Of a DNA stretch of 64,000 nucleotides, positions 1-64,000 are shown one piece after another. The position numbers were made by a program, and so were the translations under genes. Source of the stretch: Sulfurimonas sp. hsl 1-7 (GTDB lineage: Bacteria > Campylobacterota > Campylobacteria > Campylobacterales > Sulfurimonadaceae); assembly GCF_030577135.1 (NCBI RefSeq), contig NZ_JAUIRR010000005.1:64113-128112 (forward strand), written 5' to 3'. The notes beneath the pieces are model-generated. The model was not told the DNA's origin and did no database searches. It was given only the letters and a program-made list of their open reading frames with translations. Numbering within the stretch: position 1 is the stretch's first letter; every line of letters starts with the position of its first letter.

Positions 1-1275
1 AATAGAGACCTAGAAGTATTATGGCATCCTTGTACACAGATGAAAGATCACGAGACTTTACCTCTTATACCTATAAAAAAAGCTTATGGAGTATATCTTG
101 AAGATTTTGAAGAAAATAAATACATAGATGCAGTGAGTTCTTGGTGGGTAAATATATTTGGACATACAAATAAATATATAAATTCTAAAATAAAAGAGCA
201 GTTAGATACATTAGAACATGTTATTTTAGCAGGGTTCACACATGAACAGGTGATCAGACTTTCAGAAAGGCTTGTAAAACTTACTCCAAAAGGGCTTGAT
301 AAATGTTTCTATGCGGATAACGGTTCATCTGCAGTGGAAGTTGCTTTAAAGATGAGTTACCATGCAAACTTGAATGACGGAAAAAACAAACCGCTGTTTG
401 TATCACTGACAAACTCGTATCACGGTGAGACGATCGGAGCACTGAGTGTCGGAGATGTTGAATTGTATAAAGATACATATAAGCCTCTATTAATTCAATC
501 TATCCAAACGCCTGTACCCAAAGATATGTCGATTGAAGCAGCGCGTGAAGCAGCAGATGCATTTGAAAAATTATGTCAAGAACGTTCTGATGAGATCAGT
601 GCCATTATATTAGAACCTCTTATACAAGGGGCTGGGTATATGCATATGTATCATCCGGAATTTTTAGTGTTTGTACGTGATATCTGTAACCGTTATGATG
701 TTCATCTTATCGCCGATGAAGTTATGGTTGGGTTTGGTAGAACAGGGGAGTTGTTTGCATGTGACGTTGCGGGAATCTCACCTGATTTTATTGTACTTTC
801 AAAAGGATTAACAGGTGGTTATCTACCTTTATCTGTCGTACTCACATCAAATGAAATCTATATGAAGTTCTATTGTGATTATAATGAATATAAAGCTTTC
901 TTACACTCCCATTCATATACCGGAAATGCACTGGCTTGTGCAGCTGCTAATGCAACCTTAGATATATTTGAAAATGAAAATATTATAGAGAAGAACAGAG
1001 TACTTAGTGAGCATATGTCAAGACGATTGCAGGAGTTTGAAACACTTGAAAATGTTGCAAGTATTAGACAAACGGGGATGGTGTGTGCCGTAGAACTTAA
1101 AGGATATACTACAGAAGACAGGATAGGGTTAAAAGTCTATGATTACGGTTTGAAAAACGGTGTGCTGCTTCGTCCTTTAGGACATGTGGTATATTTCATG
1201 CCTCCATATATCCTGACTCAAGAGGAGTGTGACAAGATGTTCGATATAGCACTAGAGGCTGTGAAGTCACTCTAG
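1..1275 (+). CDS. bioA: Adenosylmethionine-8-amino-7-oxononanoate aminotransferase (5' partial)
   Basis: PLP-dependent class III aminotransferase of biotin synthesis: it moves the amino group of S-adenosylmethionine onto 8-amino-7-oxononanoate to give 7,8-diaminopelargonate. The reading frame is open from base 1 and reads NRDLEVLWHPCTQMKDHE, the family's N-terminal LWHPxTQM motif, so the gene begins outside the window and the ATG at 40 is internal. SSWWVNIFGH, the DEVMVGFGRTG segment (Asp binds the pyridine nitrogen) and the PLP lysine in LSKGLTGGY (codon 802-804) are all present. It is convergent with the next gene, and the two stop codons overlap by 4 bp. Biotin made here would serve the biotinylated OadA at 25.8 kb. 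The family is clear; the exact N-terminus is not visible. Confidence 0.95.
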   Translation, partial: NRDLEVLWHPCTQMKDHETLPLIPIKKAYGVYLEDFEENKYIDAVSSWWVNIFGHTNKYINSKIKEQLDTLEHVILAGFTHEQVIRLSERLVKLTPKGLDKCFYADNGSSAVEVALKMSYHANLNDGKNKPLFVSLTNSYHGETIGALSVGDVELYKDTYKPLLIQSIQTPVPKDMSIEAAREAADAFEKLCQERSDEISAIILEPLIQGAGYMHMYHPEFLVFVRDICNRYDVHLIADEVMVGFGRTGELFACDVAGISPDFIVLSKGLTGGYLPLSVVLTSNEIYMKFYCDYNEYKAFLHSHSYTGNALACAAANATLDIFENENIIEKNRVLSEHMSRRLQEFETLENVASIRQTGMVCAVELKGYTTEDRIGLKVYDYGLKNGVLLRPLGHVVYFMPPYILTQEECDKMFDIALEAVKSL

Positions 1276-1865
1276 TTTAGTTCTAAATCGATACTATTGT
1301 TATTATCGAGCATCAATAGTCTACAGCTTTTTTCCAAGATGGCAAGTTTTTTTGCCATCTCATGGATATCTCTGTTGTAAGCATACACCCCATATCCGCG
1401 TATAATCATAATATTAGTGTTATTTGTTTGAAAATAGTAAGGGATCTCACTTCTTGCACGATCATACCAGTCTTCAAACTGTTTAGGATCGTATATTTCA
1501 ATATTTCCGAGTACTTTGTGTCCAAAATAATCTTTTGGAGAGATTATGTTGTGGTAGAGTGAGTATGCAGTGGTAAACTGTGGCATAGAGAAACAGATGA
1601 ATTTTGCATCAGATATTTTTGAGTAGATATTTTGATGGATATCGGCATCTATACTTGCCTGGTGCCATCTGTAATCTTTTTTAAAATAAAGCTCTATTAA
1701 TGCATTTTCATCAAGATCATCAAAAACAGCCTCTTTTGTATTTATTAAAAAACGTCCCGATTCAGTTTTTGCTGAAAGGGAACCGTGGTAGATCCCGAAG
1801 AAATCCTTTCTAAACATAGAAAGAGATAAAGAGGAGAGCTTGCGTTTGAGATGATCTTTATTCAT
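1272..1865 (-). CDS. Degenerate class II aldolase/adducin-like protein
   Basis: 197 aa with the outline of a class II aldolase (FucA/AraD) fold: GSLSAKTESGRFLI near residues 28-41 matches the usual GNxSxR...G start, ASIDADIHQNIY (70-81) matches the PSSE...H..iY segment, and IMIIRGYGVYAY (152-163) matches the nHGvvvvG segment. The residues that should hold the metal are gone: by alignment to FucA the three zinc histidines become Phe92, Met94 and Tyr158, and the catalytic Glu becomes Asp73. It is therefore unlikely to be a metal-dependent aldolase; a binding or structural role, or another chemistry, is possible. It lies 52 bp downstream of dnaJ on the same strand and is probably co-transcribed with it. 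The Shine-Dalgarno AAGG is 9 bases upstream of the ATG. The fold assignment is by eye. Confidence 0.7.
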   Translation of the reverse strand: MNKDHLKRKLSSLSLSMFRKDFFGIYHGSLSAKTESGRFLINTKEAVFDDLDENALIELYFKKDYRWHQASIDADIHQNIYSKISDAKFICFSMPQFTTAYSLYHNIISPKDYFGHKVLGNIEIYDPKQFEDWYDRARSEIPYYFQTNNTNIMIIRGYGVYAYNRDIHEMAKKLAILEKSCRLLMLDNNNSIDLELN

Positions 1866-1868
1866 TGT

Positions 1869-1920
1869 TAGACCTTTTTATAACTTCTAAAATTTGTCAG
1901 TAAACTATACAAGAGGTCTA
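1869..1920 (-). promoter_or_regulatory. Inverted repeat joining the dnaJ stop codon to the next gene's ribosome-binding site
   Basis: On the minus strand TAGACCT (1920-1914, beginning exactly at the dnaJ TAG stop) is complementary to AGGTCTA (1875-1869), which contains the Shine-Dalgarno of the aldolase-like gene. Pairing would hide that site until a ribosome reaches the dnaJ stop, which suggests translational coupling. The stem is only 7 bp with a 38-nt loop, so this is a suggestion. Confidence 0.3.
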
Positions 1921-3042
1921 CTTAAACCAACTTTTCATTTTATCGATTACTGAATCGAGTACACCTTCATGCGGTTTTGACTCAACTCCGAAAGACTCTT
2001 GAAGTTTGTTTAATAACTCTAATTGCTCATCATTTAATTTACTTGGATACTGGAGGTTGATAACGGCAATTAAGTTCCCTTTACCATGTCCGTGAACATC
2101 CTCTATACCTTCACCTCTAAAAGTGTATCTTTGTTTATCACGAGTACCGTACTCAAGTTTTAACTCCAGTTCACCTGTAAGTGACGGGATTGTAAGGGTA
2201 TCACCTTTGATCGCTTGAGTAAAAAATACAGGGATTTCGATATAAACATCATTATCATCACGGATAAAGTGTTTGTCGGGCTGTACGTCAAAAGTTACGT
2301 AAAGATCACCGCGGTTTCCTCTTTTACCTATGTTACCTTTACCTGAAACTCTCAGTCTGTTACCAGAATCTATACCTTGAGGTACTTTAATAGAAATACT
2401 CTCTTTTACAGTTTTATATCCATCACCTTTACATGTTGAACATCTTTCAGTCGCTGCACTTCCCGTACCGTTACAGTGTGGACATGTTTGAGAGAAAGTC
2501 ATAAAACCTTGTTTCATAAACACTTGGCCTTGTCCCCCACAATGTGGACAAGTTGAAAGTTTTCCATCTTTTGCACCTGTGCCGTTACAATCACCACAAG
2601 CATCTTTATAAGAGTAGTTGATCTCTTTTTCACATCCAAAAACAGCTTCTTGGAAAGTTATTTTCATATCTATATTCATATCAAGCGGATATTTGTCCAT
2701 ATCGGCCGGGTTTCTTCTGCGAGAACGACTGCCTCCGCCAAATCCGCTAAACATCTCTTCAAAGATAGCACCGAGATCGTCAAAGCCGCCAGATGAGCGT
2801 GAGCCTCCACCCATCCCAGAAAGACCCTCTTTACCGTATCTGTCATAGATACTTCTTTGTTGTTCATCGCTTAAACACTGGTATGCTTCATTACAAAGCT
2901 TGAACATTTTTTCCGCTTCATCGTCTCCGGGATTTTTATCTGGATGGTATTTTTTTGCCATCTTTCTATAAGCTTTTTTGATCTCTGCCTTATCTGCAGT
3001 TTGTGATATTTCTAAAATCTCATAATAGCTTAACTCTTCCAT
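1918..3042 (-). CDS. dnaJ: Chaperone protein DnaJ
   Basis: Type I (class A) Hsp40 co-chaperone that delivers unfolded clients to DnaK and stimulates its ATPase. 374 aa with the full domain set: J domain with the HPD motif at 33-35, a Gly-rich linker with a GFGGGSR stretch (about 75-110), a zinc-binding domain with four CxxCxGxG repeats (CGDCNGTG, CPHCGGQG, CPHCNGTG, CSTCKGDG; about 148-210), then the two beta-sandwich client-binding domains. The start is supported by AGGA six bases before the ATG. It stands alone, without dnaK/grpE, followed by the aldolase-like gene. A TATAAT -10 box lies at 3076-3071 on the minus strand, and a dyad related to the htpG operator covers its upstream region. 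Confidence 0.97.
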   Translation of the reverse strand: MEELSYYEILEISQTADKAEIKKAYRKMAKKYHPDKNPGDDEAEKMFKLCNEAYQCLSDEQQRSIYDRYGKEGLSGMGGGSRSSGGFDDLGAIFEEMFSGFGGGSRSRRRNPADMDKYPLDMNIDMKITFQEAVFGCEKEINYSYKDACGDCNGTGAKDGKLSTCPHCGGQGQVFMKQGFMTFSQTCPHCNGTGSAATERCSTCKGDGYKTVKESISIKVPQGIDSGNRLRVSGKGNIGKRGNRGDLYVTFDVQPDKHFIRDDNDVYIEIPVFFTQAIKGDTLTIPSLTGELELKLEYGTRDKQRYTFRGEGIEDVHGHGKGNLIAVINLQYPSKLNDEQLELLNKLQESFGVESKPHEGVLDSVIDKMKSWFK

Positions 3043-3070
3043 TTTTATCCTATATATACGTTTTGGTGGA

Positions 3071-3076
3071 ATTATA
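3071..3076 (-). promoter_or_regulatory. -10 box of dnaJ
   Basis: TATAAT on the minus strand, which would start transcription near 3064 and give a leader of about 22 bases containing the dnaJ ribosome-binding site. There is no recognisable -35. Confidence 0.5.
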
Positions 3077-3088
3077 TCGTTTTTTCCT

Positions 3089-3111
3089 AACTTTAAATTG
3101 AGACTAAAGTT
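3089..3111. promoter_or_regulatory. Dyad in the dnaJ-mltA divergent region (possible heat-shock operator)
   Basis: AACTTTA, 9 bases, TAAAGTT. The right half reads ACTAAAGTT, identical to the right half of the perfect dyad upstream of htpG (21765-21773). It covers the expected -35 area of dnaJ and the -35 hexamer of mltA, a position from which a repressor could block both promoters. Spacing differs by two bases from the htpG dyad, so it is weaker evidence for the same regulator. Confidence 0.4.
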
Positions 3112-3126
3112 GCATAACTATATAAT
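3098..3126 (+). promoter_or_regulatory. Sigma-70 promoter of mltA, placed for a leaderless transcript
   Basis: TTGAGA (3098-3103), a 17-base spacer, then TATAAT (3121-3126), six bases before the mltA ATG. Both hexamers and the spacer are close to ideal. The predicted start of transcription falls at or next to the ATG, and no Shine-Dalgarno is seen. Confidence 0.6.
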
Positions 3127-3132
3127 CCTTTT

Positions 3133-4218
3133 ATGAATAGAGCTATAGTTTTAATTATTATCACAACACTGTTTTTTGGATGTTCTCAAAAAAATCTCAA
3201 GCAAGAGGTTGAAGTGATGCAAAAAAGTAGTTTTGATGCATTACCTCAAAGTTTTACCAATGAGGATTTTCAAAATGTTTTAGAACTTTTTCAAGAGAAT
3301 TGTCAAGCAAAAAGAACACTGAAGCTTTATCCTAAGTTATGTGAAAAATCTTTAGAAGTTGAGAATCCGAGAAACTTTATATTGCAAAACTTTCAGCCTT
3401 ATAAGTTAAACAATGAAAAGGGCGAGGGGTTATTAACAGGATATTATTTAGCAAGTATAAACGGTTCTTTGGAAAAAACAGATGTTTATAAATATCCGGT
3501 CTATAAAACACCGGTAGATTTGGTAAGTGTTAATCTCTCTGAAATCTATCCCGAATTAAAACATTACAGACTTCGCGGCCGCCTGGTTGAGGGCAAAGTG
3601 ATCCCTTACTATAGCAGATCGGAAGCTGAAAATATAGAAGCTCCCGTACTTTGTTACTGTGATTCTAAAATAGATAAGTTCTTTTTGGAGATTCAAGGTT
3701 CCGGAAAAGTGTATCTTGATGATAACACTACCATGTACATAGGATACGATAATCAAAACGGCCGTAAGTATAAGGCGATCGGAAGATATCTGGTAGCTCA
3801 GGGTGAGATGAAAATAGAAGATGTATCGATGCAGAGTATAAGAGCCTGGCTTGAATCTCATCCCAAACGTATTGATGAAGTATTAAACTATAACGATTCA
3901 ATGGTGTTTTTTAGAAAAAAAGCAAAAGGGGCGTACGGGGCACTCGGCATAAAACTTACACCCATGCGCTCGGTTGCAGTCGATCGTAAATATATAAAAT
4001 TGGGATCTATGTTATACTTAGATGCTGATTTAGAGGATAGAAAAATTAGCAAAATTGTCTTTGCACAAGATACCGGTGGAGCGATTAAAGGGAGTGTAAG
4101 AGCCGACTTTTTTACAGGCTTCGGAACAGAAGCCGAGGAGCTTGCCGGTAAGTTAAAGGCACCGCTGAAATTATGGGTATTTTTACCAAAAGAAGAGAAA
4201 AAAGAGAGAGATGAATAG
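3133..4218 (+). CDS. mltA: Membrane-bound lytic murein transglycosylase A (MltA family lipoprotein)
   Basis: Peptidoglycan-cleaving lytic transglycosylase that releases 1,6-anhydromuramyl products. 361 aa. The N-terminus is a lipoprotein signal ending in LFFGCSQ, so Cys17 should be lipidated. The MltA barrel domain (GLLTGYY..., YPVYKTPVDLV, LRGRLVEGKVIPYYSRSEAE, FFLEIQGSGKV) covers about 95-240, and the C-terminal 3D domain carries AVDRKYIKLGSMLYLD and FAQDTGGAIKG, with the catalytic Asp of the DTGGAIKG motif present. The tail of the gene overlaps recR by 8 bp, so mltA-recR-pldA read as one transcript. Its promoter suggests a leaderless mRNA. Confidence 0.92.
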   Translation: MNRAIVLIIITTLFFGCSQKNLKQEVEVMQKSSFDALPQSFTNEDFQNVLELFQENCQAKRTLKLYPKLCEKSLEVENPRNFILQNFQPYKLNNEKGEGLLTGYYLASINGSLEKTDVYKYPVYKTPVDLVSVNLSEIYPELKHYRLRGRLVEGKVIPYYSRSEAENIEAPVLCYCDSKIDKFFLEIQGSGKVYLDDNTTMYIGYDNQNGRKYKAIGRYLVAQGEMKIEDVSMQSIRAWLESHPKRIDEVLNYNDSMVFFRKKAKGAYGALGIKLTPMRSVAVDRKYIKLGSMLYLDADLEDRKISKIVFAQDTGGAIKGSVRADFFTGFGTEAEELAGKLKAPLKLWVFLPKEEKKERDE

Positions 4219-4780
4219 TTCATTAGATAAATTTAACCGTTTAGTTGATGCCCTCCAAGAGTTACCCACTATCGGAAAAAAATCAGCTACACGACTTGCA
4301 TATTTTATGATCATGAACGATACATATGCAGGGATGAAGATAGCCCATGCTATCGAAGATGCTCTGGGTTCTTTAAAGAAATGCAGAATATGCGGCGGGA
4401 TGAGTGAAGATGAGATCTGCCATATCTGTTCAGATGAAAATCGTGATACTACTTTGCTATGTATGGTCGAAAACGCAAAAGATATTTTACTGCTTGAAGA
4501 GAACGGTCTTTTTGAAGGGAAGTATTTTGTTTTAGAAAGTTTAGAGGAGTTGAGTGTCTCTCATTTAGAAGATATAGTGAAAAACGGGGTGGAAGAGATC
4601 TTGTTTGCCCTTACACCTTCTATTGCAAACGATGCAGTGATTTTATATATTGAAGATAAGTTAAGCCACTATAATGTCCATTTCTCGAGAATTGCTCAGG
4701 GTGTTCCAACCGGAGTTAGTTTGGAAAATATCGATCTTTTATCTTTAACAAGAGCTTTAGAGGATAGGGTGAGAGTATAA
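4211..4780 (+). CDS. recR: Recombination mediator protein RecR
   Basis: DNA-binding ring protein of the RecF(OR) pathway that helps load RecA at gaps. 189 aa, slightly shorter than the usual 195-200. It has the N-terminal helix-hairpin-helix (LQELPTIGKKSATRLAYF, 15-32), a C4 zinc finger (Cys58, 61, 70, 73) and a Toprim domain with LLCMVENAKDILLLE. The C-terminal segment IAQGVPTGVSLENIDLLSL matches the conserved RecR tail, with the second residue of the usual GxPxG pattern kept. It overlaps mltA by 8 bp, and the next gene starts at the following base, so translation is probably coupled. Confidence 0.95.
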   Translation: MNSSLDKFNRLVDALQELPTIGKKSATRLAYFMIMNDTYAGMKIAHAIEDALGSLKKCRICGGMSEDEICHICSDENRDTTLLCMVENAKDILLLEENGLFEGKYFVLESLEELSVSHLEDIVKNGVEEILFALTPSIANDAVILYIEDKLSHYNVHFSRIAQGVPTGVSLENIDLLSLTRALEDRVRV

Positions 4781-5599
4781 ATGAAATATATACTGGTATT
4801 ACTTCTTGTTTGCAATGCACTTTTAGCAGAAGAGGATCTTAGAGATGAACAATGGTTTAGCGGTTCAGACTTAGAAGCATACAAAGTAAACTATTTTTGT
4901 CCGGCTTCCTATAGAGACAAAAGTTATACTTCTTTTATAAAAGATACGGAATATAAACATACTGAGGTTGAAGTCCAGATCAGTATTAAATATAATGTTG
5001 CAAAAAATATATTTGGTTTAGGGGGAAAATATTATGCCTCATACTCTCAACATGCATTTTGGCAGCTTTATACAACTTCAAAACCTTTTCGTGAAAATAT
5101 ATATAACCCGGAACTATTTGCACGCTACGATATAAAAAGCTTGAATATAGAACACCTAGATAGCCTGCAACTCGGATATGAACACCAATCTAACGGAAAT
5201 CCGGATACTACATATACGACAGTAGACGGAGAAGCAATCGGTAATATCTCAAGGGGGATAAATACTCTTTACGCAACTGTAGGGTTGATACATGGAAATC
5301 TGCATACGGATTTAAGAGTTTGGTATCCTATTTTTTCATTAGAAGATAATCCTGATATTATGGATTATATAGGTTACACAGGTTTAGGTGTAAAATACTT
5401 CGCCGGTGAAGAAGTGTTTTCAATGGATCTAAGAGGAAATTTAGCGACAAAAAAGGGTTCTGTCGAAGTGGCTTATGCATATCCGGTTGGACGTGCAGTT
5501 AATCTCTACTTTAAAGTTTTTAGCGGTTATACAGAAACTTTAATCGACTATAAAAATTATGTCAATAAGTTTTCTATAGGTTTTAGTTTCTCAAGATAA
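4781..5599 (+). CDS. pldA: Outer membrane phospholipase A1
   Basis: Outer-membrane beta-barrel phospholipase (OMPLA) that hydrolyses phospholipids appearing in the outer leaflet. 272 aa with a signal peptide cleaved after LLA (about residue 16). The catalytic triad is recognisable: GYEHQSNG holds His135 and Ser137, and SRGINTLY holds Asn161, as in E. coli His142-Ser144-Asn156. KPFRENIYNPELF (101-113) is the conserved family signature. The protein ends in FSF-Ser-Arg, so an aromatic barrel-end signature lies two residues from the terminus. It starts one base after the recR stop. The gene on the other side is convergent, with a 4-base gap and no separate terminator. Confidence 0.9.
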   Translation: MKYILVLLLVCNALLAEEDLRDEQWFSGSDLEAYKVNYFCPASYRDKSYTSFIKDTEYKHTEVEVQISIKYNVAKNIFGLGGKYYASYSQHAFWQLYTTSKPFRENIYNPELFARYDIKSLNIEHLDSLQLGYEHQSNGNPDTTYTTVDGEAIGNISRGINTLYATVGLIHGNLHTDLRVWYPIFSLEDNPDIMDYIGYTGLGVKYFAGEEVFSMDLRGNLATKKGSVEVAYAYPVGRAVNLYFKVFSGYTETLIDYKNYVNKFSIGFSFSR

Positions 5600-5603
5600 A
5601 AGT

Positions 5604-6395
5604 TTAATAGAGAAAGCTTTTTTGCATCTGCTCTTTGATATCCTCTTTTTTCAGGGCAAAGTTTGTAAATAACTCATTAGCAAGTACCCCTTGTCCTAAA
5701 AGCATATCTACACCGTCTTTAAAAGGGATTTTCTTCTCTTGTGAGAGTTGTAAAAAAGGTGTTAGTTTTCCGTAGATAGCATCAGCTGCATAACGTGTAT
5801 GGCTAAGGATATCTTCGATCATCTCTTTTGGAGCCGGAAGATTATTATCAGATAAACCCGCACTGGTTGTATTGACTACAAGATCAAACTCTGAGACTTT
5901 AAAGTCATCCCATGTAAAGACTTTACATCCAATAGAGCTGAAAAACTCAAGACGTCCTGCAGAACGGTTTAGAACACTAACATCTAAACCTTCTTCGAGA
6001 AACTTCATACTAAGTGCTTTTGCAGTACCGCCTGCACCGATAATAAGTACTTTTTTGATGTTTTTAAACTCTTCAATGCTAAACATAAAACCGTCTGCAT
6101 CGGTATTATAACCGATCAGCTTACCGTTTTCATTGATCAAAGTATTTACAACACCTACTTTTTGTGCAAAGCCTCTTACTTCATCACACGCTGCATAGGC
6201 TGCCTCTTTATGCGGAACAGTTACATTTGCACCGCTTAGTTTGAGATCGAAAAAAGTTTCTTTGAGTTTTTCACCGTCTAATAAGTGAGTGCGAGTATAG
6301 CACCCTTCGTAGCCCATGTTTTTAAAAACAGTGTTGTGCATTAAAGGGCTTCGTGAGTGGGAAACCGGATTGCCGAATATAGAAAAAAGTTGCAT
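5604..6395 (-). CDS. aroE: Shikimate dehydrogenase (NADP+)
   Basis: Fourth step of the shikimate pathway: reduction of 3-dehydroshikimate to shikimate. 263 aa. Shikimate-binding SRSPLMHN (14-21), the catalytic lysine in NVTVPHKE and the aspartate of GYNTDADG are in place; the NADPH site IIGAGGTAKAL and the NRSAGR loop follow. The C-terminal GVDMLLGQG motif is intact. The start ATG overlaps the trpE stop as TGATG, so the two genes are translationally coupled. Together with the class II DAHP synthase at 15.8 kb and trpE this gives part of a tryptophan/chorismate supply. Confidence 0.96.
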   Translation of the reverse strand: MQLFSIFGNPVSHSRSPLMHNTVFKNMGYEGCYTRTHLLDGEKLKETFFDLKLSGANVTVPHKEAAYAACDEVRGFAQKVGVVNTLINENGKLIGYNTDADGFMFSIEEFKNIKKVLIIGAGGTAKALSMKFLEEGLDVSVLNRSAGRLEFFSSIGCKVFTWDDFKVSEFDLVVNTTSAGLSDNNLPAPKEMIEDILSHTRYAADAIYGKLTPFLQLSQEKKIPFKDGVDMLLGQGVLANELFTNFALKKEDIKEQMQKSFLY

Positions 6396-7804
6396 CAGTT
6401 TTTATCTAAGTCCTCTAAAGAGTGGATAAGTGCTCCGAGTTTGTTTTTTACTTCAAGATACTCTAACTCATCGATACTGTCGGCAACAACACCTGCACCA
6501 GCTTGTAGTACCACTTTTTCAGGTTTTACAAGGGCAGTTCTAATTGTAATGGCACTATCCATATTCCCGTCAAACCCGAAGTAACCTATACTTCCACTGT
6601 AAAAACCGCGTTTAAGTCCCTCATACTCGGCAATAAGCTCCATTGCACGAATTTTTGGTGCTCCCGTCATTGTCCCTGCCGTGAATGTTGCCATAAAAAG
6701 GTCAAACATATCTTTATCTTCTTGAAGTTCGGCTACAACATCAGATACGATATGCATAACGTGAGAATAACGTTCAATATGCATCATATTCTCAACTTTT
6801 ACGCTTCCTGTCTTTGCTACACGTCCAACATCGTTACGACCTAAATCGATAAGCATAAGGTGTTCAGCTAACTCTTTTGGATCAGCTAAGAGCTCCTCTT
6901 CAAGTTCCTTGTCGCGCTCTTTTGTTTTACCGCGTTTTCTAGTACCTGCAATAGGGCGGAGCAATAATTCACCCTCATCAAGTCTTACCATAACTTCAGG
7001 TGAAGAACCCACGATACTAAAATCTTCGTACTCCATTAAAAACATATATGGAGATGGATTTTTTGCACGTAAAATTCGGTAAAAACTAAATGGATCAACT
7101 TTGATGTTTCTTGTAAAGCGGTTTGTCATAAGGATCTGAAAAACATCACCCGATTTAATCATCTCTTTTGATTTCGCGATCATATCAAAGAACTTCTCTT
7201 TAGTATGGGCAAAACTTCCCTTGTCATCACCGATATTGTGTACACGGTGTTTATATACGTAAGTTGATTTGAGATGGTTTTCAAGATCATCAAACTGCTT
7301 TGCATAATCTTCTAAAGTAGAAACAAGTGTTATCTTGTTGTTTTTATGTGAATAGACAAGTACCATTTTCGGCAGAATCAGGTCAAGATCGGGAGTATCT
7401 AGCTCATCTTCAAGATTATCCATATAAGGCTTGAGAACAGGTTCAAACACTTTTACCATATCGTAACCGATGTAACCGATAAAACCGTCTACATAACCGA
7501 TATTAAGTTCTCTTGCTATCTCTTTATAGATTGAAGAGTCTATCTTTGCATAATAGTTTTTTAAAAATGTAAAAGGGTTCTCATCTTTTGTATGTTTAGT
7601 GCCGTTTTGATCAGTATAAACTGTTTGATCATTAATATACTGTAATCTTTCTCTTGCACCTATACATATAAAGCTGTAATTACCTTCGCTTTGACTGGCA
7701 CTTTCAAATAAATATGTAATCTCACCCTCAAAAAATTCTTTTATTTTTGAATAGACCGCTATGGGTGCTAGCTGGTCTAACGTAAACTGTTTATTATGTA
7801 TCAA
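6395..7804 (-). CDS. trpE: Anthranilate synthase component I family protein
   Basis: Chorismate-utilising enzyme; as TrpE it makes anthranilate using ammonia from a TrpG subunit not in this window. 469 aa. The N-terminal half has an LFESAS motif close to the LLESAE tryptophan-feedback motif. The catalytic half carries IAGTRKRGKTKERD, LIDLGRNDVGRVA, SHVMHIVSDV, TFTAGTMTGAPKIRAM and RGFYSGSIGYFGFDG, all standard for the family. The start is TTG, with AGG eight to ten bases upstream. Aminodeoxychorismate synthase (PabB) is the nearest alternative, but length and the N-terminal motif favour TrpE. It lies between the SPOR gene and aroE. Confidence 0.88.
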   Translation of the reverse strand: MIHNKQFTLDQLAPIAVYSKIKEFFEGEITYLFESASQSEGNYSFICIGARERLQYINDQTVYTDQNGTKHTKDENPFTFLKNYYAKIDSSIYKEIARELNIGYVDGFIGYIGYDMVKVFEPVLKPYMDNLEDELDTPDLDLILPKMVLVYSHKNNKITLVSTLEDYAKQFDDLENHLKSTYVYKHRVHNIGDDKGSFAHTKEKFFDMIAKSKEMIKSGDVFQILMTNRFTRNIKVDPFSFYRILRAKNPSPYMFLMEYEDFSIVGSSPEVMVRLDEGELLLRPIAGTRKRGKTKERDKELEEELLADPKELAEHLMLIDLGRNDVGRVAKTGSVKVENMMHIERYSHVMHIVSDVVAELQEDKDMFDLFMATFTAGTMTGAPKIRAMELIAEYEGLKRGFYSGSIGYFGFDGNMDSAITIRTALVKPEKVVLQAGAGVVADSIDELEYLEVKNKLGALIHSLEDLDKN

Positions 7805-7821
7805 TTTTGAGCCTGTAAAAA

Positions 7822-8511
7822 TTATTTTAACTTCACTAAAAATGCACCCGGTTCAACTTTTGAACGTAGTACACGTCTTGCATCTCTAGCTTCTTGTTCT
7901 GTTGTAAAAGGTCCAACAAGTACTTTGTTTAAAGTTTTATTGTTAACTCTTACTTTATGGTACATATACTGGTAACCGAGTTTTGTAATAGATTGTAAAA
8001 ATTTCTGATTCGGTTCATATTTTGTAAATGAACCAACTTGAATATAGTATGCTGCTGTATTAGTAACTTTTTGTGTTACAGGTTTTGGAGCAGGTTTTAC
8101 TACTGTTTTTACCGGTTGTGTTTGTACAGTTGGTTTCACTTGAGGCTGCACAACATTTTCTTCTTGTGATTCCTCTTTTAACTTTTGTGCAATTTTATCT
8201 AAATCAGCATCATCTACACTATCATCTTCAATAACTTCAACCTCTTCAAAAAGTGGTTCATCATTTCTGGTTGTTTGTTCAGGAGCATTAGCACTCTGGA
8301 TCTCTTCTTCAACAATGTTTTGTTGTGGTTTTGGTGGAATAACAGTTTGAGGCGTACCATTAATGTTATCTGAACCGCATGATTTCATAATTGTAACAAC
8401 AGCAATAAGTATAATACCTAATGTTGCAATAGCCAACACCATTTTTTTACTAGAACCTGAAGATGAGCTCTTATTTAAAACGATATCACTTAGTTCATTG
8501 TTTTCATTCAT
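7822..8511 (-). CDS. SPOR domain-containing membrane protein
   Basis: 229 aa bitopic inner-membrane protein: short cytoplasmic N-terminus, one membrane segment (about 24-42, VLAIATLGIILIAVVTIM), a long acidic, Pro/Gln/Val-rich periplasmic linker, and a C-terminal SPOR domain (about 150-229, from AAYYIQVGSF to GAFLVKLK). SPOR domains bind glycan strands stripped of stem peptides at the septum, so a cell-division or peptidoglycan role is likely. GAGG lies eight bases from the start. The gene occupies the position of the SPOR gene between DUF1882 and aroE in Campylobacter, with trpE added here. Confidence 0.88.
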   Translation of the reverse strand: MNENNELSDIVLNKSSSSGSSKKMVLAIATLGIILIAVVTIMKSCGSDNINGTPQTVIPPKPQQNIVEEEIQSANAPEQTTRNDEPLFEEVEVIEDDSVDDADLDKIAQKLKEESQEENVVQPQVKPTVQTQPVKTVVKPAPKPVTQKVTNTAAYYIQVGSFTKYEPNQKFLQSITKLGYQYMYHKVRVNNKTLNKVLVGPFTTEQEARDARRVLRSKVEPGAFLVKLK

Positions 8512-8633
8512 AATTTTTACCTCAGTAGTTATTTGATTGATTTATAATACCAAAAATAGGATAAATAAACAACTGTATGACAGATGTATTACATATGTTT
8601 TCTAAAGAAAGCTAGTTGGCTTTTCTAAAGAAG

Positions 8634-9176
8634 TTACATGTGCTTTGACCAAGAAGCTCCACGCTCTTTTGCGTATACTTCATATGGTAGAGTTAAAATG
8701 TTGTATTCATCCGGCATATCATTGTTTGGAAACATACGCCATTGTTTTGGTTGTTTAGCAGCTAACTTCATACTTAACATTTTCCCAAGTTGGATAGCCT
8801 CTTGTAGAGTAGTATGCCCCTTGTGGATATAAACATGAAGATGACCCTCTGTTTTTGTTTTGTATGCAGTGAAGTTTATGAAGCCTTCTTCACGAAGAAG
8901 AAGTTGTGTTTTGTGGTAAAAGCGCTCCGGATCTCTGCCGTTGTAATCAATTACTATGTTTTCCACTTTATTGTGTTTATTCACAAGTGAATGTGCAACT
9001 GTAATTTCACCTTTTAGGTGTTTGTTGATCACTGATTGAGACAGCATCTCATCTACTCTTTCAAACTTGTTGTAAAAAGTACGACCTTTAAAGTTGATTT
9101 TGTCCACTACCGTATCTCTTTTGATCCAGTAGTGGTCTGTTACCATTTTTATAAGCTTGAGATCCATTGCGGTCAT
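8634..9176 (-). CDS. DUF1882 domain protein
   Basis: 180 aa protein of a family I know only from Campylobacterota (H. pylori HP0184 type), with no established function. Visible features are a basic N-terminal half ([23 protein letters not shown]), a His-rich central strand ([13 protein letters not shown], about 111-123) and a conserved C-terminal part ([19 protein letters not shown] then [12 protein letters not shown]). There are no membrane segments or signal peptide, so it is cytoplasmic. It follows glyA after 13 bases; the glyA-DUF1882 order is conserved in the phylum. The first ATG has only a weak GGGT upstream, and Met4 is an alternative start. Confidence 0.85.
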
Positions 9177-9189
9177 AATATATACCCGA

Positions 9190-10437
9190 TTAGTACGTTG
9201 ACTGGTTATATATTACAAAGTTTTGTGCTAGTTCTTTTAACTCTGCTTTTACTTGTGCTTGAAGTTCAGTATTGTTAATATCATCTAAAATATCAGCCAT
9301 TTTGTTTGCAATAAGTTCAAACTCTTTTTCTTTCATACCGCGAGATGTAAGTGCAGGTGAACCTACACGAATACCTGAAGTAACGAACGGACTTCTTGTC
9401 TCACCAGGAACAGTGTTTTTGTTTACTGTAATACCAGCATTACCAAGAGCTGCATCAGCATCTTTTCCACTGAAGTCTTTGTTTAAGAAACTTACTAGTA
9501 CTAAGTGGTTATCTGTTCCTCCACTTACTACATCGTATCCACGTTTGATAAGAACATCAGCTAAAACAGAAGCATTCTTTTTCACTTGCTTAGCATACTC
9601 TTTCCATTCATCAGAAAGGTTGTGTTTAAATCCAACAGCTTTAGCAGCGATTACATGAACAAGCGGTCCACCTTGAAGACCCGGGAAGATTGCAGAGTTA
9701 ACTTTTTTAGCGATCTCTTCATCATTTGTCATGATCATACCACCACGTGGTCCTGCAAGAGTTTTGTGCGTAGTTGTAGTTACAACGTCAGCATATGGGA
9801 ATGGGCTAGGGTGCTCACCTGCAGCTACTAAACCAGCGATATGAGCGATATCAGCAAATAAAATAGCACCAACTTCATCAGCAATTTCACGGAATTTTTT
9901 GAAGTCGATTTCACGAGCATAAGCAGATGCACCACATACGATGATCTTAGGCTGAGTGATCTTAGCGATATCCATAACTCTGTCGTAGTTGATTCTACCG
10001 TCAAGCTCTACACCGTAAGTGAAAGATTGGTAGTTTTTCCCAGAAAAGCTTGGTTTTGAACCGTGAGTTAAGTGTCCACCGTGGCTTAAATCCATACCAA
10101 GAATTTTATCACCAGCTTTTAAAAGTGCTGCATATACTGCACCGTTTGCCTGGCTTCCTGCATGTGGTTGTACGTTTGCATAGTTACAACCGAAAAGTTT
10201 ACAAGCTCTATCGATTGCTAATTGCTCAACACCATCAGCATATTCACATCCGCCGTAATATCTTTTTGCCGGATATCCTTCAGCGTATTTGTTTGTAAAA
10301 ACGCTTCCCATAGCTTCCATTACAGCCGGAAGTGTAAAGTTTTCAGATGCGATCATCTCTAAGTGATCAGTTTGTCTTTCAAGCTCTTGCTCACATAAGT
10401 TGTATACTTCTTCATCAAACTCTTTTAAAAAGCTCAT
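9190..10437 (-). CDS. glyA: Serine hydroxymethyltransferase
   Basis: PLP enzyme converting serine and tetrahydrofolate to glycine and 5,10-methylene-tetrahydrofolate, the main source of one-carbon units. 415 aa, the usual bacterial length. Motifs: [30 protein letters not shown], the [15 protein letters not shown] segment with the PLP-binding lysine, and the C-terminal [26 protein letters not shown] -10 box is at 10477-10472 on the minus strand. It heads the run glyA-DUF1882-SPOR-trpE-aroE. In Campylobacter it follows lysS directly; here two other genes lie between. Confidence 0.97.
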
Positions 10438-10471
10438 ACTCTAAAATTCCTCATTTCATAAAATTGGCAAG

Positions 10472-10477
10472 ATTATA
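10472..10477 (-). promoter_or_regulatory. -10 box of glyA
   Basis: TATAAT on the minus strand, 34 bases before the glyA ATG. No good -35 is visible, which is common in this phylum. Confidence 0.45.
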
Positions 10478-10588
10478 CTAAAAATATCATAATAGAGTTC
10501 TGAATGTGAAGAAGAGAATTGGAGATTAATTTTTATAAAGGTTAAAATGTGATACGATCCTACCCCAAAATAAACAAAGGATTGTAGA

Positions 10589-11158
10589 ATGATTAAAAAT
10601 CTACTTGCATTTATAGGTGCTGTTGTAATTGTAGCTGTAATCGGTCTTTACGCTAGTTTCGGTTCAAAAGTTAGTGCGTTGGATTCAAAAGCGATGCCGG
10701 CTTTTATGGCTATGTTTGATAATATTTTAACTAATGGTGATCCTGCACGTGCTATGATGAAAACGTGGAAAGTTGAAGAAGGTATCAGTGGTGATGAAGT
10801 AAAAGAATCAATTGAAGCACTTACTGAAGAATACAATATGAGACTTACTGGTTATGTAAAAATGTATACAAAAGAAGATGCTGGACCAGATGAAGTTAAA
10901 GAAGCAAGAATTTTCTCTTTATGTAATCTAACTACTGCAAAAGTATTCTTAAATTATTCACAATGGTATGGTGGTTTTATGCCATGTAGAATTATGTATA
11001 TTCAATACGGAAACGGTGATGCAAATTTAATTAGTATGGATATGACATTGGCAATTCATGGTGGTAAACCACTTCCAAAAGAGATGCTAGAAGCTGCTCT
11101 TAAAGTAAAAGAAGCTATGGAAAAAGTTCCAGAACGTGCTGCAAAAGGTGATTTCTAA
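10589..11158 (+). CDS. Membrane-anchored DUF302-like protein
   Basis: 189 aa. A single N-terminal hydrophobic segment (about 4-24) acts as anchor or signal. The soluble part matches the DUF302 pattern: IFSLCNLTTAKVFLNY, then GFMPCRIMYIQYGNGDANLISMD, like the family's FCNPxxAxxxL...PCRIxVYE core. DUF302 proteins are common in sulfur oxidisers and have no agreed biochemical role. AAAGGA precedes the ATG at good spacing. It stands alone on the plus strand inside an otherwise minus-strand gene block, convergent with a small membrane protein gene, between lysS and glyA. DUF302 membership is judged by eye. Confidence 0.65.
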   Translation: MIKNLLAFIGAVVIVAVIGLYASFGSKVSALDSKAMPAFMAMFDNILTNGDPARAMMKTWKVEEGISGDEVKESIEALTEEYNMRLTGYVKMYTKEDAGPDEVKEARIFSLCNLTTAKVFLNYSQWYGGFMPCRIMYIQYGNGDANLISMDMTLAIHGGKPLPKEMLEAALKVKEAMEKVPERAAKGDF

Positions 11159-11232
11159 GGAAATTATCTTTCTTCAGAAATTTTTGGACTTCTAAGATTT
11201 AGATGCATAGCATCTGAGATAACGATTGAAGA

Positions 11233-11268
11233 TAGCAAATGACTTTCCGCTAGGTAATTTATTTGCTA
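11233..11268. terminator. Long imperfect hairpin between convergent genes
   Basis: TAGCAAAT (11233-11240) and ATTTGCTA (11261-11268) are perfect complements; continuing inward gives a 16-position stem with two mismatches and one G-T pair around a GCTA loop. It ends on the stop codon of the membrane gene and is followed on the plus strand by CTCTG and a T-rich stretch. It probably terminates the DUF302 transcript. Confidence 0.5.
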
Positions 11269-11694
11269 CTCTGTTTTATTATCTTTTTTTAGCATGGTTT
11301 GCTTATATTTTTCAATTTCTTTATAGGTCATTGAAAGACCACTATAATAAGAAAATAATACAAATAATAATACAGGTAAAGCAAAAAAAGATAAAACTGG
11401 TTGCCACTTGGTAATAATAAATAGTAGAAATAATATAAAATGACCAGTATATATCATACCTATTCCACTTTCAAAATTTTTAGATGCGTTTAAAATTTCA
11501 ATATCTATATTAGAATATTTTTCTTTAAGAAGATACCTTATTATTAAAATATATATTATAATTAGTGCAAAATACCAATTGTCTTCAGATATACCAAAAC
11601 TATTTCGAAGTATTGACATTGTTATAAACAATAAGATTGGTGCTATGATAAAAATATAAACACTCCATCTAGCAACTATATATGCTTTTATCAA
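11266..11694 (-). CDS. Small integral membrane protein, unknown function
   Basis: 142 aa from the TTG at 11694. I chose this start because AGGGGG (11706-11701) lies six bases upstream; the frame stays open to an ATG at 11730, but that extension runs into a 14-bp tandem repeat and has no ribosome-binding site. Four hydrophobic segments are visible: VYIFIIAPILLFITMSI, WYFALIIIYILIIRYLL, GHFILFLLFII and VLSFFALPVLLFVLFSYY, followed by a charged tail. I do not recognise a family. The gene is very A/T-rich, is out of keeping with the conserved lysS-glyA neighbourhood, and may be a recent acquisition. Confidence 0.6.
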   Translation of the reverse strand: MIKAYIVARWSVYIFIIAPILLFITMSILRNSFGISEDNWYFALIIIYILIIRYLLKEKYSNIDIEILNASKNFESGIGMIYTGHFILFLLFIITKWQPVLSFFALPVLLFVLFSYYSGLSMTYKEIEKYKQTMLKKDNKTE

Positions 11695-11700
11695 TTTAAT

Positions 11701-11706
11701 CCCCCT
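11701..11706 (-). promoter_or_regulatory. Ribosome-binding site deciding the start of the small membrane protein
   Basis: AGGGGG on the minus strand, six bases before TTG at 11694-11692. This is a strong Shine-Dalgarno and argues for the TTG over the upstream ATG at 11730. Confidence 0.65.
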
Positions 11707-11709
11707 AAT

Positions 11710-11744
11710 CGAACATCTTTCAACGAACATCTTTCAACGAACAT
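11710..11744. repeat. 14-bp tandem repeat, 2.5 copies
   Basis: CGAACATCTTTCAA occurs at 11710-11723 and 11724-11737, followed by CGAACAT at 11738-11744. It sits immediately upstream of the likely start of the membrane protein gene. A 14-base unit does not preserve reading frame, which suggests it is not coding. Confidence 0.85.
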
Positions 11745-11981
11745 TATATATAGATCAGCTTGATATGAGATAAATAAATGAACACCAAAAATGTTAATTT
11801 CAATTATAAAATTATTGCAAAATACAATACTTTGTTTAATTGATTTGGAAAAGAACTAAAATTTTTCAAATATCAATGTTCATTTAAAAATATATTTGCC
11901 GTTATTTGATCATTTTGTCGTTTGATTGGCAGAAAAAAGTGTTAAATGTACATTTTGTCATTTAATTTTTAGGGGAGGGGG

Positions 11982-12002
11982 CAAGGAGTAGGTAACTCCT
12001 TG
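11982..12002 (-). terminator. Hairpin downstream of lysS
   Basis: CAAGGAG, 7-base loop, CTCCTTG: a perfect 7-bp stem five bases after the lysS stop. On the minus strand it is followed by C-rich sequence, not a T-tract, so it may be a weak or factor-assisted terminator. Confidence 0.4.
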
Positions 12003-12006
12003 TAAA

Positions 12007-13533
12007 CTATTTTTCTTCTTCTTCACTTTCTTCGTGAGAAGTTTCATTGTGTAGAGGTTTCATAGCCGGGAACAGTAATACATCACGAATACTATGTTCA
12101 TTTGTAAGAAGCATTACAAGTCTGTCAATACCAATACCTTGTCCTGCAGTCGGTGCCATTCCGTAGCTGAGTGCTTCAACGAAATCGCTATCCATTTCAT
12201 GAGCTTCATCATCACCGCTGTCTTTTGCAGCCATTTGTCCTTCAAAACGCTCTAGCTGATCAACTGGGTCATTTAACTCGCTGAATGCATTTGCAATTTC
12301 ACGACCTGCAATGAAAAGCTCAAATCTTTCAGTGATAGCAGGGTTCTCATCACTTCTTCTTGCAAGTGGAGAGATCTCTACCGGATACTCTGTAATAAAT
12401 GTCGGATCGATCAGTTTCTCTTCAACAAACTCGTCAAAAAGTTCCCCTTGAAGTTGTCCAAGATTCATAGCTTCATTTACATCGATGTTTTTAGATTTTA
12501 AAAACTCTACGATTTTATCTTTGTCGTATACGATCTCTTCAGGAACACCACCGATCTCTGAAAGAGATTTAATAAGTGGAATTTCCGTAAAGTTATCAAA
12601 GTTAACTTCCATATCACCGTACGGTAAAATAGTTGGAAGGTTTAGGTGATCAAAAAGGTAGTGAAAATACTCTTTAGTGATCGCAATTAAATCTTTGTAG
12701 GTTTTGTATGCCCAGTAGAACTCGATAGAAGTAAATTCAGGATTGTGTGTAGCATCCATACCTTCATTTCTAAAGTTTCTATTGATCTCAAATACCGCTT
12801 CAAATCCACCAACGATTAGTCTTTTTAGGTAAAGCTCAGGTGCAATTCTTAAGTATCTGTCAATTCCAAGTGCATTATGGTGTGTAACAAACGGTTTTGC
12901 ATTTGCTCCACCCGCAATAGGATGCATCATAGGTGTTTCAACTTCTAAGAACCCTTTGTCTTCAAAGAATCTTCTTGTAAGAGAGATCACTTGTGAACGG
13001 ATCTGGAACGTACGTCTTACTTCAGAGTTCATAATAAGGTCAAGATATCTTTTTCTGTATCTGATCTCTTTATCTGTAATTCCGTGGAATTTTTCAGGTA
13101 GCGGAGAGATTGCTTTTGTTAAAAGTTTAAGTTCATCTACATGTAAAGAAAGTTCCCCTTTACCTGTAACAAACGGATAACCTCCAACTTCGATAATATC
13201 ACCAACTTCAATGTTTTTCTTAAAAGTTTCATTGTAGAAACCTTCAGGAAGATTGTCTCTGGCAATATACACTTGAAGCATACCGCTCTCATCTTCAATT
13301 TTGGCAAAACTTGCTTTACCCATGATACGAAGAAGTTTGATACGACCACTTACGATGTAGTGGCGTTTTTCATCACGCTTCTCCTCTTTATCAAAAATAT
13401 CTTGGTTTACATTAACATATTTATTAATTGTTGTATTTCTTTTTGAATCATTAGAATATGGATTGAAACCAGATTCTTTTAAAACTTTCGCTTTTTGGAT
13501 TCTTTGTTGTATGAATTTATTATCAAAAATCAA
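12007..13533 (-). CDS. lysS: Lysyl-tRNA synthetase (class II)
   Basis: Charges tRNA-Lys. 508 aa with an N-terminal OB-fold anticodon-binding domain (about 60-165, [21 protein letters not shown] onward) and a class II catalytic core: motif 1 around [18 protein letters not shown], motif 2 [20 protein letters not shown], and motif 3 [13 protein letters not shown]. The C-terminus has a short acidic tail ([10 protein letters not shown]). The start is TTG with AAGGA seven bases upstream. It follows fur after 24 bases, as in Campylobacter. Confidence 0.96.
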
Positions 13534-13557
13534 AAATTATTCCTTTATTAGTTAAAT

Positions 13558-14037
13558 TTATTTTTTTTCTTGGCACGATTTACATATGCCATAGATTTGC
13601 ATAGAATGATCAAGCATTTTAAAACCAAGTTCATCTGTTATCTTATGCTGACGTTTCTCTATCTCTTCATCTACAAATTCAGTGATATTTCCACAAACAG
13701 TACAAATAAGGTGATCGTGATGATCTTTTGCCCCGAGTTCATATTTTTTCCCTTGAGCCCCGAAAGAGAGAGAAGTTACAATGTTAGAGTCTTCCAAAAG
13801 AGATAGTGTACGATAAACCGTTGCAATTCCCGTTTTTAGTTCCGGATATTTCTCTTGTATGATTCTATGTAACTCTTCAGGTGTAAGGTGCTCATCTGAG
13901 TTATATAAAGTTTCTAAAATTACTTCACGTTGAATTGTGAACTTAAGATTGTTCTTTTTAATTAAAGATTTAAAATCATCAAGAAGTTGATTGTATTCAA
14001 TTGTTCTATCATTAAAGTTAGTTGTTATTTCTGACAT
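13558..14037 (-). CDS. fur: Fur family transcriptional regulator (ferric uptake regulator)
   Basis: Metal-responsive repressor, 159 aa. Winged-helix DNA-binding domain in the N-terminal half (KFTIQREVILETLY through TGIATVYRTLSLLE), then the dimerisation domain with the metal-binding cluster GAKDHHDHLICTVCG and the second CxxC pair in GICKSCQ. This arrangement is that of true Fur rather than PerR or Zur, though these are hard to separate by eye. It lies between cvpA (2 bases) and lysS (24 bases). The likely targets include the TonB-dependent receptor and exbB at 61-64 kb. Confidence 0.9.
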   Translation of the reverse strand: MSEITTNFNDRTIEYNQLLDDFKSLIKKNNLKFTIQREVILETLYNSDEHLTPEELHRIIQEKYPELKTGIATVYRTLSLLEDSNIVTSLSFGAQGKKYELGAKDHHDHLICTVCGNITEFVDEEIEKRQHKITDELGFKMLDHSMQIYGICKSCQEKK

Positions 14038-14039
14038 GA

Positions 14040-14690
14040 CTAATTCTCTTTTGTTAGATTTGTTTCTTGTGTTAAATTAGTTTCAATAGTTGCATTGATT
14101 TCACTAATATTTTTTTCTATAGAATCTTGAATCATCTCTTGTGCAGTCTCTTCTACAGTTTGTGTAACTGCATCAATATTCTCTTGAACTTGTGCAACCT
14201 CTTCAACTGGATCGATTTTCATGATAAAACTACCTGTAGAAACAAAAACAGGGTATAAGATACTGTTGCTCATCACAGAATCTAAAGTCGGTTTTAAAGA
14301 TTTGATATTGCTAATAGCAAATGCGATAACAGCACCGATTAAGAAAAACTTACTTGCACCGAAAACAAAACCTAATATTTTATCTAAAGCGCCTAGGCCG
14401 CTTAACTTGCTTAGTTTGTGAAATATCATTCCCGTTAGGATCATCAATACCCAAAACAGAGCTAAAGAGACTAAAAAACCTGTAAAGCTGATAGCTGACG
14501 GATTTGAAAACTTAAAGATCATATCACTTAAATATTCACCTACATCATCACCAATTCTAGATGCGATAAAGATACCGCCGATGATCCCGATAAGTCCAAA
14601 TACCTCTTTGAAAAAACCGTTAATAATCCCTTTTAAACCTAGTAGAAGTATTATAACTCCCGCAACAATATCAAAATAATTTAATTCCAT
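14040..14690 (-). CDS. cvpA: CvpA family inner-membrane protein
   Basis: 216 aa. Four hydrophobic segments in the first 160 residues (about 5-25, 27-45, 66-88 and 103-125) with the family start NYFDIVAGVIILLLGLKGIINGFFKEVFGL split as FDxxxxxIxxxxxxxGxxxGFxxE. The C-terminal 50 residues are acidic and Thr/Asn-rich and probably coiled. CvpA proteins are needed for colicin V export in E. coli and for envelope/bile resistance in others; the exact function is unsettled. It starts next to the stop of the upstream diguanylate cyclase and is followed by fur after 2 bases. Confidence 0.85.
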   Translation of the reverse strand: MELNYFDIVAGVIILLLGLKGIINGFFKEVFGLIGIIGGIFIASRIGDDVGEYLSDMIFKFSNPSAISFTGFLVSLALFWVLMILTGMIFHKLSKLSGLGALDKILGFVFGASKFFLIGAVIAFAISNIKSLKPTLDSVMSNSILYPVFVSTGSFIMKIDPVEEVAQVQENIDAVTQTVEETAQEMIQDSIEKNISEINATIETNLTQETNLTKEN

Positions 14691-15608
14691 TTACTTCTTT
14701 TCCACGTTCATTTGATTTTTACCATTACTTTTTGATCTGTATAAAGCTTTATCTGCTCTTTCGATAAGATCTTCCATAGTATCGCCGTTATGGTATTGTG
14801 TAGTTCCAATACTTACTGTAACTTGAAGGGTAGTCCCTTTATAGATGAGTTTGTTTGAACTTACAAGTTTTAAAACTCTTTCCGAGATGTTTAGACAACT
14901 GTCATGATCAATTCTATTTAAAATAATAACAAACTCTTCCCCACCGTATCTGAAGATTTTATCTCCGTCACGTAAAGTTTTCTTCAGAAGATTTGCAAGG
15001 AAAATAAGTACTTTGTCACCTGCAACATGACCGTAAGTATCATTGATGTTTTTGAAGTCGTCTATATCAAGAATAAGGAAGTGCATCTCGTGCTTTATCT
15101 CTCCCTTTTCACAGACTTGATTAACATAAGAGTTTAATGCACGTCTGTTAAAAACCTTTGTAAGAGGATCAAGTTGTGAGTTCTCTTCAAGATCTTTGAT
15201 TTTGTCCTGTAAACTGTTTATGACACCATTTGCTTTTTCTATTTCGTGTGTCATATGTTTATGTATCTCGTCAAACTTTTCAGTGATTGTCTGGATGTCT
15301 ACTAATGAACTTTTTTTATACTCTTCTAGATTTGCTTGATGTTGTTCTGTTAGATCTAAAAACTTGTCGCTTGTTTCCTGGTATGATGATATTCCCTGTT
15401 CGGCAATAATTTTATATGCATTTGTAAATGCTTCTTTTGCATGCTCGACAGTATCCATGTCATCTTCATGGATCGATTGGATAGTGAGTGCTGAATCTTG
15501 AAGATATTCAGCAACTTGATCTTTTGTAGGATGCTCTTGTGCATCAATATTGTCGATAAGATCATTACAAAGCTGTGTCACAAGGGACTTTAAATCATCT
15601 TTTTTCAA
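14691..15608 (-). CDS. Diguanylate cyclase (GGDEF domain)
   Basis: Makes c-di-GMP from two GTP. 305 aa from the TTG at 15608, chosen because GGAG lies eight bases upstream and a TATAAT -10 box (15644-15639) would place the transcript start between that box and this codon. An upstream TTG at 15647 would add 13 residues but has no ribosome-binding site and overlaps the -10 box. The N-terminal 150 residues are helical with a predicted coiled coil (ITEKFDEIHKHMTHEIEKAN region). The GGDEF domain has the active motif GGEEF and the inhibitory RxxD site (RDGD) five residues before it, so the enzyme should be active and product-inhibited. It heads the cvpA-fur-lysS run. Confidence 0.87.
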   Translation of the reverse strand: MKKDDLKSLVTQLCNDLIDNIDAQEHPTKDQVAEYLQDSALTIQSIHEDDMDTVEHAKEAFTNAYKIIAEQGISSYQETSDKFLDLTEQHQANLEEYKKSSLVDIQTITEKFDEIHKHMTHEIEKANGVINSLQDKIKDLEENSQLDPLTKVFNRRALNSYVNQVCEKGEIKHEMHFLILDIDDFKNINDTYGHVAGDKVLIFLANLLKKTLRDGDKIFRYGGEEFVIILNRIDHDSCLNISERVLKLVSSNKLIYKGTTLQVTVSIGTTQYHNGDTMEDLIERADKALYRSKSNGKNQMNVEKK

Positions 15609-15638
15609 TTCAGGAACTCCATCAATTTTATAAGGGTG

Positions 15639-15644
15639 ATTATA
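15639..15644 (-). promoter_or_regulatory. -10 box of the diguanylate cyclase operon
   Basis: TATAAT on the minus strand. It overlaps the first codons of the longest open frame, which supports the downstream TTG start at 15608. Confidence 0.5.
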
Positions 15645-15764
15645 CAAAAATTAACCATAAATAAAACTTTTATATAAAAGATAGCTAAAAAAAGATTGAA
15701 CTCATATTGATTTTAACTATTATTAGATAGAATTGCGAAAAATAATACATTTAAGGTTATAACT

Positions 15765-17114
15765 ATGAGTATATGGACCCCATCTAGCTGGAGAGAAAAA
15801 CCAATTTTACAACAACCAACTTATCCTGATCAAGGGAAGTTAAATGATGTTTTAACTGAGTTAAAAAACTATCCGCCTTTAGTTTTTGCTGGAGAGGTTC
15901 GTTCACTTAAAGAACAACTTGCAAATGTTGCAAACGGAAAAGCATTTTTATTACAGGGTGGTGATTGTGCTGAGAGTTTCAGTGAGTTTCATGCAGACAA
16001 CATTCGTGACACTTTTAAAGCTTTAATGCAAATGGCTGTAGTGATGACATATGCCGGTGGACTTCCTGTTGTTAAAGTTGGAAGACTTGGCGGTCAGTTT
16101 GCAAAACCGAGATCAAGCGACACTGAAACTATAGATGGTGTAACACTAGATTCATACCGTGGTGATATCATCAACTCTGTTGATTTTACTACAAATGCCC
16201 GTGTACCTGATCCAGAACGTATGATCAAAGCATATAATCAGTCTGCTGCTACGCAAAACTTGCTTCGTGCTTTTGCTTCTGGTGGTTTAGCAGATCTACA
16301 CCAAGTTCATAAATGGACTTTAGATTTTGCTCATCAAGATGATGTAACACAAAAATATGAAAAACTTGCAGATGATATTCAGCAGTCGTTGAAGTTTATG
16401 GAAGCATGCGGAATCACTTCAAAAACTTATAGAACATTACGTGAGACAGATTTTTATACTTCACATGAAGCGTTATTACTTCCGTATGAAGAAGCATTTA
16501 CTAGAAAAGATTCAATTACCGGTGACTGGTACAATGTTGCTGCACATATGGTTTGGATCGGTGATAGAACTCGCCAGCTTGACGGTGCTCATGTTGAATA
16601 TATGAAAGGTATCCATAACCCTATCGGTATTAAAGCGGGACCGTCTATGGATCCTGAAGATTTAGTACGTCTTGCAAATGCGGTAAATCCTGAAAATGAA
16701 GCGGGCCGTTTAAATATCATTGTTCGTATGGGTGCAAACAAGGTAGCTGAAGGTTTACCGGCACTTATCCGTGCAGTTGAGAAAGAAGGTTTAAATGTAG
16801 TTTGGTCATGTGATCCGATGCATGGAAATACAATCAAATCTTCAAACAACTATAAAACTCGTCCGGTAGACGATATCTTAACTGAGATGAAACAGTTCTT
16901 CCAAGTACATAAAGCTGAAGGGACTCACGCCGGTGGAGTTCACTTAGAGATGACAGGTAAAAACGTAACTGAGTGTATCGGTGGAAGCTTTACTGTAACA
17001 GAAGAGGATTTAAGTTCTCGTTACCACACACATTGTGATCCGCGTCTAAACGCTGACCAATCTTTAGAGCTTGCATTTTTAATTGCAGACTCTTTAAAAG
17101 AAGCACAAAAGTAG
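15765..17114 (+). CDS. 3-deoxy-7-phosphoheptulonate synthase, class II
   Basis: First enzyme of the shikimate pathway: condenses phosphoenolpyruvate and erythrose 4-phosphate to DAHP. 449 aa, the plant/Mycobacterium-like class II form (the AroG/AroF naming varies). Motifs: [16 protein letters not shown] at the N-terminus, [50 protein letters not shown] and [12 protein letters not shown]. Metal and PEP residues (Cys in GGDCAE, His in DPMHGN, Glu in HLEMTG) are present. A terminator overlaps its stop codon. Confidence 0.95.
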
Positions 17115-17133
17115 AGAGAAACTCTCTGCTTTT
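17107..17133 (+). terminator. Terminator overlapping the DAHP synthase stop codon
   Basis: AAAAGTAGAGAG, loop AAA, CTCTCTGCTTTT: a 12-bp stem with one T-G pair, ending in a T-run. The TAG stop codon is inside the left arm. It also separates this gene from the convergent transporter gene. Confidence 0.75.
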
Positions 17134-17136
17134 ATC

Positions 17137-18558
17137 TTATAAAATAGCAAGTATCCAAACAGTTCCGAAAGTTAGATAGATAAAACTGTTTAACAGTGTA
17201 ATTACTCCCCCGTATTTATAAACCTCTTTAGATTCAATATATCCAGAACCGAGATAGATAACATTTGCAGATGAGCCTTGCGGCGTGATCATCGCATTGA
17301 AGTTTGTTGCAAAAAGAAGCATTAGCGCTAGCAATTCCGCAGGTACACCTGTTTCAATACCTACACCTAAAAAGACCGAAAAAAGTGCCAGCATCTGTGC
17401 AGTTTGAGATACGAAAAAGTAGTGGATAGCTACATATGAAAGCACAAGTATGATGTAGATTAACTGCCAGGAAAAACCGATTACAAAGTCAGATATATGA
17501 GCTCCCAGCCAAGACATAAATCCTAAATGGTTTAACTCCGAACTCATAGAGTATAAAATGGCAAACCACACAAGAGTTCCCAGTGCTCGTCCCTCTTGTG
17601 CCAAATCTTCCAAAGTAAAGATATTTGTTATCATGATAGCTGCAAGTCCCAAAAAGGCAATGGCAGTTTTATCAAATCCAAATATCGGAGAGAGTACCCA
17701 TAGCGTTACCATGGAAATAAAGGTAAAGCCCATGATATATTCGTTTTTGTGTACAGGCCCCATATGTTCAAGCTCTCTCTCAGCAATTTGCGGTGCATCG
17801 GGTGTCTCTTTTATCTCAGGGGGAAATATTTTAAACAGTACCCATGGAATCGCAATGAATGCAAGAAGGGTAGGGAGTGATGCAGCTAATGCCCATGAGC
17901 CGTAGCTGATATGCACACCAAACTCCTCTGCCATCTTTACCCCGGCAGGATTGGCTGCCATTGCCGTAAGCCACATTGCCGAAGAGATTGTAATTCCGGC
18001 CATTGAGGTCATCATCAGGTATGCACCCAGTTTTTTTCGTGTACCGTCAGCTACTTTGGAACCGCTGTCGGCTGCAAGAGCATTTACGATCGGAAACAAG
18101 ACACCGCTACGTGCAGTATTACTTGGAAAAGCAGGAGCAATGAACATATCAGCTGCGATCATAGAATAGCCTAAACCTAAAGAGGATTTGCCAAATTTTT
18201 TGATAATTAAAAATGCTATCCTTTTTCCAAGCCCTGATTTTATGACACCTCTGGCTATTAAAAAAGCGACGATAATTAAAAGGATAAAACTTTGGGAAAA
18301 TCCGCTGTATGCTTCTTTTGGAGAGAGGGTAGAGGTGAGGATGGTAAAACTTACCCCTATGATAGATGCGGTAAAGATAGGGAAAGCTTCGATAATAACT
18401 GCAAAAATTACGGAGATAAATATCGCAAAAAGATGCCATGCCTGGATTGTAAGTCCATCGGGGGCCGGAGTAAACCATAACAAAATGCCAAATGCAAAGA
18501 TGGCAAGTTGTTTTAAATGAAGTATTAGATTTCTTTTTTTATGATGTCCCATTTTCAA
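17137..18558 (-). CDS. DASS family anion:Na+ symporter
   Basis: 473 aa with about 12 hydrophobic segments, of the divalent anion:sodium symporter family (CitT/YbhI/2-oxoglutarate-malate translocator branch). Visible family features are FPIFTASIIGV, SNTARSGVLFPIVNALA (the SNT motif of the substrate/Na+ site) and the second half-repeat LLFATNFNAMITPQGSSANVIY. The substrate is probably a di- or tricarboxylate such as malate, 2-oxoglutarate or citrate, but the sequence alone does not settle it. The start overlaps the end of the ABC-F gene by 20 bp; the ATG two codons further in is an alternative start. Confidence 0.85.
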   Translation of the reverse strand: MKMGHHKKRNLILHLKQLAIFAFGILLWFTPAPDGLTIQAWHLFAIFISVIFAVIIEAFPIFTASIIGVSFTILTSTLSPKEAYSGFSQSFILLIIVAFLIARGVIKSGLGKRIAFLIIKKFGKSSLGLGYSMIAADMFIAPAFPSNTARSGVLFPIVNALAADSGSKVADGTRKKLGAYLMMTSMAGITISSAMWLTAMAANPAGVKMAEEFGVHISYGSWALAASLPTLLAFIAIPWVLFKIFPPEIKETPDAPQIAERELEHMGPVHKNEYIMGFTFISMVTLWVLSPIFGFDKTAIAFLGLAAIMITNIFTLEDLAQEGRALGTLVWFAILYSMSSELNHLGFMSWLGAHISDFVIGFSWQLIYIILVLSYVAIHYFFVSQTAQMLALFSVFLGVGIETGVPAELLALMLLFATNFNAMITPQGSSANVIYLGSGYIESKEVYKYGGVITLLNSFIYLTFGTVWILAIL

Positions 18559-20494
18559 TCGCCTCTAGTTTTTCCTCTATAGTTAAAAGCTCTTCCACTT
18601 TTTGCTCATACACAGCTTCGATCTCTTCAAGCTCTTTTGCTAAGACAGAGATACCGATCTTCTCATAGCAAGCAGGATCAGCCAAACAGTTGTTTTTCTC
18701 TTCAATAGTGTTTTCAAGCTCTTCAATTTCGTGCGGGAGTTTTTCCAGGGCGATTTTCTCTTTGTATGTGAGTTTGACAGGTTTTGTTTTCTCTTGTACG
18801 ATTTCTTTAGGTTTTTCCTCTACAATTGAGGCCTCTTTTTCCATCTCGTCAAGCTCATGCAACTCTTTTTCAAGTTCTAAGTATTCACTGTAATCCTGAT
18901 AAGACTCTTCAATCGTTTGATCTTTTTTGAAAATGAAGAGTTTTTTCGCGATCTTATCAACAAAATATCTATCGTGACTTACCAGTATAACAGCACCAGG
19001 AAAGTTTGTAAGCTGCTCTTCCAAGATATTAATCGTTGGAATATCGAGATCATTTGTAGGCTCATCGAGGATCAAGATATCTACTTTTTTTGTAAAGAGG
19101 AGGGCTAATGCTACACGGTTTTTCTCTCCACCACTCAGCACTCCTATCTTTTTATCTAAAAACTCACGAGGGAAAAGAAAGTTTTTAAGGTATCCGTAAA
19201 CATGGAGATCTTTTCCTTGCACACTTACACGATCCCCGCCATTTGGACAGAAAGTCTCAATAAGGTTTTTATCATCATCGAGCATTTCGCGATGTTGATC
19301 AAAATATCCGATTGTAAACTCCCCTTGTTTAATCTTTCCAGACGTTGGTTTGATACGTCCAAGAAGTGTTTTTAATAGTGTGGATTTTCCACTGCCGTTT
19401 GGACCAACAATTGCAATCACATCTTTTTGGAGGATTCTTGTAGAAAAATCGTGAAGTAACTCTTTATCACCTAGTTTCAGATGTAGATCTTCGATCTCAA
19501 AAAGCATTTTTTGTTTGTTTATGCTTTTGTCACGGTTGAAGTGTTTTGCTTCGCGTTGTAGCTCCATAGACATTTTTCTAATCTTGCTAGGATTGTTTTT
19601 TGCAGCTTCACGAAGTTCCATTAAACGTTCTTTACGCCCTTCATTACGTTTAAGTCTTGCTCTTACACCGCGTGAGTACCATTCATTTTCACGTTTGAGT
19701 AGTGAAAGTAAAGTTTCATGTTGTTTTTGAAGATTTTGCAGGTATTGCTCTTTTTGTGTGAGGTAATCACTATAACCGCCTTTGTATTCGCGTAATGCAC
19801 AATCTTCAACCTCGATCGATTTTGTTGCAACTCTGTCGATAAAGTAACGGTCGTGAGAGATAAAAACAAGTGTAAACTTCTCTTTAAGTAAAAGCTCTTC
19901 TAAGAACTCAACCATATAGACATCAAGGTGGTTGGTAGGCTCATCAAGTAGAAGTACATCAGGCTTTTGAAGAAGAAGTGAAGCAAGTGCAACACGTCTT
20001 TGCTCCCCACCGCTTAGTAGTGCAATTGGTTTGTCCTCGTAACGTTTGAGATCGAAGTGCTGGATAATGCGCTCGATCTTGTCATCCAAGTTCCAAGCGG
20101 AGTGGTGTTCGATGTAGTTGGAAAGTTTTTCGTGTTCACGTAAGAGTGTTTTGTTTTCAAAATCTTCAGCCAAAAGATTTGTAAGTTCGTTATAGCGCTC
20201 TTTTGCGGCATTGATCTCTTTTAAACCAGCCTCAACAGCTTCACGAACATTGTGGCCCTCTTCAAAAACGGGACGTTGATCGAGCATTTTGATTTCTATG
20301 TCGTTTTGGACAATACGTTTTCCCTCATCAGCATCGAGCGTGCCGTTTACGATCTTCATAAGCGTTGATTTTCCGCTTCCGTTTTTACCTATGATAACGA
20401 TACGTTCGCCCTCATCAACATGAAAATCGATCTCTACAAGGATCTTTTGTGCAGAGTAGTGTTTTGAAATGTTTTGTAAGTCTATTAATGCCAT
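18539..20494 (-). CDS. ABC-F family ATPase (Uup/EttA-like)
   Basis: Cytoplasmic tandem ATPase without membrane domains; ABC-F proteins act on the ribosome or, for Uup, are linked to replication-related DNA structures. 651 aa: first nucleotide-binding domain with Walker A GKNGSGKST and signature LSGGEQ, a charged linker rich in Arg/Lys (about 240-320), second domain with GPNGSGKST and LSGGEKNR, both with LDEPTNxLD Walker B motifs. The C-terminal 130 residues form a long charged coiled coil, as in Uup. It shares a transcript with the DASS gene downstream. Confidence 0.9.
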   Translation of the reverse strand: MALIDLQNISKHYSAQKILVEIDFHVDEGERIVIIGKNGSGKSTLMKIVNGTLDADEGKRIVQNDIEIKMLDQRPVFEEGHNVREAVEAGLKEINAAKERYNELTNLLAEDFENKTLLREHEKLSNYIEHHSAWNLDDKIERIIQHFDLKRYEDKPIALLSGGEQRRVALASLLLQKPDVLLLDEPTNHLDVYMVEFLEELLLKEKFTLVFISHDRYFIDRVATKSIEVEDCALREYKGGYSDYLTQKEQYLQNLQKQHETLLSLLKRENEWYSRGVRARLKRNEGRKERLMELREAAKNNPSKIRKMSMELQREAKHFNRDKSINKQKMLFEIEDLHLKLGDKELLHDFSTRILQKDVIAIVGPNGSGKSTLLKTLLGRIKPTSGKIKQGEFTIGYFDQHREMLDDDKNLIETFCPNGGDRVSVQGKDLHVYGYLKNFLFPREFLDKKIGVLSGGEKNRVALALLFTKKVDILILDEPTNDLDIPTINILEEQLTNFPGAVILVSHDRYFVDKIAKKLFIFKKDQTIEESYQDYSEYLELEKELHELDEMEKEASIVEEKPKEIVQEKTKPVKLTYKEKIALEKLPHEIEELENTIEEKNNCLADPACYEKIGISVLAKELEEIEAVYEQKVEELLTIEEKLEAIENGTS

Positions 20495-20504
20495 AAAATT
20501 GTTC

Positions 20505-21389
20505 TTATTTTTTTGTTGGAATTATAACTTTTTTTAGCTGTAAGAACACTTTTTCAAGGCCCAATACAACAGCGCCAACGATCATTCCTACAAGAAGCTC
20601 CCCTATAATTGAAGGAAGATTGTGTAAGAGTTCATGGATCTGGTGAACATTGTGCATGTAAATTCCACCAGCTACTAAAAGCATTGCCAGTGTCCCGATC
20701 ACAGTCAGAGCTTTGATCACTTTTGGAAGGGAAGTTACGAGCAGTAAACCGATGCTTTTACGAAGTCTATTTTCCTCTTTTGCCGTTGCAATTAGATGAA
20801 AACCTATATCATCCATTCGAACGATGAGGGTAACGATCCCATACACCCCGATCGTCGCTAAAAAGGCTACAATACTTACAGCGATCAGCTGTGTTGCAAA
20901 AGTTTCATTTATAACGATGCCAAGAGCCATGATTACAATTTCAATTGAGAGGATAAAGTCCGTTTTTATTGCAGACTTGATCTTCTCTTTTTCTATATAA
21001 AGTATCTCATCTTCAGTGAGTTGTAGATCCGGGTCTTCATGCTTATGGTGTTTGTGAGGCATGATCCACTCTAAAATTTTTTCAGCTCCCTCGAAAGCAA
21101 GATAAGCACCACCGAGCATAAGTATAGGAATAATTGCCCACGAAGCAAAATAGCTAAGCAAAAAGGCAAGAGGTAAGATAATGAGTTTATTGATAAATGA
21201 GCCTTTTGTGATCGCCCATAGTACAGGAATCTCACGTGAAGCTGCAAAGTTGGAGGCTTTTTGGGCATTTACGGCTAAATCATCCCCTAAAATTCCCGCG
21301 GTTTTTTTTGTAGCAACTTTTGTCATAGAAGCTGCGTCGTCTAAAAGAGTTGCGATGTCGTCAAAAACGGCAAAAAAACCACCTGTCAT
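20505..21389 (-). CDS. DUF808 family inner-membrane protein (YedI-like)
   Basis: 294 aa from the ATG at 21389, chosen because GGAGGAG lies eight bases upstream and the sequence from there (MTGGFFAVFDDIATLLDD) matches the family N-terminus. The MTKVATKKTAGILGDDLAVNA stretch is the DUF808 signature. Several hydrophobic segments follow (about 75-105, 165-210, 235-260, 268-285). The family is widespread in Proteobacteria and has no assigned function. The start overlaps the previous gene's stop as ATGA, so the two are coupled. Confidence 0.85.
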   Translation of the reverse strand: MTGGFFAVFDDIATLLDDAASMTKVATKKTAGILGDDLAVNAQKASNFAASREIPVLWAITKGSFINKLIILPLAFLLSYFASWAIIPILMLGGAYLAFEGAEKILEWIMPHKHHKHEDPDLQLTEDEILYIEKEKIKSAIKTDFILSIEIVIMALGIVINETFATQLIAVSIVAFLATIGVYGIVTLIVRMDDIGFHLIATAKEENRLRKSIGLLLVTSLPKVIKALTVIGTLAMLLVAGGIYMHNVHQIHELLHNLPSIIGELLVGMIVGAVVLGLEKVFLQLKKVIIPTKK

Positions 21390-21703
21390 TGTTTGATCTC
21401 CTCCGGATAGCAGAACTGCTTGGCAGTGTACCATGTTGCTATCCCCGTATCATTGTAGTTGTACTCTCTTTGTTTAACAGGAATAGAATCATTTCGTAGC
21501 TTTGATCGGATAATCCCGATAACAATAAATCCTAAAAGAAGTGTTAAAACGGCTATAAACCATCCCTCTAAGTACCATACAATAAGTGTAATAGGGTAGA
21601 TACTAAATTGTAAGAATATTCTAATTGCAAGTGCAATTATTTTACATCTTTTAGTCAGCAGTTTTGGTGTGGGTTCCATCATATCTATAAAATTTATGTC
21701 CAT
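21386..21703 (-). CDS. Small membrane protein, unknown
   Basis: 105 aa with a hydrophobic central region (about 24-65) that can form two membrane segments separated by WYLEGW, and a polar C-terminal tail with Tyr and Cys (TAKQFCYPEE). I recognise no family. It starts a two-gene unit with the DUF808 gene (4-bp overlap), which suggests the products are used together. Confidence 0.65.
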   Translation of the reverse strand: MDINFIDMMEPTPKLLTKRCKIIALAIRIFLQFSIYPITLIVWYLEGWFIAVLTLLLGFIVIGIIRSKLRNDSIPVKQREYNYNDTGIATWYTAKQFCYPEEIKQ

Positions 21704-21744
21704 GTCTGAATTATAGCCTAAAATAGTAATTTTTCAGTAGACTA

Positions 21745-21777
21745 AATAAACTTTAGTTGAATTGACTAAAGTTTATT
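21745..21777. promoter_or_regulatory. Perfect 13-bp dyad upstream of htpG (HspR/HAIR-like operator candidate)
   Basis: AATAAACTTTAGT, 7 bases (TGAATTG), ACTAAAGTTTATT. The inner part, CTTTAGT-N7-ACTAAAG, has the size and spacing of the HAIR element (CTTGAGT-N7-ACTCAAG) bound by HspR, with one change per arm. It lies just upstream of the -35 of htpG. A third half-site, ACTAAA, is at 21741-21746. No hspR gene is in the window, so the regulator is inferred. Confidence 0.6.
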
Positions 21778-21785
21778 GATAGTAT

Positions 21786-21815
21786 TTGCATTCATTAACA
21801 AATTTTTGCTAGAAT
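21786..21815 (+). promoter_or_regulatory. Promoter of htpG
   Basis: TTGCAT (21786-21791), 18 bases, TAGAAT (21810-21815), preceded by TGC like an extended -10. It gives a leader of about 23 bases with the ribosome-binding site AAGGAAG. Confidence 0.55.
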
Positions 21816-21844
21816 TTTACAAACTTAATAAAAAAGGAAGATAA

Positions 21845-23737
21845 ATGGCAACACATAAGTTTCAAACAGAAGCAAATCAAATACTACATTTAATGATACA
21901 TTCACTCTATTCAAATAAAGAGATATTTTTAAGAGAGCTTATCTCTAATGCTTCAGATGCATTAGATAAACTTAATATGCTCCATTTAACTGATGACAAA
22001 TACAAAACTATAAATTTTAATCCTCGTATAGAACTAGTACCGAACAAAGATGAAAAAACATTAACAATTATAGACAGCGGTATAGGTATGAACGAAGAGG
22101 ACCTAATGAACAACTTAGGTACGATCGCAAAATCGGGTACAAAAGCGTTTTTAGAGTCTTTAAGCGGTGACCAAAAACAAGATTCTCAACTTATCGGACA
22201 GTTCGGTGTAGGTTTCTACGCAGCGTTTATGGTAGCAGGAAAAGTTGAGGTTACTACAAAAAAAGCGGGTGAAGATAAAGCTTTCAAATGGACAAGTAAC
22301 GGTGACGGCGAGTTTGATATCGAAGAGGCATCAAAAGATTCACACGGAACGGAGATCAAACTTTTCCTAAACGATGATGAAACAGAGTTTACAGAAACTT
22401 TTAGACTTGAGTCTTTAATTAAAAAATACTCAAACCACATTCCGTTTGCAATCTTTATGGATAAAGAGAACCATATCCCTGCAAAAACAGATGATGAAGG
22501 GAATGAAACAGAGAGCGCAAAAACTGAAGTAAACAATGAGCAGATCAACAAAGCAAATGCACTTTGGAGCATTGCAAAATCTGACGTTACTGATGAAGAG
22601 TATAAAGATTTCTATCAAACAATCGCGCACTCAAGTGAAGAGCCGTTAACTTGGATGCACAATAAAGCAGAAGGTGCTATTGAGTATACAACTTTATTTT
22701 ATATCCCAAGCAAAGCACCAATGGATATCTTCAGAGTTGATTATCAATCGGGTATTAAACTTTACATCAACCGTGTATTTATTACAGATGATGAAAAAGA
22801 GCTTATGCCGACATATTTAAGATTTTTACGCGGTGTAATTGATTCAAAAGATTTACCGCTGAATGTTTCTCGTGAGATCTTACAAAGCAATGCTGTAATG
22901 GCAAAGATCAAAAATGCTTCAGTAAAGAAAGTACTTTCTGAACTAGCAAAAATGATGAAAAAATCTCCTGAAAAGTACGATACATTCTACAAAGAGTTTG
23001 GAAACGTTCTTAAAGAGGGACTTTATAACGACTTTGCAAACCGTGAGAAAATCTTAGAATTATTAAAATTCAATACATTAAATTCAGACGAGCAGACATC
23101 AATCGAAGAGTTTGTAAAAAATGTAGATGAAGAGAAAAAAGAGATCTACTACATCACTGGAAAATCTTCACTGGATATGCTAAAAAAATCTCCTGTGTTA
23201 GAGAAGTTTAAAGCAAAAAATATCGATGTACTAGTTCTAAATGAAGAGGTAGATACAATAATCTTCCCAATGGTAACTGAGTATAAAGAGTATAAACTTG
23301 TAAACGTTACTGATGCGAAGCTTGAAGAGAGCGAAGAGGAACAAAAAGCCAAAGAGGAGCTTTCTAAAGAGTTTGAAGGTTTTACAACTGAGATGAAAGA
23401 GCTTCTTGGTGAAGAGGTAAAAGCTGTTGAGGTAGCACCTGAACTTGTTGAATCGGCTGTTGCAATTAAAGCTGACAAAGAAGATCCTGCATATATGATG
23501 GCACAGATGATGAAACAGATGGGACAAGGCGGTGATGTTGCAGAACCGGCTCCTATTTTACAGGTAAATCCTAACCACGATCTGATCAAAAAGCTAAAAG
23601 ACTCGGCTGACCAAAATTTAATTGCAGATGCTGCACATGTACTACTTGATCAAGCAAAACTGTTTGACGGTCAAGAGTTGAAAGATACTGCAGATTTTGT
23701 TACAAGATTGAACAGAATTATCACAAAAGCATTATAA
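21845..23737 (+). CDS. htpG: Chaperone protein HtpG (Hsp90)
   Basis: ATP-dependent Hsp90 chaperone, dimeric and cytosolic. 630 aa. GHKL ATPase domain with LISNASDALDKL, DSGIGM and GQFGVGFYA; middle domain with the ATPase arginine in PLNVSREILQ (about 338-347); C-terminal dimerisation domain. There is no MEEVD tail, as expected in bacteria. AAGGAAG lies at good spacing from the ATG. A perfect dyad and a good promoter precede it, pointing to heat-shock control by an HspR-type repressor. Confidence 0.97.
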   Translation: MATHKFQTEANQILHLMIHSLYSNKEIFLRELISNASDALDKLNMLHLTDDKYKTINFNPRIELVPNKDEKTLTIIDSGIGMNEEDLMNNLGTIAKSGTKAFLESLSGDQKQDSQLIGQFGVGFYAAFMVAGKVEVTTKKAGEDKAFKWTSNGDGEFDIEEASKDSHGTEIKLFLNDDETEFTETFRLESLIKKYSNHIPFAIFMDKENHIPAKTDDEGNETESAKTEVNNEQINKANALWSIAKSDVTDEEYKDFYQTIAHSSEEPLTWMHNKAEGAIEYTTLFYIPSKAPMDIFRVDYQSGIKLYINRVFITDDEKELMPTYLRFLRGVIDSKDLPLNVSREILQSNAVMAKIKNASVKKVLSELAKMMKKSPEKYDTFYKEFGNVLKEGLYNDFANREKILELLKFNTLNSDEQTSIEEFVKNVDEEKKEIYYITGKSSLDMLKKSPVLEKFKAKNIDVLVLNEEVDTIIFPMVTEYKEYKLVNVTDAKLEESEEEQKAKEELSKEFEGFTTEMKELLGEEVKAVEVAPELVESAVAIKADKEDPAYMMAQMMKQMGQGGDVAEPAPILQVNPNHDLIKKLKDSADQNLIADAAHVLLDQAKLFDGQELKDTADFVTRLNRIITKAL

Positions 23738-23795
23738 AAAAGTGTTAAATGAGTGTTTTTGTAGCACTTATTGACGATATTAAATAACATTTTCT

Positions 23796-23838
23796 AGCAA
23801 AAAAGGTAACTTATATAAAAATATGTTATCTTTTTGCT
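23796..23838 (+). promoter_or_regulatory. Long hairpin abutting the start codon of the HPt-like gene
   Basis: AGCAAAAAAGGTAAC (23796-23810) and GTTATCTTTTTGCT (23825-23838) pair over 14 bp with one bulged A and one G-T pair around a 14-base loop; the ATG is at 23840. The only Shine-Dalgarno-like bases (AAGG) lie in the left arm. It could be the htpG terminator, a translational control element, or both. Confidence 0.5.
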
Positions 23839-23839
23839 A

Positions 23840-24349
23840 ATGCTAGAGAAACTTAAATATTATATTACGAATATACACGAAACCGATCCTATTACACTTT
23901 CAGAACAAGCAGAGATCTTATGTCACGAACTGTTTGTATTTGAACTTTCACATTTAGATATAGGGAACTATGCATATGATCCTACTACTGCTGTGGAAGA
24001 ACTAGGTCTTGATAAAGAGTTGGTAGAACAACTGGTAGAAGACTATGTAGAACAAGTGACAAAATCTGTTGTACAATTTGAAGAATATTTAAAAAAACTC
24101 CAAGACTCTAAGGCACATCATCAAGAGTTAGATTACACATTATTTAGAGAACTGGCACATAAAAATTTGGGTGTTGCAAGGAACCTTCGTATCCATGACG
24201 CACAAGTATTGCTTGATGAATTAATGAAGAAAGATGATTTAGATTATCTTGTAACGTGTTTGGAAGCTTTAAAATATTGTGCAATCAAGTTAAAACCAAA
24301 GCGTGCGTACGATACACTTCGACTTATGGAAGTGAAAAGTAGCTTATAA
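23840..24349 (+). CDS. Possible histidine phosphotransfer (HPt)-like protein
   Basis: 169 aa, all helical by appearance, no membrane segments. The C-terminal part FRELAHKNLGVARNLR followed by helices rich in Leu/Asp resembles an HPt domain, with His107 in the place of the phosphorylated histidine (family pattern AHxLKGxxxNLR). The N-terminal 95 residues are acidic and unfamiliar. If correct, it would pass phosphate between a kinase and a response regulator; none is adjacent. The ATG at 23840 has no clear ribosome-binding site; a TTG two codons earlier is inside a hairpin. Assignment is by motif only. Confidence 0.55.
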   Translation: MLEKLKYYITNIHETDPITLSEQAEILCHELFVFELSHLDIGNYAYDPTTAVEELGLDKELVEQLVEDYVEQVTKSVVQFEEYLKKLQDSKAHHQELDYTLFRELAHKNLGVARNLRIHDAQVLLDELMKKDDLDYLVTCLEALKYCAIKLKPKRAYDTLRLMEVKSSL

Positions 24350-24352
24350 AAT

Positions 24353-24523
24353 TTATCTGTCTCGTAGAGCTTGTGAGATCTGCTCGAGCTTTCCTTCAGG
24401 TTTTTTAATGATTACTACTTCGTTATCTTTAGTTGGAAGAGCAAAAGCAAGTATGATGAAAATAAATGAAAACAGTATGCCGCTAAGTAAGCTAAGAATC
24501 AATTTTAATTTAAAATCACTCAT
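24353..24523 (-). CDS. Small single-span membrane protein (56 aa)
   Basis: Short frame reading MSDFKLKLILSLLSG at its start, with one hydrophobic stretch (about 8-30) and a charged tail ending in QALRDR. AGGA lies 7 bases upstream of the ATG, which makes it a credible gene. It is antisense to the 5' part of the following plus-strand gene and convergent with the HPt-like gene, only 3 bases away. No family is recognised. Confidence 0.6.
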   Translation of the reverse strand: MSDFKLKLILSLLSGILFSFIFIILAFALPTKDNEVVIIKKPEGKLEQISQALRDR

Positions 24524-25028
24524 AAATATCCTAAAAATTTGGTTGTTTATTATACCATTATTTACCCTTGATGCAAAAGAACCTACTATGATGATGTTAA
24601 AAAGAGCTGTAAATAACTCTCTGCAGGAGTTTCAGATTGCTCCGTATTACTCTTTTGTATGCAGACCTTACGGTGTCGTTACTATTGATGAGGTTTTAAA
24701 CTCTAAAAAAATAGATAAAGAGTGTAAAGAAACACTCCAAAAATTTTACATTCAAAATCCCAAGCTTTACCATCTAAATCGTCGTTATTTAAAAAGAAAA
24801 TCTTTTTATCATGTAGAGTATGTAGATAAAAGCTGTATTGTCTATGCAAAAGGGGAATTTACCTTTTCGGAGATTTTATTGCAAGAGGGGCTCGCTTTAA
24901 CAAAAAAAAGCTTACAAAGTGAAGTCTTTAAAGCAAGATTTGAATCAACACAAAAAAGTGCCGAAACTTGGAAAAGGGGAGCCTTCTCCGATCCAAAAGT
25001 ACTGAGTTGTATGAAGCGTTATTATTAA
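24477..25028 (+). CDS. Secreted staphylococcal-nuclease-like protein (weak match)
   Basis: 183 aa from the ATG at 24477; the frame is open further upstream (24408) but overlaps the small minus-strand gene, and a TTG at 24543 is also possible. The N-terminus has basic residues then IWLFIIPLFTLDA, like a signal peptide. The C-terminal half (VEYVDKSCIVYAKGEFTF, then EILLQEGLALTKKSL and KSAETWKRGAF) resembles the end of SNase/thermonuclease domains (LVxxGLA...A...GLW), but the catalytic Arg and Asp are not clear. It may be a periplasmic protein derived from that fold. Function is uncertain. Confidence 0.5.
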   Translation: MPLSKLRINFNLKSLINILKIWLFIIPLFTLDAKEPTMMMLKRAVNNSLQEFQIAPYYSFVCRPYGVVTIDEVLNSKKIDKECKETLQKFYIQNPKLYHLNRRYLKRKSFYHVEYVDKSCIVYAKGEFTFSEILLQEGLALTKKSLQSEVFKARFESTQKSAETWKRGAFSDPKVLSCMKRYY

Positions 25029-25042
25029 ATTCTCTTTTTGGT

Positions 25043-25333
25043 CTATTTGTGTGTTAAGTAGATCCAGAACTCTTTGTGTGTATGTCCCTTATTTAAAAAG
25101 AAAAATTGTAAAATTGCTACACGATAAAGTGTAACAAGCATCTTTGCATACGGGATAAAAAGGCTCAAGCTAACAAAAATAGATTGTTCTTTATCTCCTT
25201 TTGATTCAATCATCTCTTTCATACCGATATTTTTACTTAAATAGAGTCCAAAAAGAATGGAAAATAAAAAGTTTAAAATTAGTCCAAAAATCATATATGC
25301 TATAAAATCTTGTTCATACATACCTGCAATCAT
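25043..25333 (-). CDS. Small membrane protein, unknown
   Basis: 96 aa with one strong hydrophobic segment near the N-terminus (about 10-32, IAYMIFGLILNFLFSILFGL split over 20 residues) and a second, weaker one around 50-78. I recognise no family. AGGA lies ten bases before the ATG, and a second ATG (Met5) is possible. It is divergent from oadG and convergent with the SNase-like gene. Confidence 0.6.
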   Translation of the reverse strand: MIAGMYEQDFIAYMIFGLILNFLFSILFGLYLSKNIGMKEMIESKGDKEQSIFVSLSLFIPYAKMLVTLYRVAILQFFFLNKGHTHKEFWIYLTHK

Positions 25334-25499
25334 ATTTACTATATCCTATTAAAAATTTATTTGTTTATATATTTATGAAAGTGTATCTAAAAGTTCTTTA
25401 TGAAAATTTTAGATTTTTTTACTGAATGAAAAAGTAACATCCAATTGATATTTTTAAAACTAATAAAGGATTAAAAACTTTATTTAAACATCTTTTTAC

Positions 25500-25505
25500 T
25501 ATACT
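25500..25505 (+). promoter_or_regulatory. -10 box of oadGAB
   Basis: TATACT, 34 bases before the oadG ATG and within a T-rich region typical of promoters in this phylum. The 206-base gap 25334-25539 holds nothing else I can assign. Confidence 0.4.
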
Positions 25506-25539
25506 ACAGCGGACAAATTATGGATAAAGGTAAAATTTT

Positions 25540-25773
25540 ATGGAAACTAACCTTGTAATAGAGGGGATCAAGTTTATGTTTTTAGGGATGGGGACAGTAT
25601 TTGCGTTCTTAGTTATTATGATTATAGCTATGAATCTTATGTCTTCAGTGATACATAAATTTTTCCCTGAACCACAAGCGAATGCTGATGTTACAGATAC
25701 AGCAAAGCAACAGGGCAATAAAAAAGTGATTGCGGCTATTACAGCAGCTATAAAATACCATAGAGAAGGGTAA
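25540..25773 (+). CDS. oadG: Oxaloacetate decarboxylase, gamma subunit
   Basis: 77 aa membrane subunit of the Na+-pumping oxaloacetate decarboxylase; it anchors the alpha subunit to the beta subunit. One membrane helix (about 8-33, GIKFMFLGMGTVFAFLVIM region) and a polar C-terminal tail ending in AAIKYHREG. Small size, single helix and position just before oadA and oadB make the assignment. The spacing to oadA is 8 bases. Confidence 0.85.
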   Translation: METNLVIEGIKFMFLGMGTVFAFLVIMIIAMNLMSSVIHKFFPEPQANADVTDTAKQQGNKKVIAAITAAIKYHREG

Positions 25774-25781
25774 GGATTATA

Positions 25782-27578
25782 ATGGCTAAAAAATTTATAG
25801 ATATAATGGATACAACTTTTAGAGACGGTTTCCAATCAGTATTTGGTGGTCGTGTTCTAATGGATGATTTTTTTCCAGCGGTAGAAGCAGCAAAAACAGC
25901 TGGTATAACGCACTACGAATTTGGTGGGGGAGCTAGATTTCAATCTTTATACTTCTATTTAAGAGAAGATGCTTTTGAAATGATGGATAAATTCCGTAAA
26001 ATCGTTGGTCCAGATGCAAACTTACAAACGTTAGCACGCGGTGTAAACACGGTAATGTTAGATACAGGTTCTAAAGACCTTATCGATCTACATGCAAAGA
26101 TGTTTAAAAAACACGGTGCGACTACTATTCGTAACTTTGATGCATTAAATGATGTAGAGAACTTAAAATATTCTGCTGAGAGAATCACTCATCATGGTCT
26201 AAAACATGAAGCAGTTGTAACTATGATGGACTTACCACCAGGTTGTCACGGTGCTCATACTGTTGAGTTCTATGAAAAAACTCTTCGTGATATTTTAGAT
26301 AGCGGTATCCCATACGATAGTATCTGTTTTAAAGATGCATCTGGTACTTCAAATCCTCAAAAAGTTTTTGAAACTATTCAAATGGCAAGAAAACTTCTTC
26401 CTGATGATACACATATTCGCTTACATACACATGAAACTGCCGGTGTTTCTGTAGCTGCATATATGGCTGCATTAGAAGCTGGTGTTGACGGTATCGATTT
26501 AGCTGCTTCACCGGTAAGTGGTGGAACAAGTCAACCTGATATGTTAACTATGTTACATGCTACAAAAGGTATGGATTTTGATCTTGGTGGTTTAGATATC
26601 GGTAAGATTTTAACGTATGAGAAAGAGTTACAAGGGTGTTTAGAAGATTATTTCGTACCACCTGAAGCTACAATGGTTTCACCGATTATTCCATTCTCAC
26701 CAATGCCGGGTGGTGCACTTACTGCAAACACTCAAATGATGCGTGATAATGACATTATGGATAAATTTCCAGAAGTTATTGCTGCAATGCAAGAGGTTGT
26801 TGAAAAAGGTGGTTACGGTACATCTGTAACTCCTGTATCTCAATTCTACTTCCAACAAGCATTAAACAATGTAATGCAAGGTCCATGGAAAGCAATCGCT
26901 CCAGGATACGGAAGAATGGTACTTGGTTATTTCGGTAAAACTCCGGTAGAGCCAGATCCTGAAATTGTGAAAATTGCATCTGAGAAATTAGGACTTGAGC
27001 CTACTACAGAAAAAGCACTAGACTTAGCTGATGCAGATCCTGCAAAATCTTTAGAGAACTGGATTAATGTTCTTAAAGAAGAGGATATTGAAATCACTGA
27101 AGAAAATATTTTTATTGCAGCAGCATGTCAAGAAAAAGGTATCACTTTCCTAAAAGGTGAAGGTGAATTAAACGTAAGAAAAATATCTCAAATGAAAGCA
27201 GATTGTAAAGAGGGGAGTAAAGAGATGAGTGGAAACTATACAGTAGTTGTAGATGGTCAAAAATTTAGTGTACAAGTAGCAGAGGGGAATGCTGATATTC
27301 AAGTAACTGCAGTTAACGGTGAAAGCGTAGCTCCAGCAGCAGCTCCGGCAGCAACTTCAGGTGAAGGTGATCCAATTAAAGCACTTCTTCCTGGTAATGT
27401 TTGGAAAATCGTTGCTAATCCGGGTCAAAGTGTAAATGAGGGTGATGTAATTATGATCCTTGAATCTATGAAAATGGAGATTGATGTAGTAGCACCTCGC
27501 GGTGGTGTAATCAAATCAATCAATGTTGCTACAAATGATAAAGTAGTTGAAGGTCAAGTCGTAGCAGTGCTAGGATAA
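25782..27578 (+). CDS. oadA: Oxaloacetate decarboxylase alpha subunit (PycB-like, biotinylated)
   Basis: Carboxyltransferase that moves CO2 from oxaloacetate to biotin. 598 aa: TIM-barrel carboxyltransferase domain (about 5-290) with [11 protein letters not shown], the carboxylated-lysine segment CFKDASGTS and metal ligands LHTHETAG; a PYC/OADA domain (about 300-470); an Ala/Pro linker ([10 protein letters not shown]); and a C-terminal biotinyl domain with ESMKMEID, biotin on Lys564. The barrel closely resembles the Campylobacter protein named pyruvate carboxylase subunit B, so naming alone is ambiguous; flanking oadG and oadB favour Na+-coupled oxaloacetate decarboxylation. The usual His of RDGHQS is Phe here. 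Confidence 0.9.
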
Positions 27579-27583
27579 TTAAT

Positions 27584-28912
27584 ATGAAAAAAATTGTACT
27601 TAAACTTCTAGCTTTTACAATGCTATTTGCTTTTAGCACTACTGCTATGGCATCTGAGCATGGAGCAGTAGCAAGTAACACTTCTGCACATCAGGAAGAG
27701 ACTTACGAGTCAAAACCTTTTGGTGAAATGATTACAGGTTTTTTAAAGTCAACAGGTATTGTTGCACTTGTAAACCCGGATCCGGATGAGCTTAGTGCTA
27801 CAGGTGAAAAAATGAGTGACTTCCATAAAGGTCTTGGTCGTGTGATCATGATCTTAGTGGTATTTTTACTGTTTTGGTTAGCAATTGCTAAAGGGTTTGA
27901 ACCGTTACTTCTTTTACCAATCGCGTTTGGTGGTCTTCTTGCTAATATTCCAGTTGCAGGAATTGCAGGTGAGCATGGATTCTTAGGTGTTATCTACCAC
28001 ATGGGTCTTTCAAACGAAATGTTCCCGATCATCATCTTTATGGGTGTTGGTGCAATGACTGACTTCGGTCCACTTTTATCAAACCCTAAAACAGCTCTAC
28101 TTGGTGGTGCTGCACAGTTTGGTATCTTTGGAACACTTGTTGGTGCAGTAGTACTTGCTGATATGGGCTTAGTTGACTTTACGTTAAAACAAGCTTCGGC
28201 TATCTCTATTATTGGTGGAGCGGATGGTCCGACATCGATCTTTATTGCTACGAAACTTTCACCTGAACTTTTAGGTGCAATCGCAGTTGCTTCATATAGT
28301 TATATGGCTATGGTACCTATTATCCAGCCTCCGATTATGAAAGCGTTAACAAACGAAAAAGAGCGTAAGATCAAAATGTCAACACTTCGTCACGTTTCTC
28401 GTTTAGAGAAACTAGTGTTCCCGATTTTAGTTTTAGTTCTTGCTATTTTAGTTTTACCGGAATCTACACCACTTATCGGTGCGTTTATGTTTGGTAACTT
28501 CTTAAAAGAATCAGGTGTTGTTGAGCGTTTAAATGACACATTACAAAATGCTCTTATCAACATTACAACTATTTTCTTAGGTCTTGGTGTTGGTTCTAAA
28601 CTAGCAGCAGATCAGTTCTTAGTTCCTGAAACTATGTTCATTATGGCTCTTGGTATCGTTGCATTCTCTGTAGGTACTGCAGCAGGTGTTATTATGGCGA
28701 AAATCATGAACTTATTCCCTGGACATAAGATCAATCCATTAATCGGTTCAGCTGGAGTTTCAGCAGTTCCAATGGCAGCTCGTGTATCAAATAAAGTTGG
28801 TATGGAGTATGACAGAACAAACATGCTTCTAATGCATGCAATGGGTCCAAACGTTGCAGGTGTTATCGGTTCAGCTGTTGCTGCCGGTGTTTTAATCTCA
28901 CTATTTCAATAA
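27584..28912 (+). CDS. oadB: Oxaloacetate decarboxylase beta subunit (Na+ pump)
   Basis: Integral membrane subunit that decarboxylates carboxybiotin and exports Na+. 442 aa. The N-terminus looks like a cleavable signal ([16 protein letters not shown]), followed by a periplasmic stretch before the first core helices; about ten membrane segments follow. Family motifs include [16 protein letters not shown], the [13 protein letters not shown] segment with the essential Asp, and the C-terminal [19 protein letters not shown]. Five bases separate it from oadA. A strong hairpin terminator follows. Confidence 0.94.
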
Positions 28913-28924
28913 TAGTTGAGATTA

Positions 28925-28951
28925 TCAGATACAGAGCTTTTCTGTATCTGA
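28925..28951. terminator. Bidirectional terminator between oadB and cheV
   Basis: TCAGATACAGA, loop GCTTT, TCTGTATCTGA: a perfect 11-bp stem, with a T-rich tail on the plus strand. It lies 12 bases after the oadB stop and 26 bases after the end of the convergent cheV. Confidence 0.85.
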
Positions 28952-28977
28952 AATATTTCTCTCTTTTCTACAAAAAA

Positions 28978-29931
28978 TTATTTCACGTTTTCATTCATTA
29001 AATTTGCAATTAACGGTATGATATTATGACTTTTAGTCTTATCGATGAAACCGTCTGCACCTAAAGATTCAGCCTCACGTCTATTGTTTTCTCCCGTCAT
29101 AGAACTATTGACAATAATAGGAATATTTCTTGTAAGAGGATTTAGTTTTAAAAGTTTAGTCACCGTAAAACCAGACATTTCCGGCATCTCGATATCTGTA
29201 ATAACTGCAGTAATTTTTTCAATTCCATCAGCATCTAAAGTATCTAAGTGTTCAACAAGTTTTTTCCCGTTATCAAAAAGTATCATATTGATATGAGCAT
29301 TTTTAAATATTTGTATTAAATGTTTTTGTGCAGTTTTTGAATCTTCTGCAACAAGGACAGTTCCCTCTTTTAGTTTTTGAGGTAAGACAATATCTTTTAG
29401 CATTGCTGTGTCTTTGTCAATATCAACTAGTGCTTGAGGAATAACATCAGCTAAAAGTTTTTCATAATCAAGCACTAAACATAAACTACCGTCTTCTAAT
29501 CTTGTGTCATTGATCACGACACCGTCATCTTTAAGACGGTAACTATCTGGTGCATGCATCTCATTCCAGTTTTTCTTAATAACTCTGTATGCATACATAA
29601 TGCGTAAACCGATAATAACTCCATTGAAGTCACAGATAAGAATATCAGATTTTTCCACTTCCTCTTTAGAAAGATTTACACCTAACCATTTTGGTAGATT
29701 AAGTAGAGGGATCTGTAACCCACGTAAGATAATAGTGCCTTCGAGTAGTGGATGAGAAGAAGGAATTTGCGTCAAAAAATGATTTTTTGACTCTACAACT
29801 TCTCTCGTTTTAAATACATTAATTGCATAGTACGCCGAATCGTCACTCTCGCTTATTCTAAAGACAAGCAGTTGTAATTCATTGTTCTTGGCAAGATTTG
29901 TAGCGGCATCTACTTTATCTAAAAAAGCCAT
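28978..29931 (-). CDS. cheV: Chemotaxis protein CheV
   Basis: Scaffold coupling chemoreceptors to CheA, with its own receiver domain. 317 aa: CheW-like domain (about 15-170) then a response-regulator receiver domain (about 188-315) with the phospho-acceptor Asp in AVITDIEMPEMSG, acidic residues in VLVAEDSKTAQ, the conserved Ser/Thr region IVNSSMTG and the lysine of FIDKTK. Campylobacterota often carry more than one CheV. The gene is monocistronic here. Confidence 0.92.
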   Translation of the reverse strand: MAFLDKVDAATNLAKNNELQLLVFRISESDDSAYYAINVFKTREVVESKNHFLTQIPSSHPLLEGTIILRGLQIPLLNLPKWLGVNLSKEEVEKSDILICDFNGVIIGLRIMYAYRVIKKNWNEMHAPDSYRLKDDGVVINDTRLEDGSLCLVLDYEKLLADVIPQALVDIDKDTAMLKDIVLPQKLKEGTVLVAEDSKTAQKHLIQIFKNAHINMILFDNGKKLVEHLDTLDADGIEKITAVITDIEMPEMSGFTVTKLLKLNPLTRNIPIIVNSSMTGENNRREAESLGADGFIDKTKSHNIIPLIANLMNENVK

Positions 29932-30044
29932 TCATTTCCCCATTTATTAAAGATGGATAAATAGTACCAAAATAAATATGAAATATGCTTGAATTAACAA
30001 TCTCATGTTAAAATTAGTTTAGTTTTTACGAAGGATAAAAAGAT

Positions 30045-30842
30045 ATGAAATTATTTTCATTATTAGTATTTTTAAGTACATTAGCATACTCTCAAGTTTA
30101 TTATTCAAAAGTAGAGCCTTACGAGATGAGAACGATTAGTTCAAACGTATCGGGTGAGGTGTTGGATATAGCCGAAAATATGATTGGAAAAAAATTAACT
30201 AAAGATATATATATTAAAATTGATGACATGTTGGATAAAGATGAGTTAAGCGATGTAAAACAGAAGATCACTTTTATTGAAGAGACGATTAAAGTGAATC
30301 AGGAAATTTTAGAAAATCTCAATCTTTCATTAGAAAAAAAAGAGTTGAACTATAAAAAAGTTGCAGCGTTAAAGATCAAGTCTAAAATTGAAAAAGACAA
30401 TGAATTTTATAATCTTGTAACAAGTAGAAACTTGGCATTATCGACAAAAAAAGAGATCAAAAATCTTAAGATTCAATTAGCAGATTTAAACCTGCGTCAA
30501 AAACAGCTTGAAAAAATCATTCAAGATAAAAACTTACGCAATAAAGGGTTAGTACTTTACTCAATCGATGTTAAAGTTGGGCAAGTTGTTGCACCTGGAA
30601 TGGCACTGGCAAAAATCGCAGATACATCTAAAGGTTTACTTAGTATCTATGTAACGGAAGATGAACTTATAAACTTAAAAGATAAAGTTGTCTATATTGA
30701 CGGAGATAAAACAGTTTATAAACCTACAAGAATATTATCTATTGCAGATGAGAAAAATATCTCAAAATATTTAGTACAGATTGTAATTAATCCTCCAAAG
30801 ATTTTTTCTAAACTCGTAAAAATAGAATTGAAAGAGAAGTAA
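30045..30842 (+). CDS. HlyD-like periplasmic adaptor (membrane fusion) protein
   Basis: 265 aa with a signal peptide (about 1-16, LFSLLVFLSTLAYS) and no membrane anchor afterwards. The order is short beta/lipoyl-like segment (TISSNVSGEVLDIAENMIG), a helical coiled-coil hairpin (about 70-165), then the second lipoyl half (YSIDVKVGQVVAPGMALAKIAD) and a beta-barrel segment. This is the plan of the adaptors of tripartite efflux systems. Two bases separate it from the Mo enzyme gene. A TolC-family gene lies 2.9 kb downstream, but no inner-membrane pump is seen, so the partner is unknown. Confidence 0.75.
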   Translation: MKLFSLLVFLSTLAYSQVYYSKVEPYEMRTISSNVSGEVLDIAENMIGKKLTKDIYIKIDDMLDKDELSDVKQKITFIEETIKVNQEILENLNLSLEKKELNYKKVAALKIKSKIEKDNEFYNLVTSRNLALSTKKEIKNLKIQLADLNLRQKQLEKIIQDKNLRNKGLVLYSIDVKVGQVVAPGMALAKIADTSKGLLSIYVTEDELINLKDKVVYIDGDKTVYKPTRILSIADEKNISKYLVQIVINPPKIFSKLVKIELKEK

Positions 30843-30843
30843 T

Positions 30844-32586
30844 ATGACAGAACATACGGCGTGTCCACTTGATTGTTATGATGCATGTGAAGTGGTTTAC
30901 AAAGATGGTGTTTTAAAAGGTGTGTCAAATGGACATACACAAGGATTCTTATGCCCGCACTTAAACCATTATAAGAATTTTGAACGTATCACTGCGCCAA
31001 GGTATAAGGGTGAAGTGATAAGTTTGGAAAAAGCACTTCAAAAGCTCAAAGAAATAGTAGAACAAACTCCAAAACATCAGATGCTTCATTACAAAGGGCA
31101 TGGAAACTTCGGTTTAATGCAGGATGTGACATCCCATTTTTTTGCCTCAAACGACAATATCTTAACAGACGGCAGTTTATGTGACGGTGCAGGTGAAGCC
31201 GGTATACTTGAAGGACGCGGCAGTAATAAAAATATGCCTTATTCAGAGATAGAAAAATCTGATGTCATCATTTTCTGGGGGAGAAATCCTCATGTGACAT
31301 CTTCGCATCTTTTACCGCTCATAAAAGATAAAAAAATTATTGTTATCGATCCTGTAAAAACACAGATCGCAAAAACGGCAGATTATCACGTGCAACTCAA
31401 GCCGCATACTGATCTCTATTTTGCAATGCTCTTAACACGTTTTTTACATATAGAGGGCTCTTTTGATGAAGCGTATTTAGCGGAGTATGCAAGTGAATTT
31501 GAAGATTATTATGAACTGACACAAGGTATCCGTATAAAAGCGACACTTGATACCATGGGTCTTTCTCTTGGTGACATTGGAGCTGTATTAGAGCTCTTAC
31601 AAAATAAAAAGGTAGCAATTGTCTGTGGAGTAGGGATACAAAAGTACTCTGACGGTGCAGATATTATGCGTGCTATCGATGCGTTTGCCGTAACTCTGGG
31701 TTTATTTGGAAAAGAGGGATGCGGTGTAGCATACCTTGGGGATTCAAAAGAGGGGATAGATAGCCCTTTTAATACTCATTCAAAAAAGGTTTCAAAAGTT
31801 AATACTCCATTTGATGAGTTTGAGTCTGTTTTTATTCAAGGGGCAAATCCCCTTGCACAGATGCCCGATAGCTCTCGTGTAAAAAATAGTATCTACCATA
31901 CGAAAAACGTTGTTTACTTTGGCCTTTATGAAAATGAAACAAGTGAGCGTGCAGATTTGGTAATTCCTGCAAAGACGTTCTTGGAAAAAGATGATATCCG
32001 TGCCTCATACGGACACAATACACTTTCAGTGATGAATAAACAAATAGAGGGTGATGTAGGGATCAGCGAGTATGATTTGGCAAAATATTTGTGTGATTCT
32101 TTTGAGATAGATTTAAAAAGCGAGCAAGAGTATTTAGAACATTTTAAAAGCTTCGGCGTTGTGAAGATGAATGGAGTCTTTGAGGTGGAAAACAGAGATG
32201 CTATCCCTTATCAAGATGGTTTTGATACAGATGACGGAGAGTTTTTATTTCTTGAAGAGTTTGATGTTTTACAAGAGGCTACGGAGGAGAGTTTTCATCT
32301 TATAACTTCAAAAAGTGCACATAGTTTAAATTCTCAGTTTAACAGGGAACACTATGTCTATCTCAACAGCTCTCATCAGATAAAGGATGGGGAACGTGTG
32401 AAAATAGTTTCTCAAAACGGTGAAGTGGTACTAGAGGTGAAGAACTCAGATGATCTTCGAGACGATACTGTTTTAATCTATAGCGGGACACCCGGAGTGA
32501 ACAATCTTACATCTTCAAGACACTCTATTGAAGGTAAAAGTGCTATTTTTCAAGAAAATATGGTTTCAATCGTAAGAGATTTTTAG
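30844..32586 (+). CDS. Molybdopterin-dependent oxidoreductase with a [4Fe-4S] site
   Basis: 580 aa, short for the DMSO-reductase family. Iron-sulfur ligands Cys7, 11, 15 (CPLDCYDAC) and Cys37 (FLCPHL); molybdopterin domains with VIIFWGRNPHVTSSH, FIQGANPLAQMPDSS and the C-terminal dinucleotide-binding part (SAHSLNSQF, PGVNNLTSSRHS). GSLCDGAGEAG has a Cys where the Mo ligand often sits. There is no Tat signal, so it is cytoplasmic, and no electron-transfer or membrane subunit is nearby. The substrate cannot be told. It follows the adaptor gene after 2 bases. Confidence 0.85.
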   Translation: MTEHTACPLDCYDACEVVYKDGVLKGVSNGHTQGFLCPHLNHYKNFERITAPRYKGEVISLEKALQKLKEIVEQTPKHQMLHYKGHGNFGLMQDVTSHFFASNDNILTDGSLCDGAGEAGILEGRGSNKNMPYSEIEKSDVIIFWGRNPHVTSSHLLPLIKDKKIIVIDPVKTQIAKTADYHVQLKPHTDLYFAMLLTRFLHIEGSFDEAYLAEYASEFEDYYELTQGIRIKATLDTMGLSLGDIGAVLELLQNKKVAIVCGVGIQKYSDGADIMRAIDAFAVTLGLFGKEGCGVAYLGDSKEGIDSPFNTHSKKVSKVNTPFDEFESVFIQGANPLAQMPDSSRVKNSIYHTKNVVYFGLYENETSERADLVIPAKTFLEKDDIRASYGHNTLSVMNKQIEGDVGISEYDLAKYLCDSFEIDLKSEQEYLEHFKSFGVVKMNGVFEVENRDAIPYQDGFDTDDGEFLFLEEFDVLQEATEESFHLITSKSAHSLNSQFNREHYVYLNSSHQIKDGERVKIVSQNGEVVLEVKNSDDLRDDTVLIYSGTPGVNNLTSSRHSIEGKSAIFQENMVSIVRDF

Positions 32587-32617
32587 TTATAATCTTATAA
32601 AAATTATTGGATAAATT

Positions 32618-33799
32618 ATGAATATACAACAATTAGATCAAAAATATGTTTTACCAACTTATGCAAGAGCAGATGTTGAGTTCGTGAGCGGTAAAAATGC
32701 AAGACTTACTGATGCTAACGGTAAAGAGTACATAGACTTTACTTCCGGTATTGCAGTTGTGAGTGTCGGGCATGGTAATGAAAGACTGACTAATGCACTG
32801 TGTGAACAGACTAAAAAGTTAATACATATGTCAAACCTATATTATACTGCTCCGCAAGCGATCGCTGCTCAAAAAATAGTTGAAGCCAGCGGCTATGATA
32901 TGAAATGTTTCTTTGGAAACAGCGGTGCAGAAGCAAATGAAGGTGCTATTAAGATCGCTAGAAAATACGGTGAAAAAGATGGGGTACCTAAACGTTATAA
33001 AATCATTACTCTTGATCATTCATTCCATGGAAGAACGATTACTACGGTAAAAGCAACGGGTCAAGAGTCTATGCATAACTACTTTGGACCGTTTCCTGAT
33101 GGGTTTGTGTATGCTAAAGATATCGATGAAGTGGAATCTTTACTTGATGATCATACTGTTGCGGTTATGATAGAACTTGTTCAAGGTGAAGGCGGTGTAC
33201 AGCCTCAAGATAAAGAGAAAGTACAAGCACTTGAAAAACTGTTAAAATCTAAAGATATTTTACTTATTGTAGATGAAGTACAAACAGGTGTATATAGAAC
33301 AGGAAAGTTCTTGGCATCGAATCTGTATGAGATTGAACCTGATGTTGTTACTTTAGCAAAAGGTGTAGGCGGCGGTGTCCCTGTCGGTGTTGTGATGACA
33401 ACTAAAAAAGATATTTTCAATCCGGGCGATCACGGTTCAACTTTCGGTGGAAACTTTTTAAGTACGACTGCGATTTGCGAAGTACTTGATATTTTAAATG
33501 AATATGATGCAAGCGGTGCTTTATCTGAAGGGATCACATATTTTGACGAGGCATTAGAGAAATTTTACAATAATCATACAGACCTCTTTACTGCAAAAGT
33601 AGGACTTGGAATGATGTGTGGTCTACGCGCTAAAGATTCTGATACCTTGGCTGCAATTATTAAAAATGGACAAGAAAATGGTGTGATGGTTTTAAAAGCG
33701 GGACGTAATACACTAAGATTTTTACCACCGTTAACGATCACGAAAGAGGAAATAGATGAAGGCTTTAAAGCTCTTGAGTCTGCTGTTAGTAAGCTCTAG
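32618..33799 (+). CDS. argD: Acetylornithine aminotransferase
   Basis: PLP class III aminotransferase of arginine synthesis (N-acetylglutamate semialdehyde to N-acetylornithine); ArgD can also act in lysine synthesis. 393 aa. Motifs: FTSGIAVVSVGHGN, CFFGNSGAEANEGAIKIAR, HSFHGRT, DEVQTGVYRTG and TLAKGVGGGVPVG with the PLP lysine. GGAT lies eight bases before the ATG. Its last 44 bases are also the start of the TolC-family gene in another frame. Confidence 0.92.
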   Translation: MNIQQLDQKYVLPTYARADVEFVSGKNARLTDANGKEYIDFTSGIAVVSVGHGNERLTNALCEQTKKLIHMSNLYYTAPQAIAAQKIVEASGYDMKCFFGNSGAEANEGAIKIARKYGEKDGVPKRYKIITLDHSFHGRTITTVKATGQESMHNYFGPFPDGFVYAKDIDEVESLLDDHTVAVMIELVQGEGGVQPQDKEKVQALEKLLKSKDILLIVDEVQTGVYRTGKFLASNLYEIEPDVVTLAKGVGGGVPVGVVMTTKKDIFNPGDHGSTFGGNFLSTTAICEVLDILNEYDASGALSEGITYFDEALEKFYNNHTDLFTAKVGLGMMCGLRAKDSDTLAAIIKNGQENGVMVLKAGRNTLRFLPPLTITKEEIDEGFKALESAVSKL

Positions 33800-34985
33800 C
33801 TTACTGGCAAATGAGAATAATGCCTCTTTAGATACCTACCTGTCTGATCTAAAAAAGAAGCAGTTTGAATATGATTATGAAAAAAATGGTCAAGAGAGTT
33901 CAAAACTGCGCGATACATGGATCGCACCTATTCAGTTAACTTATAGTTACTCTAAAAGTAATCCCAATGTTGTAGAACAGACTAATCAAAATGCTGCTAT
34001 TAAGATGACTCAACCGATTTTTCAAAGCGGTGGGATCTATTACGGGATCAGATATGCCAATGCTATGAGATTATATAATAATTATTCGATCGATGTAGCA
34101 AAACGAAAAATGATTAAAGATACTGTCTCAATTTTAATGCAGTTGAAAAAATCAGATCTTCAAGAGGAACGTCAAGTTTTACAGATAAAAAATGCAGATA
34201 TAAACCTTGAACAAAGAAGGGAAGAGTATTTAAGCGGAAGACTTGATTCAGGCTTTTTAGATGATGCTATCATTCAGAGAAATGTCGTAAAACAAGCACT
34301 CTTTGATATACAAAATGCAAAAGAGACATTGGTAACACAGTTTCAGGTACTGAGTGATCTTGATTATCAAGAAGCTACTATCCCCCATTTAGAGTTCATA
34401 AAAGAGGATGAGTTCTTAAAAAACAATATTGTTTTAAAACAGACTCAGTCACAGATAGAAAAAGATAGATATTATAAGAACGTAACTATTGCAAAATATC
34501 TCCCAAAAGTGAATTTTACAGCCGGATATACATGGCAAAAAAGTGAAGGGCAACAGTTTTTTATAGCTGGGGATTTAAGAGATAGCTCCCGAGAGATTGA
34601 TTATTACGACTATGGTGTAAGTGCGTCAATGCCATTAGATATCAATATGTTTAACGATATAGAATCTATCAAACTTGATTATCTGAAGTCGCAAGTTGTT
34701 CAAGAGGATAAAAAACTTGAACTTGCAAAGCTTTTTGAACAGGTTTTACACAATATTGAAAACCTTGATAAGAAGATCTCTTTGAGTCAAGAGAATATAG
34801 AACTTTATGCCAAGTTGTTAGAAGATACTAAAGATTTATATGATGCAGGGTATAAAACGCAATACGATGTAGAAAATTTGCAAAACTCTTTAGAGATCCA
34901 AAAAATAGATGCAAAAATATACGATATTGATAAACAGTTAGAACTGTTAACACTATATGAGATGTACGTAAATAACGGAGAGTAG
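33756..34985 (+). CDS. TolC family outer-membrane efflux protein
   Basis: 409 aa with a signal peptide (cleavage after SSSLLA, about residue 18). Long helical segments with heptad Leu/Ile patterns (about 110-200 and 300-400) and short beta segments (NFTAGYTWQ, YGVSASMPLDIN) give the two-repeat TolC plan. AGAGGAAATAG precedes the ATG, so the start, inside the argD 3' end, is well supported. It would form the outer-membrane channel for the adaptor encoded at 30.0 kb, although two other genes stand between them. Confidence 0.85.
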   Translation: MKALKLLSLLLVSSSLLANENNASLDTYLSDLKKKQFEYDYEKNGQESSKLRDTWIAPIQLTYSYSKSNPNVVEQTNQNAAIKMTQPIFQSGGIYYGIRYANAMRLYNNYSIDVAKRKMIKDTVSILMQLKKSDLQEERQVLQIKNADINLEQRREEYLSGRLDSGFLDDAIIQRNVVKQALFDIQNAKETLVTQFQVLSDLDYQEATIPHLEFIKEDEFLKNNIVLKQTQSQIEKDRYYKNVTIAKYLPKVNFTAGYTWQKSEGQQFFIAGDLRDSSREIDYYDYGVSASMPLDINMFNDIESIKLDYLKSQVVQEDKKLELAKLFEQVLHNIENLDKKISLSQENIELYAKLLEDTKDLYDAGYKTQYDVENLQNSLEIQKIDAKIYDIDKQLELLTLYEMYVNNGE

Positions 34986-35978
34986 ATGAAATTTAGCGAG
35001 TATATGGGTGAGTGGCTTTACGGTGAAGATGGTTACTACGCTACGTATAAAAATATTGGGAAAGAGGGTGATTTTTACACGGCTGTAAGTGCGAGTAAAT
35101 TTTTCGGCGGAACAATAGCCAAACATATCATCTCTTTGGTTGATGAAGGTTTTTTAGACAAAGATGGTTCAGTATGTGAGATTGGTGCGCACCATGGCTA
35201 TTTTTTAGCCGATGTGTGTGAGTTTTTATATACGCTCAGACCTGAACTGCTTTCAAGTCTGAACTTTGTTATAATTGAAAGATTTGATGACCTTCAAAGA
35301 CAACAAAGAGAATACTTTGCTGAGAGTTTCGGCGATGTAGTGCAGTTGACACACTATAAATCTTTGAGCGAGATGAAGGTAAAAAGTGCTTTTTTTATCG
35401 CAAATGAGATCTTTGATGCGTTTCCTTGCGAACTTTACTTTAAAGGGCATACTGCACGTGTTGACGGACATCAGATCAATTTTGACGTAGAAGATGAATG
35501 GGTAAGTGAAAAAGCGAAGAAATACCATAAAGAAAAAGGCGAAATAGCAGTCGGTTACGAAGAATTTGCTAAAGAGATGGCTTCTGCAGCCGAGCGTTTT
35601 GAATTTATGAGTTTTGACTACGGAGAATTGCAGGCGCGTCCTGATTTTTCACTTCGAATCTATGCAAAACATGAAGTGTTTCCGTTCTTTGAAGATGATC
35701 TAGACAGAGAAACACTTTTTGGAACTTCAGATATCACTTACGACGTAACTTTTGAACATGTAAAAGATGCTTATGAAGAGGCCGGTGTTAAGTTCATAAC
35801 GTGTGTCCCGCAAATGGTCTCACTTGTTGATATGGGGATCTTAGAGCTCTTGGAGATGTTACGGGAAAATGCAGATGAGAAGATCTACAAACAAGAGCTT
35901 GAAAAAGTAAAAATGCTTATTATGCCAAATTTAATGGGTGAGAGATTTAAGATGATTAAGTTTAGGAAAAATGCTTAA
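34986..35978 (+). CDS. SAM-dependent methyltransferase, MidA/NDUFAF7-like
   Basis: 330 aa. VCEIGAHHGYFLADV (about 63-77) is the SAM-binding motif I, modified from the usual EIGAGxG; the ANEIFDAFPCELY segment is the conserved NEfxDAlP motif of the family. Mitochondrial NDUFAF7 methylates an arginine of a complex I subunit; a similar role for bacterial members is inferred from the family. GGAGAG lies before the ATG. The gene begins one base after the TolC stop and overlaps cysQ by 8 bases, so the genes are one operon. Confidence 0.8.
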   Translation: MKFSEYMGEWLYGEDGYYATYKNIGKEGDFYTAVSASKFFGGTIAKHIISLVDEGFLDKDGSVCEIGAHHGYFLADVCEFLYTLRPELLSSLNFVIIERFDDLQRQQREYFAESFGDVVQLTHYKSLSEMKVKSAFFIANEIFDAFPCELYFKGHTARVDGHQINFDVEDEWVSEKAKKYHKEKGEIAVGYEEFAKEMASAAERFEFMSFDYGELQARPDFSLRIYAKHEVFPFFEDDLDRETLFGTSDITYDVTFEHVKDAYEEAGVKFITCVPQMVSLVDMGILELLEMLRENADEKIYKQELEKVKMLIMPNLMGERFKMIKFRKNA

Positions 35979-36729
35979 TACTATAGATATAGAAGCTATC
36001 AAAACATTGGCTTTAGAAGCAGGGGACGCTATTATGGAGATCTATGTGCAAGATTTTGCCATAGAGTACAAAGAGGATAACTCTCCGCTTACCGAAGCTG
36101 ATCTCAAAGCAAATGATATCATCTGCTCTCGCTTGGAAAAACTCTATCCGAATATACCGATAATGAGTGAAGAGACTCAAGATGCTCCGTACGAGATAAG
36201 AAAAACGTGGGAGTATTATTGGTGTATAGATCCAATAGACGGTACCAAGGAATTTATCAAGAAAAACGGTGAATTTACAGTGAATATTGCGCTGATTCAC
36301 AAAGGTACTCCAGTTTTAGGTGTTGTTTATGCACCCGTCAAAGAGGAGCTTTATTGGGCAAAAAAAGATGAAGGCGCTTTTAAAAACGGGGAAAAACTTC
36401 CATTAAAGATTAACCATAATCCAGAGGATAAACTGATTGTTTTAACTTCAAGGTCTCATTTATCAGAAGAAACAAAAAAATTTATTCAAACTTTCGATAC
36501 AAAAAAAATAGAACAAAAAGCTGTAGGGAGCTCATTAAAACTTTGTATGATAGCTGCAGGTGAAGCAGATATCTATCCAAAGTTAGGAGCTACAAGTGAA
36601 TGGGATACTGCTGCAGCTGATATCATTTTAAGAGAAGCCGGAAAAATGATATATCAGTTTGGCTCAACAAACCCTCTTATCTATAATAAAGAAGATTTAT
36701 TAAACCCTTGGTTTATTGTTAAAGAGTAG
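35971..36729 (+). CDS. cysQ: 3'(2'),5'-bisphosphate nucleotidase CysQ
   Basis: Mg2+-dependent phosphatase of the inositol monophosphatase superfamily that removes pAp formed in sulfate activation. 252 aa, with metal-site motifs SPLTEADLKAN, MSEETQ, WCIDPIDGTKEFIKKNGEFTVNIALI and the C-terminal GATSEWDTAAADIIL, which binds the third metal ligand. It is last in the run from argD. AGGA lies four bases before the ATG inside the preceding gene. Confidence 0.93.
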   Translation: MLNTIDIEAIKTLALEAGDAIMEIYVQDFAIEYKEDNSPLTEADLKANDIICSRLEKLYPNIPIMSEETQDAPYEIRKTWEYYWCIDPIDGTKEFIKKNGEFTVNIALIHKGTPVLGVVYAPVKEELYWAKKDEGAFKNGEKLPLKINHNPEDKLIVLTSRSHLSEETKKFIQTFDTKKIEQKAVGSSLKLCMIAAGEADIYPKLGATSEWDTAAADIILREAGKMIYQFGSTNPLIYNKEDLLNPWFIVKE

Positions 36730-36736
36730 TGAACCT

Positions 36737-37963
36737 TTATAGTATCTCATACTTTATCATAGCTTTTTCATAGCAGGTGTCCAGATTGTTTGCGATAAGG
36801 TTTGTAATCCTATGATCGAGTTTACCCGCTTCTGTCATTGAAGTAACTATATTTAAGGCTTCCTCTTTACTTAATCCTTCGCGATATGGTCTATTTTGTA
36901 TAAGTGCCTGATAGATATCGGCTGATGTAATAATACGTGCTTCTATTGGGATATCTTTTGCTTCAAAATTATACGGATATCCTTGTGAGTCTAGTGTTTC
37001 ATGATGCATGGATGCCAAATAAGCTATCTCTTTAAAACCTTGCACTCTGCGTAAAATAATATAAGAATCAAACCCATGTCTGTTCATTTTTAGACGTTCA
37101 TTGTAATCAAGTTTGGAGGGTTTATTTAAAATTGAATCATCAACACGCAGTTTTCCAAGATCGTGCAACAATCCGGCTATCTCTATCTTTTCGCACACTT
37201 CTAAAGAGAGGTTCATCTCCTCAGCCAGATAACGTGCAAGATTACTGACACTCACCGAATGGGATGATGTAAATTCACTTTTCGCATCAACAACGGCTGC
37301 AAACATTAATGCAAGCTTCTTCACTTCTAAAAAAGAGAATGTACGCTCTTCCCCGTTTTCAATCCACTCAATAAAATACTCATCTAGTGCATCCTCTTCA
37401 AAATAAAACCAAAAAGAAGAGCGCTCAGAGATATGCAAAAATACTTCTACAAATTCCGGAGAGAACATAGTACCGCTGTATTTTGTAATAGTATCTTTGA
37501 TTGTTTGAACAGATAAAGTATCAGAATCTTTTTGTTGGGCATTTAAAGCGTCAACTCTATCAACCATATATATCAGGTTTGCAATATCTTTCTCCTCTTG
37601 AGAAAGTGAGTCAGGCATCTTGTCCCAGTGGGTATGATGATAACGTATAAAAGTCGCATATTTTGCATAGATATCTACACTGTTTAAAAGCTGTTCTCCG
37701 CGCTTTGCATGTACTTGGGAGTTATCCCAATCTAGCTCAGTTACAAGGTGTGAATGCACATCTGTAGAGGAAACACCGCAGTCATGGAGCATGGATGCAC
37801 AGATGACATCATCAATCTTTTCTTGTGGCCAATGAAGTTCTTTGAGAATCTCTGCTGCCATATAGGCAACTCTTTTCCCATGAAAAGTATCATCAATACC
37901 TACAAAATCCAAGGCAGTTGAGAGTGCATATGTCACTTCTCTTAAGTTTAATTGGTAGTTCAT
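36737..37963 (-). CDS. Tandem HD / HD-GYP domain protein (c-di-GMP phosphodiesterase candidate)
   Basis: 408 aa in two related halves. The first (about 10-150) has a degenerate HD domain: His60-Asp61 in MLHDCG and HH at 109-110, but no GYP. The second (about 225-395) has the full HD-GYP set: His267-Asp268-xGK, the RHG motif, HHETLDSQGYP (320-330) and RPYR. The second half should hydrolyse c-di-GMP; the first may be regulatory. It is convergent with cysQ after 7 bases. It stands against the GGDEF proteins at 14.7 and 52.1 kb in the c-di-GMP economy. Confidence 0.85.
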   Translation of the reverse strand: MNYQLNLREVTYALSTALDFVGIDDTFHGKRVAYMAAEILKELHWPQEKIDDVICASMLHDCGVSSTDVHSHLVTELDWDNSQVHAKRGEQLLNSVDIYAKYATFIRYHHTHWDKMPDSLSQEEKDIANLIYMVDRVDALNAQQKDSDTLSVQTIKDTITKYSGTMFSPEFVEVFLHISERSSFWFYFEEDALDEYFIEWIENGEERTFSFLEVKKLALMFAAVVDAKSEFTSSHSVSVSNLARYLAEEMNLSLEVCEKIEIAGLLHDLGKLRVDDSILNKPSKLDYNERLKMNRHGFDSYIILRRVQGFKEIAYLASMHHETLDSQGYPYNFEAKDIPIEARIITSADIYQALIQNRPYREGLSKEEALNIVTSMTEAGKLDHRITNLIANNLDTCYEKAMIKYEIL

Positions 37964-38021
37964 AGGACTATTGTATCTCGTCTAAACTTAATGGTAAATA
38001 AGAAAAAATTATGTAGATTAA

Positions 38022-38049
38022 ATTATGAAACTCAGATGAGTTTCATAAT
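38022..38049 (-). terminator. Hairpin downstream of pilT
   Basis: ATTATGAAACTC, loop AGAT, GAGTTTCATAAT: a perfect 12-bp stem 17 bases after the pilT stop. On the minus strand the T-tract comes about 11 bases after the stem; the stem itself is strong. Confidence 0.65.
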
Positions 38050-38066
38050 AAAAAAGAGGGGAGTTT

Positions 38067-39170
38067 TTAGAGGTTTGCAATAACTTTCATTAACTCATCA
38101 GGTCTGTTTGAGTTTTTCAGTGCATTCTCTTTAGAGATAACTTTTTTCTGTAAAAGTTCAAGCAGCTGTTGTGTTTGAGTCGTCATAGCAGTTTCCCCTT
38201 GGTTTAACTGCATTTGTGAGTAGATTTGGTGTACTTTGTCTTCACGAATCAAGTTTGCGATCGCAGGATTAGAGATCATAACCTCTTGTGTAGCTACTTT
38301 ACCGCCACCTACTCTAGGGATAAGTGTCTGTGAGATAACAGCAACGAGTGATGAAGAGAGCTGTGCTCTAACTTGTGCTTGTTCCTCACCGTCAAAAACG
38401 TCGATAATACGGTTAATTGTACCAGGTGCAGAGTTTGTGTGAAGTGTACCAAAAACCAAGTGACCGGTTTCAGCGGCTGTTAGCGCTGCACCGATTGTTT
38501 CAGCATCCCTCATCTCCCCGATCAGGATAACATCCGGGTCTTGACGCAGAGCATACTTCAGTGCTGTAGCGAATGATCTTGTACAACTTCCAACATCCCT
38601 TTGTGAAAAGAGGGACTTAATGTTTGTATGAACAAACTCAACCGGGTCTTCAATTGTGATAATGTGACGTCTTTCATTGAGATTAATCTCGTGTAACATT
38701 GAAGCAAGTGTAGTTGATTTACCTGAACCTGTAGGACCTGTTACAAGGATAAGACCTTTCTCTTTTTTAACAAGCTCTTTAAAAATTGGGGGATTCCCAT
38801 ACTCTTCAAGTGTAGGGATCTCAATAGGAATCATACGAAATGCACAACCTATACCATAGATAGTACGGTAGTAGTTCGCACGGAAACGTCCGATATCTTT
38901 AAGTTCAAAAGAGAAGTCAAGTTCGTTGTTCTCTTCAAAATCTTTTTTCTGTTTGTCTTCTATAAGAGAATAAGCCATCTCTTCAATGTCGGTATCACTA
39001 AGAACAGGGAGATTAAGAGCTCTTAACTCTTTATCTATCCTAATTTGTGGTTCACTACCAACAACAAGGTGTAAATCAGATGATTTAAACGCCATAACAC
39101 TTTTTAAAAGTTTTTTAATATCTAACTTTTTACCTGCTTGGGCACTTTGATCTTGTAACTCTTCACTCAT
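38067..39170 (-). CDS. pilT: Type IV pilus retraction ATPase PilT
   Basis: Hexameric ATPase powering pilus retraction and twitching. 367 aa. N-terminal PAS-like fold region with SSDLHLVVGSEPQIR, then Walker A GPTGSGKST, Walker B LIGEMRDAET, His box GHLVFGTLHTNSA and the AIRNLIRE-like tail motif (PAIANLIREDK) of the PilT family. It overlaps the ArsC-like gene by 4 bases (ATGA). The gatC-arsC-like-pilT order is compact and suggests one transcript. Confidence 0.93.
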   Translation of the reverse strand: MSEELQDQSAQAGKKLDIKKLLKSVMAFKSSDLHLVVGSEPQIRIDKELRALNLPVLSDTDIEEMAYSLIEDKQKKDFEENNELDFSFELKDIGRFRANYYRTIYGIGCAFRMIPIEIPTLEEYGNPPIFKELVKKEKGLILVTGPTGSGKSTTLASMLHEINLNERRHIITIEDPVEFVHTNIKSLFSQRDVGSCTRSFATALKYALRQDPDVILIGEMRDAETIGAALTAAETGHLVFGTLHTNSAPGTINRIIDVFDGEEQAQVRAQLSSSLVAVISQTLIPRVGGGKVATQEVMISNPAIANLIREDKVHQIYSQMQLNQGETAMTTQTQQLLELLQKKVISKENALKNSNRPDELMKVIANL

Positions 39171-39508
39171 AGAAAACTCCTTTTATAATTTTCTTCGTTA
39201 AAACCAACAATTACTTCACCGTTAAACTCAACTACTGGTCTTTTTATAAGAAGGTTTTCTTTGCATAACCACTCTTTTTGTCCGGCTTCATCCAGATTGA
39301 GTTCTTTGAGTTTTAAGTTTCTGTATGTAGTACTTCTTGAGTTAAAAAGTTCTTTCATACTTACTTTTTGGAGCCATTCATCTATCTTCTGGCATGGTAA
39401 TTCTTGTGTTTTAAAGTCGTATAGTTCATAGGCAAGATCGTTTTTTTTGAAAAACGATAAAGCTTTTTTGACACTATCACAATTTTTTATACCATAGACT
39501 CTGATCAT
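39167..39508 (-). CDS. ArsC/Spx family protein (YffB-like)
   Basis: 113 aa with a thioredoxin-like fold. GIKNCDSVKKAL with Cys10 is the typical YffB start, and the family ends IKRPVVEFNGEVIVGFNEENY. Only the single active-site Cys is seen at the N-terminus, and the arsenate-binding arginine set is not fully clear, so arsenate reductase activity is doubtful. YffB-type proteins have no agreed role. It lies between gatC and pilT. Confidence 0.88.
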   Translation of the reverse strand: MIRVYGIKNCDSVKKALSFFKKNDLAYELYDFKTQELPCQKIDEWLQKVSMKELFNSRSTTYRNLKLKELNLDEAGQKEWLCKENLLIKRPVVEFNGEVIVGFNEENYKRSFL

Positions 39509-39510
39509 GA

Positions 39511-39801
39511 CTACTCGATAATTTTAGGTACTATAAAGAAATGTTCAGATGCATCTGGTGCATGACGCAGTATATCATCATTTATATTAGTATCGCAAGA
39601 TGGTACATCTTCTCTTAAAGGAGTTGCATTGTCATTCATAGCAAAAGTTGACTCGATTCCAGCGGTATCTAGTTCACTTAAATTATCAACAAAACTTACG
39701 ATTTCAGATAATTGCTCTACAATTTCAGCACGTTTATCCTCTGAAACTTTTAAATAAGATAACTTTTCTAATCTACTTAATAATTTATCATCAACTTGCA
39801 T
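39511..39801 (-). CDS. gatC: Asp/Glu-tRNA amidotransferase subunit C
   Basis: Small stabilising subunit of the GatCAB complex that converts mischarged Glu-tRNA(Gln)/Asp-tRNA(Asn). 96 aa from the ATG at 39801, chosen because AGGA is six bases upstream and the family begins here (MQVDDKLLSRLEKLSYL). A longer frame to 39840 is not supported. Conserved LSEIVSFVDNLSELDT and the LREDVPS region are present. gatA and gatB are not in the window. Confidence 0.92.
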   Translation of the reverse strand: MQVDDKLLSRLEKLSYLKVSEDKRAEIVEQLSEIVSFVDNLSELDTAGIESTFAMNDNATPLREDVPSCDTNINDDILRHAPDASEHFFIVPKIIE

Positions 39802-39928
39802 TAAAATTCCTGACATGTATATTTTTTTAAATTTTAACATAGAAAACTTAATTTATTTGAACTTGTTTGAGAAAAGTTTAACAAACTATGCGATAATATT
39901 CTATACTTTCGAAATAAAGGGATGATTT

Positions 39929-40525
39929 TTGAGTTTAAAAGATAATATTGACATGGTTAAAGAGGAACTGAACTCTGAAGAGAAGTTCTTTGAAAAAGCT
40001 GTCGTAACAGAAAGATTTGTAAAAAAATACAAAAAACCACTTATAGGTTCTGTAATCGCTATAGTTTTAATTGTAGCAGCGGATATCGCTTATGATGTAA
40101 ATAAACAAAACACTATTAGTGCAGCAAATGAGACATTAAAAGAGTTACAAGCAGATAGCTCTAACACTGCGACACTTGCAAGACTTCAATCATTAAGTCC
40201 TGAACTACATGATGTGTGGGCTTACTCTCAAGCAGTAGCAAAAGAGAGTGCGGAAGAATTCTCAAAACTAACAGACTCAAAAGCATTACTTATAGGGGAT
40301 CTTTCAACGTACGAAGCTGCACAACTAAAAGGTGATAAAAAACTTTTAGAAAAATATGCTAAACAAAAAGATGTGATTTATAAAGAATTAGCACTGGTTG
40401 AATTAGCACTAATTGCTATGAATGAAGGTAAGATTGATGAAGCTCATGCAAATCTAAGTATGATCTCGTCAGATTCACCTTTAGCAAATGTTGCAAAATC
40501 ATTAATGCACTACGGAGTTAAATAG
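39929..40525 (+). CDS. YfgM-like membrane-anchored TPR protein
   Basis: 198 aa, TTG start with AAGGGATGA just upstream. One membrane segment (about 38-56, LIGSVIAIVLIVAADIAY), with a positive cytoplasmic N-terminus, and a helical periplasmic domain with repeated Ala/Leu patterns, as in YfgM/tetratricopeptide proteins. In E. coli yfgM lies next to bamB and acts with the periplasmic chaperone network; the same pairing here supports the assignment. It is not a strong sequence match. Confidence 0.6.
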   Translation: MSLKDNIDMVKEELNSEEKFFEKAVVTERFVKKYKKPLIGSVIAIVLIVAADIAYDVNKQNTISAANETLKELQADSSNTATLARLQSLSPELHDVWAYSQAVAKESAEEFSKLTDSKALLIGDLSTYEAAQLKGDKKLLEKYAKQKDVIYKELALVELALIAMNEGKIDEAHANLSMISSDSPLANVAKSLMHYGVK

Positions 40526-40527
40526 TT

Positions 40528-41523
40528 TTGAAAAACTATATATTTTTTACTATTACTACTTTAACTATTCTTTTAAGCGGATGTAGTACAAAAGAGGTAT
40601 ATGAGCCGAAATCTGTAGAAGCTGACTGGGATAAAGAGAGTAGTATAGAATCTGAACTAGTAGATAGAGCTTATAATGTTGCTCTTTTAGATAATCGTAA
40701 AGTTCTAGATAGAGATAGTATTATAGATATTGCTATTGATGAAGATAAAAGAGTAATATCTGAGAGTGACGGTTGGATCATCTCTGCATCAATTGACGGG
40801 AATGTAACTCTAACATCTAAAAACGATAGTAATATTACAAAAAGTATCGATCTGAAAAATACAATTGCAGCGGCAAGTATAAAAGATAATATCTTAGCGG
40901 TACTTTTTGCAAACAATGATATGGCTTTGTATGATATTGACTCTCAAGCATTAGTATTAAAAGAGCAGGGTTCTAAATCGTTAGCGGTTGATATGAAGAT
41001 AGTAAATCCTTACTTTATGAAAGACCTTGTTATCTTTTCAACGCTTGACGGTAAAATCGTGATCATCAATATTACGGCGAAAAAACGTTTACGTACGGTA
41101 ATCGTGTCGTCGCAAGATAAGTTTAACAATGTAATCTATTTTAATATGATTGATAATAAAATTATTGCAGCTACAGGTACAAAGATTCTTTCACTTGCAC
41201 AAAAAGAGATACGTCAAAAGTATGAGATAAGAACTATTATAGATGACGGAAAAATGCTTTATGTAGCAACAAAGCAGGGTGATATTATCTCTCTTACTCC
41301 TGAGCTTGAGGTTGTTAATAAAATCAAGCTTCCGTTTGCTCACATTCTTGGAATGATAAGCGATGACGAAAAGATATATCTTCTTGAAAAAGAGGAGTAT
41401 CTCATAGAAATTGACAAAAAAACTTTTGAGTATAAAATATATAAAAGCGACTTTAGTGACGGGTTCGTTTTTGTAGGCGATAAAGTTTTTTATGTGGATG
41501 ATACAAAAATATCAATCAAATAG
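40528..41523 (+). CDS. BamB-like beta-propeller lipoprotein
   Basis: 331 aa, TTG start. A lipoprotein signal ends in LTILLSGCSTK, so Cys19 should be lipidated. The rest is a series of beta-strand repeats (SIIDIAIDEDK, GWIISASIDGNVTL, ILAVLFANNDMALYDI, LVIFSTLDGKIVIINI and so on), like the eight-blade propeller of BamB. The PQQ signature is weak. It follows the YfgM-like gene after 2 bases and is followed directly by xerH. An outer-membrane assembly role is inferred. Confidence 0.65.
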   Translation: MKNYIFFTITTLTILLSGCSTKEVYEPKSVEADWDKESSIESELVDRAYNVALLDNRKVLDRDSIIDIAIDEDKRVISESDGWIISASIDGNVTLTSKNDSNITKSIDLKNTIAAASIKDNILAVLFANNDMALYDIDSQALVLKEQGSKSLAVDMKIVNPYFMKDLVIFSTLDGKIVIINITAKKRLRTVIVSSQDKFNNVIYFNMIDNKIIAATGTKILSLAQKEIRQKYEIRTIIDDGKMLYVATKQGDIISLTPELEVVNKIKLPFAHILGMISDDEKIYLLEKEEYLIEIDKKTFEYKIYKSDFSDGFVFVGDKVFYVDDTKISIK

Positions 41524-42351
41524 ATGTCTAAGGAACTTGAAGCTTTTTTAGAATATATCCTTGTAACCAAAACACTCTCTAAAAAGAGTGTCGAGGCATA
41601 CAAGGGTGACCTTCTACAGCTTGAAGAGAAGTTCCAAAAGCCGCTTATCTCTTTAGATACCCCAACAATTCTTTCTCTCCTTGCAGAATATAAAAACAAA
41701 CGAACTCTTAACCGAAAACTCTCTTCTATCAATGCTTTTTTTGATTTTTGTTACAAAGAGGATTTTTTAGCAGAAAAAACAAAGATCAAATCGGCAAAAA
41801 TTCCTAAACTGCTTCCAAAGTTTTTATCGTATGAAGCGATACAAAACGGACTTTCAATGATTGATAGAACTACATGGATAGGCAAACGTGATTATGCTTT
41901 AATCCTTTTTTTATATGCAAGCGGGGCGAGGATTTCGGAGTGTTTAGAACTCTCGTTAGGAGATATAGACGGGGAATGGCTCTACATTCGCCATGCTAAA
42001 GGGCAAAAAGAGAGAATCGTTCCGCTTGCTCAAGTAGCCAAAGATGCTATAATGGAATATCTTGAAGCATTGGCATTTGAGAAAGATTTTATATGGTGTA
42101 ACTATAAAGGGACAAAACTAAGCAGAATTTCCGCTTTTAAGATCACACAGAAGTATCTTGGCGTATCACCCCATGTACTTAGACACTCCTATGCCACCTC
42201 TTTAATACGTGGAGGAGCCGACATTAGAGTAGTGCAGGAACTCCTTGGACACTCCTCGCTTCTAACGACACAGATCTATACCCATATACAAAAGCAAGAT
42301 CTTAAAGATACCGTCGATGTATGTCATCCGATGGCAAAAGAGAATTTATGA
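41524..42351 (+). CDS. xerH: Tyrosine recombinase XerH-type
   Basis: Site-specific recombinase that resolves chromosome dimers; Campylobacterota use one XerH in place of XerC/XerD. 275 aa: N-terminal core-binding domain (about 1-90) and catalytic domain with Arg136, Lys159, His217, Arg220, His243 and the nucleophile Tyr252. All six catalytic residues are present. It is followed by an MFS gene overlapping as ATGA. I did not identify a dif site in the window. Confidence 0.9.
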   Translation: MSKELEAFLEYILVTKTLSKKSVEAYKGDLLQLEEKFQKPLISLDTPTILSLLAEYKNKRTLNRKLSSINAFFDFCYKEDFLAEKTKIKSAKIPKLLPKFLSYEAIQNGLSMIDRTTWIGKRDYALILFLYASGARISECLELSLGDIDGEWLYIRHAKGQKERIVPLAQVAKDAIMEYLEALAFEKDFIWCNYKGTKLSRISAFKITQKYLGVSPHVLRHSYATSLIRGGADIRVVQELLGHSSLLTTQIYTHIQKQDLKDTVDVCHPMAKENL

Positions 42352-43478
42352 ATAAAATAAAGATACAAATATCCTTGCTATTGATTGCCATGCTCGGGAT
42401 TATGTCCGGTATTACGGTAGTCTCATCCTTACCGTTAATTGCACATAAATTTTCAAATATAGAACATATTGAATTTTTATCAAAGCTGATGCTTACTATT
42501 CCATCTATGATGATTGCTATTTTTGCCCCGTTTGCCGGATATATCGTAGATAAGTTTGGACGTTTAAAGCCTCTATACGCAGGGATTGTACTTTTTATAA
42601 TAGGTGGAAGTTCCGGATTTTACCTGCATGATTTTTATGTAATCCTCATCGGTCGTGCACTTCTTGGCGTGGCAGTTGCACTTATAATGACGAGCTCAAC
42701 GGCACTGATAGGAGATTATTTCAGTGAAGAAGTACGACATAAGTTCATGGCAAAGCAGGGGATGGCAGTAGCCCTAGGAGGCATAGTTTTTATCTCTTTA
42801 GGGGGATTGCTGGCACAAATTCACTGGTCGTATCCTTTTGCTATTTACTTGATCCCCATACTCTTTTTCCCATTGCTTTTAAGTTCATTATATGAGCCGA
42901 AAAAACATCTGCAGCTTGATGAAGACCTGAATGTCTCGACAAAGCTTTTTCCTGTGTATCTCACTGCATTTTTTGTGATGGTACTGTTTTATATGCTTCC
43001 GACACAATTACCGTACTTGATAGTAAATATCTTAGGAGGCAAACCGCAAACCGTAGGATTCGTAATAGCAACGGCAATGACCTTTAATGCACTTACTGCT
43101 ATGCAGTATGCAAGGATCAAAGCAAAATTTTCTTATATCCAGATCTATATGGCAACATTTATACTTTTTAGTACGGGTTTATTTATTGTCTCTCAGGCAG
43201 AGAGTATAGCAGAGCTCTTTTTCTCTACTGCTCCTCTTGGGATGGCTTTTGGGCTTTTACTTGTGAATACTAATGCCTGGTTTCTCTCTAAAGTACCGCC
43301 GCATAAAAGAGGAAAAGCTTCAGGGATGTTAACATCGAGTTTTTTCTTGGGGCAGTTTTCCTCCCCATTGTTATTTGAACCCATAGTGTTAGCCTACGGG
43401 ATTCAAGGACTCTTTTTTATAGTGTCGCTTGTAGCTCTTTTAACGGCTCTTATATTGTTTGTAAAGAGTTATAAATAG
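42348..43478 (+). CDS. Major facilitator superfamily transporter
   Basis: 376 aa from the ATG at 42348, which overlaps the xerH stop as ATGA; AGAG upstream supports it. About 12 membrane segments. Motif A-like GYIVDKFGRLKPLYAG (between helices 2 and 3) and the related LSKVPPHKRGKASGM in the second half mark the MFS drug/proton antiporter type. The substrate cannot be read from the sequence. Confidence 0.85.
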   Translation: MNKIKIQISLLLIAMLGIMSGITVVSSLPLIAHKFSNIEHIEFLSKLMLTIPSMMIAIFAPFAGYIVDKFGRLKPLYAGIVLFIIGGSSGFYLHDFYVILIGRALLGVAVALIMTSSTALIGDYFSEEVRHKFMAKQGMAVALGGIVFISLGGLLAQIHWSYPFAIYLIPILFFPLLLSSLYEPKKHLQLDEDLNVSTKLFPVYLTAFFVMVLFYMLPTQLPYLIVNILGGKPQTVGFVIATAMTFNALTAMQYARIKAKFSYIQIYMATFILFSTGLFIVSQAESIAELFFSTAPLGMAFGLLLVNTNAWFLSKVPPHKRGKASGMLTSSFFLGQFSSPLLFEPIVLAYGIQGLFFIVSLVALLTALILFVKSYK

Positions 43479-43545
43479 ATATAAACTTAAAATGTTTATT
43501 TTAATTGTGGTAAGATTGTAGCAATTATAAATAAGGAAGTTTTCT

Positions 43546-44139
43546 ATGCAAAAGATATTCTTAGGTATTTTAGGTGTAATCGTCGTACTAGTAGCGATTG
43601 TGATCGCAACACATATCAATAAGGTTCCTACACTCGATGAGGGTGTAAAAGCTGCGTGGGCACAGGTGGACAATCAGTATAAACGCCGTGCAGACTTAGT
43701 GCCGAATCTGGTTGCAACGGTGAAAGGATATGCATCTCATGAAAAAGAGGTACTGACTCAGGTTACGGAAGCAAGAGCAAAGGTGGGACAGATGCAACTC
43801 TCCCCCGAGATGTTAAACAATCCACAGGCATTTGCAATGTTTGAAAAAAATCAAGGAGCTCTAAGTTCTGCACTTTCGCGTCTTATGTTAGTAGTGGAAC
43901 GCTATCCCGAGCTTAAAGCAGATAAAAACTTTCAGGCACTCCAGTCACAACTTGAAGGGACTGAGAACCGTATATCTGTAGCGAGAAGAGACTATATTGC
44001 AGCTGTTCAGAAGTATAATCTTGAGCTTCGAACATTTCCGGGAAAATGGGTCGCTTCCATTTTTTATCCTGAAGCAAATGTGAAAGAGAATTTTAGTGCC
44101 ACACCACAGGAGCAAGCTGTCCCAAAAGTGGAGTTTTAA
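43546..44139 (+). CDS. lemA: LemA family protein
   Basis: 197 aa: one N-terminal membrane helix (about 4-21) then a long four-helix LemA domain with AAWAQVDNQYKRRADLVPNLV (conserved as AWxQVxxQYxRRxDLxPNLV) and the C-terminal YNLELRTFPGKW. LemA proteins occur with TPM proteins in many bacteria; the biochemical role is not settled. The next gene starts 3 bases later, and the two TPM-domain genes complete a three-gene cassette. Confidence 0.92.
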   Translation: MQKIFLGILGVIVVLVAIVIATHINKVPTLDEGVKAAWAQVDNQYKRRADLVPNLVATVKGYASHEKEVLTQVTEARAKVGQMQLSPEMLNNPQAFAMFEKNQGALSSALSRLMLVVERYPELKADKNFQALQSQLEGTENRISVARRDYIAAVQKYNLELRTFPGKWVASIFYPEANVKENFSATPQEQAVPKVEF

Positions 44140-44142
44140 GCT

Positions 44143-45003
44143 ATGAAGCTCTTTACAAGGTTTATGCTCTTACTAAGTTTTATAACTACCTTTGTAATAG
44201 CCGAGCCTACATTCCCGGAACTAACCGGTCGAGTAGTAGATAATGCCTCACTCCTTTCATCATCTCAAGAACAAGCGCTTACAAAACTTTTACAAGAGCA
44301 TGAAGAAAAAACTACAAACCAGGTTGTAGTCGTTACACTTCCAAGCCTTCAAGGGTATACGATAGAGGAATACGGTTATCAACTCGGTCGCCATTGGGGG
44401 ATTGGACAAAAAGGAAAAGACAACGGAGTCTTGCTTATAGTTGCACCAAATGAGCGAAAAGTACGCATAGAGGTTGGATATGGTTTAGAGGGAGTACTTA
44501 CAGATAAAATAGCACATGATATTATTCAAGATAAAATCCTCCCATTTTTTAAACAGAAAAACTATTCCCAAGGGATAGAGTTTGGGACATACCAAATTTT
44601 ATACGCTTTAAAAGGTGAATATCAAATTTCGCAAAAGAGTAGTCAGTCTAAGAGTGAAAAAGCTTTTCAAAACTTCGATGATTATTTCATTACCGGTTTT
44701 ATTATCCTTTTCTTTGTATCTATGATAGTAGAGTATTTTATGTCGGGACAGGAGAAAAGTACACGTTTTTATGTAGCAGTTGGTATAGCAACTTTTGCCT
44801 CTGTAATAGCTTTTATAATTTTTTGGCATATCATCATTGCGGCGATTGCATGGATATTTACATTTATACAGATAATATCAGGCTCTTCAAGGTCTAGCGG
44901 AGGCTGGGGTTCGTCGGGCGGTTACGGCGGAGGCAGTAGTTTTGGCGGTTTTAGCGGCGGTGGCGGAAGCTTTGGCGGCGGTGGAGCATCAGGGAGTTGG
45001 TAA
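44143..45003 (+). CDS. TPM domain protein with Gly-rich tail (YgcG-like)
   Basis: 286 aa with a signal peptide (ending VIAEP, about residue 20), a periplasmic TPM domain (about 30-160, with VVVTLPSLQGYTIEEYG and VRIEVGYGLEG), then two membrane segments (about 183-202 and 208-245) and a C-terminal tail made of Gly and Ser ending in GASGSW. This is the usual layout of YgcG proteins. TPM domains are proposed acid phosphatase or repair-linked domains, mostly from plants; the bacterial role is not known. Confidence 0.88.
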   Translation: MKLFTRFMLLLSFITTFVIAEPTFPELTGRVVDNASLLSSSQEQALTKLLQEHEEKTTNQVVVVTLPSLQGYTIEEYGYQLGRHWGIGQKGKDNGVLLIVAPNERKVRIEVGYGLEGVLTDKIAHDIIQDKILPFFKQKNYSQGIEFGTYQILYALKGEYQISQKSSQSKSEKAFQNFDDYFITGFIILFFVSMIVEYFMSGQEKSTRFYVAVGIATFASVIAFIIFWHIIIAAIAWIFTFIQIISGSSRSSGGWGSSGGYGGGSSFGGFSGGGGSFGGGGASGSW

Positions 45004-45623
45004 TGGAATATTTAGTAAATAAAGAGGAACAATCTCGTATTAGAGAGGCGATCGGGGCCTTTGAGAAAAAAAGCAGTGCAGAGATTGTCACTGTAATAGC
45101 TAAACAGAGTGATACTTATCTGTTTATACCTACATTGTGGGCAGCTATCGGTGCACTTGTGTTGCCGTGGTTATATGCGGGGGTATCTGACGGAATGACT
45201 CAAACAGAGATTAATTTAATGCAGCTAATTGTATTTGCTCTTTTAGCAGTGTTAGGACAGATAAAGCCTATCAAGATGTTACTTATCCCTTCGTATGTAA
45301 AAAAGAAGCGCAGTGCGAATAGGGCTAGAGATAAATTTCTTGAACTTTTAGGGGAAGATGTACATAATGACGGTTTTGTGATGCTCTATGTAAGTGAAGC
45401 TGAAAAATATGTTGAAATTCTTACAGATGCTATAGTTGCACAAAAAGTGGATAATGCCCTTTGGAGTGAGAGTATAGAAAATTTTGTAAAGCGTGTAAAA
45501 GAGGGAAATATCGCCCAAGGGTATTTGGAGACTATAGAAAAAGCTACAGAGTTACTTATAGAGCTTTTTCCAGAGACAAAAGATGATAAGGACAGCTTGC
45601 CGAATCATCTTATTTTGATCTAG
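45003..45623 (+). CDS. TPM domain membrane protein
   Basis: 206 aa from the ATG at 45003, which shares one base with the previous stop (TAATG); AGGGAG lies six bases upstream. It has an N-terminal cytosolic half TPM-like segment (SRIREAIGAFEKKSSAEIVTV split), two membrane segments (about 42-62 and 72-92) and a C-terminal TPM-type part (FVMLYVSEAEKYVEILTD). It is the second TPM gene in the lemA cassette and probably works with the first. Confidence 0.82.
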   Translation: MEYLVNKEEQSRIREAIGAFEKKSSAEIVTVIAKQSDTYLFIPTLWAAIGALVLPWLYAGVSDGMTQTEINLMQLIVFALLAVLGQIKPIKMLLIPSYVKKKRSANRARDKFLELLGEDVHNDGFVMLYVSEAEKYVEILTDAIVAQKVDNALWSESIENFVKRVKEGNIAQGYLETIEKATELLIELFPETKDDKDSLPNHLILI

Positions 45624-45651
45624 GTGCTAGAAGGATTTTAAGCTCTAGATC
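45617..45651. terminator. Terminator shared by two convergent genes
   Basis: GATCTAG-GCT on the left pairs with AGC-CTAGATC on the right (two bulged bases left, one right) around a 12-base loop. Both stop codons, the TPM gene's and the helicase's, lie inside the structure. Confidence 0.5.
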
Positions 45652-46903
45652 GAGAACGGTTTCTTGAGTTAGACCTAGGCTTGCTTTGCGCAGGTTTGGC
45701 TTTCTTTTGAGAATTGCTGCGAGAACCGCGACCACCACCCATATTTATTGGCTCTGCTTTTATAGAAGGGTCAGGTTTAAAACCTTTTAACCACACTTTA
45801 GGGATATCTTTTTTGATAAGTTTTTCGATGTTTCTTAAAAACTCATCTTCATCTATACACACAAGTGAAACAGCTTCACCCTCATTCCCGGCACGTCCTG
45901 TACGTCCGATGCGGTGTACATAATCTTCACTGACGTTAGGCAGTTCAAAATTTACAACATGGGGGAGCTGATCGATGTCGATCCCGCGTGCCGCAATATC
46001 AGTTGCCACTAAAACTCTCACTTCACCTTTTTTAAAGTCAGCGAGCGCTTTGGTTCTTGCATTTTGACTTTTATTCCCGTGAATAGCCACAGCCGTGATA
46101 CCGTCTTTTTCTAGCTGTCCGCACAGTTTATTTGCTCCGTGTTTCGTTCTTGTAAAAACAAGTACCTGCTTCCAATCTCCTTCAGTGATGAGGTGTGTTA
46201 AAAGCTCACGTTTACGCGCTTTGTCAACGTGATAAACAGCTTGTTTAACGATCTCGCTTGAGGTGTTTCTTCTTGCTACTTCTATAAGTGTTGGAGATTT
46301 TAGCAAGCTCTCTGAGAGTTTTTTGATAGCATCTGAGTAAGTTGCCGAGAAGAGAAGATTTTGTCTCTCTTTAGGAAGGAGTTTCATGATTTTTTTAATG
46401 TCGTTGATAAACCCCATATCTAACATTCTATCCGCTTCATCGAGTATGAAAAAGTCAACTTTTGAAAGTTTGATCGTCCCTTGAGAGATATGATCTAACA
46501 GTCTTCCCGGAGTAGCTACAACAATATCTACACCTTTTTTCAATTGTGTGATCTGAGGGTTTATCTTTACCCCTCCAAATATTACTGTAGATTTAAAAGG
46601 GAGATGTTTGCCGTAAAGAGATACACTCTCGCCAACCTGTGCAGCCAACTCGCGTGTCGGTGTCAGTATAAGTACACGCACGTGATGTTTAGTGTTTGTA
46701 TCTTTAGAACGCGAAAGCAGTTCGAGCAAAGGGAGTGTAAAACCCGCTGTTTTTCCCGTACCCGTTTGAGCACCTGCTAATATATCTTTTTTTTCTAATA
46801 CTACAGGTATAGCTTTTTCCTGTATCGGTGTAGCTTTTGTGTAGCCTTGTTCTTGTATCGCTTTGAGTAAAGGCGCTGATAGACCCAGTTCTTTAAATGT
46901 CAA
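45638..46903 (-). CDS. rhlE: DEAD-box RNA helicase (RhlE-like)
   Basis: 421 aa ATP-dependent RNA helicase. The Q motif ([15 protein letters not shown]), Walker [21 protein letters not shown] box [20 protein letters not shown], and the second domain with ARGIDI and HRIGRTGR are all present. The C-terminus (about 380-421) is Ser/Arg/Lys-rich, an RNA-binding tail. It is monocistronic here; such helicases help RNA turnover and ribosome assembly, especially in the cold. RhlE naming is by similarity of the core. Confidence 0.93.
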
Positions 46904-47018
46904 CTTATTTTATCCTAGTTGTTAATATGATTCATAATAGCATAATAAACTGCGAGTAAGGGCAGGGATTTAAACTAATATGTTTTAGTGACTAAAAAGC
47001 TTATTAAGATTATCCAAG

Positions 47019-47024
47019 TATAAT
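47019..47024 (+). promoter_or_regulatory. -10 box of the NosL-like gene, placed for a leaderless transcript
   Basis: TATAAT, followed by six bases and the ATG at 47031. No Shine-Dalgarno is visible, so transcription would start at or beside the start codon. There is no good -35. Confidence 0.5.
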
Positions 47025-47030
47025 ACATAC

Positions 47031-47534
47031 ATGAAAAAAATAGCACCTGTTTTAATAGTCTTACTTTTTGTGATAGTGATAGTTTTTATCTTTCTTTCTT
47101 TGGGAAAAACACAACATATGGTGGTGATCAAAGAGGGAAATCTCAAGCAACTTCCTTTAAAAATAGAACTGCATAAATATCAAGACAGCTATTGCGGAAT
47201 GATCATTGATGAGTTAGGTTATGCATCCCAAGTGGTTGCTCGTGATGGTAAAACTTGGTTTTTTCACGATCATGGAGATTTTGTCCTATGGCTTGAAAAT
47301 AAAGGGTTTAAAGATGAGGCAAAGATCTGGGTGATGAGTAGAGATTCACATAAATGGATCGATGCAAAAGAAGCGTATTATTCACGAAATGAGATCACGC
47401 CTATGGGGTTTGGATTTGGAGCGTATGAAAAAGAGAAAGAGGGGCTTGTTACCTATGCTCAGATGAGACTTTTTACACTTCGCGGTGAGACGATGCAAGA
47501 CCCAAAAATTAGAAAAATTTTAACGGATAACTAG
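47031..47534 (+). CDS. NosL-like copper-associated protein
   Basis: 167 aa with an N-terminal membrane segment (about 5-24). The region YQDSYCGMIIDELGYASQ (50-67), WFFHDHGDFVLWLE and IDAKEAYYSRNEITPMGFGFGAY matches NosL-family features: Cys-Gly-Met (55-57), then the DA.. and PMGxG elements. NosL is a copper chaperone of nitrous oxide reductase; members outside nos loci also occur. The first Cys of the usual CxxC pair is absent, and the N-terminus is a membrane helix, not a lipoprotein signal. It overlaps the SafE-like gene by 1 base, suggesting a joint copper role, possibly for cbb3 oxidase. This is inference. Confidence 0.65.
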   Translation: MKKIAPVLIVLLFVIVIVFIFLSLGKTQHMVVIKEGNLKQLPLKIELHKYQDSYCGMIIDELGYASQVVARDGKTWFFHDHGDFVLWLENKGFKDEAKIWVMSRDSHKWIDAKEAYYSRNEITPMGFGFGAYEKEKEGLVTYAQMRLFTLRGETMQDPKIRKILTDN

Positions 47535-48241
47535 TGGATACAGTCAATATTTTAGCGATAATAAGTATAGCGTTTTTAGGTTCTTTTGGCCACTGTATAG
47601 GGATGTGCGGCGGTATTGTCCTCGCATATTCAAGCATTAAAATAGAGCCGCAGAGTTCAAAAGTTTCAAAAAGTGTCGCACATCTGCTATATAGTTTTGG
47701 TAGAGTGTTTACTTACACGGTTTTAGGTGCAATTTTTGGAACACTCGGCGGTGTTGTGACATTTTCAAATAATGCAAACGGTGCTTTGCTTATCGTTGCG
47801 GGAGTTGTAATGATCTTAGCCGGATTATCGCTTATGGGAAAGATTAAATTTTTAACTGTTATTGAACATACTTTTTCCTCTTCTAAACTTTATAAAGAGA
47901 GTTTTCGCTCTATTTTAAACTCCAAATCGAACTTTAGTTTTTTTGTACTTGGGATGCTTAACGGATTGCTCCCTTGCGGTTTTGTATACTTTTTTGCGAT
48001 CACTGCGGCATCAACAGCAAGTCCATTTTACGGAGCATTAGTGATGTTTATTTTTGGAGTAAGTACAATCCCTGCAATGTTCGGACTCGGATTTTTGTCT
48101 TCAATGGCAAGTGCAACGAACTTTAGAAATATGATGATGAGTTTATCGAGCGTAGCGGTTATACTTTACGGCGCTTTTACTATCTACAACGGATATGACT
48201 ATATTACAAATCCTTTAAAAACGATACAACAGTGTCATTAA
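47534..48241 (+). CDS. SafE/DsbD-like membrane protein (copper handling candidate)
   Basis: 235 aa, GTG start sharing one base with the previous stop (TAGTG). About six membrane segments, with the family motif FLGSFGHCIGMCGGIVLAY near the N-terminus (Cys in HCxGMCG) and GMLNGLLPCGFVYFF in the second half. These two Cys/Pro-Cys-Gly elements mark the cytochrome c biogenesis transmembrane/SafE group, often near cbb3-oxidase assembly and copper genes. The transported species is not shown by the sequence. Confidence 0.78.
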   Translation: MDTVNILAIISIAFLGSFGHCIGMCGGIVLAYSSIKIEPQSSKVSKSVAHLLYSFGRVFTYTVLGAIFGTLGGVVTFSNNANGALLIVAGVVMILAGLSLMGKIKFLTVIEHTFSSSKLYKESFRSILNSKSNFSFFVLGMLNGLLPCGFVYFFAITAASTASPFYGALVMFIFGVSTIPAMFGLGFLSSMASATNFRNMMMSLSSVAVILYGAFTIYNGYDYITNPLKTIQQCH

Positions 48242-48311
48242 TTGTAGAAAATTAAATTTATAATTCGCTATAATAAAAAATAAAACAATTCAAAAAAAGG
48301 GTATTAGAGAT

Positions 48312-49139
48312 ATGAAAAGCTCAATTATAGAGAGTATTAAATCACTTCCTCCACTTTCTAAAACTATCGCAGATATAGACAGGGTATTTGCAGATAAAGA
48401 AGCTGGAGTTGCTGACCTTACGAAGGTAATTGAACATGACCCGATGATTGTAGCTAATATCTTAAAAACGGCAAATTCTCCTCTTTACGGTTTTGGTAGA
48501 GAGATTAAAAATGTGGGTCAGGCTGTTTCACTTTTTGGAATGAGCATGACAAGAACTATTGCTCTTGGAAATGCGCTTAGAAAACTGCTTAATGTCGATA
48601 TGCAACCTTATGGTATTACAAGTGATAGATTTGCTGAGATCTCTTCTTTGCAAGCAACCTTGATGAATAGATGGTACGGCAAAATCGATAGGAAAAAAGC
48701 AGAAAAATTGTACCTGGCGGCTTTTTTACAGGAAACTGGAAAAATCCTTATTGCAAGTGATGTGATTAAAGAAGATGAGGATGTAAGTTTTAAATCTGAA
48801 ATTGAGATGTCCGGGAACTTGGCTCAAGTTGAAAAATCGTATGTGGGTGTAACTAGTGCTGAAGTTACGGCTGAGGTATTTGAACACTGGGGTTTTGATA
48901 AGGAGTTTGTAGAGATGATCCGTTTTGCTGATGATCCTGCATCAGCTCCAGAAGAGGTTCAAGAGTATGCAATGGCTCTGCATATTGTAAAAACTGTTTT
49001 ACCTATAAATAAACCTTTATCAGATCAAGCGATTAACTTTGCACTTCGTAAAGCAAAAGATGCGGGATATAAGCATGAGCTCTTAGAAGACGCTATCGAT
49101 GATATGATAGATATTATTGAAGAGGAAGAGGAACAATAG
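48312..49139 (+). CDS. HDOD domain protein
   Basis: 275 aa single-domain HDOD protein (about 5-205), with SLPPLSKTIADIDRVF at the start, IEHDPMIVANILKTANSPLYGF and the FGMSMTRTIALGNALR segment. HDOD is an HD-related fold without the catalytic metal residues, used in signalling in chemotaxis, c-di-GMP and stress networks. There is no GGDEF or EAL domain attached. GAGAT lies upstream of the ATG. The last residues are very acidic (DIIEEEEEQ). Confidence 0.9.
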   Translation: MKSSIIESIKSLPPLSKTIADIDRVFADKEAGVADLTKVIEHDPMIVANILKTANSPLYGFGREIKNVGQAVSLFGMSMTRTIALGNALRKLLNVDMQPYGITSDRFAEISSLQATLMNRWYGKIDRKKAEKLYLAAFLQETGKILIASDVIKEDEDVSFKSEIEMSGNLAQVEKSYVGVTSAEVTAEVFEHWGFDKEFVEMIRFADDPASAPEEVQEYAMALHIVKTVLPINKPLSDQAINFALRKAKDAGYKHELLEDAIDDMIDIIEEEEEQ

Positions 49140-49153
49140 ACCTCTTTCGAAAA

Positions 49154-49171
49154 CTCTGATACTCATCAGAG
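49154..49171 (+). terminator. Weak hairpin after the HDOD gene
   Basis: CTCTGAT, loop ACTC, ATCAGAG: a perfect 7-bp stem 14 bases after the stop. No T-tract follows directly. The rest of the gap up to polA (49172-49355) shows a T-run, an A/T-rich stretch and the polA -10 box. Confidence 0.35.
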
Positions 49172-49313
49172 GGCTAAAAAAAGTTAAAATTGTGTAAGAT
49201 TGATTTTTTTTAACCCTCCCTTCGAGTAAACTAAACAAGCGTATTAATATATATTTGGTCCTCTTGAGTATGGATCACTATGTTAATGAATATCTACTTT
49301 GATTATAAACTTG

Positions 49314-49319
49314 TATAAT
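49314..49319 (+). promoter_or_regulatory. -10 box of polA
   Basis: TATAAT preceded by TTG, 36 bases before the polA ATG at 49356. It gives a leader of about 30 bases with the ribosome-binding site AGAGGT. Confidence 0.45.
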
Positions 49320-49355
49320 TTACTGAACAATATTAGAGGTTATGAAAGAGGTCTA

Positions 49356-52073
49356 ATGTCCAAAGTAGTTACCGTAATCGATACATTTGGTTTCTTTTTT
49401 AGAAGCTTTTATGCACTTCCGCAACATTTAAAAACAAAAGATGGTTTCCCGACAGGGCTATTAACGGGATTTACAAACTTTATCTCCACACTGCAAAAAG
49501 ATCATGACAGCGACTATATTATCTTTGCTGTTGATTCTAAGGGCGATACGTTTAGAAACGAGATAGACGAAAACTATAAAGCAAATCGTCAAGCACCACC
49601 GCCGGAACTTACAATGCAGCTCCCTGTTGCTATTGAATGGATCAACAAAATGGGTTATAAAACTCTTGGTCTGACCGGATTTGAAGCGGATGATATGATA
49701 GCAACAGTTGTAAAGTTTGCAAAAGATAAAGGGTACAAAGTTCGTGTTGTTTCTCACGATAAAGATCTCTACCAGCTGATCGATGATGACAATGTAACTA
49801 TTGTTGATGCGATTAAAAGAAAAAGCGTAAACGAAGAAGCTTGTTATGAAAAGTACGGTGTGACTCCAAAACAGTTTATCGATTACCAATCTATTTTAGG
49901 TGATAGCGCAGATAATGTCCCGGGTGTAAAAGGGATAGGAAAAGTTGGTGCTGAGAAGCTTTTAAAGGAATATGGTTCTTTAGATAATATTTATGCTCAT
50001 ATAGATGAGATAAAAGGTGCTACTCAAAAGAAATTGATAGAGTCAAAAGATCAAGCCTATATGTCAAAACAACTTGTAACACTTCGTAACGATGCATTTG
50101 ACAGTCTCGATTTTGAAGAGTATAAGATGGATGTTGAAAATCCGTTTTTAAACATCTATGATGAGCTAGTACAGTATGAACAAAATGCAGTGCTTCGAAC
50201 ACTTCATGCAAAAAATATGGTGAGTGATGAGCAAAAAGAGAAAGCTGTCCAAAAAGCAAATGAAGAGATAGCAGAAGACCACAGTGCAGAGGAGTTTAAA
50301 ACAACTCTAATCACAGATAAAAAAACGCTTGATGAAGTTATAGCAAAACTTGAAGAGTTGAGTATTGTAGCTTTTGATACAGAGACTACGGGACTTGATT
50401 ATGCAAATGACAAGCTTGTAGGATTTTCATTTTGTTTTAATGAAGATGAAGCATACTATGTACCGTTTGGACATTTTTATCTGGGTGTAGGCGATCAGAT
50501 CAGTGAAGAGGATGCTAAAGATGCTATTAAAAAGATCTTTAACTCTTTAATAGTTGGGCATAACATCAAGTTTGATCTACACTTTCTAAATAAATTTGTA
50601 GGTGAAGAACTAAAAGTTTACAGTGACAGTATGATCCTTGCATGGCTTATCAATTCCGAAGCGGCACTTTCTCTTGATAAACTCTCGGAAAAACTGTTAA
50701 ATCATAAAATGATCCCTTTTAAAGATACTGTGAAAAAAGGGGAGACTTTTGCATCTGTTGAGCTGGAACAAGCGTGTAAATATGCAGCGGAAGATGCATA
50801 TATCACTTTTAAACTCTATAACCTTTTCTTACAAAAATTAGAGCTGCAAAATGCAGATCATTTAATAGATGAAGCTGATGATATAGAGATCCCGTTTTTA
50901 CAAACACTACTGAAAATGGAAGAGACAGGTATTGCTGTTGATATAGCTTTCTTAGAGAAGTTTTTAACAGAGGTTCAGGAAAATATTCAAACACTAACAC
51001 AAGAGATCTATGCACTTGCAGGCGGAGAATTCAATATTAACTCCACAAAGCAGCTGGGTGTTGTTCTTTTTGAAACGCTTGGGCTCCCTGTAGGGAAGAA
51101 AACAAAAACAGGTTACTCTACAGATGAGAAAGTGTTAAACTCACTTAAAGACGCCCATGCAGTCATACCGAAGCTTTTAGAGTATCGTGAGGTGTATAAA
51201 CTTTACTCTACTTATATAGAGCCGTTATTAAAACTTGCACGTGAGAGTGAGGATAGCCGTATCCATACTTCGTTTGTACAGACTGGAACGGCAACGGGGC
51301 GTCTGAGTTCTAAAAATCCTAACTTGCAAAATATACCTACTCGTACACCGCTTGGAGCTAAGATACGTGAAGCTTTTGTAGCACCGAGAGGGAAAAAGCT
51401 CATCGGGATTGACTACTCACAAATCGAGTTGCGTCTTTTGGCTCACTTCTCACAAGATAAAGTACTTGTGGATGCATTTAATAACGATAAAGATATCCAC
51501 CTGCAAACTGCCATCGTTTTATTTGGCGAGGAGGAAGCTGCTCAAAAAAGAGGTATTGCTAAAACTGTAAACTTTGGACTACTTTACGGAATGGGGCAGA
51601 AAAAACTCTCAGATACGTTAGGTATTACGACAAAAGAGGCAAAAGCGATCATCGAGAAGTATTTTGAGTCTTTCCCAACGGTAAAAACTTATTTCAGATC
51701 AATTGTAGACGGTTCAAAACAAAAAGGCTATATTGAAACACTGCTTCGAAGAAGAAGATACTTTGATTATGAAAATGCAACACCTATGTTTAAAGCTGCA
51801 TATGAGCGCGAGAGTGTAAACAGTGTATTTCAAGGGAGTGCGAGTGATCTTATCAAGCTCTCTATGAATAAAATTATAAAGACGATAGAAAAAGAGAATT
51901 TACCTGCGAAGATGTTACTACAGATTCACGATGAGCTTATCTTTGAAGTGGATGAAGCAGTTGCAGATGAACTGGGGAAAAAGTTTCAGTCTATTATGGA
52001 AGATATATATAAGTTAAATATCCCGTTAAGAGCATCTCTTAACATCGGTGATAATTGGAGCCAACTAAAATAA
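49356..52073 (+). CDS. polA: DNA polymerase I
   Basis: 905 aa from the ATG at 49356, chosen because AAAGAGGT is just upstream and the family begins VVTVIDTFGFFFRSFYAL; an upstream frame adds 19 residues without support. Domains: 5' nuclease (about 1-290), 3'-5' exonuclease (about 320-500) with intact AFDTETTGLD (DxE), GHNIKFDLHFL and YAAEDAY, then the polymerase domain (about 510-905) with GIDYSQIELRLLA, KTVNFGLLYGMG and QIHDELIFEV. Unlike many Gram-positive Pol I proteins, the proofreading site is complete. Confidence 0.97.
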   Translation: MSKVVTVIDTFGFFFRSFYALPQHLKTKDGFPTGLLTGFTNFISTLQKDHDSDYIIFAVDSKGDTFRNEIDENYKANRQAPPPELTMQLPVAIEWINKMGYKTLGLTGFEADDMIATVVKFAKDKGYKVRVVSHDKDLYQLIDDDNVTIVDAIKRKSVNEEACYEKYGVTPKQFIDYQSILGDSADNVPGVKGIGKVGAEKLLKEYGSLDNIYAHIDEIKGATQKKLIESKDQAYMSKQLVTLRNDAFDSLDFEEYKMDVENPFLNIYDELVQYEQNAVLRTLHAKNMVSDEQKEKAVQKANEEIAEDHSAEEFKTTLITDKKTLDEVIAKLEELSIVAFDTETTGLDYANDKLVGFSFCFNEDEAYYVPFGHFYLGVGDQISEEDAKDAIKKIFNSLIVGHNIKFDLHFLNKFVGEELKVYSDSMILAWLINSEAALSLDKLSEKLLNHKMIPFKDTVKKGETFASVELEQACKYAAEDAYITFKLYNLFLQKLELQNADHLIDEADDIEIPFLQTLLKMEETGIAVDIAFLEKFLTEVQENIQTLTQEIYALAGGEFNINSTKQLGVVLFETLGLPVGKKTKTGYSTDEKVLNSLKDAHAVIPKLLEYREVYKLYSTYIEPLLKLARESEDSRIHTSFVQTGTATGRLSSKNPNLQNIPTRTPLGAKIREAFVAPRGKKLIGIDYSQIELRLLAHFSQDKVLVDAFNNDKDIHLQTAIVLFGEEEAAQKRGIAKTVNFGLLYGMGQKKLSDTLGITTKEAKAIIEKYFESFPTVKTYFRSIVDGSKQKGYIETLLRRRRYFDYENATPMFKAAYERESVNSVFQGSASDLIKLSMNKIIKTIEKENLPAKMLLQIHDELIFEVDEAVADELGKKFQSIMEDIYKLNIPLRASLNIGDNWSQLK

Positions 52074-52087
52074 TAAGAGGCAAGGGA

Positions 52088-52111
52088 GATTGAGAAGTTT
52101 ATTTCTCAATC
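52088..52111. terminator. Bidirectional terminator between polA and the GGDEF-EAL gene
   Basis: GATTGAGAA, loop of six, TTCTCAATC: a perfect 9-bp stem. The stop codon of the convergent minus-strand gene (52101-52099) is inside it. Confidence 0.65.
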
Positions 52112-54267
52112 GGCTGAGGTGAAGGCTCACTAAAGAGGTATCCTTGAGAGAACTCTATACCGAGCTCCTCAAGTTTCTCTTGAATAGATGGAGCATGTAC
52201 AAACTCGGCTATAATAGGGATACCCGCATTTTTTGCAAAAAAGCTGATAGCTCTTGTTATCTCGTAACTTTTTTGATCAGTATCGATGTTTTTAATATAT
52301 CGTGCATCTATTTTTAAAAAGTCTATATCCATATCTAAAATTCTTTCAAAGTTAGAATATTCCGAACCGAAATCATCTATGGCGATTTTAAATCCACACT
52401 CTTTTAAACTTTTTAACTGATCTATATGGTTTACTTTACCTGTAGCACTAATCCCCTCTAAAACCTCTAGAACAATTCTATTTGGATCTATATTGTAGTG
52501 TTTTGACTTCTCTAAAAGAAAAGCTTTTAAATAGTGTTGGTTTAAATCCTCTTCCGTGATATTTATAGAGAAGGTGTAGTTGTTTTGTGCCATCTTTTGA
52601 AAACTTTTATCTATAATAGTTTTTGTAATCTCAAGTAGTAACCCAGAGAGCTTTGCAGCTTCTAAAAAGGCTATTGGCGGAATGATTTTATCAAAATCTT
52701 CTATGCGAGCGAGCACTTCAAACTTAATGATCTTCCCGGTTTTATTGTTTCTGATTCCTTGATAATAAGGGACTACCCGCTCTTCAAGAAGTGCGGCATG
52801 TAAAAGTCTGTTAGACTCAAAAAAGCTCTCTTTATTTTGATGGTTTATAGCAATATCATCTTTGTGATTGTAGATATAAAGGTTGTTTCTTCCGTTTTGC
52901 TTCGCTTTTTTGAGGGCAATTGCAGCATCACGTAAAACATTTTCAGCTACATACACACCGCCGTAGGTAAAAGAGATGTTAAATGTCAGTGTATTAACCA
53001 TCAGTGTAGAGCCGTAAAAATATTTTTTGATCTCCTCTACTATTTCTTTTATATTAACCTCTGTTTCATACAATAAGGCAAACTCATCGGAATTGATTCT
53101 AAATGTATGTTGGTCGCCGAAATTGTTTTTTAAAACTTCTGCTACATCTTGTAAGATCTCATCGCCTATCTCATAACCGTAGGCCGTATTTATGTAAGAA
53201 AAGTTGTTGATGTTTAGCAGAATCAATGTTATGGGCTTTTGATAAGAACGCAACATGTTTTCAAGTTTTGATTTGTTCTTTAAGCCTGTTAAAGAGTCAA
53301 TAAATGCCATCTCTTCGATCTGCATCTTTGCCTGTTTTAGTTCTGTTAAATTTGTAAAGATTCCAAGATAGTTTTTCTTATGATGAGGTAACTCTAAAAC
53401 ACTAATGCTCAGCCATTGAGTGATCTCTTCACCATCGGCATTAACATTGACAATTTCACCTGCCCATTTCGAAGTCTCATTCAAACTTTTCCACATCTCA
53501 TTATAAAACTCTTTAGGTTGCTTATGTGAAGTCAGGAAGTTTGGATTTTTCCCTATAATATCTTTCTCTTCGTATTTATAAATATCTTTAAACGCTTGAT
53601 TTACTTCGATAATAGTATTTTTTTCATCGGTAATAACAATCCCCTCAGAAGCGCTTTGTGTAGCTAATGAAAAGAGTTTTAGTTTTTGATCTTTTTTGAT
53701 GTTTTTTAGGACAATGCTGACAATTTTAGCACCAGTTTCCAATAACTTTTTATGAAAATTTGAGGGGGAACGATGTTCAAAAGATGAAAGAGCAAAAGTG
53801 GCAATTGCTTGAGAGTTTTCATCTTTTACGGGCATTGACCAACAAGAGCATAAGTTAAACTCTTGTGCCAATTCTCTAAGATCACTCCATCTCTCATCTT
53901 CAAAAGTATTTACGACATATTGTGCTTCATTTTTAAATATGGCATTTCCACAAGAACCGGCACCTTCTCCCGGTTTTAGGTTTTCCAATGCTTTATGACC
54001 GGCTTTTGGTACTGATGGAGCCGATAAAACACTAAGCGAATTGTTCTTGGAGTCCAACAGCATAATAGAAGCAACAGAATTAGGAAGAAGCTTTTCAGCC
54101 ATGCTACATAAAGTGCTTAACACAACATCACTCTCTTCTCCATCGGCAATCATCCCGAGGATACTTCCTTGGATACTGATGATGTTGTCATACTCTTCTT
54201 GTGTAATAGGTACTTCATCAAGTTGTAGAAGTTCTAAATTTTTGCATGAGTTTTGTTCACTTGACAT
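52099..54267 (-). CDS. GAF-PAS-GGDEF-EAL signalling protein
   Basis: 722 aa. Domains: GAF (about 20-175, with GEGAGSCGNAIF and CSCWSMPVKDENSQAIATFAL), PAS (about 195-310), GGDEF (about 318-475), EAL (about 485-715). The GGDEF motif is degenerate (NSDEF) and has no RxxD site, so no cyclase activity is expected. The EAL domain keeps the catalytic set: EVL in KFEVLARIE, the Asn of NITEEDL, Glu in LEVLEG, DDFGSEYSN, LKIDARY, AEF and SQGYLF. It is likely a sensor-controlled c-di-GMP phosphodiesterase. A TACAAT -10-like box is at 54301-54296 (minus). Confidence 0.9.
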   Translation of the reverse strand: MSSEQNSCKNLELLQLDEVPITQEEYDNIISIQGSILGMIADGEESDVVLSTLCSMAEKLLPNSVASIMLLDSKNNSLSVLSAPSVPKAGHKALENLKPGEGAGSCGNAIFKNEAQYVVNTFEDERWSDLRELAQEFNLCSCWSMPVKDENSQAIATFALSSFEHRSPSNFHKKLLETGAKIVSIVLKNIKKDQKLKLFSLATQSASEGIVITDEKNTIIEVNQAFKDIYKYEEKDIIGKNPNFLTSHKQPKEFYNEMWKSLNETSKWAGEIVNVNADGEEITQWLSISVLELPHHKKNYLGIFTNLTELKQAKMQIEEMAFIDSLTGLKNKSKLENMLRSYQKPITLILLNINNFSYINTAYGYEIGDEILQDVAEVLKNNFGDQHTFRINSDEFALLYETEVNIKEIVEEIKKYFYGSTLMVNTLTFNISFTYGGVYVAENVLRDAAIALKKAKQNGRNNLYIYNHKDDIAINHQNKESFFESNRLLHAALLEERVVPYYQGIRNNKTGKIIKFEVLARIEDFDKIIPPIAFLEAAKLSGLLLEITKTIIDKSFQKMAQNNYTFSINITEEDLNQHYLKAFLLEKSKHYNIDPNRIVLEVLEGISATGKVNHIDQLKSLKECGFKIAIDDFGSEYSNFERILDMDIDFLKIDARYIKNIDTDQKSYEITRAISFFAKNAGIPIIAEFVHAPSIQEKLEELGIEFSQGYLFSEPSPQPIEK

Positions 54268-54383
54268 AAGGTTTACCTATCACTGATTTGTGTTAATTGT
54301 AACATATAATTGTAGAAATCGGTACTCTGAAGTTGTTTTTTTTTCATCAAGGGAAAATATGCTACTTCCGGTATAAAAGAAAA

Positions 54384-54632
54384 CTATTTAGTCTGTTTAT
54401 ATATAAAACTGAAAACTTCTGCAATAGCTTTATACATCTGGGGTGGTACTTCGTGATCAAGCTCTACGTTTGAGAGCAGTTCGATCAGATTCTCATCCTG
54501 TTTGATGGGGATATCGTTCTCTTTTGCGATCTCAATGATCTTTTGCGCAGTTTTCCCTTCACCTTTTGCCGTTACTCTAGGTGCGGAATCTTTAGATGCA
54601 TCGTATTTGAGTGCTGCTGCTTTTGGTTTCAT
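54384..54632 (-). CDS. FlhX: FlhB C-terminal domain-like protein
   Basis: 82 aa, corresponding to the cytoplasmic C-terminal part of FlhB/EscU (PRVTAKGEGKTAQKIIEIAKE, IPIKQDENLIELL, VPPQMYKAIAEVFSFIYK). The autocleaving NPTH motif and the membrane part are missing. Such free-standing proteins (FlhX in Helicobacter, Cj0848c-type in Campylobacter) can substitute for the cleaved FlhB tail in flagellar export. It overlaps the FliK-like gene by 4 bases. Confidence 0.85.
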   Translation of the reverse strand: MKPKAAALKYDASKDSAPRVTAKGEGKTAQKIIEIAKENDIPIKQDENLIELLSNVELDHEVPPQMYKAIAEVFSFIYKQTK

Positions 54633-55561
54633 GCTTTTGCCTCAAAACCGAGATTTACTTCATTTGTATCTGAAACATATTGTGTTTCGTTTGGATCGAG
54701 AAAACGGATATCTTTGATTAGTAGTCCCGTCGTGTCAAGCCGCTCTTTTAACTCTTTTACCCCGGATTGCAGAAGTTGTTTTAACTCTTTATTTTGTGTG
54801 GAGATATTGACATTGAGGTACTTCTCTTCAAAAAGCCCCAGTCGAACGCGTAACTCTCCATACTTTTTCAAGTTAAGTTCTATATCGCAAAAAAAAGCGT
54901 TGTTTTTATCTTTTTTTATGGTTAGGTTTCCATCTTCCAAGGCATCAAACTCATAGGGAAGATAGATTGCAGATGCATTTGAAAGGTGAGATACCAGTTG
55001 GTAGTAGTCTATTTGCAAAGAGAGTTTATCCACAATGTTTAGCAGTTGAGTTTTATTCGCTAAAAGGGAGCCCTCCAACTCCTGTTTTGTCTTTAAAAGG
55101 GCTGCTTTAAAATCGTTTGAGAGGAGCTCTTGGATCTTGGCATCTTTTGGATCAAGATTTTTTAGTTTCGATTCTAAAAATATTCCCGAGTTTTCCAGTT
55201 TTGATTTGAGCAGTTTGTCATCGATATTTTTAATATCACTCAGCATATTTTTTAGATGCTTTTCGATCGGAAGGTTTTGCTTCTCACTTTCTAAAGAGAG
55301 TAAGAACTCTTTAATTGTGGTTTTTATATTCCCAAGCTCTTTGAGGGTAGGGTTGTTTTTAAGCAGTTCTAAGAGTTTTTGGTTTTGAAGCTCATTGGTT
55401 GCAGACTCTTTAAAAATAGTATTTAAAACAGAGGCGAGATCTTTGGCTTTACTTAGCAGTGCACTCTCGTTTGGTGAGATATCTTTTAAAACTTGCGCTA
55501 AAGCTTTATTAGTTGATGGCAGTACAATGTTTTGCAGTTTATTTGAGTCTAATTTGATCAT
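54629..55561 (-). CDS. FliK-like flagellar hook-length control domain protein
   Basis: 310 aa. The first 190 residues are a long charged helical region. The C-terminal 120 have the FliK/Flg_hook pattern: YLPYEFDALEDGNLTI, CDIELNLKKYGELRVRLGL and a repeated Leu/Lys segment before LIKDIRFLDP. FliK interacts with the FlhB tail to switch export specificity, and the adjacent flhX (ATGA overlap) fits that partnership. It may be a second FliK-type protein; the genuine hook-length fliK is elsewhere. The hook domain is by weak similarity. Confidence 0.6.
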   Translation of the reverse strand: MIKLDSNKLQNIVLPSTNKALAQVLKDISPNESALLSKAKDLASVLNTIFKESATNELQNQKLLELLKNNPTLKELGNIKTTIKEFLLSLESEKQNLPIEKHLKNMLSDIKNIDDKLLKSKLENSGIFLESKLKNLDPKDAKIQELLSNDFKAALLKTKQELEGSLLANKTQLLNIVDKLSLQIDYYQLVSHLSNASAIYLPYEFDALEDGNLTIKKDKNNAFFCDIELNLKKYGELRVRLGLFEEKYLNVNISTQNKELKQLLQSGVKELKERLDTTGLLIKDIRFLDPNETQYVSDTNEVNLGFEAKA

Positions 55562-55631
55562 TGTTTAAAGTTTATTCTAAATTTACAAAAAATTCCCTTA
55601 TAATTACAAAAATAAAACGTAAGGGTTGCTA

Positions 55632-56060
55632 ATGAATAACAATATAGAAAAAGCTTTAGAGATCTGGCACAAGCGCTATGAGGATGATGAGCATCAATAT
55701 AGCGAATTTGAACCATCAGATATAGAGTATTTTATTGGGTGTATGTTGTATAACCATTTTGCTTTTTCAAAAGCTGTACCTACAATGAAAACAATCGATC
55801 TGAGTTACGATTTTCTCTCAACATGTGGCGATGAAGAGTATGAAGAGGTAAAAAAGATGATCGAGTCTATAACGTTTGAAGATGAAAAAGAAGCGGTAGA
55901 TTTTTTACTCAAGTTTATTCAGGACTCGCGTGCAAAATATACACCGTCTGAATTGTATCTACTCAACCGACTGCTTAATCATATAACTTTGCTTTCAGAG
56001 AGATATGAAAACGATCAAGAACCGGGTCAAGTTAATTTTCAGACCTTAAAATTTAAATAG
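55632..56060 (+). CDS. Conserved hypothetical protein, acidic helical
   Basis: 142 aa from the ATG at 55632; AAGGG lies six bases upstream, so the TTG at 55626 is not used. Acidic, mostly helical, with no membrane segments: KALEIWHKRYEDDEHQYSEFE at the start (about 5-25), an aromatic-rich IEYFIGCMLYNHFAF, then Leu-rich helices. No family is recognised. It directly precedes the ThiE-like gene, and both are divergent from the FliK-like gene. Confidence 0.65.
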   Translation: MNNNIEKALEIWHKRYEDDEHQYSEFEPSDIEYFIGCMLYNHFAFSKAVPTMKTIDLSYDFLSTCGDEEYEEVKKMIESITFEDEKEAVDFLLKFIQDSRAKYTPSELYLLNRLLNHITLLSERYENDQEPGQVNFQTLKFK

Positions 56061-56612
56061 ATGAAAAAGTACCTGATCACTTCACCGGAGTTTTATACAC
56101 AAGAGTCTGAAACTTTTGCCGAAAAATTATCTTTGCAGATACAAAAACATCAGCCAGATTTTATACTTTACAGAGATAAAGAGAATGAAAACTATGCTGC
56201 GTTGGCAAAAACGTTTCTAGATGTGTGTCATAAGTACGAGGGGCTAAAAGCTTTTATACATCAAGACTTCCTTTTAGCAAAAGAGTTGGGTGCCACGGGT
56301 GTACATCTTAACTCCACACAGTTTGAAAAAATAGCAGAAGCGAAAGAATTGGGGCTTGAAGTGATTGTAAGTACACATACACACGATGAGGTGAAAGAGG
56401 TTCAAGGATTAGGGGCTGACTATGTTACTTACAGCCCGATTTTTCCCTCTCCAAACAAAGGGATACCAAAAGGGATTGAAGACCTGAAGTTGATTGTAAA
56501 GAGTGCAAATATTAAGATCTTTGCACTGGGCGGCATTGTAGATAAGGCGCAGATAAAAGCGGTAGAAGATGCAAAAGCTTTTGGCTTTGCATCTATACGC
56601 TATTTTTTCTAA
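56061..56612 (+). CDS. Thiamine phosphate synthase-like (ThiE/TenI family) protein
   Basis: 183 aa TIM-barrel protein. It has GATGVHLNSTQFEKIAEAK, VIVSTHTHDEVKEVQ (with the SxHxxxE pattern), then GADYVTYSPIFPSPNKG and IFALGGIVD: the ThiE/TenI order of motifs. Catalytic ThiE needs a set of diphosphate-binding residues I cannot confirm (the usual TxTK is SPNKG here), so TenI-like or regulatory function is possible. It begins at the base after the preceding stop and abuts the convergent rhodanese gene with no gap. Confidence 0.7.
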   Translation: MKKYLITSPEFYTQESETFAEKLSLQIQKHQPDFILYRDKENENYAALAKTFLDVCHKYEGLKAFIHQDFLLAKELGATGVHLNSTQFEKIAEAKELGLEVIVSTHTHDEVKEVQGLGADYVTYSPIFPSPNKGIPKGIEDLKLIVKSANIKIFALGGIVDKAQIKAVEDAKAFGFASIRYFF

Positions 56613-57062
56613 TTAGGCTAAAGAGAGTTCGCCCAGATAGTTGTGGATCGTATTTCCTTTTGCCAGCCAGTGTAAGATCCCTCCGCTTAAATTTTTCACA
56701 TTTGTAAAGCCGAGTTTTTGCAGCTGATATGCAGCGAGTGCTCCACGGGGCCCTTTAAGACAGTATGTGACGATCTGGGCATCTTGGCCAAACTGTTTGG
56801 CAACTTTTTCAATTGCCATAAACTCTAGTTTTCCTCTTGGAATCGTAAGTACGGTATGAGCGTTAATGTAACCTGAACTAAACTCTTCAGGTTCTCTTAC
56901 ATCGATAAGAATAATATCTTTAGAGATGTCGTATAGCTCCTCTACATCAATATTGACAACATGTCTATTTGCTTCTTCGATCACCGCTTTTAAGTGTTCA
57001 GATAGAAATATCTCATCAAACCTTTTGGCGTACTCTTCAAGTTTAGTATTCAGATTTCTCAT
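56613..57062 (-). CDS. Rhodanese-like domain protein
   Basis: 149 aa. The rhodanese domain spans about 37-140, with ILIDVREPEEFSSGYI and the active loop YCLKGPRG; Cys101 is the persulfide-carrying residue. The N-terminal 35 residues are a helical extension. Likely a sulfurtransferase in sulfide, polysulfide or cyanide handling, consistent with a sulfur-oxidising lifestyle. AAGGAG lies six bases before the ATG. Confidence 0.87.
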   Translation of the reverse strand: MRNLNTKLEEYAKRFDEIFLSEHLKAVIEEANRHVVNIDVEELYDISKDIILIDVREPEEFSSGYINAHTVLTIPRGKLEFMAIEKVAKQFGQDAQIVTYCLKGPRGALAAYQLQKLGFTNVKNLSGGILHWLAKGNTIHNYLGELSLA

Positions 57063-57077
57063 AAGGGCTCCTTTGAA

Positions 57078-57105
57078 ATAATATGCAAATAGAATAGCAT
57101 ATTAT
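57078..57105. promoter_or_regulatory. 9-bp inverted repeat in a divergent promoter region
   Basis: ATAATATGC, 10 bases, GCATATTAT, between the rhodanese and antiporter starts. It could be an operator for a regulator of one or both genes. No regulator is suggested by the sequence. Confidence 0.3.
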
Positions 57106-57142
57106 CTCTAAAACTCTTTTTGACTTCAAAAACTTCCTCAGA

Positions 57143-57148
57143 TATAAT
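57143..57148 (+). promoter_or_regulatory. -10 box of the antiporter gene
   Basis: TATAAT, 32 bases before the ATG at 57181, with ribosome-binding site GGAG six bases before the start. Confidence 0.5.
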
Positions 57149-57180
57149 AAGAGATAAAATTATAGAAAGCGGAGTGAGAT

Positions 57181-58512
57181 ATGGGACACGAATTGTGGAG
57201 CTATTCGGCTATCATACTTTTTTTTGTTGTTATCGCAAAAATAGTGTCTCAAAAAACTTCAACGATAGATGTAATCTGGCTTATTATCTTCGGTTCGCTC
57301 GGAGTTAATTTCGGAATACTCCCTGCACATAACGAGATCCTTGAAGCGATAGGGGACTGGGGGATTGTCTTTATTATGTTCGCCCTTGGTTTTGATGAAG
57401 ATCTTAACCATTTTATCCAGGGACTTAAAAGAAGTTTCGGGATTGCGGTGATCGGTGCTATTTTTCCGTTTCTAGCGGGGTATTATACAGCCGGATTATT
57501 TGGTTACGGGTTTAATACACAGATGATCTGGGGACTTACCATGACTGCCACAGCGGTGAGTTTAACTATGGTCTCACTCAGAGAGCAGGGGTTACATAAA
57601 ACTACCGCGTCAACTGCTATTATGAGTGCCGCCGTTGTTGATGACATACTCTCCCTTATCGGGCTTTCTATTATGATACCGATTGCTGTAAGTACTACGG
57701 GTGATAACGGTTCGATGATAGAGTTTAATGAACTTTCCATCATCATAGCAAAAGTGATCGCCTTTTTTGCCATCATCAGCTTTATAGGGATGGTACTTTT
57801 TCCCGATTCCATAACCAAAGAGAAAGATAAAAAATATACTGCACTGTTTCATCTTATCGTAAAGGTAAGAAAGTTTTTAGGGATTAGAAAACTGCTTATG
57901 GCATATAGCGGAAAGTTTACCCCTTTAGTGATGATCTTTACCGCCTTTGTCTTTGGTGCCTTGGCAGACAGATTCGGTTTTCATCCTGCGATTGGGGCGT
58001 ATTTTGCAGGACTATTTTTACGTGAAGAATATTTTATGATCAAAGTGGATAATCAACTGCGCTCCCATAGAAAAGACAGTGAGTTTGTGATCAATCATCT
58101 TGCTTATACCATCTTTGGACCTATCTTTTTTGTAGAACTCGGAACTAAACTAATCCTTGATATGGAGCTGGTAACAGAGGTTTTTCCTGTAGTTTTTGTC
58201 CTGTTTTTAGCAGTATTTACACTTCAGATACTCTCGGCTGCTCTTGCCGCAAGGTTTACCGGAAAATATGAATGGTATCAAAGTGTTATGATTGGTCTTG
58301 GGATGCTCGGACGGGCTGAACTTGCCTTTATTGTAATAGATATCGCCTATGTGGATGAGAAAATTATCGACATTGAGCAGTTCGATACTTTAATCTTTAC
58401 AATCTTTTTGTTAAATATTGCGGTTCCGCTTGCGATTAAGCGATGGGAACCTTACTATATGGGGAAAAAGAGACTCGAATTATTTGGAATTACACTTTCT
58501 AAAGAGTGTTAG
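57181..58512 (+). CDS. CPA2 family cation/proton antiporter
   Basis: 443 aa with about 12 membrane segments, of the KefB/NapA (CPA2) group. The ion-binding acidic pair is AVVDDILSLIGL (Asp-Asp, about 157-158). There is no KTN/RCK nucleotide-binding C-terminus, unlike KefB/KefC. It probably exchanges Na+ or K+ for H+, useful beside an Na+-exporting oxaloacetate decarboxylase, but the ion is not known. Its stop overlaps that of the convergent flavoprotein by 3 bases. Confidence 0.87.
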   Translation: MGHELWSYSAIILFFVVIAKIVSQKTSTIDVIWLIIFGSLGVNFGILPAHNEILEAIGDWGIVFIMFALGFDEDLNHFIQGLKRSFGIAVIGAIFPFLAGYYTAGLFGYGFNTQMIWGLTMTATAVSLTMVSLREQGLHKTTASTAIMSAAVVDDILSLIGLSIMIPIAVSTTGDNGSMIEFNELSIIIAKVIAFFAIISFIGMVLFPDSITKEKDKKYTALFHLIVKVRKFLGIRKLLMAYSGKFTPLVMIFTAFVFGALADRFGFHPAIGAYFAGLFLREEYFMIKVDNQLRSHRKDSEFVINHLAYTIFGPIFFVELGTKLILDMELVTEVFPVVFVLFLAVFTLQILSAALAARFTGKYEWYQSVMIGLGMLGRAELAFIVIDIAYVDEKIIDIEQFDTLIFTIFLLNIAVPLAIKRWEPYYMGKKRLELFGITLSKEC

Positions 58513-59750
58513 TTTTTGAGTTGCCCTGCAAGATAGCCGCTAGCAAAACTCCACTGGAGATTATAGCCGCCGCACGGTCCGTCAAGATTCATAATCTCAC
58601 CGCAAAAATACAGACCTTGAATAAGCTTGCTTTGCATTGTTTTTGGGTCTATCTGTTTGAGGCTTATACCGCCTCTTGTGATCATCGCCATTTTAAATCC
58701 GTCATGACCCGTAACCGTCATAGGTGTCCATGTAAGGAGTTTTATAAGCTGATCCCGTTTTTGTCCCTCGATTTTATTGTATTTGAGATCTTCATCGATC
58801 TCTGCGAGTTTACACAGCTCTTGGGAGAGCGGTAGAGGAAGCAGGGTATGTACAATCTCTACAATAGTTTTATCGGGATCCTCTTGGGAGATTTTTTTGA
58901 GATGTTCTCGGATCTGCTCCTCATTTTTCCCTTTTGTCAGATTGAGCAGAATAGGAACTTCATTGTACTTTTTAAGCAGGGGTGTTACCTCTCTGGCAAA
59001 ATCAAGCACGACGGGACCGCGGATCCCCTCTTTTGTAAAGATGAGATCACCTTTTGCACGTAGCTTTGCATGTTTTTTGAGATCAACGCGCAGTTCTACT
59101 TTAGGGATGGTGTCGGCTCGGCAATTTGCCTGCCATTTCTCTTTGGTTTTAAGGGGCATCATAGCCGGGGAGAGGTCTGTGACTTTGTGCCCTAACTCTT
59201 CAACTAATATATAACCGTCTCCCTCAGCACCTAGAGTCGGATATCCTAGTCCTCCGGTTGCTAAAATCACATTGGCAGTTCTATAAATGCTGTCTTGTGT
59301 CTTAACACCCGAGATATGCTCAGATTCGAGTAAAAGTCTCTCAACTTTCTGTTCACATTTGATTGCAACACCTAAACGTGTGAGTTCATTTTCAAAAGCA
59401 TCGATGATTGTTTGTGATGAGTGTGAGGTTGGGAATATTCTAAAACCGTCAGGAGCATGCGTTTCAACTCCTATCTCCTCTAAAAACTCTACCAGATTTT
59501 TATGATCAAAACCGTTTAAAGCATCTTGCATAAAACGTCCGTCTCGACCGAAACGGGACATAAAATCTTCGTTTGAGAGTGTGTTTGTCAGATTACAGCG
59601 ACCCCCGCCCGTTGCTTTGAGTTTTGAGGCAATTTTAGAGAGTTTTTCAAGTACTAAGACTTTTTTTCCATCCCGAGCAGCCACTACAGCCCCTATAAGT
59701 CCCGCTGCACCGCTACCGACTACTATCAAATCATACATATCATCATTCAT
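58509..59750 (-). CDS. NAD(P)/FAD-dependent flavoprotein, HI0933/YhiN-like
   Basis: 413 aa. The FAD motif VVGSGAAGLIGAVVAARDGKKVLVLE is split as GxGxxG (12-17) followed by the Glu of the second strand; TGGGRCNLTN (about 47-56) is the family signature, with VTGHDGFKMAMITRGGI near 345-360 and the C-terminal LQWSFASGYLAG. The reaction is unknown for the family. The start at 59750 has no clear ribosome-binding site; Met5 is a likely alternative. Its promoter shares a -10 sequence with the next gene. Confidence 0.88.
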   Translation of the reverse strand: MNDDMYDLIVVGSGAAGLIGAVVAARDGKKVLVLEKLSKIASKLKATGGGRCNLTNTLSNEDFMSRFGRDGRFMQDALNGFDHKNLVEFLEEIGVETHAPDGFRIFPTSHSSQTIIDAFENELTRLGVAIKCEQKVERLLLESEHISGVKTQDSIYRTANVILATGGLGYPTLGAEGDGYILVEELGHKVTDLSPAMMPLKTKEKWQANCRADTIPKVELRVDLKKHAKLRAKGDLIFTKEGIRGPVVLDFAREVTPLLKKYNEVPILLNLTKGKNEEQIREHLKKISQEDPDKTIVEIVHTLLPLPLSQELCKLAEIDEDLKYNKIEGQKRDQLIKLLTWTPMTVTGHDGFKMAMITRGGISLKQIDPKTMQSKLIQGLYFCGEIMNLDGPCGGYNLQWSFASGYLAGQLKN

Positions 59751-59761
59751 AAGTTTATTTT

Positions 59762-59769
59762 ACTATAAT
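59762..59769. promoter_or_regulatory. Overlapping bidirectional -10 boxes in a 26-bp intergenic gap
   Basis: ACTATAAT contains TATAAT on the plus strand (59764-59769) and TATAGT on the minus strand (59767-59762). The plus box is 7 bases from the DTW-gene ATG (59777), and the minus box 11 bases from the flavoprotein ATG (59750), so one short sequence can serve both divergent genes. Confidence 0.5.
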
Positions 59770-59776
59770 TCCACTT

Positions 59777-60436
59777 ATGAAATGTACATATTACGGCGAT
59801 AGAGAAAAATGTTACAAGTGTTACAGACCAAAGAGTTCTTGTATGTGTGAGTACTGCGTAAAGTTAGATACAGATACAAAGTTTGTAATACTCATGCATC
59901 CAAAAGAGTTCAAAAAAGTAAAAAATAACACCGGACATTTTACCCATCAGAGTTTGACAAATTCAGAGCTCTTTATAGGGATAGATTTCTCTCTTAACAA
60001 CCGTATAAACGAGATTATCGCTACTCATGAGAGTTATATTTTATTCCCTTCAGAGGATGCGGTAAACTTGAGTGAAACAAATCCAAAACATTCAGAAAAA
60101 CCGCTTGCGATATTTATAATCGACTCTACATGGGCCTGTACTAAAAAGATCTTTACCTTAAGTGAAAATCTGAAAAACTTGCAGCATATGAGTTTTACAA
60201 CGACAAAAACTTCGCAGTATGAGATTAAGATACAACCTGATGAAGCGTACCTTTCAACCATAGAATCAACACAAGTAGTACTTGAGGAACTCAATGAATG
60301 GAAGATTGAAGATATATCTAAAGAGAATCTGGAGAAGTTTACAACTCCGTTTTTAAAGATGATCGAGTATCAAAAAGAACTGATTGCTAATCCAAAAAGT
60401 CACGCCGTGAGATTTAAAAGATATACGGCTAACTAA
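59777..60436 (+). CDS. DTW domain protein (tRNA-uridine aminocarboxypropyltransferase family)
   Basis: 219 aa. Zinc-type Cys cluster at the N-terminus (CYKCYRPKSSCMCEYC, about 12-27) and the catalytic motif DSTW (about 114-117) for the DxTW pattern of the family, which transfers the 3-amino-3-carboxypropyl group from SAM to a tRNA uridine (acp3U). The rest fits: ILMHPKEFKKVKNNTGH. The start is fixed by the Cys cluster; no Shine-Dalgarno is present and TATAAT is 7 bases upstream, so the mRNA is probably leaderless. Confidence 0.87.
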   Translation: MKCTYYGDREKCYKCYRPKSSCMCEYCVKLDTDTKFVILMHPKEFKKVKNNTGHFTHQSLTNSELFIGIDFSLNNRINEIIATHESYILFPSEDAVNLSETNPKHSEKPLAIFIIDSTWACTKKIFTLSENLKNLQHMSFTTTKTSQYEIKIQPDEAYLSTIESTQVVLEELNEWKIEDISKENLEKFTTPFLKMIEYQKELIANPKSHAVRFKRYTAN

Positions 60437-60506
60437 TTTAAACTTTATCATATTTATATCACATTATAATATAAATACAAAATAACATAAGAAAAAAAGG
60501 GGATAT

Positions 60507-61253
60507 ATGAAAGTAGCTTCATTAATAGGGAGTATATGTGTTGCTTCATCATTATTTGCTGGAGTTCATTCAGCTCATTGGGGATATACAGGGGCAGAGG
60601 ACCCTTCTCATTGGGGTGATTTAGATCCGAAATATGCAGAGTGTAAACTAGGAGGTTCACAGTCACCGATCGATATTACTGCGAAAAATACGATCAAAAC
60701 TGTCGGTTTAGAGCCTATTAAATTTGACTATAAAACGTCTGCGGTTTCAGTTATTAACAACGGTCATACTGTTCAGGTAAACATAGCAGAAGGAAGTACG
60801 ATCACGATTGATGACAAAGTGTTTGAACTCAAACAGTTTCACTTTCATGCACCGAGTGAAAACCATATAGACGGAAAAGCTTTTCCAATGGAAGCACACT
60901 TTGTTCATTCAGCAGAGGACGGTTCGTTAGCTGTTGTTGCCGTGATGTTTAAAGACGGTACAGATAACCCTATTATCAATAGAGTGTGGAAAAAAATGCC
61001 ACACAAAGCTGGTGAAAAAACTACTTGTAAGCTTCCGGCTAAGATGATTAATGATATGTTGCCTTCAGATAAAACGTACTATAGATTTGACGGTTCGCTT
61101 ACAACACCTCCGTGTAGTGAAGGTGTAAGATGGTTTGTTATGAAGCACTACTCTGAAGTTTCTGCCGAAGAGGTACAAGAGTTTTCTCACACTATGCACC
61201 ATCCAAACAACAGACCAATCCAGCCTACAAACGCTAGAAAAGTTCTTCAATAA
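60507..61253 (+). CDS. Periplasmic alpha-carbonic anhydrase
   Basis: CO2 hydration enzyme, 248 aa, with a signal peptide (about 1-18, SLFAG). Zinc ligands His112, His114 (FHFHAPSE) and His131 (EAHFVH), the proton-shuttle His87 (NNGHTVQV), and a probable disulfide between Cys46 and Cys203 (LTTPPCSEG). The GSQSPIDI motif is present. AAGGGGAT lies before the ATG. In an autotrophic epsilonproteobacterium it would help supply bicarbonate/CO2; that setting is inferred. Confidence 0.95.
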   Translation: MKVASLIGSICVASSLFAGVHSAHWGYTGAEDPSHWGDLDPKYAECKLGGSQSPIDITAKNTIKTVGLEPIKFDYKTSAVSVINNGHTVQVNIAEGSTITIDDKVFELKQFHFHAPSENHIDGKAFPMEAHFVHSAEDGSLAVVAVMFKDGTDNPIINRVWKKMPHKAGEKTTCKLPAKMINDMLPSDKTYYRFDGSLTTPPCSEGVRWFVMKHYSEVSAEEVQEFSHTMHHPNNRPIQPTNARKVLQ

Positions 61254-61257
61254 AAAA

Positions 61258-61291
61258 TTACTATAAGTAAGAAAAATCTTGCTTATAGTAA
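61258..61291 (+). terminator. Terminator after the carbonic anhydrase gene
   Basis: TTACTATAAGTAAGA, loop AAAA, TCTTGCTTATAGTAA: a 15-bp stem with one T-G pair, 4 bases after the stop, followed by a pyrimidine-rich stretch. Confidence 0.75.
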
Positions 61292-61308
61292 CAATCTTTC
61301 CTCTTCTT

Positions 61309-61322
61309 ATTATAAAAATAAT
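61309..61322. promoter_or_regulatory. A/T-rich dyad upstream of the TonB-dependent receptor (Fur-box candidate)
   Basis: ATTAT, AAAA, ATAAT, within an A/T-rich region 80 bases before the receptor ATG. Fur sites in Campylobacterota are A/T-rich dyads of this kind, but such sequence also occurs by chance here. Confidence 0.3.
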
Positions 61323-61402
61323 CTTAATTAATAAAATTAACACTAATGTAACACTTTTTAGTTAAATTTCTGAAATATCTGGAAAAAAAGGGAAGTTTAT
61401 AT

Positions 61403-63598
61403 ATGAAAAAGTCTGTACATCTATCTTTATTATGTGCCTTAGCTATCAATTTATCAGCAACTGATTTGGGAGTTATTAAAGTTGAGTCTTCAACAATTGA
61501 TGATAAGTTCGATACAAAAAAAACAGAGGTCTCTTCAACTGCTACAATAAATGGTGAAGTGGTAGATACGTCTCATACAGAAAACCTACAACAGTTATTA
61601 CAGACAATACCTGGTATCACTACAGAAGTATCTACAGGGGATTCGATAAAAATACATATCAGAGGTTTAGAAAACCAGATGTATATGGGGGAAAAGCCGG
61701 GTGTTGCAGTAGTTATTGACGGTGTACCCGTATTTGAAAGAACCGGAAAAGTGAACATTGACCTTGATAACATCGAAAGTATTAAGGTGATCAAGGGTGG
61801 TGCTTCTTATTTATTCGGTGATGATGCACTTTCAGGTGCGGTAATCATTACTACGAAAAAAGGGGCAAAATATAACCATAATTACGGTGCTTTTGAAGTT
61901 GGAAGTTATGGTTATCAAAAAATGGTGGCACGAACAGGATATGCAAATGATGCAATGAGTTTCCATATTCAAGCAAGTCAAAGAAAGGCTGATGGTTACC
62001 ATGAAGATTCAGATTATGAAGCAGACTATGTAAACGGTAAATTACAATACTACATTGATGATTCATCAGATATAACTTTAGGTGTAGAGTATTCACAAAG
62101 AAAAAAAGATTCACACGGTACTGTTGGGGGTGAAACTGAAGCTCAGACAAATCCCGAATCTATCTATACTGGTGATCAAGACAGTAGAGATTATACACGT
62201 AAATATGATGTTGAACTTTTAAAAACATTCTTAACATATTCAAAAGATTTTGATGGTGGAGCAAATCTTTTAGTAAACGGTTACGTTTATACAGATACAA
62301 CAAACTTTATTTCATCACCGCAAACAAAGGACTCTACAGGTGCTTATGATGCCACTTTGGATGATGAAGACTATGTTTATGATAACCATTATGAGCAGAC
62401 TCAAAAAGGGATCAAGAGTGAGTACAGGGATTCTTTTAAAGACTCAGCTGCATTAATAGGTTTAGACCTGCGTGCTAATGAATACAAAAACAGAGTGACT
62501 TACAGGGCTGCACAAGCTTTTGATACAAGAGATGAAAATGGTACAAAAATTACAATTGCCGACTATTTTCAACCAGGTGATTTTAAAAGTGACAACACAA
62601 CTGATGAAAATGTATATGCACTTTATGGTGAGTACAAGTATGCTTTAACGAAAGATTTAAGCGCTACTGCTAATCTTCGTTACGATCATATTAAACTTGA
62701 TTATACCGATTCAATGTCTAACAATCTTGCTAAAAGTTTCAATGTATACTCTTATAGACTAGGAATGAACTATCAAGTAGATCCTAAAACGACACTTTTT
62801 GTGAACTATTCGACAGGTTTCCGTGCACCGACAATATCTCAACTCTTTGCAGGTGATGTAAGTACATGGGGATCGACACAAAATAATCCGGATTTAAAAC
62901 CTGAAGAATCTTTTAACTATGAAATCGGTACAAGACTACTTGTGAATGATGTGAAGTATGAAGCGTCTGTTTTTCAGTTAGATCGAAAAGATTTTATCAT
63001 GAAAACTTCAGGGAATTACGGTGATACAGATACAACTGATATGTGGGACAATATCGGTGGAGCAAGACACAGAGGTTTAGAGCTTTCTGCAATTGGAAAT
63101 ATTGCAAAATCACTAAAGTTTAATCTTGCATATACATATTTAGATGCTAAATATACGGATTATAAAAATTTTGGTATTACGATGGGTGCAGGTACATGGA
63201 TTGCTCCGGCTCCAGTTTATACTTATGACGTTACAGGTAATACTATTCCAAGAACTTCAAAGCACAACTTTAACCTTAGAGTAGACTATCAAGCAACAAG
63301 CAGGTTGTCGTATATGGCTGAAGTAAATGGAAAGTCTAGTTACTATGCAGATGATCTAAACCAGCTGAAAATAGATGGATACCAAACACTTAATTTAATG
63401 GCGACATACAATAGAAAAATTGCAATGTTTGATACAAGTTTTTTCTTCAGAGTAGATAACTTTTTTGATAAACAGTATTACAATGCTGCAAGATCAAGCA
63501 GTGACCGTAATGAAGATGGTGTTTTTGACAAAGAGGATCTTTCAATTACCGTAAATCAGGGAAGAACTTTAACTGCAGGTTTATCTGCTAAGTTCTAA
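61403..63598 (+). CDS. TonB-dependent outer-membrane receptor
   Basis: 731 aa with a signal peptide (about 1-19). The plug domain (about 45-160) has LQQLLQTIPGITTEVS, KIHIRGLENQ and VAVVIDGVPVFERTG; the rest is a 22-strand barrel ending in TAGLSAKF with the terminal Phe needed for insertion. IKVESSTIDD near the N-terminus is the TonB-box area. The exbB gene follows after 10 bases, so iron or other metal complexes are the likely ligand; the precise substrate is unknown. GGGAAG lies before the ATG. Confidence 0.93.
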   Translation: MKKSVHLSLLCALAINLSATDLGVIKVESSTIDDKFDTKKTEVSSTATINGEVVDTSHTENLQQLLQTIPGITTEVSTGDSIKIHIRGLENQMYMGEKPGVAVVIDGVPVFERTGKVNIDLDNIESIKVIKGGASYLFGDDALSGAVIITTKKGAKYNHNYGAFEVGSYGYQKMVARTGYANDAMSFHIQASQRKADGYHEDSDYEADYVNGKLQYYIDDSSDITLGVEYSQRKKDSHGTVGGETEAQTNPESIYTGDQDSRDYTRKYDVELLKTFLTYSKDFDGGANLLVNGYVYTDTTNFISSPQTKDSTGAYDATLDDEDYVYDNHYEQTQKGIKSEYRDSFKDSAALIGLDLRANEYKNRVTYRAAQAFDTRDENGTKITIADYFQPGDFKSDNTTDENVYALYGEYKYALTKDLSATANLRYDHIKLDYTDSMSNNLAKSFNVYSYRLGMNYQVDPKTTLFVNYSTGFRAPTISQLFAGDVSTWGSTQNNPDLKPEESFNYEIGTRLLVNDVKYEASVFQLDRKDFIMKTSGNYGDTDTTDMWDNIGGARHRGLELSAIGNIAKSLKFNLAYTYLDAKYTDYKNFGITMGAGTWIAPAPVYTYDVTGNTIPRTSKHNFNLRVDYQATSRLSYMAEVNGKSSYYADDLNQLKIDGYQTLNLMATYNRKIAMFDTSFFFRVDNFFDKQYYNAARSSSDRNEDGVFDKEDLSITVNQGRTLTAGLSAKF

Positions 63599-63608
63599 CG
63601 GATAAGTT

Positions 63609-64000
63609 ATGAATATAGAACTGATTAAAAATATAGTTGATTACGGAATCATAGGCCTTTTAGGTCTTATGAGTTTTTTTGCACTCTTGTTTTGGATCGA
63701 GAGACTTCTTTTTTACAGAGGTGTTGAGGTTGGGGCTTACGAGACAAAAGAGGAGCTTGAAATTGCCGTAACAAACAACATAAACATCATCTCCACATTT
63801 GGTTCAAATGCACCCTATATTGGACTGCTTGGAACGGTTTTTGGAATTATTATCACGTTTTATTCTATGGGGCAAAGCGGAGATTTAGATGCTAAGATGA
63901 TCATGACATCTCTGGCATTAGCACTTAAAGCAACGGCTATGGGGCTTGTAGTTGCTATCCCTGCTATTGTGTTTTATAACCATTTAACTAGAAAGATAGA
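63609..64000 (+). CDS. exbB: ExbB/TolQ/MotA-family proton channel (3' partial)
   Basis: 131 residues visible from the ATG at 63609 to the window end; the frame stays open. First membrane segment YGIIGLLGLMSFFALLFWIERLL split near 13-35, then an acidic cytoplasmic region, then APYIGLLGTVFGIIITFYSMG, the conserved Gly/Thr helix of the ExbB channel, and ALALKATAMGLVVAIPAIVFYN. It supplies proton-motive energy to TonB. It is 10 bases after the receptor stop, so the two are one transcript. Confidence 0.9.
   Translation, partial: MNIELIKNIVDYGIIGLLGLMSFFALLFWIERLLFYRGVEVGAYETKEELEIAVTNNINIISTFGSNAPYIGLLGTVFGIIITFYSMGQSGDLDAKMIMTSLALALKATAMGLVVAIPAIVFYNHLTRKI

Follow-up and report, generated by a model that had tools for sequence, protein, structure and literature searches.

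Upstream of the gene for an HSP90-family chaperone, htpG, the genome of Sulfurimonas sp. hsl 1-7 carries a long inverted repeat, which raises the question of what reads this element and, in particular, whether it is an operator of the chaperone-gene regulator HspR. The locus lies in a stretch of 64,000 nucleotides that was analysed as a whole (hereafter the window) and contains the following features:

21386..21703, minus strand: divergent ORF of 105 aa, no Pfam match; a homologue is present in 59 of 78 htpG upstream regions
21740..21746, plus strand: outer left half-site GACTAAA, 24 bp 5' of the right inner arm GACTAAA
21745..21777, no strand assigned: central dyad with perfect 13-bp arms and an N7 spacer, scoring at least 11/14 in 75 of 79 htpG upstream regions
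21751-21771, within the central dyad: HAIR-like core CTTTAGT-N7-ACTAAAG
21776..21780, plus strand: outer right half-site TTGAT, 24 bp 3' of the left inner arm, immediately before the -35
21786..21791, plus strand: -35 element TTGCAT, predicted from sequence; columns 35-39 kept as TTGCA in relatives
21810..21815, plus strand: predicted -10 element TAGAAT, at N18 spacing from the -35; TAnaAT kept in relatives
21845..23737, plus strand: htpG, HSP90-family chaperone of 630 aa (Pfam HSP90, 3.5e-112)

The dyad consists of AATAAACTTTAGT (21745-21757), the 7-nt spacer TGAATTG and ACTAAAGTTTATT (21765-21777), exactly the perfect 13-bp repeat with a 7-base spacer ahead of the htpG -35 that an earlier note on this DNA had described, and its 3' end falls 8 bp short of the predicted -35. 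The same note had compared the core to the HAIR layout with one symmetric change per arm; 12 of 14 positions are identical to canonical HAIR (CTTGAGT-N7-ACTCAAG), the spacing is exact, and in relatives the one base changed in each arm alternates with the HAIR base (see below). The exact core has no second copy, either in the window or in the whole 2.28-Mb genome. Against the degenerate pattern CTTKAGT-N7-ACTMAAG, the dyad scores 14/14, a value never reached when this 150-bp region was shuffled 1000 times with dinucleotides preserved; when the 150 bp upstream of each of 54 ORFs in the window were scored, the runner-up had 11. Because a search of the window that allowed up to 3 mismatches returned matches at chance level, the near-perfect form alone is informative and the loose search was dropped; the htpG dyad is placed beyond chance by its phylogenetic conservation.

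This conservation was assessed by comparing the sequences upstream of htpG in Sulfurimonas-type genomes, 78 regions plus the window's own (79 in total). A score of at least 11/14 is attained in 75 of the 79 regions vs 4.6% of shuffles, and a score of at least 12/14 in 66 vs 0.5%. The position of the site is nearly constant across most Sulfurimonas-type htpG genes, and the aligned operators yield the consensus ACTAAAnAAACTTTAGTC-N5-GACTAAAGTTnnTTGAT, followed at a near-fixed distance by the promoter TTGCAnctATTAACTTTTTTTgcTAaaAT. Transcription of htpG probably starts at about 21822, which would put the centre of the dyad (21761) near -61. Within the interval between the -35 and -10 elements (window 21790-21815), ATTAACTTTTTTT is better conserved in relatives than the -10 itself; the window copy is ATTAACAAATTTTT.

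The inner pair of arms, all that the earlier note had recognised, is sound as described there, but two flanking half-sites 24 bp out had been missed. The operator thus comprises four half-sites, the inner pair, an outer ACTAAA (21741-21746) and an outer TTGAT (21776-21780), each outer one spaced 24 bp from the inner arm that points the same way. In 76 aligned sequences, the columns of the outer left half-site (relative positions -10 to -5) have a conservation of 0.8-1.9 bits and those of the outer right half-site (columns 25-29) 1.1-1.9 bits. At groES, the counterpart of the latter is TTGA, the -35 element itself.

The genome encodes an HspR homologue, on the presence of which the HspR reading had been made to depend: a 124-aa protein that matches the NCBIfam HspR equivalog NF047375 with 114.7 bits (cut-off 105) and is encoded directly 3' of cbpA (DnaJ-like), forming a cbpA-hspR operon. 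Within the genus, HspR was found in 52 of 60 genomes, or in 36 of 38 if only those of good quality are counted; within the class, it was found in 120 of 121. The only class genome without detectable HspR (G101) also lacks the htpG site, and all three sampled genomes of its sister genus carry CTTTAGCCAAGTTTAATAAAG; this joint absence counts as a single event. HrcA, acting at CIRCE (TTAGCACTC-N9-GAGTGCTAA), is another repressor system for chaperone genes. The htpG dyad differs from CIRCE in sequence, and the genome (99.99% complete) contains no PF01628 match for HrcA.

In this genome, related sites are also found upstream of other chaperone genes. The cbpA-hspR promoter contains CTTGATT-GACATGC-ACTCAAG with the -35 TTGACA inside it (L106 496-516), a near-canonical HAIR that is conserved in the genus. 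At grpE-dnaK, CTTGACA-TTATTAC-ACTCAAT (L111 4870-4890), likewise near-canonical HAIR, overlaps TTGACA-N17-TATAAT so as to cover the -35, and a second site, CTTGACA-TAACTAG-ACTAAAC, is located 50 bp upstream (L111 4820-4840). The groES region, GCTAAACAAA-CTTTAGT-CATAGTG-ACTAAGA-GTG-TTGACA (L114 1395-1434), repeats the htpG layout, with the -35 as the last half-site. In shuffle tests of the upstream dyads, values of 0/1000, 0.001, 0.004 and 0.041 were obtained for htpG, cbpA, groES and grpE (one site), respectively; the upstream regions of clpB and dnaJ contain no significant dyad (0.69 and 0.22). Hence, the expectation that similar dyads would precede other chaperone genes was borne out at groES, grpE-dnaK and hspR's own operon and failed at clpB. 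Upstream of dnaJ (L113, complement ~7156-7230), a lone half-site CTTTAGTC is followed by TAAAGTT just before the -10, with no full dyad.

A profile built from htpG operators (an alignment that includes the window's own site and no groES site) was run against the whole 2.28-Mb genome and ranked htpG first and groES second (E 2e-5). The weaker matches lay near a GGDEF-EAL gene (E 0.005), within a coding region and at the upstream site of grpE-dnaK (E 0.12). The first of these (G000:C1:461251) lies ~110 bp before the GGDEF-EAL gene, overlaps the end of the preceding ORF and was set aside as probably due to chance. Within the genus, eight of the genomes sampled encode HspR but have no groES site. 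The site is also missing from G043 (99% complete), in which no HspR was found. In about one third of the sampled genus, groES has no HAIR-like site and its promoter region is different (L173, L176, L177, L180, L187, L188, L190, L191, L194), so that groES control appears to have been lost or replaced in this subgroup.

The strongest clue to the identity of the reader comes from position 4 of the arms. Among 74 htpG sites, the left arm has T in 58 and G in 16, never A or C, and at the matching base the right arm has A in 64 and C in 10, never G or T; in both arms, the sole alternative is the base of canonical HAIR. In relatives, TTTAGT and TTGAGT arms replace each other at one and the same site: groES of one relative has GTTGAGT-ATCATTT-ACTCAAG, and in two relatives TTGAGT is paired with ACTAAA. 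Similarly, the upstream grpE-dnaK site of the present genome combines a CTTGA arm with an ACTAAA arm. This restricted alternation favours HspR over another protein.

Situated at a chaperone-gene promoter and conserved in the genus, the htpG dyad is most likely the main HAIR-type HspR operator of this gene, which would be repressed by HspR and derepressed by heat. The HspR/HAIR interpretation put forward earlier is thus well supported, though unproven, by the encoded HspR, the related chaperone sites and the interchangeable arm types. An HspR dimer would occupy CTTTAGT-N7-ACTAAAG and recruit further subunits to the flanking ACTAAA and TTGAT half-sites in a cooperative array; the complex would extend to the upstream edge of the -35 and hinder RNA polymerase. 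Heat or unfolded protein would then lower HspR activity and switch on htpG along with groESL, grpE-dnaK and cbpA-hspR. We infer HspR binding, repression by that binding, cooperativity and heat release from the conserved dyad and half-sites, the presence of an hspR gene, the similar elements at the cbpA-hspR, groES and grpE-dnaK promoters and the alternation at position 4.

The most serious competitor is a different DNA-binding protein, perhaps an activator, that would read CTTTAGTC-N5-GACTAAAG at htpG and groESL, with HspR confined to the canonical HAIR sites at cbpA-hspR and grpE-dnaK. The cbpA promoters keep the canonical ACTCAA and the htpG and groES promoters mostly have ACTAAA, so that T/A prevails over G/C at arm position 4 in the latter two, a split that speaks against a single regulator and could reflect two different proteins. 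A position near -61 is usual for an activator (the dyad centre would be in a Class I-like position) but also for upstream repressor sites. Taken together, the ACTAAA preference, the activator-suited position, the lack of a site at clpB and the losses at groES leave a different regulator a small chance, against which stand the HAIR base as the only alternative at position 4, the nearly canonical HAIR at groES of one relative and the joining of CTTGA and ACTAAA arms upstream of grpE-dnaK; moreover, no candidate protein was found. The version in which this array is read by an undescribed regulator, so that control of the chaperone genes in Sulfurimonas-type bacteria would be shared by two repressors or by one repressor and one activator, even though HrcA is missing, appears just as doubtful, if not slightly more so.

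That the dyad acts as a nucleic-acid hairpin (an RNA leader structure, a terminator or a DNA cruciform), and not as a protein site, is highly improbable. The strand does fold well as single-stranded DNA (-10.7 kcal/mol, z -5.8), and the pair -4/24 covaries (see below). However, the dyad sits upstream of a conserved promoter, no T run follows it, and the same half-sites are also found singly outside the dyad. The core arms, furthermore, change independently: complementarity at pair 3/17 is 0.68 vs 0.71 expected, a lack of covariation that led us to reject a hairpin for the dyad core and that fits one protein subunit reading each arm, unlike an RNA stem. At the outer edges of the arms (positions -4/24 relative to the core start), complementarity is 0.44 vs 0.24 expected, which possibly results from relatedness.

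In the 69 loci where the nearest neighbour of htpG could be read, this is a divergent homologue of the 105-aa ORF in 54 cases; in 10 the adjacent gene is codirectional and in 5 it is divergent but different, and the operator is kept whichever of these adjoins htpG upstream; it therefore belongs to htpG and is not tied to the 105-aa ORF. Thus, the notion that the element serves the small divergent ORF, although it sits between the two divergent genes, is scarcely credible, given its persistence at those 15 loci with other neighbours and its recurrence at groES.

The HspR operator proposed here is best read as following the plan known from Campylobacter jejuni and Helicobacter pylori, with a strong centre at about -61 and half-sites on both sides, the right one near the -35. 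HspR of C. jejuni binds several high- and low-affinity sites, a strong central HAIR-like repeat, in which CTT is most conserved, and weaker flanking ones that require the central site (PMC7464140). As in the present genome, hspR is encoded with cbpA, a 21-bp inverted repeat is close to CTTGAGT-N7-ACTCAAG, and sites are found at the gro, cbp and hrc (dnaK operon) promoters (PMC7464140); the outer ACTAAA and TTGAT half-sites appear to resemble the C. jejuni operators. In contrast, the C. jejuni sites have been footprinted, with HrcA cooperating at gro and hrc and a further site at clp (PMC7464140), whereas in the present case a search for HrcA found none, a site is present at htpG but not at clpB, and the htpG and groES arms are mostly TTTAGT/ACTAAA. 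In H. pylori, the operators at cbp, gro and hrc each contain one central HAIR-like repeat, which nucleates HspR binding that spreads both ways (PMC6102357); recognisable half-sites flank the centre in Sulfurimonas, unlike in that species. HspR of Streptomyces coelicolor shares the TTGAGY-N7-ACTCAA layout and represses the dnaK operon but differs in that hspR lies inside this operon and that the reported HspR targets are the dnaK operon, clpB, lon and a few others (PMC2687793).

The papers that define the HspR operators of Helicobacter and Campylobacter do not name htpG (PMC6102357; PMC7464140), and, among the papers outside subscription that were consulted, those that name both HspR and htpG yielded no report of HspR acting on htpG. 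Judged from these sites, the present case would extend the known HspR regulon to a new target, htpG, and to a genus new to it, where the operator differs slightly; neither the mechanism nor the kind of system is new. If this is true, HtpG (the bacterial Hsp90) would be under HspR in free-living Campylobacterota without HrcA, with the chaperone response in the hands of a single repressor. The sites that occur naturally offer ready material for measuring how T or G at position 4 of the arm is read by HspR and how much the flanking half-sites contribute to binding.

In other families of the class, the htpG dyad is weak or absent in f3 and f9-f12 and clear in f4, in genus g11 of f7 and in parts of f2 and f6. 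Genus g12 of f3 has no dyad of the kind that precedes htpG elsewhere in that family (L221, L223-L225, L218-L219, L273-L274), namely another conserved repeat, approximately CTTGATA-N7-TATCAAG, in which the sequence varies and the symmetry is kept. In three of three genomes from genus g11 of f7 (G067, G087 and G163; L280-L282), both a CIRCE-like repeat (TTAGCACTC...GTGCTAA) and CTTTAGCCAAGTTTAATAAAG are located before htpG, suggesting that this gene may be under joint HrcA and HspR control there.
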